A DNA stretch of 33,214 bases from Candidatus Blackburnbacteria bacterium RIFCSPLOWO2_01_FULL_40_20 (GTDB taxonomy: Bacteria; Patescibacteriota; Microgenomatia; UBA8517; UBA10165), in NCBI GenBank assembly GCA_001816475.1, contig MHCC01000003.1, forward strand, positions 1 through 33,214, given 5' to 3'. Each line of letters starts with the position of its first letter. Position 1 is the first letter of the stretch. Made by a program: the position numbers and the translations under genes. This document shows, in pieces, positions 1-33,214 of the stretch. The notes beneath the pieces were generated by a model that worked only from the letters and a program-made list of their open reading frames with translations, was not told the origin of the DNA and ran no database searches.

Positions 1-105
1 GTTTGGAGTATAATCCATTCTCTAATACCACAAAACTCTACTGGTACTTGACTTCCATGTGCTAATTATCTAGTATCAGCAAGGACATACATTTTATCTA
101 GGATT

Positions 106-136
106 AACAACCTTTCGCGGGTTGTTTTTGTTTTAA
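106..136 (+). terminator. Putative intrinsic terminator of a gene upstream of greA
   Basis: AACAACC (106-112) / GGTTGTT (120-126) stem with 7-nt loop followed by TTTTTGTTTT. Confidence 0.6.
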
Positions 137-142
137 AGGAAA

Positions 143-619
143 ATGCTAAAAATCAACTATAATCAAAGAAAAAGGTTAACCCTGGAGGGCTTCGAGCAGC
201 TTAAAAAGGAGCTGGAGGAATTAAAAAACAAACGTCCAGGAATTGTGGACAGGCTTGCCAATGCTCGCTCGATGGGTGATTTATCTGAAAACAATGACTA
301 CCACAACGCTCTAGAAGCTTTGGAGTTTTTGGATAACAGAATTTCTGAGCTTGAGGAGGTTATAAAGACTGCTGAGGTTGTAAAGCAATCTTCAAGTAAT
401 AGTTCTGAGGTATCTTTAGGATCAAAAGTTAAAGTAGGTATTAACGGCAGGCAACATGTTTTCCATATTGTTGGAGAATGGGAGGCAGATCCTCAAGAAA
501 AGAAGATTTCTCACGAATCACCGTTGGGACGCGCGTTAGTTGGCAGAAAGGTTGGTCAAGAAGTTGAAGTTGAAGCTCCCGCAGGCAAGGTTGTTTACAA
601 GATCATTTCCATAGAATAA
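143..619 (+). CDS. greA: Transcription elongation factor GreA/GreB family
   Basis: N-terminal coiled coil 'LTLEGFEQLKKELEELKNKRPGIVDRLANARSMGDLSENNDYHNA' and C-terminal 'ISHESPLGRALVGRKVGQEVEVEAPAG'; SD-like AAAGGA upstream. Confidence 0.93.
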   Translation: MLKINYNQRKRLTLEGFEQLKKELEELKNKRPGIVDRLANARSMGDLSENNDYHNALEALEFLDNRISELEEVIKTAEVVKQSSSNSSEVSLGSKVKVGINGRQHVFHIVGEWEADPQEKKISHESPLGRALVGRKVGQEVEVEAPAGKVVYKIISIE

Positions 620-663
620 TTCTTCTGGCACTCAAGCACGATTCCTGTTAGAATTACTTCTAT

Positions 664-2247
664 ATGTTTTGGGCCGATAAAATAGCCAAAGAGATTATTC
701 AATCTGGGAAGTATCAACCCTATAGAGTTGATGATATGTTTACGCCTTCTGGGTTTGCTCATGTCGGATCGCTGCGTGGTCCGCTTGTGCACGACCTAAT
801 TACTAAAGCAATAAGGGACGCAGGTGAAAAACCTTTATATACATTTGTAATAAATGACTTTGACCCAATCGATGGTTTGCCTCAAGAACTACAAGAAAAA
901 TTTGAACAATATTTAGGTTTTCCTCTTTGCAATGCTCCATCACCTAATGGAAAGTTGGAGAGCTTTGCTGAGTTCTTTGCAAATGATTTTAAGAAAGTAT
1001 TGACTGACCTTGGGATGGAAGCAAAGTTTTTATCTTCATGGGATATGTATCACGAAGGGAAGTTTAATGAGGTGATTAAAGAAGCTTTGGATGGTACGGA
1101 CAAAATCAAAGCAATCTATAAGCGAGTAAGTGGTAGTAAAAAGGGAGACGAGAATTGGTATCCTTTCCAAGTTATTTGTCCAAACTGTGGAAAGCTCGGA
1201 ACGACACGAGTGGTTGGGTGGGATGGAAAAACCGTTGAATATGTTTGCGAACCAGAAATGGTAACTTGGGCTAAAGGTTGTGGCAATACAGGTAGAATAA
1301 GTCCCTTTGATGGAAATGGTAAACTTCTGTGGAAAGTTGATTGGCCTGCACACTGGAAGGTGTTGGGAATAACTATTGAAGGGGCAGGAAAAGATCATTC
1401 AACAGCTGGAGGTTCAAGGGACATTGCACGAGAGATTTGCAAGGAAGTCACAAACTACCCGGAACCTTACAATTTGCCATATGAGTTTTTTCTTTATGGA
1501 GGTAAAAAAATGTCGTCTTCCAAAGGCTTGGGTTTGAAGGCTCGAGATTTGATAAGCGTGCTTCCCCCGAACGTTGGCAGGTTTCTATTTTCAAAAACCG
1601 ACTATCGAGAAGCAATTGAGTTTGATCCTTCAGGGACTCTTGCAATTTCAAGCTTGTTTGACGAATATGATCGATCTTGGAATGCTTACGTCGAAGGATC
1701 TGACGAGACTTTATCGCGAACTTTTGAGTTTTCTCAAACAGGTGTGTTGCCTCCAAAAGAAAAAACTTTTATATCACGGTTTCGTGATGTTGTTAATTAC
1801 ATCCAACTTCCAAACATTGTTTTAGTAGACAAATTTAATGAACTAAAAGGCGAACTGCTTACTTCTTTTGAAAAGGAAATATTGGAAGAGAGGGAAAGAT
1901 ATGCACGTGTGTGGCTAAAAAATTATGCGCCCGAAGAGGTAAGTTTCCAAATGGCTCAAACACTACCTGACGTTGCAAAACATCTAACCGATTTACAAAA
2001 AAACTATCTCGTTCGAGTCGCTGAATTAATAAGAGAAGAAAATACTGCTGACGAATTGCAAATAAAATTATACAATTTGTCTAAAGAGTTGGAACTCGGA
2101 GCAAAGGAGGCATTTTCTGCAATTTATATAGCATTTACGGGACGCGAGTCAGGTCCAAAGGCAGCCTGGTTTTTGCTTCAATATCCCAAAGATGTGGTTG
2201 TCAAAAGATTGATGGAAGCAGCTGAGAGTAAGGAGGAAGTATTATGA
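664..2247 (+). CDS. lysS: Class I lysyl-tRNA synthetase
   Basis: HIGH-like 'SGFAHVGSLRG', 'KMSSSKG' motif, archaeal-type class I LysRS architecture. Confidence 0.92.
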   Translation: MFWADKIAKEIIQSGKYQPYRVDDMFTPSGFAHVGSLRGPLVHDLITKAIRDAGEKPLYTFVINDFDPIDGLPQELQEKFEQYLGFPLCNAPSPNGKLESFAEFFANDFKKVLTDLGMEAKFLSSWDMYHEGKFNEVIKEALDGTDKIKAIYKRVSGSKKGDENWYPFQVICPNCGKLGTTRVVGWDGKTVEYVCEPEMVTWAKGCGNTGRISPFDGNGKLLWKVDWPAHWKVLGITIEGAGKDHSTAGGSRDIAREICKEVTNYPEPYNLPYEFFLYGGKKMSSSKGLGLKARDLISVLPPNVGRFLFSKTDYREAIEFDPSGTLAISSLFDEYDRSWNAYVEGSDETLSRTFEFSQTGVLPPKEKTFISRFRDVVNYIQLPNIVLVDKFNELKGELLTSFEKEILEERERYARVWLKNYAPEEVSFQMAQTLPDVAKHLTDLQKNYLVRVAELIREENTADELQIKLYNLSKELELGAKEAFSAIYIAFTGRESGPKAAWFLLQYPKDVVVKRLMEAAESKEEVL

Positions 2248-2843
2248 CACGAGACGAGGCTCTAAAATTGTTACACGAACATATGCAGTCTCCAAATCTT
2301 CGCAAGCATTGTTATGCAACAGAAGCTGTAATGAGGGCTTTGGCCAAACGTTTAGGTGGTGACCCAGAAACCTGGGGAATTGCTGGATTGGTGCATGACG
2401 CGGATTACGAAGAGTTCAAGGACAAACCCCAAGAACATACAAAAATGGCTGCAAAATGGTTACAGGAAGCGGGTGTGAGTGAGGAAATTATAAATGCAAT
2501 ATTAGCCCACGGTTGGGGATATATTGAGGGTAATCCTGAGCCGAAAACCAAAATGGAATGGGCTTTATATTGTTGTGATGAGTTGACGGGATTTATTGTT
2601 GCAGTTGCGCTGGTGCGCCCCGACCCCCCTTCGCCTTTGGCTTCGGAGGGGCAAGGAAAAAGCAAGTTGCAAATGGTTACAGTAAAAGCTGTTATGAAAA
2701 AGTGGGGTGAAAAAAGTTTTGCTGCTGGTGTGACCCGTGGACAAATTGAAGAATGTGATACTCGCCTGGGAATTCCTTTGCCGGAATTTATTGCAGTTGC
2801 ACTTGGGGCGATGCAAGAAAGGTCAGATGATTTAGGCTTGTAG
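2244..2843 (+). CDS. HD-domain hydrolase (phosphohydrolase-like)
   Basis: 'LRKHCYATEAVMRALAKRLGG...WGIAGLVHDADYEEFKDKPQEHTKMAAKWL...ILAHGW' HD pattern; ATGA overlap with lysS stop. Confidence 0.85.
   Translation: MTRDEALKLLHEHMQSPNLRKHCYATEAVMRALAKRLGGDPETWGIAGLVHDADYEEFKDKPQEHTKMAAKWLQEAGVSEEIINAILAHGWGYIEGNPEPKTKMEWALYCCDELTGFIVAVALVRPDPPSPLASEGQGKSKLQMVTVKAVMKKWGEKSFAAGVTRGQIEECDTRLGIPLPEFIAVALGAMQERSDDLGL
2624..2656. repeat. GC-rich palindromic element inside HD-hydrolase CDS
   Basis: CCCCCCTTCGCCTTTGGCTTCGGAGGGGCAAGG; resembles the element in tgt (24663-24694); encodes an extra PPSPLASEGQG stretch. Confidence 0.6.
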
Positions 2844-2889
2844 GCTTTGCCATCCAGGACCTGATCCGGGATCTATATGAATTTTATAG

Positions 2890-2909
2890 ATTCCGGCATC
2901 CGCCGGAAT
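2890..2909. repeat. Intergenic REP-like palindrome (ATTCCGGC-ATCC-GCCGGAAT)
   Basis: Perfect 8-bp stem with 4-nt loop, followed by GACAG; typical of dispersed 'ATTCCGGC..GCCGGAATGACA' repeats. Confidence 0.7.
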
Positions 2910-2927
2910 GACAGTAGAAAAAGGTAT

Positions 2928-4244
2928 ATGTCTCCAAAAAGAAAATTTTCTCACTTTAATTTAGATAATGGAATTGAAGTTGTTGTATATCCGATTAAGG
3001 AGGTAGAAGCTGTTTCTATTCAAGTAGCGATGTTGGCGGGGAGTTCTAGCGAGGACGAAGATAAAGTTGGAACACTCCATTTTTTAGAACACCTTCTTTT
3101 TCAAGGCAGTAAAAAATATCCGACTCAAATGGATGTTGCGCTAAATTTTGAGGAAATAGGTGCCTCACACGACGCATCGGTTAGTGCGCTTGATACAAAG
3201 TTTTGGTTTTTTGCTCCAGACTCAAAAGTAAAAGAAGCACTCGAAAATGCATATGAGATGATCTCGAATCCTATATTTCCCGACCGTGCTATTGAAAACA
3301 GTAGGCAAGTAATATTGACAGAACAACAAGATTTTTGGGATATTCCTGAAAATCAATTTAGGAACGGGTATATAAAAGCAAGATGGGGAGAAAAACATCC
3401 TTACACTCGTGTTGGGTTTGGAGAAAAAAATGTAGTTGCTGCCCTTGATAAAGAAAAAATTTGGGAAACTTACAACAGATATTTTATCCCACCCAATTTT
3501 AAAATCGCAATCGCTGGAAATATAGACGAGGAGATGGCCCAAAATTTACTAAATAATACGTTTGGGTCTTGGAAAAAGGATGGAAAAGTAATTAAAGATA
3601 ATGACTTAAGATTAGAAAAAATCAATCCTACTTATTATATTTTTAATCAGCCTCGCAAGCAGGTAAATATTGGTATTTCGTTTAGTATGAAAGGGCAAAA
3701 AGATTACGACATAAAGAAACTCCTGTCTTTAGGCGTTTTAAGTTTCTTGGTTGGGGGAGGATTTACATCAGTTCTTTATCAACGTTTGAGAGAGGAATTG
3801 GGACTGGTTTACTCTATTTGGACGGTTCGCTCGATTTGGCCATATGTTGGAAGTTTTGACGTTGTGGGTAAAACGAGTACAGAAAATTTAAAAGTAAGCA
3901 TGGATGAAATATTTAATACGCTGGACGGTATAAAGAAAAATGGATTTAAAGAAAGTGATTTCAGGCGGGCAATCAATTATTTAAACATGAACTCCAAGAT
4001 GCATTTTTCGGATCCTAGAAAAATTGCTGATTATTTCTTGGGACTTATGCTTGACGAGCTTGAGATGTACGTTCCCGAAGATTACATAAGGATTGCAAAT
4101 TCGATAAAGATTAGTGAGATTAACGAATTGGCTCAAGAAGTTTTTGATTTCAAGAGTATGGGCATGGGACTTATGGGTGACGAGAAATTAATTTTGGAGT
4201 CTGGAGTTAAAAATATTTACGGGCAATTAACCTCAATTCAATAA
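2928..4244 (+). CDS. M16 family zinc metallopeptidase
   Basis: 'HFLEHLLFQGSKKYPTQMDVA' HxxEH motif; start moved from 2877 to ATG 2928 because the listed N-terminus is the translated palindrome. Confidence 0.88.
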   Translation: MSPKRKFSHFNLDNGIEVVVYPIKEVEAVSIQVAMLAGSSSEDEDKVGTLHFLEHLLFQGSKKYPTQMDVALNFEEIGASHDASVSALDTKFWFFAPDSKVKEALENAYEMISNPIFPDRAIENSRQVILTEQQDFWDIPENQFRNGYIKARWGEKHPYTRVGFGEKNVVAALDKEKIWETYNRYFIPPNFKIAIAGNIDEEMAQNLLNNTFGSWKKDGKVIKDNDLRLEKINPTYYIFNQPRKQVNIGISFSMKGQKDYDIKKLLSLGVLSFLVGGGFTSVLYQRLREELGLVYSIWTVRSIWPYVGSFDVVGKTSTENLKVSMDEIFNTLDGIKKNGFKESDFRRAINYLNMNSKMHFSDPRKIADYFLGLMLDELEMYVPEDYIRIANSIKISEINELAQEVFDFKSMGMGLMGDEKLILESGVKNIYGQLTSIQ

Positions 4245-4247
4245 TTT

Positions 4248-4256
4248 TGGTATAAT
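4248..4256 (+). promoter_or_regulatory. Extended -10 promoter (TGGTATAAT) for serS
   Basis: TGnTATAAT exact match 47 nt upstream of serS ATG. Confidence 0.6.
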
Positions 4257-4302
4257 TGCGTAGTGCACGAAGCATATTACAAGCTTTGCTTATACTACGT
4301 CT

Positions 4303-5565
4303 ATGGTTGATATTCAGCTTATAAGAACAGATTCGGAAAAGGTTAAGATTGGTGTCCAAAAAAAGGGCTACGACGTGGGTATTGTTGATAAGGTTTTGGA
4401 ACTGGACGAAAAGAGGCTAGAGCTATTAAAAAAGGTTGAAGATTTAAGAAAAGAGCGAAATGAGCTTGGAGAGTTAGGTGCACAACGCACAAAAGAAGAT
4501 GAAGAAAGAGGAAAGAAGATTAAGGAAGAATTAAAATCTCTCGAGACCGAGATGGAAAGCGCAACCTCAGAGTTTAACCAAGTTCTTCAAGGTATTCCCA
4601 GTCTTCCATTTGATGATGTTCCGGAAGGAAAAAGCGAAAGTGAAAATAAGGTTTTAAGAACTGTGGGCGAGCCGACGAAATTTGATTTTGAACCATTAGA
4701 CCACGTTGAACTGGCAAAAAAGTTGGACATTATAGATTTTGAAGCTGGAGCAAAAGTAGCAGGGTCCGGTTTTTACTATTTAAAAAATGATGCGGTGTTG
4801 CTTGAGTTGGCCTTGGTTCAATACGGACTAAACTTTTTAGCAAAAAAGGGTTTTACTCCGACAATTACGCCTGACTTGGCAAAAGAAAAGTATTACTTGG
4901 GAACAGGCTATTTACCTCGAGGGCCTGAGGCACAAATTTACAAAGCTGAAGGGCTGGACTTGGGGCTAATCGCAACGGCCGAAGTTACTTTGGCAGGACT
5001 TCACGCCGACGAAACATTAAATGAAAAAGAATTACCTAAAAAATATGGTGGTTATTCCCATTGCTTTCGAATGGAGTCGGGGTCTTACGGTAAGTACTCA
5101 AAAGGACTTTATCGGGTTCATCAATTTACAAAAGTTGAGATGTTTGTCTACAGCAAGCCTGAGGGGTCGCAAGAGATGCATCAAGAATTATTAGGTCTTG
5201 AAGAAGAATTTTGGGAAAGTTTAGGAATTCCGTATCGTGTTGTTGAGATGTGTACTGGAGATTTAGGCGCGCAAGCGGCAAGAAAATACGACCTTGAAGC
5301 TTGGATGCCAGGGCGGGGTGATTGGGGCGAGGTGATCTCAGCTTCAAATACAACAGATTACCAAGCAAGAAATTTGAATATCAAGTTTAAGAGAGGAGGC
5401 AGAACAGAATTTGTCCATACATTAAACGGTACGCTTGTTGCAACCTCGCGTGGGATGATAGCTATCTTGGAAAATTACCAGCAAAAAGATGGAACTGTTA
5501 AGGTTCCTGAGATACTAGTTTCTTATGTGGGAAAAGATAAAATTGGAGGTGAAAGTACAAAATGA
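4303..5565 (+). CDS. serS: Seryl-tRNA synthetase
   Basis: N-terminal coiled coil, 'YSHCFRMESGSYGKYSKGLYRVHQFTKVEMF', class II motif 3 'LNGTLVATSRGMIAILENYQ'. Confidence 0.95.
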   Translation: MVDIQLIRTDSEKVKIGVQKKGYDVGIVDKVLELDEKRLELLKKVEDLRKERNELGELGAQRTKEDEERGKKIKEELKSLETEMESATSEFNQVLQGIPSLPFDDVPEGKSESENKVLRTVGEPTKFDFEPLDHVELAKKLDIIDFEAGAKVAGSGFYYLKNDAVLLELALVQYGLNFLAKKGFTPTITPDLAKEKYYLGTGYLPRGPEAQIYKAEGLDLGLIATAEVTLAGLHADETLNEKELPKKYGGYSHCFRMESGSYGKYSKGLYRVHQFTKVEMFVYSKPEGSQEMHQELLGLEEEFWESLGIPYRVVEMCTGDLGAQAARKYDLEAWMPGRGDWGEVISASNTTDYQARNLNIKFKRGGRTEFVHTLNGTLVATSRGMIAILENYQQKDGTVKVPEILVSYVGKDKIGGESTK

Positions 5566-5786
5566 TCAAGAAAATATTTTATTTGATTATAGCTTTGTTC
5601 GCTCTGTTCGTGGCCTGGATGAATTTAACACCAGGGCATTTTCAAGAAGGATGTTGCGGGATCAGTTATTCAACCGAAGAAGGGTGCAGAGTCCAAAATG
5701 TTATTTATTGCACGCCCCAAACTGGTTTAGGTAAACCGATGAACCAACTTGCGCTTAAACTGGCAATACTTGATTTTAATAGATGA
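5562..5786 (+). CDS. Small secreted/membrane-anchored Cys-containing protein, unknown function
   Basis: ATG overlaps serS stop (ATGA); N-terminal hydrophobic helix 'IFYLIIALFALFVAWM' then four Cys. Confidence 0.5.
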   Translation: MIKKIFYLIIALFALFVAWMNLTPGHFQEGCCGISYSTEEGCRVQNVIYCTPQTGLGKPMNQLALKLAILDFNR

Positions 5787-5792
5787 TTATTT

Positions 5793-7019
5793 TCATTTTA
5801 AGTACCTTTTACCTTTTAATCTGTCGGGCAAATACTCGATTTGCTCTTTTTTCTCACCCTTTGGACTGTGGGAGTAGTCGTAGCCCTTGCCGTACCCAAT
5901 TTCTTTCATCAACTTTGTTGGTGCATTAAGTATGTGCATCGGAATTGGCAAATTCCCAAATTCATGAACATCTTTAGCGGCTTCGCCGTAAGCAATATAA
6001 AGGGCGTTTGATTTTGGGGCTTTTGCTAAATAGGCTACAACTTCTGCCAAAATTACATTGCATTCCGGCACTCCGATTTTGTTACATGCCTCAAAAGCTG
6101 AATTAGCCAAAATCAAAGCTTGGGGGTCGGCAAGTCCGATATCTTCAGCGGAAGCACGAATCAACCTCCGCGCAATATATAAAGGATCTTGTCCGGCCTC
6201 GAGCATCCGTGCCAAATAATACAAAGCTGCGTCAGGATCAGAGCCCCGAATTGATTTATGAAGTGCTGAAATCGTGTTGTAGTATTCTTCGCCTTTTAAA
6301 TCAAACGACAAATATCTTTTTTGCAATGTTTGTTCTGCAATTGTTGAGGATACTTGCTTATTATTGCTAATTTGAGCTGCTATCTCCAAAGTGTTCAAGA
6401 GGGATCGGGCGTCGCCATTTGACGCGACCAACAAAAAGGATAATGCGTCATCGTCAACTTTTACCCCAAGTTCTTTAATTGCTTTTTCTGCAATTGCTTG
6501 CAAGTTTTCCTCGGTCAATTGCTTTAAGACCAACACCCGAGTTCTGGAAAGTAGTGGTCCAATTACTTCAAATGAAGGGTTTTCAGTCGTTGCACCAATA
6601 AAGACTAAACTTCCTTTTTCAACATGCGGAAGAAGTTTATCTTGTTGGGCTTTGTTAAAACGGTGTATTTCGTCGATAAAAATAATTGGAGGTTTGGCTA
6701 TGGTCGGTGAAATTTCACCAAATCCTAGTTGGGACGAAGTTGCTGTGTTTTTGGGAATAACCTTTTCAATATCTTTAGTTGAGGCATTCACTGCTGAAAA
6801 CTCGAAAAACGGGCTGCTAAGTTTACTCGCAATAAGTCTTGCCAAAGTTGTTTTTCCGGTTCCCGGAGGTCCCCAAAAAATTAGTGAAGGGAAAACGCCG
6901 GTTTCTTTTGCGTTGTCTAAAAGTTTTCTGACGATTCCATCCTTGCCAACAATATGTTCTTGTCCAACAAACGCGGGAAAGTCTTTTGGCCTCAATTTTT
7001 CAGCAAGTGGAGTTTGCAC
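5793..7019 (-). CDS. rarA: Replication-associated recombination protein A (RarA/MgsA, clamp-loader-like AAA+ ATPase)
   Basis: 'PLAEKLRPKDFPAFVGQEHIVG', Walker A 'WGPPGTGKTTLA', Walker B 'IIFIDEIHRFNKAQQD'; GTG start. Confidence 0.93.
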   Translation of the reverse strand: MQTPLAEKLRPKDFPAFVGQEHIVGKDGIVRKLLDNAKETGVFPSLIFWGPPGTGKTTLARLIASKLSSPFFEFSAVNASTKDIEKVIPKNTATSSQLGFGEISPTIAKPPIIFIDEIHRFNKAQQDKLLPHVEKGSLVFIGATTENPSFEVIGPLLSRTRVLVLKQLTEENLQAIAEKAIKELGVKVDDDALSFLLVASNGDARSLLNTLEIAAQISNNKQVSSTIAEQTLQKRYLSFDLKGEEYYNTISALHKSIRGSDPDAALYYLARMLEAGQDPLYIARRLIRASAEDIGLADPQALILANSAFEACNKIGVPECNVILAEVVAYLAKAPKSNALYIAYGEAAKDVHEFGNLPIPMHILNAPTKLMKEIGYGKGYDYSHSPKGEKKEQIEYLPDRLKGKRYLK

Positions 7020-7025
7020 ACATCT

Positions 7026-7031
7026 ATTCTA
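7026..7031 (-). promoter_or_regulatory. -10 box (TAGAAT) 6 nt before the rarA GTG start (leaderless candidate)
   Basis: Minus strand: TAGAAT-AGATGT-GTG. Confidence 0.5.
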
Positions 7032-7093
7032 CACCGAAAAAAGACCGAAAGAAAGACTTTACTTTACGGTTGGGGTTGGTCTATCATAACAGG

Positions 7094-8926
7094 GTGATCA
7101 AGAAAATCTTGCCACCACTAATCTACCGCGAACAATTTGCCCAAATATTTTTTACTATCCGGGAAGTGTTTGGGATACTTTGGAATATTAATCCACGGCT
7201 TACTATTTTAGTTTTAGCACTCAGTTCTTTTTTTGGTTTTTTGTCGCTCCCTATTTTTTATCTTGAGAAACTTATTTTAGACAAACTGGTTGGGAGTATT
7301 GGAACCTCAAATTGGCAAGCCGCAATCTATCCCCTTGCTCTTTTGATTGGAGCAAGGGCACTAGCAGAGACTATTAGAAATGTAATCGGAAGTATTCAGT
7401 CATATGCAAAGCAAGTAGCTTCTCGGGCGTTTAATATCCGAGTGGAGATAATGTTAGGTGAGAAGTTGGCTACTCTTGACGCACAAACTATTAACGATCC
7501 AACTTTTCAAGATCGGTACAACAAAATCGAGCGACAATCAGGAAACAGAGGATGGAGCTTGATTATGTCGTTGACAGACATCCCCGGATCTATATTAGGA
7601 CTAATTTCTTCAGCTGGAATTCTTTTGTTCTTGAGCCCACTAGTAGTTGTTCTGGCTGCGCTTGTAACTTTTCCGGTAATTTTAGTTGACAGAGACTACG
7701 TTAAAAAGGGATATGAACTAGATAGTAAGCAATCACTTCGTTATCGAATTTACGGGTGGCTTGCAAGCTACCTTCAAGAGACAAAAAGATATTGCGAATT
7801 AAGGATTCTTTCTCTTCAAGGTCACCTTGTAAATAGGATGAAAAATATTTCGAATGAATTTTTGGAAGAGGACAAAAATCTTAGAGCCAAAAGAGAAAAA
7901 TCCAGGATTTGGACATATTTTCCTTATTTGTTTTATTACGGCGGCACTAACATTTATTTTGCATTCCTAGTAATAACTACAAAGATTTCCGTTGGTTCAT
8001 ATCAAATGTTTTTAAGAGCGTTGCTTTCTGTCGGACAAAACTTCAGTTCACTATTTAACTCTTTTTCGGAAATATATGAAAACTACGTTTACGTTGAGGA
8101 CATTCATTGGTTTATGAATCTTAAACCTCAAATGAATGTGAACGAAAATGGGGAAAAAGTAGAGAAGGTTGTTAACGGAATTGAATTTAAAGATGTGTGG
8201 TTTAAATACGCAGAAGATAAGGATTGGATATTGAAAGGCATAAATCTTAATCTAACGTTAGGTGAAAGGATAGCAGTAGTTGGAGAAAACGGCGCTGGAA
8301 AATCTACCTTGATAAAGCTTCTTACGCGTTTTTATGATCCTTCTGAAGGAGCTGTTGAGTTGGACGGCAAAGATGTTAGGTTGTTAAATTACGAGTATTA
8401 TCACAAACGGTTTGCAGTCCTATTCCAAGATTTTGAAACATATCCATTTTCAGTTATCGACACAATAGGCTTTGGAGACGTGGAGCGGATGAAAGACATT
8501 GAAGGTATTAAGGTTGCAGCTAAAAAAGCAGATATTGACGAATTTGTAGAAAGTTTGCCGCTAAAGTATGAAAATCCATTAAATCAACAATTTGACAAGG
8601 GTGTGCAACCTTCCGGAGGTCAGTGGCAGAGATTTGGGATAGCGAGAATGTTGTTTCGCGAAAAAGCTGATATTTTAGTGCTCGACGAGCCGACGTCAAA
8701 CGTTGATCCGGAGGCAGAAGAGAAAATTTTTAATGAACTCCTTAAAAAATCAAAGTCTAAAATTTTAATCTTTGTGTCCCAAAGATTTTCGACAGTCAGA
8801 CGAGCCGACAAAATTTTAGTTGTCGACAAGGGAAAGGTAATTGAGCAAGGGACACATGAGGAGTTAATGAAATTGGACGGAAAGTATACTAGGCTGTTTA
8901 AGCTTCAAGCAAAAGGATATGTTTAA
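7094..8926 (+). CDS. ABC transporter, fused permease and ATP-binding protein (exporter type)
   Basis: TM-rich N-terminus; Walker A 'VGENGAGKSTLIKLL', signature 'QPSGGQWQRFGIARMLF', Walker B 'ILVLDEPTSNVD'; start moved from 6986 to GTG 7094. Confidence 0.88.
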   Translation: MIKKILPPLIYREQFAQIFFTIREVFGILWNINPRLTILVLALSSFFGFLSLPIFYLEKLILDKLVGSIGTSNWQAAIYPLALLIGARALAETIRNVIGSIQSYAKQVASRAFNIRVEIMLGEKLATLDAQTINDPTFQDRYNKIERQSGNRGWSLIMSLTDIPGSILGLISSAGILLFLSPLVVVLAALVTFPVILVDRDYVKKGYELDSKQSLRYRIYGWLASYLQETKRYCELRILSLQGHLVNRMKNISNEFLEEDKNLRAKREKSRIWTYFPYLFYYGGTNIYFAFLVITTKISVGSYQMFLRALLSVGQNFSSLFNSFSEIYENYVYVEDIHWFMNLKPQMNVNENGEKVEKVVNGIEFKDVWFKYAEDKDWILKGINLNLTLGERIAVVGENGAGKSTLIKLLTRFYDPSEGAVELDGKDVRLLNYEYYHKRFAVLFQDFETYPFSVIDTIGFGDVERMKDIEGIKVAAKKADIDEFVESLPLKYENPLNQQFDKGVQPSGGQWQRFGIARMLFREKADILVLDEPTSNVDPEAEEKIFNELLKKSKSKILIFVSQRFSTVRRADKILVVDKGKVIEQGTHEELMKLDGKYTRLFKLQAKGYV

Positions 8927-9548
8927 ACTTATAAAAATATTAGAGGAAGTTGAGTCTCCATACAACGGCAAAATTCAAGTTGTCCAAACCTTTGAAGGAA
9001 GACGGATTTTGGTTGGTGGAGTAAGCCAAAGCGGATGGCTTGTTAAGAAGGTTTGGGAAACCGCCCTAAAAAGATTGAAGAAGGACAAAGCGGAAGCTGG
9101 GGAAATACTAATATTAGGGCTTGGAGGAGGGTCGATTACGGAGGTTGTTTCGGGCCTTTGGCCAAATGCCCAAATGACAGCAGTTGACATAGACTGTGAG
9201 ATGGTTAACATGGGAAAGAAGTATTTGGACCTTGATAAGGTAAAAAATTTAAGAATAGAAATAGAAGACGCAGAAAAATTTGTTAAAAGCACAAAGAAAA
9301 AATACGACTTTGTACTTATAGATTTGTACAAAGGGCCAAAAATGCCAGAACAATTCATGGGGAAAAAGTTTGTAGAGGCTTTTTACCAGTTGCTTGAAAA
9401 AAGTGGCGTTGCAGCGTTTAATCATTTGTTTACTCAAACGGAAAAAAATGACGCACTTTCTCTTGAAGGTAAATTACGCGAAAATTTTTCGTCAATTTTG
9501 CGCGTATATCCAGAAGCAAATGTTGTATATTTATGCTTCAAAGAATGA
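8919..9548 (+). CDS. Spermidine synthase-like SAM-dependent methyltransferase/aminopropyltransferase
   Basis: 'ILILGLGGGSITEVV...MTAVDIDCEMVNMGKKYL...FVLIDLYKG' Rossmann motifs. Confidence 0.75.
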   Translation: MFKLIKILEEVESPYNGKIQVVQTFEGRRILVGGVSQSGWLVKKVWETALKRLKKDKAEAGEILILGLGGGSITEVVSGLWPNAQMTAVDIDCEMVNMGKKYLDLDKVKNLRIEIEDAEKFVKSTKKKYDFVLIDLYKGPKMPEQFMGKKFVEAFYQLLEKSGVAAFNHLFTQTEKNDALSLEGKLRENFSSILRVYPEANVVYLCFKE

Positions 9549-9610
9549 GTTTTTTGGTAGGATCTTTATAATACAAAGTGGTACAAAGATTATCAGAATG
9601 GATCTGCGAG

Positions 9611-9619
9611 TGCTATAAT
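9611..9619 (+). promoter_or_regulatory. Extended -10 promoter (TGCTATAAT) for the intergenic transcript upstream of secA
   Basis: TGnTATAAT match followed by about 230 nt lacking a long ORF. Confidence 0.5.
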
Positions 9620-9733
9620 CTTTTTAAACTAGATACGGCTTGAAAAATCGCTCCTATTTGCTCCTCTTGCGCACAATAAAATGGGTTGACACATGTTTTT
9701 ATTTTGCTTCATAGTGAATGCAGAACGTAAATC

Positions 9734-9819
9734 AAAACCCTGTTTTTTCTTTGTTCTTTTCTTACAAGTGCTTAAGCAAAAGAACATTTGCACTTGTAAT
9801 ATAGAAATATAAGGGTTTT
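9734..9819 (+). ncRNA. Candidate structured RNA / 5' leader with pseudoknot topology
   Basis: Outer stem AAAACCCT (9734-9741)/AGGGTTTT (9812-9819); inner GTTCTTTT (9753-9760)/AAAAGAAC (9778-9785) interleaved with TTACAAGTGC (9762-9771)/GCACTTGTAA (9790-9799). Confidence 0.4.
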
Positions 9820-9850
9820 AAAACGTTTTGGAGAAAAAGAGAGGTAGGTG

Positions 9851-9904
9851 ATGAAAATGGCAGCCAAAAAAAAGAAGAAGGCAGGAAAGAAAAAGAAGAG
9901 ATAA
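9851..9904 (+). CDS. 17-aa lysine-rich micro-peptide MKMAAKKKKKAGKKKKR
   Basis: ATG..TAA with purine-rich GAGAGGTAGGTG upstream; below the ORF-track length cutoff. Confidence 0.5.
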   Translation: MKMAAKKKKKAGKKKKR

Positions 9905-9922
9905 GTTCTCGAGAAAGGATGG

Positions 9923-9977
9923 GCCCACGCAAAGTAAAAGTTTTTGGTAATGAGATGTGGGCTTTTCCTGTTTTTTT
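9923..9977 (+). terminator. Possible terminator downstream of the Lys-rich micro-ORF
   Basis: GCCCAC (9923-9928)/GTGGGC (9957-9962), then TTTTCCTGTTTTTTT; loop is long. Confidence 0.4.
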
Positions 9978-10008
9978 GACACTAGTGATATCTCCAGGCA
10001 GCTTCAAA

Positions 10009-10017
10009 TGGTATAAT
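10009..10017 (+). promoter_or_regulatory. Extended -10 promoter (TGGTATAAT) for secA, overlapping the first repeat unit
   Basis: TGnTATAAT match; predicts a leader of about 150 nt. Confidence 0.6.
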
Positions 10018-10131
10018 CAATCTTGTAAACGCAAGATTTCATATGACTTTAAGTCAGAATCAATCTTGTAAACGCAAGATTTCATATGACTTTCAGTCAG
10101 AATCAATCTTGTAAACGCAAGATTTCATATG
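10015..10131 (+). repeat. Three tandem copies of a 43-nt hairpin repeat in the secA leader
   Basis: AATCAATCTTGTAAACGCAAGATTTCATATGACTTTAAGTCAG at 10015-10057, 10058-10100 (1 mismatch), and 10101-10131 (truncated). Confidence 0.95.
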
Positions 10132-10171
10132 GTTTCTTGTGTCACGAATTATTTGATCGGCCGTAATATAT

Positions 10172-12919
10172 ATGATAAATGTATTTTCAAGCCTATTTGA
10201 TCCCAATAAAAAAGAAGTTCAAAGACTCTCTGAGATTGTTGAAGAAATAAATAAACTTTCCCCAAAATTCGAGAAGTTAAAAGAAACAGATTTTGTGAAA
10301 AAGACTCTCGAGTACAAAGAAAGAATTAAAAAAGGAGAAGACTTAATAAAAGTGTTACCTGAAGCCTTTGCAATTGCTCGTGAGGCCTCAAGCCGCGCAA
10401 TCGGACTACGGCCCTACGATACACAGTTGATGGCCGGAATTGCGCTTTTTGAGGGCAAGATTTCAGAACAAAAAACGGGAGAAGGAAAAACATTGTCTGC
10501 TGTCGCCCCTCTTTATTTGCACGCTTTAGTTGGCCGTGGGGTTCATTTAGTAACGGTTAACGATTACTTGGCCCGACGTGACGCCGGCTGGAACGGGCCA
10601 ACTTTTAATTTGTTAGGACTTAAAGTTGCGTCAATTATTCAAGAAGGAAAGTCTTTTATTTACGATCCCGAGTTTAACGATCCAACACACGGGGACGAGA
10701 GGCTTGCTCATCTAAAGATGTGTTCCCGGCAAGAAGCATACAAGGCGGACATTGTTTACGGAACAAACAATGAGTTCGGATTTGATTACCTTCGAGACAA
10801 CATGGTTGGAGATGTCTCTGAAATGTCTCAGCGTGGACATTATTATGCAATTGTTGATGAGGTTGACTCTGTATTGGTTGACGAGGCCAGGACTCCACTT
10901 ATTATCTCTGCACCTGATGCAGAACCAACAGATAAATATTACAAGTTTGCAGAGTTAGTCAAAAGTTTATCCGCCGATACCGACTATACGGTTGACGAAA
11001 AAACAAAAACTGCAAATTTAACAGAACATGGAGTTGCAAAAGTTGAAAAACTTCTCGGTGTAACCAACCTTTACGAAAAAGATTTTGACACAATACACCA
11101 CGTTGAGAATGCACTTCGAGCAAGAACTCTATATCTAAAAGACAGAGACTATGTTGTCAAAGATAACGAGGTAACAATTGTTGATGAGTTTACAGGCAGA
11201 CTAATGTTTGGGCGGCGCTGGTCTGATGGTTTACATCAAGCAGTGGAAGCAAAAGAAGGCGCTCGAATTCAGCAAGAAAGTAAAACACTAGCCACTATAT
11301 CTTTCCAAAACTATTTTAGGTTGTATGAAAACTTGGCTGGGATGACGGGGACTGCTGCCACTGAAGCGGAAGAGTTTCATAAAATTTACAAACTTGATGT
11401 TGTTGTTATTCCAACCTACCGCCCCATGGTAAGAAAAGATCATTCGGACTCCATTTATAAAACAGCTAGGGCAAAATACGCAGCGGTGGTTCGCGAAGCA
11501 GACGAAGCAAGAAAGGAAGGCAGGCCAGTTTTAATTGGTACGACATCAATTGAAAAAAATGAAATAATCTCCGAATTCTTAAAACGTAAAAAAGTTCCCC
11601 ATAATGTCTTAAACGCCAAAAACCATGAAAGAGAGGCACAAATTATTGCCGAAGCGGGTAAACCAGGAAATGTAACTGTTGCAACCAACATGGCGGGTCG
11701 AGGAGTGGATATCATCTTGGGCGGTGAAAGGCCCGCTTCGCCGAAGCGCGAGCGAGGCGAGCCGGACGCACCTCCAGGAGTAGACCGCGCAACACACGAG
11801 AAGTCCAAAGCATATGAAGAATGGAAAAAACAACACGAGCTAGTTGTAAAAGCCGGTGGGCTATACGTTATCGGAACTGAACGACACGAGTCGCGAAGAA
11901 TTGATAATCAGTTGCGAGGCCGATCCGGGCGTTTGGGAGATCCGGGCTCAAGCAAATTTTACTTGTCACTTGAGGACGATTTGATGAGAATTTTTGGAGG
12001 AGACAGAATTGCTGGAATGATGGAACGTTTACAAATTCCAGAAGACCAGCCGATTGAAAACTCGTTAATTTCCCGTGCAATAGAACAAGCTCAACTAAAG
12101 GTGGAGGGTTTCCATTTTGATGCAAGAAAACGGGTTGTTGAGTATGATGACGTTGCAAATCAGCAAAGAGAAATTGTTTACAAACTAAGAAAGCAAGTTT
12201 TGCTTGGCGAGGAACTAAAGGAGAAAATTCGAGCTAGACTTGAAGAGCAAATAGTAGGAATTGTAAATTTGGTGTTTGCTGAGGCAGCTGGTGAAAATGT
12301 TAATTATGAACGGCTGTTGATGGCATTTTTGGAGATTGCGCCGTTTGATGATGAATCTCAAAAAAGATTACTTGAAAAAGTTAAAGACCTTAAAGATCAA
12401 GAAAAAATAACTTCATTTTTAACAGGACTGGTTGACGATCTTTACAAAAAACGTGAGGAACAAATGGGGCAGGAGTTGATGCGTCAAGCTGAGAAATATG
12501 CATTCCTCTCTTCAATTGATACTCTTTGGATTCAACATTTGGACAACTTGGATGATCTTCGAGAGGGTATTGGTCTTCGTGGTTACGGACAACGCGACCC
12601 ATTGGTTGAGTATAAAAATGAAGCCTTTGAACTTTTTGATCGCTTGATGGCGAATATTGATGCAAATGTTACTCGAAGAATCTTTAGGATGATTCCAAAC
12701 ATTGTCCAACAACCAACAATAGATGTTGAGGACGCAAAAACTAATGCTGATAAGTCAGACCAAACAGGATTGGTGCAAGTGTCCCCAATTGCCGGAGAAA
12801 CACCCCTAACCAGAGCGTCCAATCAGTCTAAGTCGAAGGACGAATTGGGACGAAACGACCCATGTTGGTGCGGTTCAGGTAAGAAGTTTAAAAAATGTCA
12901 CTATCCCTCTCTTGGGTAA
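10172..12919 (+). CDS. secA: Preprotein translocase ATPase SecA
   Basis: 'LRPYDTQLMAGIALFEGKISEQKTGEGKTLSAVAPLYLHAL', 'YYAIVDEVDSVLVDEARTPLIIS', 'GTERHESRRIDNQLRGRSGRLGDPGSSKFYLSLEDDLMR', C-terminal 'RNDPCWCGSGKKFKKCH'. Confidence 0.97.
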   Translation: MINVFSSLFDPNKKEVQRLSEIVEEINKLSPKFEKLKETDFVKKTLEYKERIKKGEDLIKVLPEAFAIAREASSRAIGLRPYDTQLMAGIALFEGKISEQKTGEGKTLSAVAPLYLHALVGRGVHLVTVNDYLARRDAGWNGPTFNLLGLKVASIIQEGKSFIYDPEFNDPTHGDERLAHLKMCSRQEAYKADIVYGTNNEFGFDYLRDNMVGDVSEMSQRGHYYAIVDEVDSVLVDEARTPLIISAPDAEPTDKYYKFAELVKSLSADTDYTVDEKTKTANLTEHGVAKVEKLLGVTNLYEKDFDTIHHVENALRARTLYLKDRDYVVKDNEVTIVDEFTGRLMFGRRWSDGLHQAVEAKEGARIQQESKTLATISFQNYFRLYENLAGMTGTAATEAEEFHKIYKLDVVVIPTYRPMVRKDHSDSIYKTARAKYAAVVREADEARKEGRPVLIGTTSIEKNEIISEFLKRKKVPHNVLNAKNHEREAQIIAEAGKPGNVTVATNMAGRGVDIILGGERPASPKRERGEPDAPPGVDRATHEKSKAYEEWKKQHELVVKAGGLYVIGTERHESRRIDNQLRGRSGRLGDPGSSKFYLSLEDDLMRIFGGDRIAGMMERLQIPEDQPIENSLISRAIEQAQLKVEGFHFDARKRVVEYDDVANQQREIVYKLRKQVLLGEELKEKIRARLEEQIVGIVNLVFAEAAGENVNYERLLMAFLEIAPFDDESQKRLLEKVKDLKDQEKITSFLTGLVDDLYKKREEQMGQELMRQAEKYAFLSSIDTLWIQHLDNLDDLREGIGLRGYGQRDPLVEYKNEAFELFDRLMANIDANVTRRIFRMIPNIVQQPTIDVEDAKTNADKSDQTGLVQVSPIAGETPLTRASNQSKSKDELGRNDPCWCGSGKKFKKCHYPSLG
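11731..11775. repeat. GC-rich palindromic insert within secA
   Basis: GCCCGCTTCGCCGAAGCGCGAGCGAGGCGAGCCGGACGCACCTCC; CGCTTCG-C-CGAAGCG hairpin; encodes extra residues (RPASPKRERGEPDAPPG) between conserved SecA blocks. Confidence 0.5.
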
Positions 12920-12952
12920 TTATCCCGAGGCGGTAGCCCATTCGAGTCTGAG

Positions 12953-13026
12953 CTATGTTCATTCCTCAGACCTTCGGTTCTGAGACTACTCAGGTTCGAA
13001 GAAGTCGAAGACCTATGTTTACTCCT
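12953..13026. repeat. Intergenic mosaic repeat downstream of secA
   Basis: Direct repeat CTATGTTCATTCCT (12953-12966) / CTATGTTTACTCCT (13013-13026) flanking a CTCAGACC-TTCG-GTTCTGAG hairpin. Confidence 0.6.
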
Positions 13027-13061
13027 GGGGTGACAAAGTGACATAGTAACAAAATACTCAC

Positions 13062-13400
13062 ATGATTATTACCAAGTCAGAACCTTTTACAAAAGAAGAA
13101 ATAGGACAATTAAGAGAACTGTTTGATGTTTATATCAAAACCGTGATTGATGTTGAAAGAAAAGTTTGCTCTGCCGGAATGGATAGACATTTTGAAGGCG
13201 AAGAAATTCTATTGGATCAAGGATCAAAACAGTCTAACGTTTGGGGTGGAGGAATGGATGTAACTACAAAGGTTGTTGATTTTAATTCCTTTATTAATAT
13301 CAGACCGAATGATAATAATACGAGCAATGAAATACAGAACACGGAGATTAGAAAAAGATATGAGGAATTAACTAAGTATTTTTTTAAGGAGATTTTCTAA
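13062..13400 (+). CDS. DUF5674-like protein
   Basis: Pattern 'VIDVERKVCSAGMDRHFEGEEILLDQGSKQSNVWGGGM' resembles the DUF5674 family. Confidence 0.65.
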   Translation: MIITKSEPFTKEEIGQLRELFDVYIKTVIDVERKVCSAGMDRHFEGEEILLDQGSKQSNVWGGGMDVTTKVVDFNSFINIRPNDNNTSNEIQNTEIRKRYEELTKYFFKEIF

Positions 13401-13401
13401 A

Positions 13402-13689
13402 ATGGAGACGAAAATTATTATTGAATCTCTATCGATGGATTTGTTAAGAGCGGCATTGGGACTTCACAGGGGATCGGCAAGGATGGCTGAAGTTTTTAAA
13501 AAGGAGGCATTAAAAAGGATCGAGGAGTTGGAAGGCCAAAGTTCTAATCCTTATATTGACATGCTTGTGAACAAAACTAGAATTGTTTTGGAAAGTGACA
13601 GAGAGCGGACGGCAGAGGATTTATTGATGTATAGTATTCTCTTTCGAAACTTTGTTCAAAAGATAGAAGTTGACAAACTTTTTGTGTAG
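13402..13689 (+). CDS. Hypothetical protein
   Basis: ORF immediately downstream of the DUF5674-like gene, same strand. Confidence 0.6.
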   Translation: METKIIIESLSMDLLRAALGLHRGSARMAEVFKKEALKRIEELEGQSSNPYIDMLVNKTRIVLESDRERTAEDLLMYSILFRNFVQKIEVDKLFV

Positions 13690-13705
13690 TTACTCCAAGA
13701 GAGGG

Positions 13706-14659
13706 TTAGACCTTTTTCAATTTTGCAATATAAAATGCTTCCATCAAATCAGTCGGCAAGATACGAGCGGTATTTTTAATTCTTTGGTCAAATTTTTTAC
13801 CCCCCCACTCCATAATTGGATTTAATATTTCCAAGTCTGGAATATTTATTGGTTCAATTTCAACACCTTCTTCTTTTTTAAGTATCCAATCGATTACTGC
13901 TTCGTTTTCCTCAGGCGCAAGCGTGCAAGTTGAGTAAACGATAATCCCTCCTGGTTTTGTTGCAGAAATTGCGGAACGCAGAAGAAACTTTTGGCGTTGC
14001 GAGAGTTCTTCAATTTTTTTAGTTGACCAGTTATTGAAAGTCTTGGGTTGGTTGCAATTAAATTTTCCTTCAAGACTACAAGGGACATCGGCCAACGACC
14101 TATCAAAATATTGAGGATATTTTTTCCAAAGAATCTGCCCGGGCATTCTTGTAAGTTTTGTATTCGTTATTCCTTGGAGCTTTAAGTTTGCATCAAGTTT
14201 AAAAAGTCTTACGCGGCTTAAATCGTTTGCAATAATTTCACCGGTGTTTTTCATAATTGATGCGACTTGTGTAGTTTTACTTCCAGGAGCTGCTGCAATA
14301 TCAAGTATTGTTTCGTTTGGCTGTGGATCGAGCACAAGCGGGGGAATCATACTTGAAAGGCCTTGGACGTACAAATATCCTTCGCGATAAAGGTCTGTTC
14401 CCATAAGTTTTCCCAACGAAGCATTCGCGTCTCCCTCTAGAATGAATGCATCTTTGTACCATTCAGCTCGTTTTGTTCGTAAATCGAAATCGTTTAATTT
14501 GCTTTCAAGCTTGTCCGAAGAGATCTTTAATGTATTTGCGCGCAATGTTGTTGGTTTTTTGACACAATAAGAATTTAAGACATTCTCTAGAGAGTCGTAT
14601 GGGGCAATTTCTTTAATACGCTCCATAAACTTTTCTGGCAATTTACCTAAATGTTCCAT
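13706..14659 (-). CDS. NOL1/NOP2/Sun family RNA (cytosine-C5) methyltransferase (RsmB/RsmF-like)
   Basis: 'ILDIAAAPGSKTTQVASIM', 'DRSLADVPCSLEGKF', 'GGIIVYSTCTLAPEENEAVIDWIL' (TCT catalytic motif). Confidence 0.9.
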   Translation of the reverse strand: MEHLGKLPEKFMERIKEIAPYDSLENVLNSYCVKKPTTLRANTLKISSDKLESKLNDFDLRTKRAEWYKDAFILEGDANASLGKLMGTDLYREGYLYVQGLSSMIPPLVLDPQPNETILDIAAAPGSKTTQVASIMKNTGEIIANDLSRVRLFKLDANLKLQGITNTKLTRMPGQILWKKYPQYFDRSLADVPCSLEGKFNCNQPKTFNNWSTKKIEELSQRQKFLLRSAISATKPGGIIVYSTCTLAPEENEAVIDWILKKEEGVEIEPINIPDLEILNPIMEWGGKKFDQRIKNTARILPTDLMEAFYIAKLKKV

Positions 14660-14702
14660 TTTATAAAATAGTGTAAAATATCATCAAGTATATCAAACAA
14701 GT

Positions 14703-15464
14703 ATGGGATTAGTTAAACCGCCATGGACTGACAATGATTTTTTTGAAAATTGTCCTTTTAATTATTGTGACCATTTTGGAAATAGAAAGCGGTTGGGACT
14801 ACTTTGTAAAATTTGTGAAGAAACAAAATATTTAGATGAAGAGCGGATGGATTTTTCTTATATTGAAGAAATTGTAAAGCCAAATTTGGTAAAGTTGCGC
14901 TACAGGGGTAGCGAAGAAGCTTGGGAAAGAGTGATTAAGGAAAGAACAATCGAGGATATTGCAGAGGGACCACTGCTTCTGGAGTACTACGCCTATTCTC
15001 TATCTCGTTACTATGCAGCTTTGGTTAGGTTGATGATTAGGACTTTATCAATTGTTCCCCGGGGTGTTGATTTGGATCTTATGGAAAAAGCGCTTGATGC
15101 TTTCACCCATGCAGAGCATTGTATTCCAGCTAAAATAAGACGAGCCTACCTTTCTCGCGAAAGAGATAAAAGGGCATTGGTAAAATGTTTTGATGATAAA
15201 ACATCTGCACTTTTTGCTTATATGGCGGCCGAGAGAAATTCAAGAGCTTTTCAAGCACTTGCCAACCATGAACCATTACATACTATTCGTGAAAGAAATT
15301 TAAGATTGGTGAAGTTGAGTCTAACGGTTTGTGAAGTAATAAGACGAGAATTTATCGGCGAGAATTTAAAGTACGAGGAGTTTGGTTGCGAAGAATATGA
15401 TCAATGTTTCGAAAAATACGCAAAAAACACCGTCAAAATTGCAAAGAATCAAAGCGAAGCTTAA
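14703..15464 (+). CDS. Hypothetical protein with N-terminal Cys cluster
   Basis: 253-aa ORF; 'CPFNYCDHFGNRKRLGLLCKICEE' possible metal-binding segment; no family recognised. Confidence 0.6.
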   Translation: MGLVKPPWTDNDFFENCPFNYCDHFGNRKRLGLLCKICEETKYLDEERMDFSYIEEIVKPNLVKLRYRGSEEAWERVIKERTIEDIAEGPLLLEYYAYSLSRYYAALVRLMIRTLSIVPRGVDLDLMEKALDAFTHAEHCIPAKIRRAYLSRERDKRALVKCFDDKTSALFAYMAAERNSRAFQALANHEPLHTIRERNLRLVKLSLTVCEVIRREFIGENLKYEEFGCEEYDQCFEKYAKNTVKIAKNQSEA

Positions 15465-16116
15465 CATAAGTTAATATTCCTTTTATTGCATCCTTAGCTT
15501 TTATTTTCTTGCCCTTCTCATAACTTCTCGGTTTGTAGGAAATTGGTACTTCAAGCAATAGAATTTTTTTCTTTGCAAGTTGTGCTGTTATTTCCGCTTC
15601 TATTTCAAAACCGTTAGATGAAAGATCTAAAGATTTTGCAATTTTTGTAGGAATTAATTTATAACAAGTGTATGAATCGGTGAGTTGGGTGCCATACAAA
15701 AGATTGCAAAATTGAGTTAACAGGACATTCCCTAGATAGGTTCTCAAGTAAGCTTTGGGATTTGAAGAAATTATTCTAGATCCATAAACAACATGATTCT
15801 TGCCGGCTTTTTCAATAAGTTTCTTGTATTCTTTTGGATTGTACTCAAGGTCAGCATCTTGAATTATTACAAAGTCTCCTGTAATTTTCTTAAAAGCCCA
15901 TCTTACCGCTGCCCCTTTACCCAGATTGCTTAAGTGAGTCAAAACGGTGAACTTTTTTTTGCTTTTAAACGCCTTTAGTATTTTAGGTGTATTATCAGTT
16001 GAACCATCGTCAATAACTAATATTTCGTGAATAAGTTCGTGCGAATCGAGTACTTTTAACACTTTTAATATAGTTTTACTCTCGTTAAGAGTGGGGACGA
16101 CGACAGATAATTTCAT
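15433..16116 (-). CDS. GT2 glycosyltransferase (polyprenol-phosphate hexosyltransferase-like)
   Basis: 'LSVVVPTLNESKTILKVLK...EILVIDDGSTDNTPKIL...GDFVIIQDADLEYNPKEY'. Confidence 0.85.
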   Translation of the reverse strand: MKLSVVVPTLNESKTILKVLKVLDSHELIHEILVIDDGSTDNTPKILKAFKSKKKFTVLTHLSNLGKGAAVRWAFKKITGDFVIIQDADLEYNPKEYKKLIEKAGKNHVVYGSRIISSNPKAYLRTYLGNVLLTQFCNLLYGTQLTDSYTCYKLIPTKIAKSLDLSSNGFEIEAEITAQLAKKKILLLEVPISYKPRSYEKGKKIKAKDAIKGILTYVKLRFDSLQF

Positions 16117-16123
16117 ATCAGTA

Positions 16124-16129
16124 ATTTTA
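16124..16129 (-). promoter_or_regulatory. -10 box (TAAAAT) 7 nt before the GT2 start codon
   Basis: Minus strand: TAAAAT-TACTGAT-ATG. Confidence 0.5.
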
Positions 16130-16161
16130 CTGTATTTGGGAATTTACACAACCCAGCGGAG

Positions 16162-16581
16162 TTATTTACGGAACGGAAGAATGGTTTTGTTACTTTTTAT
16201 TGGAATATTATAGTTTTTGATTTCAAAAGTCTGGTCAAAGTCTTTCTTGTTTTTACTTAGCATTCCTCGGACGATAACCCTATGCCCCACTTTCATGTCT
16301 GATAACTTAATCAACCTTCCGCGTTTGTCCTTTAGTGAGGTTGAACCAGATGTTGGAACTATTGTTCTGTTTTTATCTGAAATGCTAAGCGAAAGTTCTG
16401 AATTTGAAATTGATGTAATTTTCCCAAAAACTGTTTTTACTTTCGGGCGGGAAGTATCTTTTTTAAATATACTAGTTAGGTTTATCTTCTCTGTAAAAAA
16501 GTTGGATATTGCATGTACGGGTGTTGTTGCATAGACAAGTAAAATTATAATTGTAAGTAGGAAGATTGGTAATTTTTGCAT
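16162..16581 (-). CDS. Secreted hypothetical protein (DUF5666/OB-fold-like)
   Basis: Signal-peptide-like N-terminus; 'VFGKITSISNSELSLSISDKNRTIVPTSGSTSLKDKRGRLIKLSDMKVGHRVIVRGML'. Confidence 0.5.
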   Translation of the reverse strand: MQKLPIFLLTIIILLVYATTPVHAISNFFTEKINLTSIFKKDTSRPKVKTVFGKITSISNSELSLSISDKNRTIVPTSGSTSLKDKRGRLIKLSDMKVGHRVIVRGMLSKNKKDFDQTFEIKNYNIPIKSNKTILPFRK

Positions 16582-16586
16582 AGAGC

Positions 16587-16958
16587 TTAGTCGTATTTGG
16601 TAATTTCTTTTATTCGTTGAGGAAACGAAAATATATCAATTTTCCTTGACACAAATATTAAGATTACGGGAGAAAGAAATATTCCAACGAGCAAGCTCTT
16701 TTCTAAACTTTCCCAAAAGAATGATCCAACCTCTTGCATTTCTGGCAATAAGGTTTTCCATTCATATTCAATTGTAAAAAGTATTTCAAAAATCCCTTGT
16801 TCTGATAAATATGCAACTGTTTGATATAGGGCAGATATGAAAATAAGAAAAAGAAATATAAATAATGGAGATATTACGATAAATAGCTTAATAATTCGCC
16901 ATTTTTCACTTGCGGCAACTCGGTGCATAACAATTGGTGTAAGTATTTCAGACTTCAT
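16587..16958 (-). CDS. Small two-TM membrane protein, possible sigma-factor partner
   Basis: Start codon overlaps the end of the sigma-factor ORF; two hydrophobic segments. Confidence 0.55.
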   Translation of the reverse strand: MKSEILTPIVMHRVAASEKWRIIKLFIVISPLFIFLFLIFISALYQTVAYLSEQGIFEILFTIEYEWKTLLPEMQEVGSFFWESLEKSLLVGIFLSPVILIFVSRKIDIFSFPQRIKEITKYD

Positions 16959-17481
16959 ATTCAACCATCATTTTGTATAGACTTGCTTTGCCTCTTTTTA
17001 GTCTAGTTCTTAAGGTGTTAACTGGAATATTTAAAGATTTTGCAAGGCGTTGGTAATCAAGTTCTAAGAAATAATATCCCCAAACTGGCTGAAAGTAAAT
17101 TCTTGGCAACTTGTTTAAGGCGGATCTCAATCTTTTAATTTCGTCACTTTTTGCTAGTTTTTCAATTAACGAAGGATGGTTGTCCGGAAACGTATTTTCA
17201 AGTTTTGTTAAGCGGGCGTTTTTACGGATATAGTCAAGGCAATAGTTGGTAGCAATCTGGTAAAGCCATGGTTTAAAGGGGCGATGGGAGTCAAACGTTA
17301 TTAGTTTTTGGAAAGCACGAAGAAAAACCTCTTGTGTCGCGTCTTCTGCTGCGGGAGCACGTTTCAAAATTCGCAAGGAGTGCGAGTATATTAATTTTTC
17401 ATAGCGGCGCACAAGTACTTCGTATGACGAAAGTACTCCCCTTAATGTATCTTGAACTAGTTCAGAATCGCCTTTTTCCAC
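16948..17481 (-). CDS. ECF-type RNA polymerase sigma factor (copy A)
   Basis: 'RYEKLIYSHSLRILKRAPAAEDATQEVFLRAFQKL...PWLYQIATNYCLDYIRKN' sigma2 and C-terminal HTH; GTG start. Confidence 0.85.
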   Translation of the reverse strand: MEKGDSELVQDTLRGVLSSYEVLVRRYEKLIYSHSLRILKRAPAAEDATQEVFLRAFQKLITFDSHRPFKPWLYQIATNYCLDYIRKNARLTKLENTFPDNHPSLIEKLAKSDEIKRLRSALNKLPRIYFQPVWGYYFLELDYQRLAKSLNIPVNTLRTRLKRGKASLYKMMVEYEV

Positions 17482-17488
17482 GCCTCTT

Positions 17489-17494
17489 ATTGTA
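17489..17494 (-). promoter_or_regulatory. -10 box (TACAAT) 7 nt before the sigma-factor A GTG start
   Basis: Minus strand: TACAAT-AAGAGGC-GTG. Confidence 0.5.
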
Positions 17495-17579
17495 TTACGT
17501 TAATATGTTCTAAAAGTTTCTTTTTGCACGAGCACATTACTTCGACTTGATAGTCCCTCTTGCTATTTTACCAGAAGCC

Positions 17580-20378
17580 TCATTCTTGATCCAACAGTGC
17601 AACTTGCCTGAAGTTTGAATAACTGAGTAGAGGATATTTAATGTAATATGCATTCTTTGTAATATCATTTTCGATTGCAAGGTGGGTTGCTTGACTTTCT
17701 AAGCTAAAATCCGCAGCCTTAAAATCCTGATTGTAAAAGATAACTGCCTTGATAAGTTTCATTGAAGGTATGTCCTCAGTTAATGTTTTTTTCAACCAGA
17801 GTGTCTTATTGCCGCCGCGGCTAACGGAGGACGTTTCTGCGACCATTATAGGTAGGTTAAGCTGTACAAGGTGTTGATAGATTCCTTTCGATAGATCCTT
17901 AAATGAGGTCCATCTGTTGAAAGAGTACGTCTTCCCCCAGTTAAATCCGCTAAAACCCACCCAATCAACATACATATGGCCCGGGAAGTACTCAAGTACA
18001 TTTTCGTTGTTACCGTTCTCGTCCGTATTGTTTGGGGTCCATGCCCAAATGACGTTAGAAGCTCCTTCTTGCTCAAAAATATCATGAACGTGGATCCACA
18101 TTGCTTTATAATCTTCGGGAGTGTTCCCATTTACGTTGCCCCAGGGGTACCAATTCCCATTCATTTCGTGAGCGAACCTAAGGAAAAATGGGTTTTTAAA
18201 TTTCGCTGCGCCTTTCGCCCATGCTCTAATGTAATTATCGTGTTTCCCTTGTATTATTGCTTCTAGCGAGTATTCGTTTTGGTTAATTAGTTTTGTGTTT
18301 GTTTGTTGGGAATCCCATGGTTCCCAAGTTATAACAGGAATTACATTTTTATTGTAAAGCGACTGGACAAAATCTTTATTAAAACCGCTGCTTTTGCTCC
18401 AGTCTTGGTAATACATAACCAAGGTGGGTTTTTCTCCCTCCATTAAATTTGTGGGTGAGTTATAAGGTTGTTTGTTAAGCTCTGGAAGATAATAACCGTA
18501 GTAGACTCCATTTGTGGGGACTAAAAGTTCCTGAGAACTTGCATATTTAACTTGTACTGTTTTTGCCTGAGGAAGTAATACAAAATTACCTTTTGAGTCT
18601 ATTGTTCCAATGAAATTGAACATTGTAAATGAGGTTGTAAGGGCGACAGTCGATTTAATAATAAATTGCTTGGCGGGGGCAAAATATCTTTTTGGTGAAA
18701 GTAGCGATTTGACGTTTTTTATTGCATTGTCGAAAATGCCAAGATAGGAATTTTCTTTTGCAATGAGGAAAAATCCAAGAAGAAGAAACGCAACATCAAA
18801 TATCGCCCAGAAATAATTTACGTAAGTTCCAAAGCTAATGTTGTTTCCCCTGAGCAAACTAAATGTCAAACCACACAACAAGATGATTGCTACTGTAAAT
18901 TGGATTTTGTAAACACTGAAAGGATTTTCTCTTTCATATTTTTTAATTGTAACAACAAACGCTAAGTTCTTTTGAAGGAGGCTTGAAAAGAAGGCTACCG
19001 TAAAGACTGGGAACGAAACAATATCTAAAACGATACTTTTTATTGGATGCTTAAAAGTTTTGGTATAGAGAATAAAGTTGTAGACAAGCAGTGGGCCATA
19101 GACAAATGCAAGGAAAGTTATGGTATTTGTCTTTATGAGTGGGATATCGAAAAATAAATATGGGATTGGGGCAAGCATTAGTATCAGGTCGCGAAGCCCA
19201 ATAAGATAATATGTTGCTGACAAAATATAGTGCAGTTTTTGTTTGATAGTTAGTGGACCAAAAAGAATCTGTTTTAAGTAAGCGCGGGTTACATCAAAGT
19301 TCCCTTTTGACCAACGTTGCTGTTGGCCGAAATATTGTTTAAGAGAAGTGGGCGCGAACCCCAAGGCTAATACTTTTGGCATAAACACACCCCTTTTGCC
19401 TGAAAGATGTAAATTTAGCGACGTTGCGTAGTCTTCGGTAATAAAACGAGTATCCAACCCGCCTACAGACTCAAGAGCGCTTCGCCTAATAGCAAAGTTT
19501 GTTCCGCATAAAAATAGGGAGTTGTCGTAACCCTTTGCGGGACAAACATAGTCAAAGAAGAATATTTGATGTGCAGCCGAAGCTTTGGCGACCCAGGTAT
19601 CTTCATTTTGATAACGTTGTGGGCTTTGCACAAAATCTATGTTTTTATCAGTGAATGGTTTGGTTATTTCAGTTAAAAACTCTTTTTTCGCTGCAAAATC
19701 TGAGTCAAAGATAATATCTATTGTGTTATCTGGATCTAATGACGCTGTTTTTGAAAGGGCGTTGTTGATGTTACCGGCTTTAAAACCGCCAGGCTTTCTT
19801 CGGGCAATATGTTCGACTTTTAGTTTACGGCACAGCTTTGCAATTTCAAACCTGTTTTCTTTTTTTGCAACAAACCCGTCGTTTAAGATAATTACTCGAG
19901 GTTTGTGAATTGGTTTAATCAACTTTTGGTAATAATGAGCAGCTTGTTTTGCACCAAGAATTGTGTTTCTGACAATCTCTACAGGTTCGCCGCAAACACA
20001 AACAAACATGTTTATGTGCAATCCTTTATCTCTGTTTAGGCGCAAATATTTAGGGTATTTCCTTGGCCATATTGAATAAAACATTCCGTAAAGGTGAAAT
20101 ATTGTATGAAGCTCAGCGATAAATAAAATAACACTGAAAACTACAATGAAGGGTTCAGTGTTTACCAACTGTGCTCTGAAGTAAGTGTAAGCAGTTAGAA
20201 GAATTATTCCGTACAAGACAACCGAGATGAAGGCAGCCTTTTTGATTATTGCAACAAGTTTTTTTATGATTTCCTGAAGCCAACTTATTATTGTCTTTAC
20301 AACTCTTAGAACAATCAACAGTGCCAGCAAACTTACAATTATCGTGTAAATTTTTATTAGAGATAGTATTTTTTTCAT
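17580..20378 (-). CDS. Multidomain membrane GT2 (cellulose/hyaluronan-synthase-like) fused to a C-terminal GH26-like glycoside hydrolase domain
   Basis: GT: 'VIILNDGFVAKKE', 'IIFDSDFAAKKEFL', 'FITEDYATSLNLHLSGKRG', 'QQQRWSKGN', multiple TM. GH26: 'FFLRFAHEMNGNWYPWG', 'PIMVAETSSVSRGGNK'. Confidence 0.85.
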   Translation of the reverse strand: MKKILSLIKIYTIIVSLLALLIVLRVVKTIISWLQEIIKKLVAIIKKAAFISVVLYGIILLTAYTYFRAQLVNTEPFIVVFSVILFIAELHTIFHLYGMFYSIWPRKYPKYLRLNRDKGLHINMFVCVCGEPVEIVRNTILGAKQAAHYYQKLIKPIHKPRVIILNDGFVAKKENRFEIAKLCRKLKVEHIARRKPGGFKAGNINNALSKTASLDPDNTIDIIFDSDFAAKKEFLTEITKPFTDKNIDFVQSPQRYQNEDTWVAKASAAHQIFFFDYVCPAKGYDNSLFLCGTNFAIRRSALESVGGLDTRFITEDYATSLNLHLSGKRGVFMPKVLALGFAPTSLKQYFGQQQRWSKGNFDVTRAYLKQILFGPLTIKQKLHYILSATYYLIGLRDLILMLAPIPYLFFDIPLIKTNTITFLAFVYGPLLVYNFILYTKTFKHPIKSIVLDIVSFPVFTVAFFSSLLQKNLAFVVTIKKYERENPFSVYKIQFTVAIILLCGLTFSLLRGNNISFGTYVNYFWAIFDVAFLLLGFFLIAKENSYLGIFDNAIKNVKSLLSPKRYFAPAKQFIIKSTVALTTSFTMFNFIGTIDSKGNFVLLPQAKTVQVKYASSQELLVPTNGVYYGYYLPELNKQPYNSPTNLMEGEKPTLVMYYQDWSKSSGFNKDFVQSLYNKNVIPVITWEPWDSQQTNTKLINQNEYSLEAIIQGKHDNYIRAWAKGAAKFKNPFFLRFAHEMNGNWYPWGNVNGNTPEDYKAMWIHVHDIFEQEGASNVIWAWTPNNTDENGNNENVLEYFPGHMYVDWVGFSGFNWGKTYSFNRWTSFKDLSKGIYQHLVQLNLPIMVAETSSVSRGGNKTLWLKKTLTEDIPSMKLIKAVIFYNQDFKAADFSLESQATHLAIENDITKNAYYIKYPLLSYSNFRQVALLDQE

Positions 20379-20455
20379 TTCTATTGTTTTTGGGCATGGT
20401 AATAATAGGAACGAAAAAGTTTAAAAAACGTAACACTTGGAGACTAATTTAGAAG

Positions 20456-21139
20456 TTATTTATTAGACTTGGAGTTTGAATTAGAGTCTTGAGGTTTCTG
20501 GCTATTACCACTTGAGCCAACTCCGTCTTTTTGATTTTCCTTGGTTGTTTCAGTGACTGATTTTTGAGTATTTCCCCGGTTACTTTTTGGCGTATTAGGC
20601 GCATCAGTAGGTGTTATCTTTTTATCAGGAGAAGATTTTTCTTGTTTTAATTGGCTGTTGGGTCGCAACACATTCTCATTTTTTGTAGATCCAACGCCTT
20701 TTGCGTCTTTTAGGCTTTTTTGGTAACTGTCATATGCCTTTTCTAACAGATCTTGCCGATTGTTTTTCTCAAGTTCTTTATATTCATTTTCTCGCCGTTT
20801 GACCAACTCTTCAGCAATTATTGACTTAAGGGAAGGAATCGGGGACGAGAGAGCAAGTGCTACTTTCTCACTAGCTACTTTAACCGGATAAAGTGGGTCG
20901 GATGGAAGACTTGATTGTGCTGCGAATACTGTACTACCAGTAAAGAAAAGTAGAATTGCGGCAAATGCGAAAGAATAAGCCCATCTTGTTGAGATACTAC
21001 GTTTTGGAAGGACTAAAGAGGTCTCTTGGTTTATGCGCTCGATGAACCTTGCTCTGGAGTTTCTCTTAAACGTTGAACTTGGAGAAGCTTCGGACATGCC
21101 CTTGAGACTTTTTAATGTAATTAAAATGTTTTCTTTCAT
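20456..21139 (-). CDS. DUF5667-like membrane protein, putative anti-sigma/regulator
   Basis: Single TM, then 'AAQSSLPSDPLYPVKVASEKVALALSS', low-complexity C-terminus; ATG overlaps the upstream sigma-gene stop. Confidence 0.7.
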   Translation of the reverse strand: MKENILITLKSLKGMSEASPSSTFKRNSRARFIERINQETSLVLPKRSISTRWAYSFAFAAILLFFTGSTVFAAQSSLPSDPLYPVKVASEKVALALSSPIPSLKSIIAEELVKRRENEYKELEKNNRQDLLEKAYDSYQKSLKDAKGVGSTKNENVLRPNSQLKQEKSSPDKKITPTDAPNTPKSNRGNTQKSVTETTKENQKDGVGSSGNSQKPQDSNSNSKSNK

Positions 21140-21684
21140 ATTTTTTTGTCTTTTTCTAAGACTTTTTTAAGTGCTTTTAGGCTGCGACTTTGAAGTACTC
21201 GCACATGTGCTTCTGGTTTATTTATAATTCCCCCTATCTCATCGTTATCTTTACCTTCAATAAACTTTAGTATGATCAATTCTTGATAAGAATCAGGTAG
21301 CTTCTTAACCGCCCTCAACACTTCTTCTTGTAAAATTGATTTTACAGTGTATTCTTCAGGCGTCGGGCCAGTGTCTTCAATCTCTATTTTATCATCAAAA
21401 GAGCTCAGGTCCTTTTTGGTTCTGTAATAATCAATTATTTGGTTTCTAGCAATCCTAAATATCCAAGCCTCAAACGGGAGTCCTTCATCGCAGTAATCCT
21501 GGATTTTTTGGTAAACTTTGTAAAAGACTTCTTCAGTTAAATCCTCGGTTTCTTCTTTGGTGTCAACTCTAAAATATATAAAGCGATAAATTCTATCTAC
21601 TAATAAATCATAAATTTTGCCGAAAGAATCTACATGCCCCAACTTGGCGTTTTGAACTAGCGATTGGAGGTGGTTTGTTGCCAT
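21136..21684 (-). CDS. ECF-type RNA polymerase sigma factor (copy B)
   Basis: 'DRIYRFIYFRVDTKEETEDLTEEVFYKVYQKI...FEAWIFRIARNQIIDYYRTKK...KLPDSYQELIILKFIEGKDNDEIGGIINKPEAHVRVLQSRSLKALKKVL'. Confidence 0.9.
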   Translation of the reverse strand: MATNHLQSLVQNAKLGHVDSFGKIYDLLVDRIYRFIYFRVDTKEETEDLTEEVFYKVYQKIQDYCDEGLPFEAWIFRIARNQIIDYYRTKKDLSSFDDKIEIEDTGPTPEEYTVKSILQEEVLRAVKKLPDSYQELIILKFIEGKDNDEIGGIINKPEAHVRVLQSRSLKALKKVLEKDKKI

Positions 21685-21789
21685 TCGAGAAAAATATTAC
21701 TGGTTTGATGCACACCATTAGTTATGGATTTATTGGGTGTGTAATGCGTTATAGAAATGTAAGAAAGCAAAAAGAGAAGTAGTTAGGGG

Positions 21790-22935
21790 CTAGGGCATGT
21801 TGGTTTTAAATGACTGAAGAGATGCGTCAGTTGAGTTTATTCGCCAGTCTGTCTCTTTAAGGATATTAAACCAAACAACTTCAGTTATTTTCGTGAAGGA
21901 ATTAGTAAGCGAATCTTTAAACATTTCTTCTATCCAGAGCGGCTTGTTGCCGCCAAGTTCGGTTGATGCTGTTTCTGCGACAACTAAGGGTTTAAAATAG
22001 GTCGATGTTAAAAAGTTATAAGAGGGTATAAAAATATCTTTAAAGCTTTTCCAAGTGCTCCAACTTTGCGAAGATCCCCAATTATAACCGTCAATGCCGA
22101 TAGCGTCTACAACATCGTCACCAGGGTAGTAGCTCGAAACGTTGGAAATTGGAGAGTATGGAGTGTTCTCAAAATTAATACTCCACATCCAAGTAACATT
22201 TGTTACTCCTTCTTGCCTAAAAATATCTACAACGTGCCTGTATGACGTGATGTATTGGGTTGGTTTGTTTCCCCAAGGATACCAGTTTCCATTCATTTCA
22301 TGACCGAACCTGATAGTAACTGGACTACCATATGTTTTTACTGAATTTGCAAAGGAGCGTATGTAGGTATCTTGTTGGCCTTGGGTAATTGCTTGAAGGT
22401 AGTCGACGGATTGATTCATGCCCTGTTCCGGGTTCCATGGTTCCCAGGCAAGAAGTAGTTTCATTCCCTTTGATTTAATATACGAAAGGTCATCTAAAAC
22501 TAAATTGCTATTGTATTTTGAACCAAATTGTTTGTAGATTGAAACTGTTGAAATTGACTTGCCAAGGCTTGCTTCAAGAGAACTTAACTCGCCGTAACGG
22601 TTTGCATAGTCGTTTACTACGATTCCCACTTTAATCGGTCTTGTGACAGGAACAGATGAAGGGCTTGGCGATGGAGAAGGACTTGTTGAAGGCGCAGGAC
22701 TGGGAGTAGGAGAAGGAGATGCAAAGTGTGGATTCTTTTTATCCTTTCTAGCTGCTAAATAAATTTGAGCACCGGCAATATTGTTACTGTCTTGGTTATT
22801 GCGAAAACTCGAAAGAATTGTTGTTGCGAGCATTGAGGCTAAGACAACGACAGAAATTAACAAAGTTTGTAGCGGTCTGTTTAATGTTATCACAGCAGGG
22901 TCACCCATCATACCCCAAGACCTGTTCAAAGTCAA
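21790..22935 (-). CDS. Secreted/membrane-anchored GH26-like glycoside hydrolase with Pro/Ser linker
   Basis: TM segment, 'SPSPTPSPAPSTSPSPSPSPSS' linker, 'TIRFGHEMNGNWYPWG', 'PLVVAETASTELGGNK'; listed TTG start uncertain. Confidence 0.82.
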   Translation of the reverse strand: MTLNRSWGMMGDPAVITLNRPLQTLLISVVVLASMLATTILSSFRNNQDSNNIAGAQIYLAARKDKKNPHFASPSPTPSPAPSTSPSPSPSPSSVPVTRPIKVGIVVNDYANRYGELSSLEASLGKSISTVSIYKQFGSKYNSNLVLDDLSYIKSKGMKLLLAWEPWNPEQGMNQSVDYLQAITQGQQDTYIRSFANSVKTYGSPVTIRFGHEMNGNWYPWGNKPTQYITSYRHVVDIFRQEGVTNVTWMWSINFENTPYSPISNVSSYYPGDDVVDAIGIDGYNWGSSQSWSTWKSFKDIFIPSYNFLTSTYFKPLVVAETASTELGGNKPLWIEEMFKDSLTNSFTKITEVVWFNILKETDWRINSTDASLQSFKTNMP

Positions 22936-23009
22936 ATTGACTCGAGCGGCCTAAAGATGTGCAATTATAATAGATTCAAGTAAAATATCCATTTGAAAAC
23001 AGTACAAAT

Positions 23010-24344
23010 ATGCAAAATATTTTAAATGACTTCCCTTTAAGGAATTGGGATGAGGCTTGGTATGGAGAGATTATTAAAAATCTCGCAAGCGGGGAGTTCA
23101 ACCTCTTAGTTCCTTTTTGGAATGGACAATACTATTTCGACAAGCCACCGTTATATTTTTGGCTTTCGTTACCATTTTATAAATTCATTGGACCAGGTGA
23201 ATGGCAAGTTAGAATAGTTTCCATTCTGGCAAGTATATTTTCCTTTCTCCTAGTTTACCTAATTGGGAAAAAGCTATTTAACAAAAGAGTTGGTTTTATT
23301 TCGGTCTTAGTTCTTTTATCTTTAGGCCAGGTAATTGTCAGGTTTTCTCATGGCAATTTAGATGCACTACTGATTTGTTTTTCTCTTGCCACATTTTATT
23401 TTTATCTTCTGTCTTTGAAAAATTGGAGGTACTCAATATTGTCAGGAATAACTTTAGGTTTGAGTTATCTAACCAAGGGTTGGTTTCTCGGACTTTATCC
23501 ACTGGCAGTAATTTTTGCGCACTCAATATTAGTTGAAAAAAGATTTCATAAAAATTTGGTGACAATTGTAGTAGTATCGCTGCTTTCCTCCATGTGGTAT
23601 TTCGTACTCGGATTTATAAGTTTTGGTAAGACCTTTGTGGACTGGTATATTTTTAATCCGACAGCAAGCCAAGTAGGTTCAAAGTCTATTAGTTTTTCAG
23701 GAGAATATTTGAAATTTTTTATAAGAGATTTAGGATTCTGGATTGTTCCGTTAGCACTTCATTTAATTAAAGTGAGAGGCCAAATTTCTGCGAAATTAAC
23801 TAATACAAGTTTTTTGTTTGTCGTGTCACTTTCGTTTATTTTTTTCCTTAATTTATTGGTCGAGGAATCGGATTGGTATTTGCTGCCAGCATATCCGTTT
23901 GTTGCCATCTTTGTTGCGCGGGTGGTACATCAGTTGTTTAAGGATGTCAATAAAATTACAGCTCTTTTATTGCTATTACTACCATTACAAATTTTTGTTG
24001 TTTATAAAATTGAAAATTTGTATCCCGATAGATCAGCAGTTGGTGCAACACTTGGAGTACGTGTAAAAAAGCTGGTTTTAAAAAACGAAAAGTTAGTTTT
24101 TGATGATCACGACTTTACGTCGTTTCTTTATTACTCAAACCACAAGATGGTGTACACAACTTCCGAGCTTGGAGGTAAAGATTGGGAGTGGTGGACTTTA
24201 AAGCGTAAAGACTTGGAAACTTTCATTAAGGCAAATAAAAAAGTATTATTAGTAACGCCGAACTTAGATAATTTCCAAATTGATTACTCGAACATGAATT
24301 TGGTGGATTATTACAGTGGGTATTATTTTTTAAGAGCTGAATAA
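23010..24344 (+). CDS. GT39/ArnT-like membrane glycosyltransferase, apparently lacking the first TM helix
   Basis: 'LRNWDEAWYGEIIKNLASGEFNLLVPFWNGQYYFDKPPLYFWLSLPFYKFIG' typical ArnT/PMT N-region plus many TM helices. Confidence 0.82.
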   Translation: MQNILNDFPLRNWDEAWYGEIIKNLASGEFNLLVPFWNGQYYFDKPPLYFWLSLPFYKFIGPGEWQVRIVSILASIFSFLLVYLIGKKLFNKRVGFISVLVLLSLGQVIVRFSHGNLDALLICFSLATFYFYLLSLKNWRYSILSGITLGLSYLTKGWFLGLYPLAVIFAHSILVEKRFHKNLVTIVVVSLLSSMWYFVLGFISFGKTFVDWYIFNPTASQVGSKSISFSGEYLKFFIRDLGFWIVPLALHLIKVRGQISAKLTNTSFLFVVSLSFIFFLNLLVEESDWYLLPAYPFVAIFVARVVHQLFKDVNKITALLLLLLPLQIFVVYKIENLYPDRSAVGATLGVRVKKLVLKNEKLVFDDHDFTSFLYYSNHKMVYTTSELGGKDWEWWTLKRKDLETFIKANKKVLLVTPNLDNFQIDYSNMNLVDYYSGYYFLRAE

Positions 24345-24345
24345 A

Positions 24346-25569
24346 ATGCAAAACAAAAACTTTTCTTTTAAAATACTGCGAAAGGACAACATAACATGTG
24401 CTCGGGTTGGGACAATTTTTACGCCACATGGAGCAATTCAAACTCCAGCATTTTCGCCTGTTGCAACACGGGCAACAGTTAAAACACTCGATCCCAGTGA
24501 TTTAATAAATGCAGGTTCGCAAGTAGTTCTTGCTAATACATACCATCTATATTTGCGTCCCGGTATAAAAATAATTGAAGATTTTGGAGGTTTTGCGCCT
24601 TTTATGAAATGGGACGGGCCAACCATAACAGATAGCGGTGGGTACCAAGTATCGTTTTTGTGGTCCCCCTCCGCTAAAGCTTCGGTGGGACAAGACACCT
24701 CAGGTCAAGAAAGTGTTTTGGACTCTGGAAGAGTGGCAAAGATTACAGATGAAGGTGCTACTTTTATTTCGCATATCGATGGCGCGCGCCACTTGTTAAG
24801 TCCCGAAAAGTCTATGGAGATACAGCATTCACTCGCGGCGGATATCATTATGGCCCTAGATCAGCCACTTGGAAAAGACTTTAGTGAAAAAAAGAAAAGG
24901 GAAGCATTTGAAAGGACACTGAGATGGGAGGAAAGATCTTTTGTTCGATGGAATGAACTAGAGACCAAAAGGAAAAAAGGAACCTTTCAAGCGTTATATG
25001 GGATTATGCAGGGGGGAATTAATAAAGATCAAATAAGAAAGTCTCTTGAGTTTATTCTCGTAACAGGATTTCCGGGAATTGCAGCTGGTGGGGAAACGAT
25101 CGGGACTGATCCGATGTTAACCTCTCGAACTTTGGACTTAGTTAGCGATCTTTTGCCGGACGACAAACCACTACACGCACTTGGTCTTGGGGGAGGGCCT
25201 GAAGGGATTTTTGAAGCAGTTGAGCGCGGAGTTGACACGTTTGACAATACTTCCATAACCCGCCAAGCTCGCTCCGGTTTATTGTTTTTGTACCCAGAAG
25301 ATGGGGGAAAAGTTGAAAACAAATTCAGAATGGATATAAAAAAGAGCAAGTTTAAAGACATTAAGGAACCTTTTAGCAAGGTTTGTAATTGCTATTCTTG
25401 TTCCAATTTTTCTGCGGCATATCTGCATCACCTTATTATTTCCGGTGAACTTTTAGGTCTCCGCCTAGCCTCAATTCACAATGTACATTTTATAAATGAT
25501 TTGATGAAGAAAATTAGAGAGGCAATACTAAATGGAGACTTCATTCAATTAAAGAGGGAATGGATTTAA
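24346..25569 (+). CDS. tgt: Queuine tRNA-ribosyltransferase
   Basis: 'VLANTYHLYLRPG', 'ITDSGGYQV', 'GIMQGGI', Zn-site 'CNCYSC...HH'. Confidence 0.94.
   Translation: MQNKNFSFKILRKDNITCARVGTIFTPHGAIQTPAFSPVATRATVKTLDPSDLINAGSQVVLANTYHLYLRPGIKIIEDFGGFAPFMKWDGPTITDSGGYQVSFLWSPSAKASVGQDTSGQESVLDSGRVAKITDEGATFISHIDGARHLLSPEKSMEIQHSLAADIIMALDQPLGKDFSEKKKREAFERTLRWEERSFVRWNELETKRKKGTFQALYGIMQGGINKDQIRKSLEFILVTGFPGIAAGGETIGTDPMLTSRTLDLVSDLLPDDKPLHALGLGGGPEGIFEAVERGVDTFDNTSITRQARSGLLFLYPEDGGKVENKFRMDIKKSKFKDIKEPFSKVCNCYSCSNFSAAYLHHLIISGELLGLRLASIHNVHFINDLMKKIREAILNGDFIQLKREWI
24663..24694. repeat. GC-rich palindromic element inside tgt
   Basis: GTCCCCCTCCGCTAAAGCTTCGGTGGGACAAG; shares GCTTCGGnGGGnCAAG and reading frame with the 2624-2656 element. 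Confidence 0.6.
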
Positions 25570-25574
25570 TGTTT

Positions 25575-25790
25575 TTAGAGAGGATTGTTGGGCAAGTTGA
25601 TAGTTATTTGATGTTTAAGCTTGTCTTTGATTCTGTAGGATTCTCCGTTGATGGTAATTGTAATGCTGTGGTGTCTTAATCTTCCCAAGGTAGCATTTGC
25701 CCGTTCAACATCGCCGAAAATACTACCCCACTCACTAAACGATTTTTGAGATGTAAGAATAATGGATCCTTTTTCATTTTCAGCCTTTAC
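25575..25790 (-). pseudogene. C-terminal fragment of an IstB-like (IS21-family helper ATPase) protein
   Basis: Minus-strand translation without start codon: VKAENEKGSIILTSQKSFSEWGSIFGDVERANATLGRLRHHSITITINGESYRIKDKLKHQITINLPNNPL*. Confidence 0.8.
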
Positions 25791-25945
25791 CTACTTGGCC
25801 TTGATTGCACTCTTTGGGGAGACAGAACTGGCGGCTAAGCTTGACCGTACACCTGCGCTCAAAGACCGGGTTGCAAGCTTCGGCGCGCTCACTTCCCAGC
25901 GGCGCGATGAAGAACCTGCTCAACGCATCCGGACTCGCACACTTG

Positions 25946-26461
25946 CTACGTTCTCACCAACAGTCGTTCCAGTGTGTCCGCTTCAGCTAGCAGTTTGCTT
26001 GTGACTGTCTCATTCCGCAGACGAGGATTTACGGCAATTAACTGACGACAGAATTCTCGCACCACTTCTAGCACATGGGTGCCGAAGCGAGGGAGTGGAA
26101 CCTTTGCTTGAGCACGCATCAGCACGCCAGTGTGGAATGTGACAGTCAGCGTGGATACTACTGTCTCAAGAAAGAGCCCGGTATCGCCGTCGTCTGCCGT
26201 CACGTGCGCCGTCTCGTTCTCAAGGCACGCAACGACACCGTCCAAGAGGTTTTCAAGAAAGTAGGCCACGTAGACGTTCTTCATCGTCTCTGTCTTGTGC
26301 CCAAACTTGAATACTATATCGCCCGGTGTTTGTGGACCTAACCCCCCCCAATCGTCGGGCTCGACTTCCGGCCAGGTCTGAAGCGGAGTCGCGTCTTTCG
26401 TATTCAGATGGAAGGCTATCTCGATCTTCTGATTACTATTCACCATGTCAGATACAATCAT
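25946..26461 (-). CDS. Hypothetical protein in GC-rich island (possible immunity-like protein)
   Basis: 171-aa ORF with protein-like composition; local GC visibly higher than neighbours. Confidence 0.5.
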   Translation of the reverse strand: MIVSDMVNSNQKIEIAFHLNTKDATPLQTWPEVEPDDWGGLGPQTPGDIVFKFGHKTETMKNVYVAYFLENLLDGVVACLENETAHVTADDGDTGLFLETVVSTLTVTFHTGVLMRAQAKVPLPRFGTHVLEVVREFCRQLIAVNPRLRNETVTSKLLAEADTLERLLVRT

Positions 26462-26489
26462 TCTACCATGGTGTTGCCTGGCATGCTGA

Positions 26490-26564
26490 TCACAAGCTCA
26501 TGCCTGTGGGTCCACGACAGGTCTTGGCTGTGGTCAAAGGGTACGCCGTGATGATCTCCCCAGA
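26490..26564 (-). pseudogene. Possible truncated C-terminus of a toxin-like protein (SGEIITAYPLTTAKTCRGPTGMSL*)
   Basis: Open minus-strand frame ending 28 nt before the 171-aa ORF; 'GEIITAYP' resembles C-termini of some polymorphic toxin domains; a competing frame exists. Confidence 0.25.
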
Positions 26565-26565
26565 C

Positions 26566-26666
26566 TGTAATTTTACACAAAAAAGTAAACTTTTTCTAGC
26601 TATAATTTATTTATCTTTTAATCCAACCAAGGCTAGAAAAAGTTAAACAATTAGCGTAAAATTACA
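26566..26666. repeat. 101-nt double inverted repeat at right edge of GC-rich island
   Basis: Outer TGTAATTTTAC (26566-26576)/GTAAAATTACA (26656-26666); inner AACTTTTTCTAGC (26588-26600)/GCTAGAAAAAGTT (26632-26644); symmetric 11-nt spacers. Confidence 0.9.
26657..26662 (+). promoter_or_regulatory. -10 box (TAAAAT) 6 nt before the FKBP ATG, inside the right repeat arm
   Basis: TAAAAT-TACAAT-ATG. Confidence 0.5.
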
Positions 26667-26668
26667 AT

Positions 26669-27205
26669 ATGAGCAAAGGAGCAACTGCATTAATTATTTT
26701 TGGTATAATTGGAATCGGCGGAATTTTTATTATGTTTAATTCTCAAAAAGCTGGACAAAAACAAGCGTCCCCAACGCCTGGAATTCCAGGACCAACTGAG
26801 CAAATACAAGGTGTTCCGACTCGACCCCAAGCTGCTAATTCTCAATCAGCCCAGGAAAACACTCAACCAGCCCAGGATCCAACCGAACTTCAAATTGTGG
26901 ATATAAAAGTTGGAGATGGAAAAGAAGCGACCTCTGGCGCAACAGTTAGCGTCCACTACACTGGAACACTTTTAAATGGTCAAAAGTTTGATTCATCGCG
27001 CGACAGGGGGCAACCATTCTCCTTTTTGTTGGGCGCTGGTCAAGTTATCCAAGGTTGGGATAGGGGCGTTCAAGGTATGAAAGTTGGCGGAGTAAGGAAG
27101 TTGGTAATACCTTCCAATTTAGCCTATGGAGAAGCCGGAAGTCCTCCTGTAATTCCTCCAAATTCTCCGCTCGATTTTGATATTGAGCTATTAGATGTAC
27201 AATAA
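26669..27205 (+). CDS. FKBP-type peptidyl-prolyl cis-trans isomerase, membrane anchored
   Basis: 'VSVHYTGTLLNGQKFDSSRDRGQPFSFLLGAGQVIQGWDRGVQGMKVGGVRKLVIPSNLAYG'; N-terminal TM. Confidence 0.95.
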   Translation: MSKGATALIIFGIIGIGGIFIMFNSQKAGQKQASPTPGIPGPTEQIQGVPTRPQAANSQSAQENTQPAQDPTELQIVDIKVGDGKEATSGATVSVHYTGTLLNGQKFDSSRDRGQPFSFLLGAGQVIQGWDRGVQGMKVGGVRKLVIPSNLAYGEAGSPPVIPPNSPLDFDIELLDVQ

Positions 27206-27226
27206 TTAAGTAAGTTTGTTTTTTAG

Positions 27227-27235
27227 TGCTACAAT
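27227..27235 (+). promoter_or_regulatory. Extended -10 (TGCTACAAT) 6 nt before GTG start
   Basis: TGC TACAAT-AAGATT-GTG. Confidence 0.6.
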
Positions 27236-27241
27236 AAGATT

Positions 27242-27685
27242 GTGCCAGACCTCTTAAATAATTTTTTTGCCAATATCACCCAAAGTTTTTTGTCTCCGGA
27301 TATGCTTTCCAGTTCTTCAACAAAAGCTTTAATTGTTTTCGGGCTTGTATTTGTTGTTGCCATTTTTATGGCCGTAAGCCGAAGAATTTTAATTCATGGC
27401 GCGCTTGAAGGTGTTTGGGCAGGATTTATTATTGGAATAATTTTTGTTTTAGCATTTGAAGGATTGTTATTTTGGGGTACAAAAAACTTTTTATCAGGTG
27501 ACAAAGTTAGTGTGCTCCCAGAGAGTGTGCTAACAGTTTTGCAAGGAGGACAAGAAAACTTAACTCAAGTATTGGGAGTAAAAGCTGAAAAAGAGAGGCC
27601 TACTGCGCAATCTGTAGTTACAGATTTTGATTATTTAGGTGAGTTAGACGCAAGTCTAGTAAAAAATTCAATTTGTAAAGAATGA
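27242..27685 (+). CDS. Hypothetical membrane protein
   Basis: Two hydrophobic segments; GTG start after a leaderless-type promoter. Confidence 0.65.
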   Translation: MPDLLNNFFANITQSFLSPDMLSSSSTKALIVFGLVFVVAIFMAVSRRILIHGALEGVWAGFIIGIIFVLAFEGLLFWGTKNFLSGDKVSVLPESVLTVLQGGQENLTQVLGVKAEKERPTAQSVVTDFDYLGELDASLVKNSICKE

Positions 27686-28020
27686 TTCATACAATAATAA
27701 AATTTACTGCAGTATTTATTGGCGGGATAGCTGTCGCATTTGCAGTTTTTCAAGTACTGCCTATCTTGAATTCTACTCAAATTACAAAAGATGGTGGAAA
27801 ACAGATTCAAAATGAGGTGAATTCTCGCGTGGAAAAGGTTACCAAAGAAAAAACAATTGCTGCGGAAGGCGCAGTTGGACAAGTTTTGTCATCTGCTAGT
27901 GAAAGTTCAATACTTGCACCGCTTTTTAGAACAAAGGCAAAGGTTGAAAATACTGTTGAAACTGTGATGGGTTTGCCTGAAGAACAAAGAAACGCAATTT
28001 GTAGCCAAATTTGCCAGTGA
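27682..28020 (+). CDS. Hypothetical single-TM protein
   Basis: ATGA overlap with the preceding gene; N-terminal TM. Confidence 0.6.
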   Translation: MIHTIIKFTAVFIGGIAVAFAVFQVLPILNSTQITKDGGKQIQNEVNSRVEKVTKEKTIAAEGAVGQVLSSASESSILAPLFRTKAKVENTVETVMGLPEEQRNAICSQICQ

Positions 28021-28052
28021 TTATGCTTCTTGGTGCTTCAAATCCCTTGATC

Positions 28053-28061
28053 TGGTAAAAT
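28053..28061 (+). promoter_or_regulatory. Extended -10 (TGGTAAAAT) 6 nt before prfB ATG
   Basis: TGG TAAAAT-ATAAGC-ATG. Confidence 0.6.
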
Positions 28062-28067
28062 ATAAGC

Positions 28068-29153
28068 ATGCACGAATTAAAAGAAAGACTGTTTACGCTG
28101 CGCGAGCGGCTTGGGAAAATAGTCGAAGTATTAAATATTGAAGAGGAAAGAAAAAAACTTCGCGAACTTGAGGCAAAGACCGCAAAGGCAGATTTTTGGG
28201 ATGATTCGCAATTGGCAACTGGCGTGATGAAACAAATTAGTGCAATTAAAGATTCAATTGACAAAACTGAGAAAATCTCAACGCAAATTGAGGACGCATT
28301 CTCGGTTGTTGTATTACCTGACCTTGAGAAGGAAGTTGAGGCATCGGCAAAAACAATTGAAAAAGAGTTAATAGCACTTGAGGTTCTTACATATTTGTCG
28401 GGTCCAAACGACAAAAACAATGCCATTTTTTCAATACACGCGGGGCAAGGTGGAACAGAAGCAATGGATTGGGCACAGATGCTACAGCGAATGTATATGA
28501 TGTATGCCCAAAACCAAGGCTGGGAAACTGAAACTATAGATTTTACGCCTGGAGAGGAAGCTGGAATTAAGTCTATAACTTTATTGATTACGGGGCAATA
28601 CGCTTATGGAAAGTTAAAAGGGGAAGCAGGTGCGCACAGGCTCGTTCGGCTTTCTCCTTTTAACGCAAATAATCTTCGCCAAACTTCATTTGCCTTAGTT
28701 GAGGTCTTGCCAGAACTCGAGGAGGTAACAGATGTGGATATGAAAGAAGAGGATATGGAGTGGCAATTTTACCGCTCGGGGGGGCATGGAGGTCAAAATG
28801 TTAATAAAGTTTCAACTGCAGTACGATTAATCCACAAACCAACAGGAATTGTTGTTACTGCACAAACCGAAAGGTTCCAAGAGCAAAATAGACAAATCGC
28901 ATTGAGATTGTTGCGTTCAAAACTTTGGGTGCGACAAGAAGCCATAGAGAAAGAACAGGTAAAAGAGCTTAAGGGCGAATATAAGCCAGCAGCGTGGGGA
29001 ACTCAAATTCGTTCATATGTACTTCATCCATATAAGATGGTTAAAGATCTTAGGACAGATATTGAAACATCAAACACAGAGTCTGTGCTGAGTGGTGAAT
29101 TGGAAGAATTTATTCAAGGTGAGTTAAAGTATTTAGCTCAAAAGGGGTTGTAG
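28068..29153 (+). CDS. prfB: Peptide chain release factor 2
   Basis: '[26 protein letters not shown]' GGQ motif, RF2-like N-terminus 'KADFWDD'; single uninterrupted frame. Confidence 0.93.
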
Positions 29154-29168
29154 AAACTTTAATTTGTG

Positions 29169-29177
29169 TGGTATATT
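29169..29177 (+). promoter_or_regulatory. Extended -10 (TGGTATATT) 7 nt before ATG
   Basis: TGG TATATT-GTTTTGT-ATG. Confidence 0.55.
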
Positions 29178-29184
29178 GTTTTGT

Positions 29185-29664
29185 ATGCCCGAAGATACTA
29201 TAAAGTTCGAAGAAGCAAAGCAACCTTCAAAAGGTAGTGATAATAACTCTTCGTTCTTAACTGGAGTTTTAGTTCCGGCTGTGGTGATTCTCGTTGTAAT
29301 TTTGGGCGGTGTGGGTACTGGCTGGTTTCTTTCCGACAAAACAGACGGTGTAGCAGGAGTCGGAACTAATATTTCTGCTGCTCCAGGTACAGACGTTGTC
29401 TCGGGAGGAAAGGAGTTTGGATTGAAAGACGAAGGTACTTTTCGGGATGATGCGGAGGGAATTTTAGAGGAAGGTGGAATAGAAGGCGAGGGCACCCATC
29501 ACTTAGTACGCGACGGTGGCCCTTCAAAGTATGTTTATCTTACCTCGTCAGTTGTTGATTTGAGTGAGCTAGAGGGCAAGAAAGTTCAAGTTTGGGGAGA
29601 GACGTTTGGTGCAAAAAAAGCAGGTTGGCTTATGGACGTGGGACGAGTGAAGATTTTGGATTAA
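29185..29664 (+). CDS. Hypothetical membrane-anchored protein
   Basis: TM 'VLVPAVVILVVILGGVGTGWFL' then acidic/Gly-rich region; start moved from 29164 (TTG) to ATG 29185. Confidence 0.65.
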   Translation: MPEDTIKFEEAKQPSKGSDNNSSFLTGVLVPAVVILVVILGGVGTGWFLSDKTDGVAGVGTNISAAPGTDVVSGGKEFGLKDEGTFRDDAEGILEEGGIEGEGTHHLVRDGGPSKYVYLTSSVVDLSELEGKKVQVWGETFGAKKAGWLMDVGRVKILD

Positions 29665-29674
29665 AACATGCCCA

Positions 29675-30349
29675 ATGATTACCTTCGAAAAAGTTGTAAA
29701 AAAGTTTGGATCAACCTCTGCATTAGATGAAATTTCCTTTGACATAAAAGAAGGCGAGTTCGTTTTCTTAACCGGTTCCTCGGGAGCTGGTAAAACTACT
29801 TTAGTAAGATTGCTCTTGCGTGAGCTTACTCCAGACAGTGGAAAAATATTAATCGAAGATCGAGATATCTCAACTCTTAAGTCATGTGACATCCCACACT
29901 ACAGAAGAAAACTAGGCGTTGTTTTCCAGGACTTCAAGCTATTGCTTGATAGGACAGTTTACGAGAATGTTGCATTGGCCCTTGAGGTAACAGGTGAATG
30001 GGAAAATAAAAGTTCTTCAATTAATGATGCTTTAGAAGAAGTAGGTTTATCCCAAAAAGCAAATTTATTTCCGCGACAGCTTGCCGGAGGAGAACAACAA
30101 AGAGCAGTTATTGCGCGAGCATTGGTTACAAATCCAAAACTTGTTTTAGCAGACGAGCCAACGGGCAACCTTGATCCGGCTACAGCGCGACAAATTGTTG
30201 AACTATTGGATAAGATATCCAAAAGCGGAACAACGGTTCTAATGGCCACGCACAATGAAATTTTGGTTAATTCTCTAAAACGCCGAGTTATCAAGCTGAA
30301 GGACGGAAAAGTGGCTTCGGACAAAGTTGGGGCAAAGTATGATGAGTAA
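29675..30349 (+). CDS. ftsE: Cell division ATP-binding protein FtsE
   Basis: Walker A 'GSSGAGKTTLVRLL', 'LAGGEQQRAVIARALVTNPKLVLADEPTGNLDP'; followed by ftsX. Confidence 0.93.
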   Translation: MITFEKVVKKFGSTSALDEISFDIKEGEFVFLTGSSGAGKTTLVRLLLRELTPDSGKILIEDRDISTLKSCDIPHYRRKLGVVFQDFKLLLDRTVYENVALALEVTGEWENKSSSINDALEEVGLSQKANLFPRQLAGGEQQRAVIARALVTNPKLVLADEPTGNLDPATARQIVELLDKISKSGTTVLMATHNEILVNSLKRRVIKLKDGKVASDKVGAKYDE

Positions 30350-31262
30350 AATGCTAAATTACATAAAAGTTACCAAAAAATACATTAGGCGTTCGCCATA
30401 TCAAGCTTTATCTGCGGTCTTAATAATGATAATTACTTTTTTTGTAGCAACAGTTTTGGCACTCCTAACCTATGTTTCCTACTCAACTTTGCACTATTTC
30501 GAAACTAGACCTCAAATTATTGCCTTTTTAAATGCTGAAGCAACGCCAGATCAGATTTCATCACTGCAAAAAGATTTAATTTCCGACTCAAGAATAAAAG
30601 ACTTGAAGTTTGTTTCAAAAGAACAAGCGTTAAATATATATAAAGAGGCAACTTCTGACAATCCACTACTATCCGAGCTTGTAAGTCCTAAAGTTTTTCC
30701 TGCAAGTTTAGAATTTTCTGTTACCGATTTACAGCTTACTGAGTCTGTCTTTTCCGAAATTGGGAAAAAAGATGCAGTTGGACAGGTTGTTTTTACAGCA
30801 AGCTTAGGGGGCTCAAAAAGCATTAAAGACGTAATAGATAATTTGCGCAATATTACAAACTACATAAAAATTGGTGGTGGAGTTATCGTATCGTTTCTTC
30901 TCGGATCGTCACTTATTATCTTGTTGGTAATCATAAGCATGCGCATCGCATCGCGTCGTGAGGAGATTAGAATTTTGCAACTACTGGGCGCAACTCCTGG
31001 ATTTATTAGAGCACCCTTTGTCTTTGAAGGAATAATTTACGCAATTTTAGGAAGTTTTCTTGGTTGGCTTTTTGCAACACTCGCGCTTTTGTATATTTCT
31101 CCGTCTCTTGTGAAGTACTTTGGGGACATTCCAATTTTACCGCCTACGACCAACGGTATTTTACAACTTTTTGGAGCAATCTTAGGAATTGAAGTTTTAG
31201 TAGCTTTGATTTTGGGAATTTTAGGAAGCTTTGTTGCAATCAAGCGGTACCTAAAGATATGA
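30339..31262 (+). CDS. ftsX: Cell division protein FtsX
   Basis: FtsX/permease architecture, 'SRREEIRILQLLGATPGFIRAPFVFEGIIYAILGS'; overlaps ftsE. Confidence 0.92.
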   Translation: MMSKMLNYIKVTKKYIRRSPYQALSAVLIMIITFFVATVLALLTYVSYSTLHYFETRPQIIAFLNAEATPDQISSLQKDLISDSRIKDLKFVSKEQALNIYKEATSDNPLLSELVSPKVFPASLEFSVTDLQLTESVFSEIGKKDAVGQVVFTASLGGSKSIKDVIDNLRNITNYIKIGGGVIVSFLLGSSLIILLVIISMRIASRREEIRILQLLGATPGFIRAPFVFEGIIYAILGSFLGWLFATLALLYISPSLVKYFGDIPILPPTTNGILQLFGAILGIEVLVALILGILGSFVAIKRYLKI

Positions 31263-32476
31263 TTTTTTCTTCATTTAACAAAGCGCTTCTTGTGTCCGGA
31301 ATTGTAGCTATTTTTTTGTTACGATTGCCTTTGAGTATTCTTGCTGACGAGGATGATGCCCAGTATATAGATAATTCATATACAAATGTGGGTCAGCAAC
31401 AAGGCAATGAGTCCGATTTGCAAAAAAAACTTGACGAAAACAGGCAAGAACAAGAAAGAGTTAATAAACTTCTTGGAGAGACAAAACAAAAAAAGGTTAC
31501 ACTTCAAAACGAGATTGTGTATCAAGATAATCAAATAAGATTAACTATTCTAAAAATTGAAGAAACAAAAGGACAAATAGAATCGCTGACAGAACAAATT
31601 AACAACCTTGAGGGCGCCTTAACTGATTTGTCAAAATTGTATACTGCGAGAGCGATCGAAACATATAAATTGAAAAGGCTGGGTGATTCACTAGCTATTC
31701 TTCTTACTGCAAACAATATTACTGAGTTTATATCAAGATTTAATTACCTTCAAAGAATTCAAGAGAACGACAGGCAATTGCTTTTAAAAATGCAGTCAAC
31801 TCAAAGTAATTTTGAAGATAAAAGGGCAGATATTGAAAAACTAAAAAGCAAACTTGAGCAACAAGAAAAAGCACTTGAAAATCAAAAAGGTCAAAAAACC
31901 CAGCTTTTGCAAGTTACAAAAAATGATGAAAAGAAATATCAAGAGTTGTTGGAGACTTTAAGAGCTGATGAGGACTCGATTCAAAAAGCTTTAAGCTCGC
32001 TTATTTCTCGAATTGTTTCTGGATTGGCAACAGGTTCTCCAGTAACCAAGGGACAACCAATAGGTTTGGAAGGCAATACTGGAAATGTTTTTCCCCGTCC
32101 AAGCTCTTCTTGTCCAAAATGTGGGGCACACCTTCATTATATGGTTATGCCTTGCGATATTGTTAAAAATGGCGGTCTTTCTTGCCACTCGGACCCCGCT
32201 CCTTATATGGACAACGGAGAATATGCAAAGCCTATGGATTTTTCAAACGGTTGGAGGATCTACTTGACCCAAGCGTATGGCAATACTTCGTTTGCACAAT
32301 CGGGAACTGCAGGTTATTCTTTCCACTCAGGTTTGGATTTGTCAGTAAGCTATGGTGTTGCGATAAGAAGTGTGGCGGATGGAACAGTTTATTACGGTAC
32401 CGACTCAGGTGGTGGGAAGTATGCCTTGGTTAAGCACAGAGACGACTTTTGGACTGCCTATTGGCACCTTCAATAG
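31259..32476 (+). CDS. EnvC-like murein hydrolase/activator: coiled coil plus M23 (LytM) domain with permuted motif order
   Basis: Signal peptide, long coiled coil, then 'GQPIGLEGNTGN...CGAHLHYMV' BEFORE 'FHSGLDLSVSYGVAIRSVADGTVYYGTDSGGGKYALVKH...WTAYWHLQ*'. Confidence 0.88.
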   Translation: MIFSSFNKALLVSGIVAIFLLRLPLSILADEDDAQYIDNSYTNVGQQQGNESDLQKKLDENRQEQERVNKLLGETKQKKVTLQNEIVYQDNQIRLTILKIEETKGQIESLTEQINNLEGALTDLSKLYTARAIETYKLKRLGDSLAILLTANNITEFISRFNYLQRIQENDRQLLLKMQSTQSNFEDKRADIEKLKSKLEQQEKALENQKGQKTQLLQVTKNDEKKYQELLETLRADEDSIQKALSSLISRIVSGLATGSPVTKGQPIGLEGNTGNVFPRPSSSCPKCGAHLHYMVMPCDIVKNGGLSCHSDPAPYMDNGEYAKPMDFSNGWRIYLTQAYGNTSFAQSGTAGYSFHSGLDLSVSYGVAIRSVADGTVYYGTDSGGGKYALVKHRDDFWTAYWHLQ

Positions 32477-32539
32477 GAGAATTGTAAAAATCCTAATTTT
32501 TCAGTTGAAGGACGCCTTATCCATTGGAGTCTTAATGGT

Positions 32540-32908
32540 TTAATTGACACGATCTGTTGTAAAGTCCGATATAATTTTCTGACATAGATTTTTAGTGTCG
32601 GCCATGAGTATCTTTTGCTCACTTGCTTTTGCAATGATGACTGCAAAATTATACATTTCTTTATAGGAAAGAGTGAAGTCCACGCCGTTTCTTAGTAAAA
32701 AAACGTGGGTAAATAAAATAGCCATTCGCTTGTTTCCATTTCTGAATGTTTGACTTCTAACGAGGAGGTTAAAGTAGTTGGCGGCGGCTTCAAGGACTGT
32801 AGGATTTAAATATTCCTGATTATAAGTTTGGCTAATAGTTCCAAGAATGGATTCCAAACGTCCTTCAAAACGATCTTTAAACGGAGGAATCGGTTCGTCG
32901 AATTCCAA
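32540..32908 (-). CDS. Fic/Doc-family (death-on-curing-like) protein with atypical motif
   Basis: 'NLLVRSQTFRNGNKRMAILFTHVFLLRNGVDF'; the Fic/Doc HxFxxxNxxR motif appears as QTFRNGNKR. Confidence 0.75.
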   Translation of the reverse strand: MEFDEPIPPFKDRFEGRLESILGTISQTYNQEYLNPTVLEAAANYFNLLVRSQTFRNGNKRMAILFTHVFLLRNGVDFTLSYKEMYNFAVIIAKASEQKILMADTKNLCQKIISDFTTDRVN

Positions 32909-33113
32909 CCCCCTTCTGAAAGTCTCGAATATACACTCGCAATCTTCCAGAGTCAGCTAGTATTGAGGGGTCTTTAATAGATTTTTTGTCATACTCCTCC
33001 AACAGTTTATAAGTATTCTTGTACTTTCTTACACTATACTCCACGTCGTGTTGGTAAGATGGATTTTTTGATAATAGTTTAAAAACTTCTAGTTTGAGTT
33101 TATTTAAAAACAT
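32877..33113 (-). CDS. Hypothetical protein overlapping the Doc-like gene, possible antitoxin
   Basis: 78-aa ORF with strong SD (AAAAAGGAGACTATG), 32-nt overlap with the Doc ORF. Confidence 0.5.
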   Translation of the reverse strand: MFLNKLKLEVFKLLSKNPSYQHDVEYSVRKYKNTYKLLEEYDKKSIKDPSILADSGRLRVYIRDFQKGVGIRRTDSSV

Positions 33114-33214
33114 AGTCTCCTTTTTAGGCAGCCTTCGCGGATATACCTCTAAGCTCTTGGTAGTCTAAATGGATTCCAGGAATCATCAACAATCCTTTCT
33201 AAACCATCATACTC

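Follow-up and report, generated by a model that had tools for sequence, protein, structure and literature searches.

A putative circularly permuted M23 peptidase domain in an FtsEX-linked coiled-coil protein of Patescibacteria

The window, a stretch of 33,214 nucleotides from Candidatus Blackburnbacteria bacterium RIFCSPLOWO2_01_FULL_40_20, encodes directly behind ftsE and ftsX an EnvC-like protein whose C-terminal domain carries the motifs of an M23 (LytM) peptidase in rotated order. Motif conservation, swapped profile matches, a rotation test and a compact structural model support its description as a circularly permuted M23 domain. Strongly conserved circular permutations are rare in well-studied catalytic domains, and the permuted enzyme is placed at the point where FtsEX controls the separation of cells. 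The group concerned, the Patescibacteria, is very large and consists of tiny bacteria, most of them uncultured, and little is known of how they divide. The protein is likely to be a PcsB-like, directly acting zinc endopeptidase of the M23 family that is gated by FtsEX.

Locus and layout of the protein

The genes are arranged in the order ftsE-ftsX-envC-like (Table 1), and the end of ftsX shares four bases (ATGA) with the start of the envC-like gene, an open reading frame with an ATG start and a TAG stop at 32474-32476. Upstream, an ORF at 28068-29153 looks like prfB, as judged by eye from its sequence. The envC-like gene is followed by intergenic DNA and then, on the opposite strand, by a short ORF (32540-32908) with a match to the Fic/DOC domain (2e-8). 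Elsewhere in the window, a 932-residue ORF (17580-20378, reverse strand) joins a family-2 glycosyltransferase to a glycosyl hydrolase family 26 domain. The source genome comes in 27 contigs, with a completeness of 98.3%.

Table 1. Coordinates of the division genes and of the parts of the envC-like protein (window positions)
Feature	Position	Strand	Support
ftsE, ABC ATPase of FtsEX	29675-30349	+	NCBIfam TIGR02673 FtsE, 270.9 bits (cut-off 264.85)
ftsX, permease with FtsX extracellular domain	30327-31262	+	Pfam FtsX_ECD 1.5e-13, FtsX 2.9e-13
EnvC/PcsB-like partner of FtsEX (405 aa), carrying the permuted M23 domain	31259-32476	+	
Predicted N-terminal hydrophobic helix, residues 6-27	31274-31339	+	Sequence; AlphaFold2 model helix 6-27
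Helical hairpin, residues 51-140, 145-150 and 154-255	31409-32023	+	AlphaFold2 model; EnvC-related coiled coil
M23 C-terminal half, moved to the front, residues 258-300 (HLH at 32129-32137)	32030-32158	+	
Segment linking the former domain termini, residues 301-334, with Cys309; Cys299 just ahead	32159-32260	+	
M23 N-terminal half at the C-terminus, residues 335-405	32261-32473	+	Pfam PF01551, profile 2-53

The hydrophobic helix is presumably an export signal or an anchor, and the helical hairpin is, by analogy with the E. coli system, expected to be the part that binds FtsX (PMC7668044). The M23/LytM domain occupies the last ~150 residues, in which GQPIG and HLH (residues 291-293) precede HSGLD (356-360; 32324-32338) and YWHLQ (401-405, with His403; 32459-32473), after which the chain stops. 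The ORF, its coordinates and this order of the HxH and HxxxD blocks are as the original prediction described them. The canonical M23 order (HxxxD, YxHL, HxH) is absent, and the permuted order recurs in 113 further distinct proteins. The Pfam M23 profile (PF01551) scores 49.3 bits against the envC-like protein, with a curated cut-off of 28.7, and its positions 2-53 map to residues 355-405 at the C-terminus, although canonically this half leads.

Compared with the canonical M23/LytM enzymes LytM, lysostaphin and ShyA, the same motifs and both profile halves are present, but the order of the halves is swapped, the cut lying between YxHL and GQxIG. A cysteine-containing linker had been placed between the halves, which holds for Cys299 and Cys309, the only cysteines there; the CxxC pair Cys285/Cys288 instead sits in the loop immediately ahead of HLH. 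Because a CxxC directly before HLH or HLD occurs in just 3 of the 113 permuted proteins, it is a local insertion that is no part of the permutation, and it was rejected as a general feature of these proteins.

Evidence for one permuted domain

A PDB search with a profile of the permuted proteins gave, for many M23 chains of solved structure, matches split into two stretches. For 9m7n and 9gy1, where both stretches were shown, their order is reversed (in 9gy1, profile positions 315-385 match chain residues 31-91 and positions 238-283 match residues 97-142), and no chain's best stretch spans both halves. When the halves were rejoined canonically, a single near-full-length Pfam M23 match with a higher score was obtained for each of the five proteins tried. 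The envC-like protein scored 64.7 bits over profile positions 2-88, compared to 52.2 bits over 2-53 as found, while a relative (L065) rose from 62.4 bits in two stretches to 81.1 bits over 2-96. Both halves are homologous to one domain and stand in swapped order, as in a natural circular permutation. Since sequential searches return only partial hits for halves that are out of order, such an enzyme can easily be mistaken for a fragment.

AlphaFold2 modelling of the domain alone yielded one compact domain (pLDDT 84.6, pTM 0.83), with strands that, in a comparison by eye, sit where M23 has strands. A Foldseek search of the PDB with this model returned no M23 structure among the top 50 matches listed, which may reflect a limit of sequence-order alignment, as this penalises a permuted domain; the full-length model matched mostly coiled coils.

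The motif order is widespread in the Patescibacteria, as the original prediction had suggested it might be. A match was found in 54 of 57 related genomes, named relatives including Woesebacteria, other Microgenomates-type groups, WWE3 and a few others, and 279 of the 281 genomes of the source class match the full-length profile, some of them through the coil alone. In every same-order locus that has upstream DNA (28/28), ftsX directly precedes the gene and ftsE precedes ftsX. A phylum-wide domain scan also gave whole-length permuted matches outside the source class. The search for the permuted order covered Patescibacteria genomes, and the 113 distinct proteins come from the source class and 19 additional family codes within the phylum, spanning dozens of family-level groups. 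Nearly all stop 0-7 residues past YxH.

Residues His291, His293, His356, Asp360 and His403 are invariant in alignments of 27 and of 52 full-length relatives, which puts the rotated order far outside what chance would give, and all 52 match Pfam M23 at E≤0.001. The complete set is retained in 105 of the 113 permuted proteins. Of the eight exceptions, L227 and L251 stem from gaps in the alignment and L067 from a broken frame, leaving L144, L211, L223, L228 and L237, in which a residue of the set is lost; among these relatives some may be inactive, to judge from their sequences. In L211 and L223, which belong to two family groups, the histidine of HxxxD in the permuted domain is replaced by proline (PGGLD), and both domains are possibly inactive.

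Function and alternative readings

E. coli EnvC acts through amidases, and a restraining arm blocks its groove until FtsEX moves the arm; PcsB is grouped with EnvC as an FtsEX partner (PMC7668044). The envC-like protein shares with EnvC the coil by profile (6tpi, E 1.1e-11; 8hd0, E 4e-14), the M23 fold and the presumed partnership with FtsEX, but the LytM domain of EnvC has the canonical order and lacks the catalytic residues (PMC7668044), whereas here the order is permuted and the residues are intact. Of the hallmarks of the EnvC family, the coiled-coil hairpin and the ftsEX linkage are found and the non-catalytic, amidase-activating LytM domain is not. With Streptococcus PcsB, a hydrolase controlled by FtsEX, the protein has in common a catalytic-type domain at the C-terminus and a coil match, which is weak for the PcsB structure 4cgk in the PDB profile search and below cut-off for CC_PcsB (E 1.1e-5; 31 of 52 relatives match at E≤0.001). 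The domains differ, being a CHAP cysteine peptidase in PcsB and a permuted M23, a predicted zinc enzyme, here. For a putative PcsB-like direct hydrolase, complete catalytic motifs and a coil that may bind FtsX are present in the sequence. The EnvC label of the original prediction is apt for the coiled coil, while the function is more likely PcsB-like; its proposal of a permuted, possibly active M23 domain in an FtsEX-linked protein is supported by motifs, profile matches, rotation, model and gene order.

We infer zinc binding, catalysis, substrate, binding to FtsX and gating by FtsEX as follows. The envC-like protein would serve FtsEX as its dedicated partner outside the cytoplasm, with the helical hairpin docked on the extracellular domain of FtsX. 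Zinc would be bound by His356, Asp360 and His293, with His291 and His403 as catalytic histidines, roles which we take over by analogy to S. aureus LytM. As FtsE cycles through ATP, the hairpin bound to FtsX would move and uncover the groove of the M23 domain, and this domain would then cut peptidoglycan cross-links at the division site. The action would be direct, as is thought for the FtsEX-PcsB class, and would not proceed by activation of an amidase as in E. coli EnvC. Since every active-site residue is nearly always kept, the permuted enzyme probably still cuts the wall and lets the daughter cells separate.

In the model the last coil helix extends to residue 255 and a strand begins at residue 260, which leaves hardly any gap between the coil and the GQxIG/HxH half. 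This tether point is not ahead of HxxxD and differs from that of EnvC. Through it, movement of FtsEX could exert a direct pull on the metal site, a mechanical gating of catalysis that would be widespread in Patescibacteria; we rate this idea as rather doubtful. If true, it would be an activation mechanism for an FtsEX partner unlike the groove-blocking restraining arm of EnvC.

The same fold might serve without catalysis, as an EnvC-like activator that recruits or opens another hydrolase under FtsEX control. E. coli EnvC, to which the coil is related, works in this way (PMC7668044), and some relatives have lost a catalytic residue, but the general retention of the five residues and the occurrence of other peptidase-type domains on the coil speak against it. 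An amidase to be activated is also wanting: Pfam found neither Amidase_3 nor Amidase_2 in the source genome, although divergent amidases may escape Pfam, and Amidase_3 is present in 11 and absent in 83 of 94 class genomes, which makes such a role unlikely.

Less probable still is that the two halves are degenerate remnants of a tandem M23 array, with no single active domain or with a domain swap between copies. Permutation through duplication would indeed pass through a tandem, and a protein of phage S-TIM5 shows a YxH-like motif at each end, resembling an overlap; yet no tandem or intermediate architecture, with motifs on both sides, was found among 168 permuted ORFs, all motifs are conserved and one compact domain is predicted. 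Two degenerate domains were rejected as the main reading on these grounds. A frameshift, misassembly or truncated gene might be suspected from a frame that stops near the end of the window, but the chance of this is negligible, as more than 100 relatives share this end motif, and intergenic DNA and the opposite-strand Fic-like ORF come next. Frameshift and truncation are ruled out by these relatives, and the refuting cases of an artefact and of two degenerate domains, which the original prediction had named, are not supported. A permuted, directly acting hydrolase remains the preferred reading.

Origin and exchange of catalytic domains

A tree of the rotated domains, built on few columns and weakly resolved, requires seven changes for the permuted rows on the best tree, whereas a single clade of permuted rows was neither rejected (AU p 0.256) nor shown, so that the permutation may have arisen once or several times. 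Most permuted rows group in the tree with canonical FtsEX-linked domains and not with other M23s. Because M23 domains are built on a duplicated motif, their halves could plausibly have been exchanged at the junction.

No description of a permuted M23/LytM domain was found in the open-licence literature searched. Permuted NlpC/P60 peptidases (YaeF, LRAT-like) are already known and provide a precedent for permuted domains related to wall hydrolases (PMC6403190), although their papain-like fold is unrelated. Apparently a second, separate permuted M23 is present in the virion protein AEZ65701 of cyanophage S-TIM5, where HLH precedes HTGVD and then FLAHL. This protein was the second match of the domain model in the viral library (aligned in sequence order, TMq 0.59) and has a Pfam M23 hit, with relatives found so far in five cyanophage records only. 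Unlike the envC-like protein, it is a phage structural protein with a lysozyme domain and without FtsEX, and there is almost no sequence similarity between the two; tblastn searches of phages and plasmids recovered nothing beyond partial or split matches. Within AEZ65701 (L286:7129-10119) the permuted M23 domain is combined with a tail lysozyme domain, and the YxH-like motif found at each end of the permuted domain may have been left by a duplication.

Other catalytic domains are found on the FtsEX-linked coil. A C39-like peptidase stands on the coil beside ftsX in about 22 of 80 named loci, Woesebacteria among them, and Pfam C39 matched two of three such proteins tested. C-termini of this kind take the place of M23 in L071, L080, L083, L086, L088-L090 and L100-L114; to judge from sequence, the coil is shared and its catalytic domain has been replaced, in members of the same groups. 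In loci sampled phylum-wide from FtsX hits, CHAP-type (12) and canonical M23 (6) domains also lie beside ftsX, counts that come from a biased sample because L246-L254 were chosen through permuted-domain hits; the CHAP and some of the C39-like assignments were made by motif and not by profile. All six canonical M23 versions keep the five catalytic residues. Nearly half of the sampled FtsX genes have no recognised neighbour of the coil-hydrolase kind. As permuted M23, canonical M23, C39-like and CHAP-type domains interchange on one coil, FtsEX may be a common gate onto which varied wall hydrolases plug, an idea that can be tested. In locus L206 (G508:C4:35200-39900) a CHAP-type protein adjoins ftsX and a downstream ORF (L206|4062) has a permuted M23 match, placing two such hydrolases in one neighbourhood.
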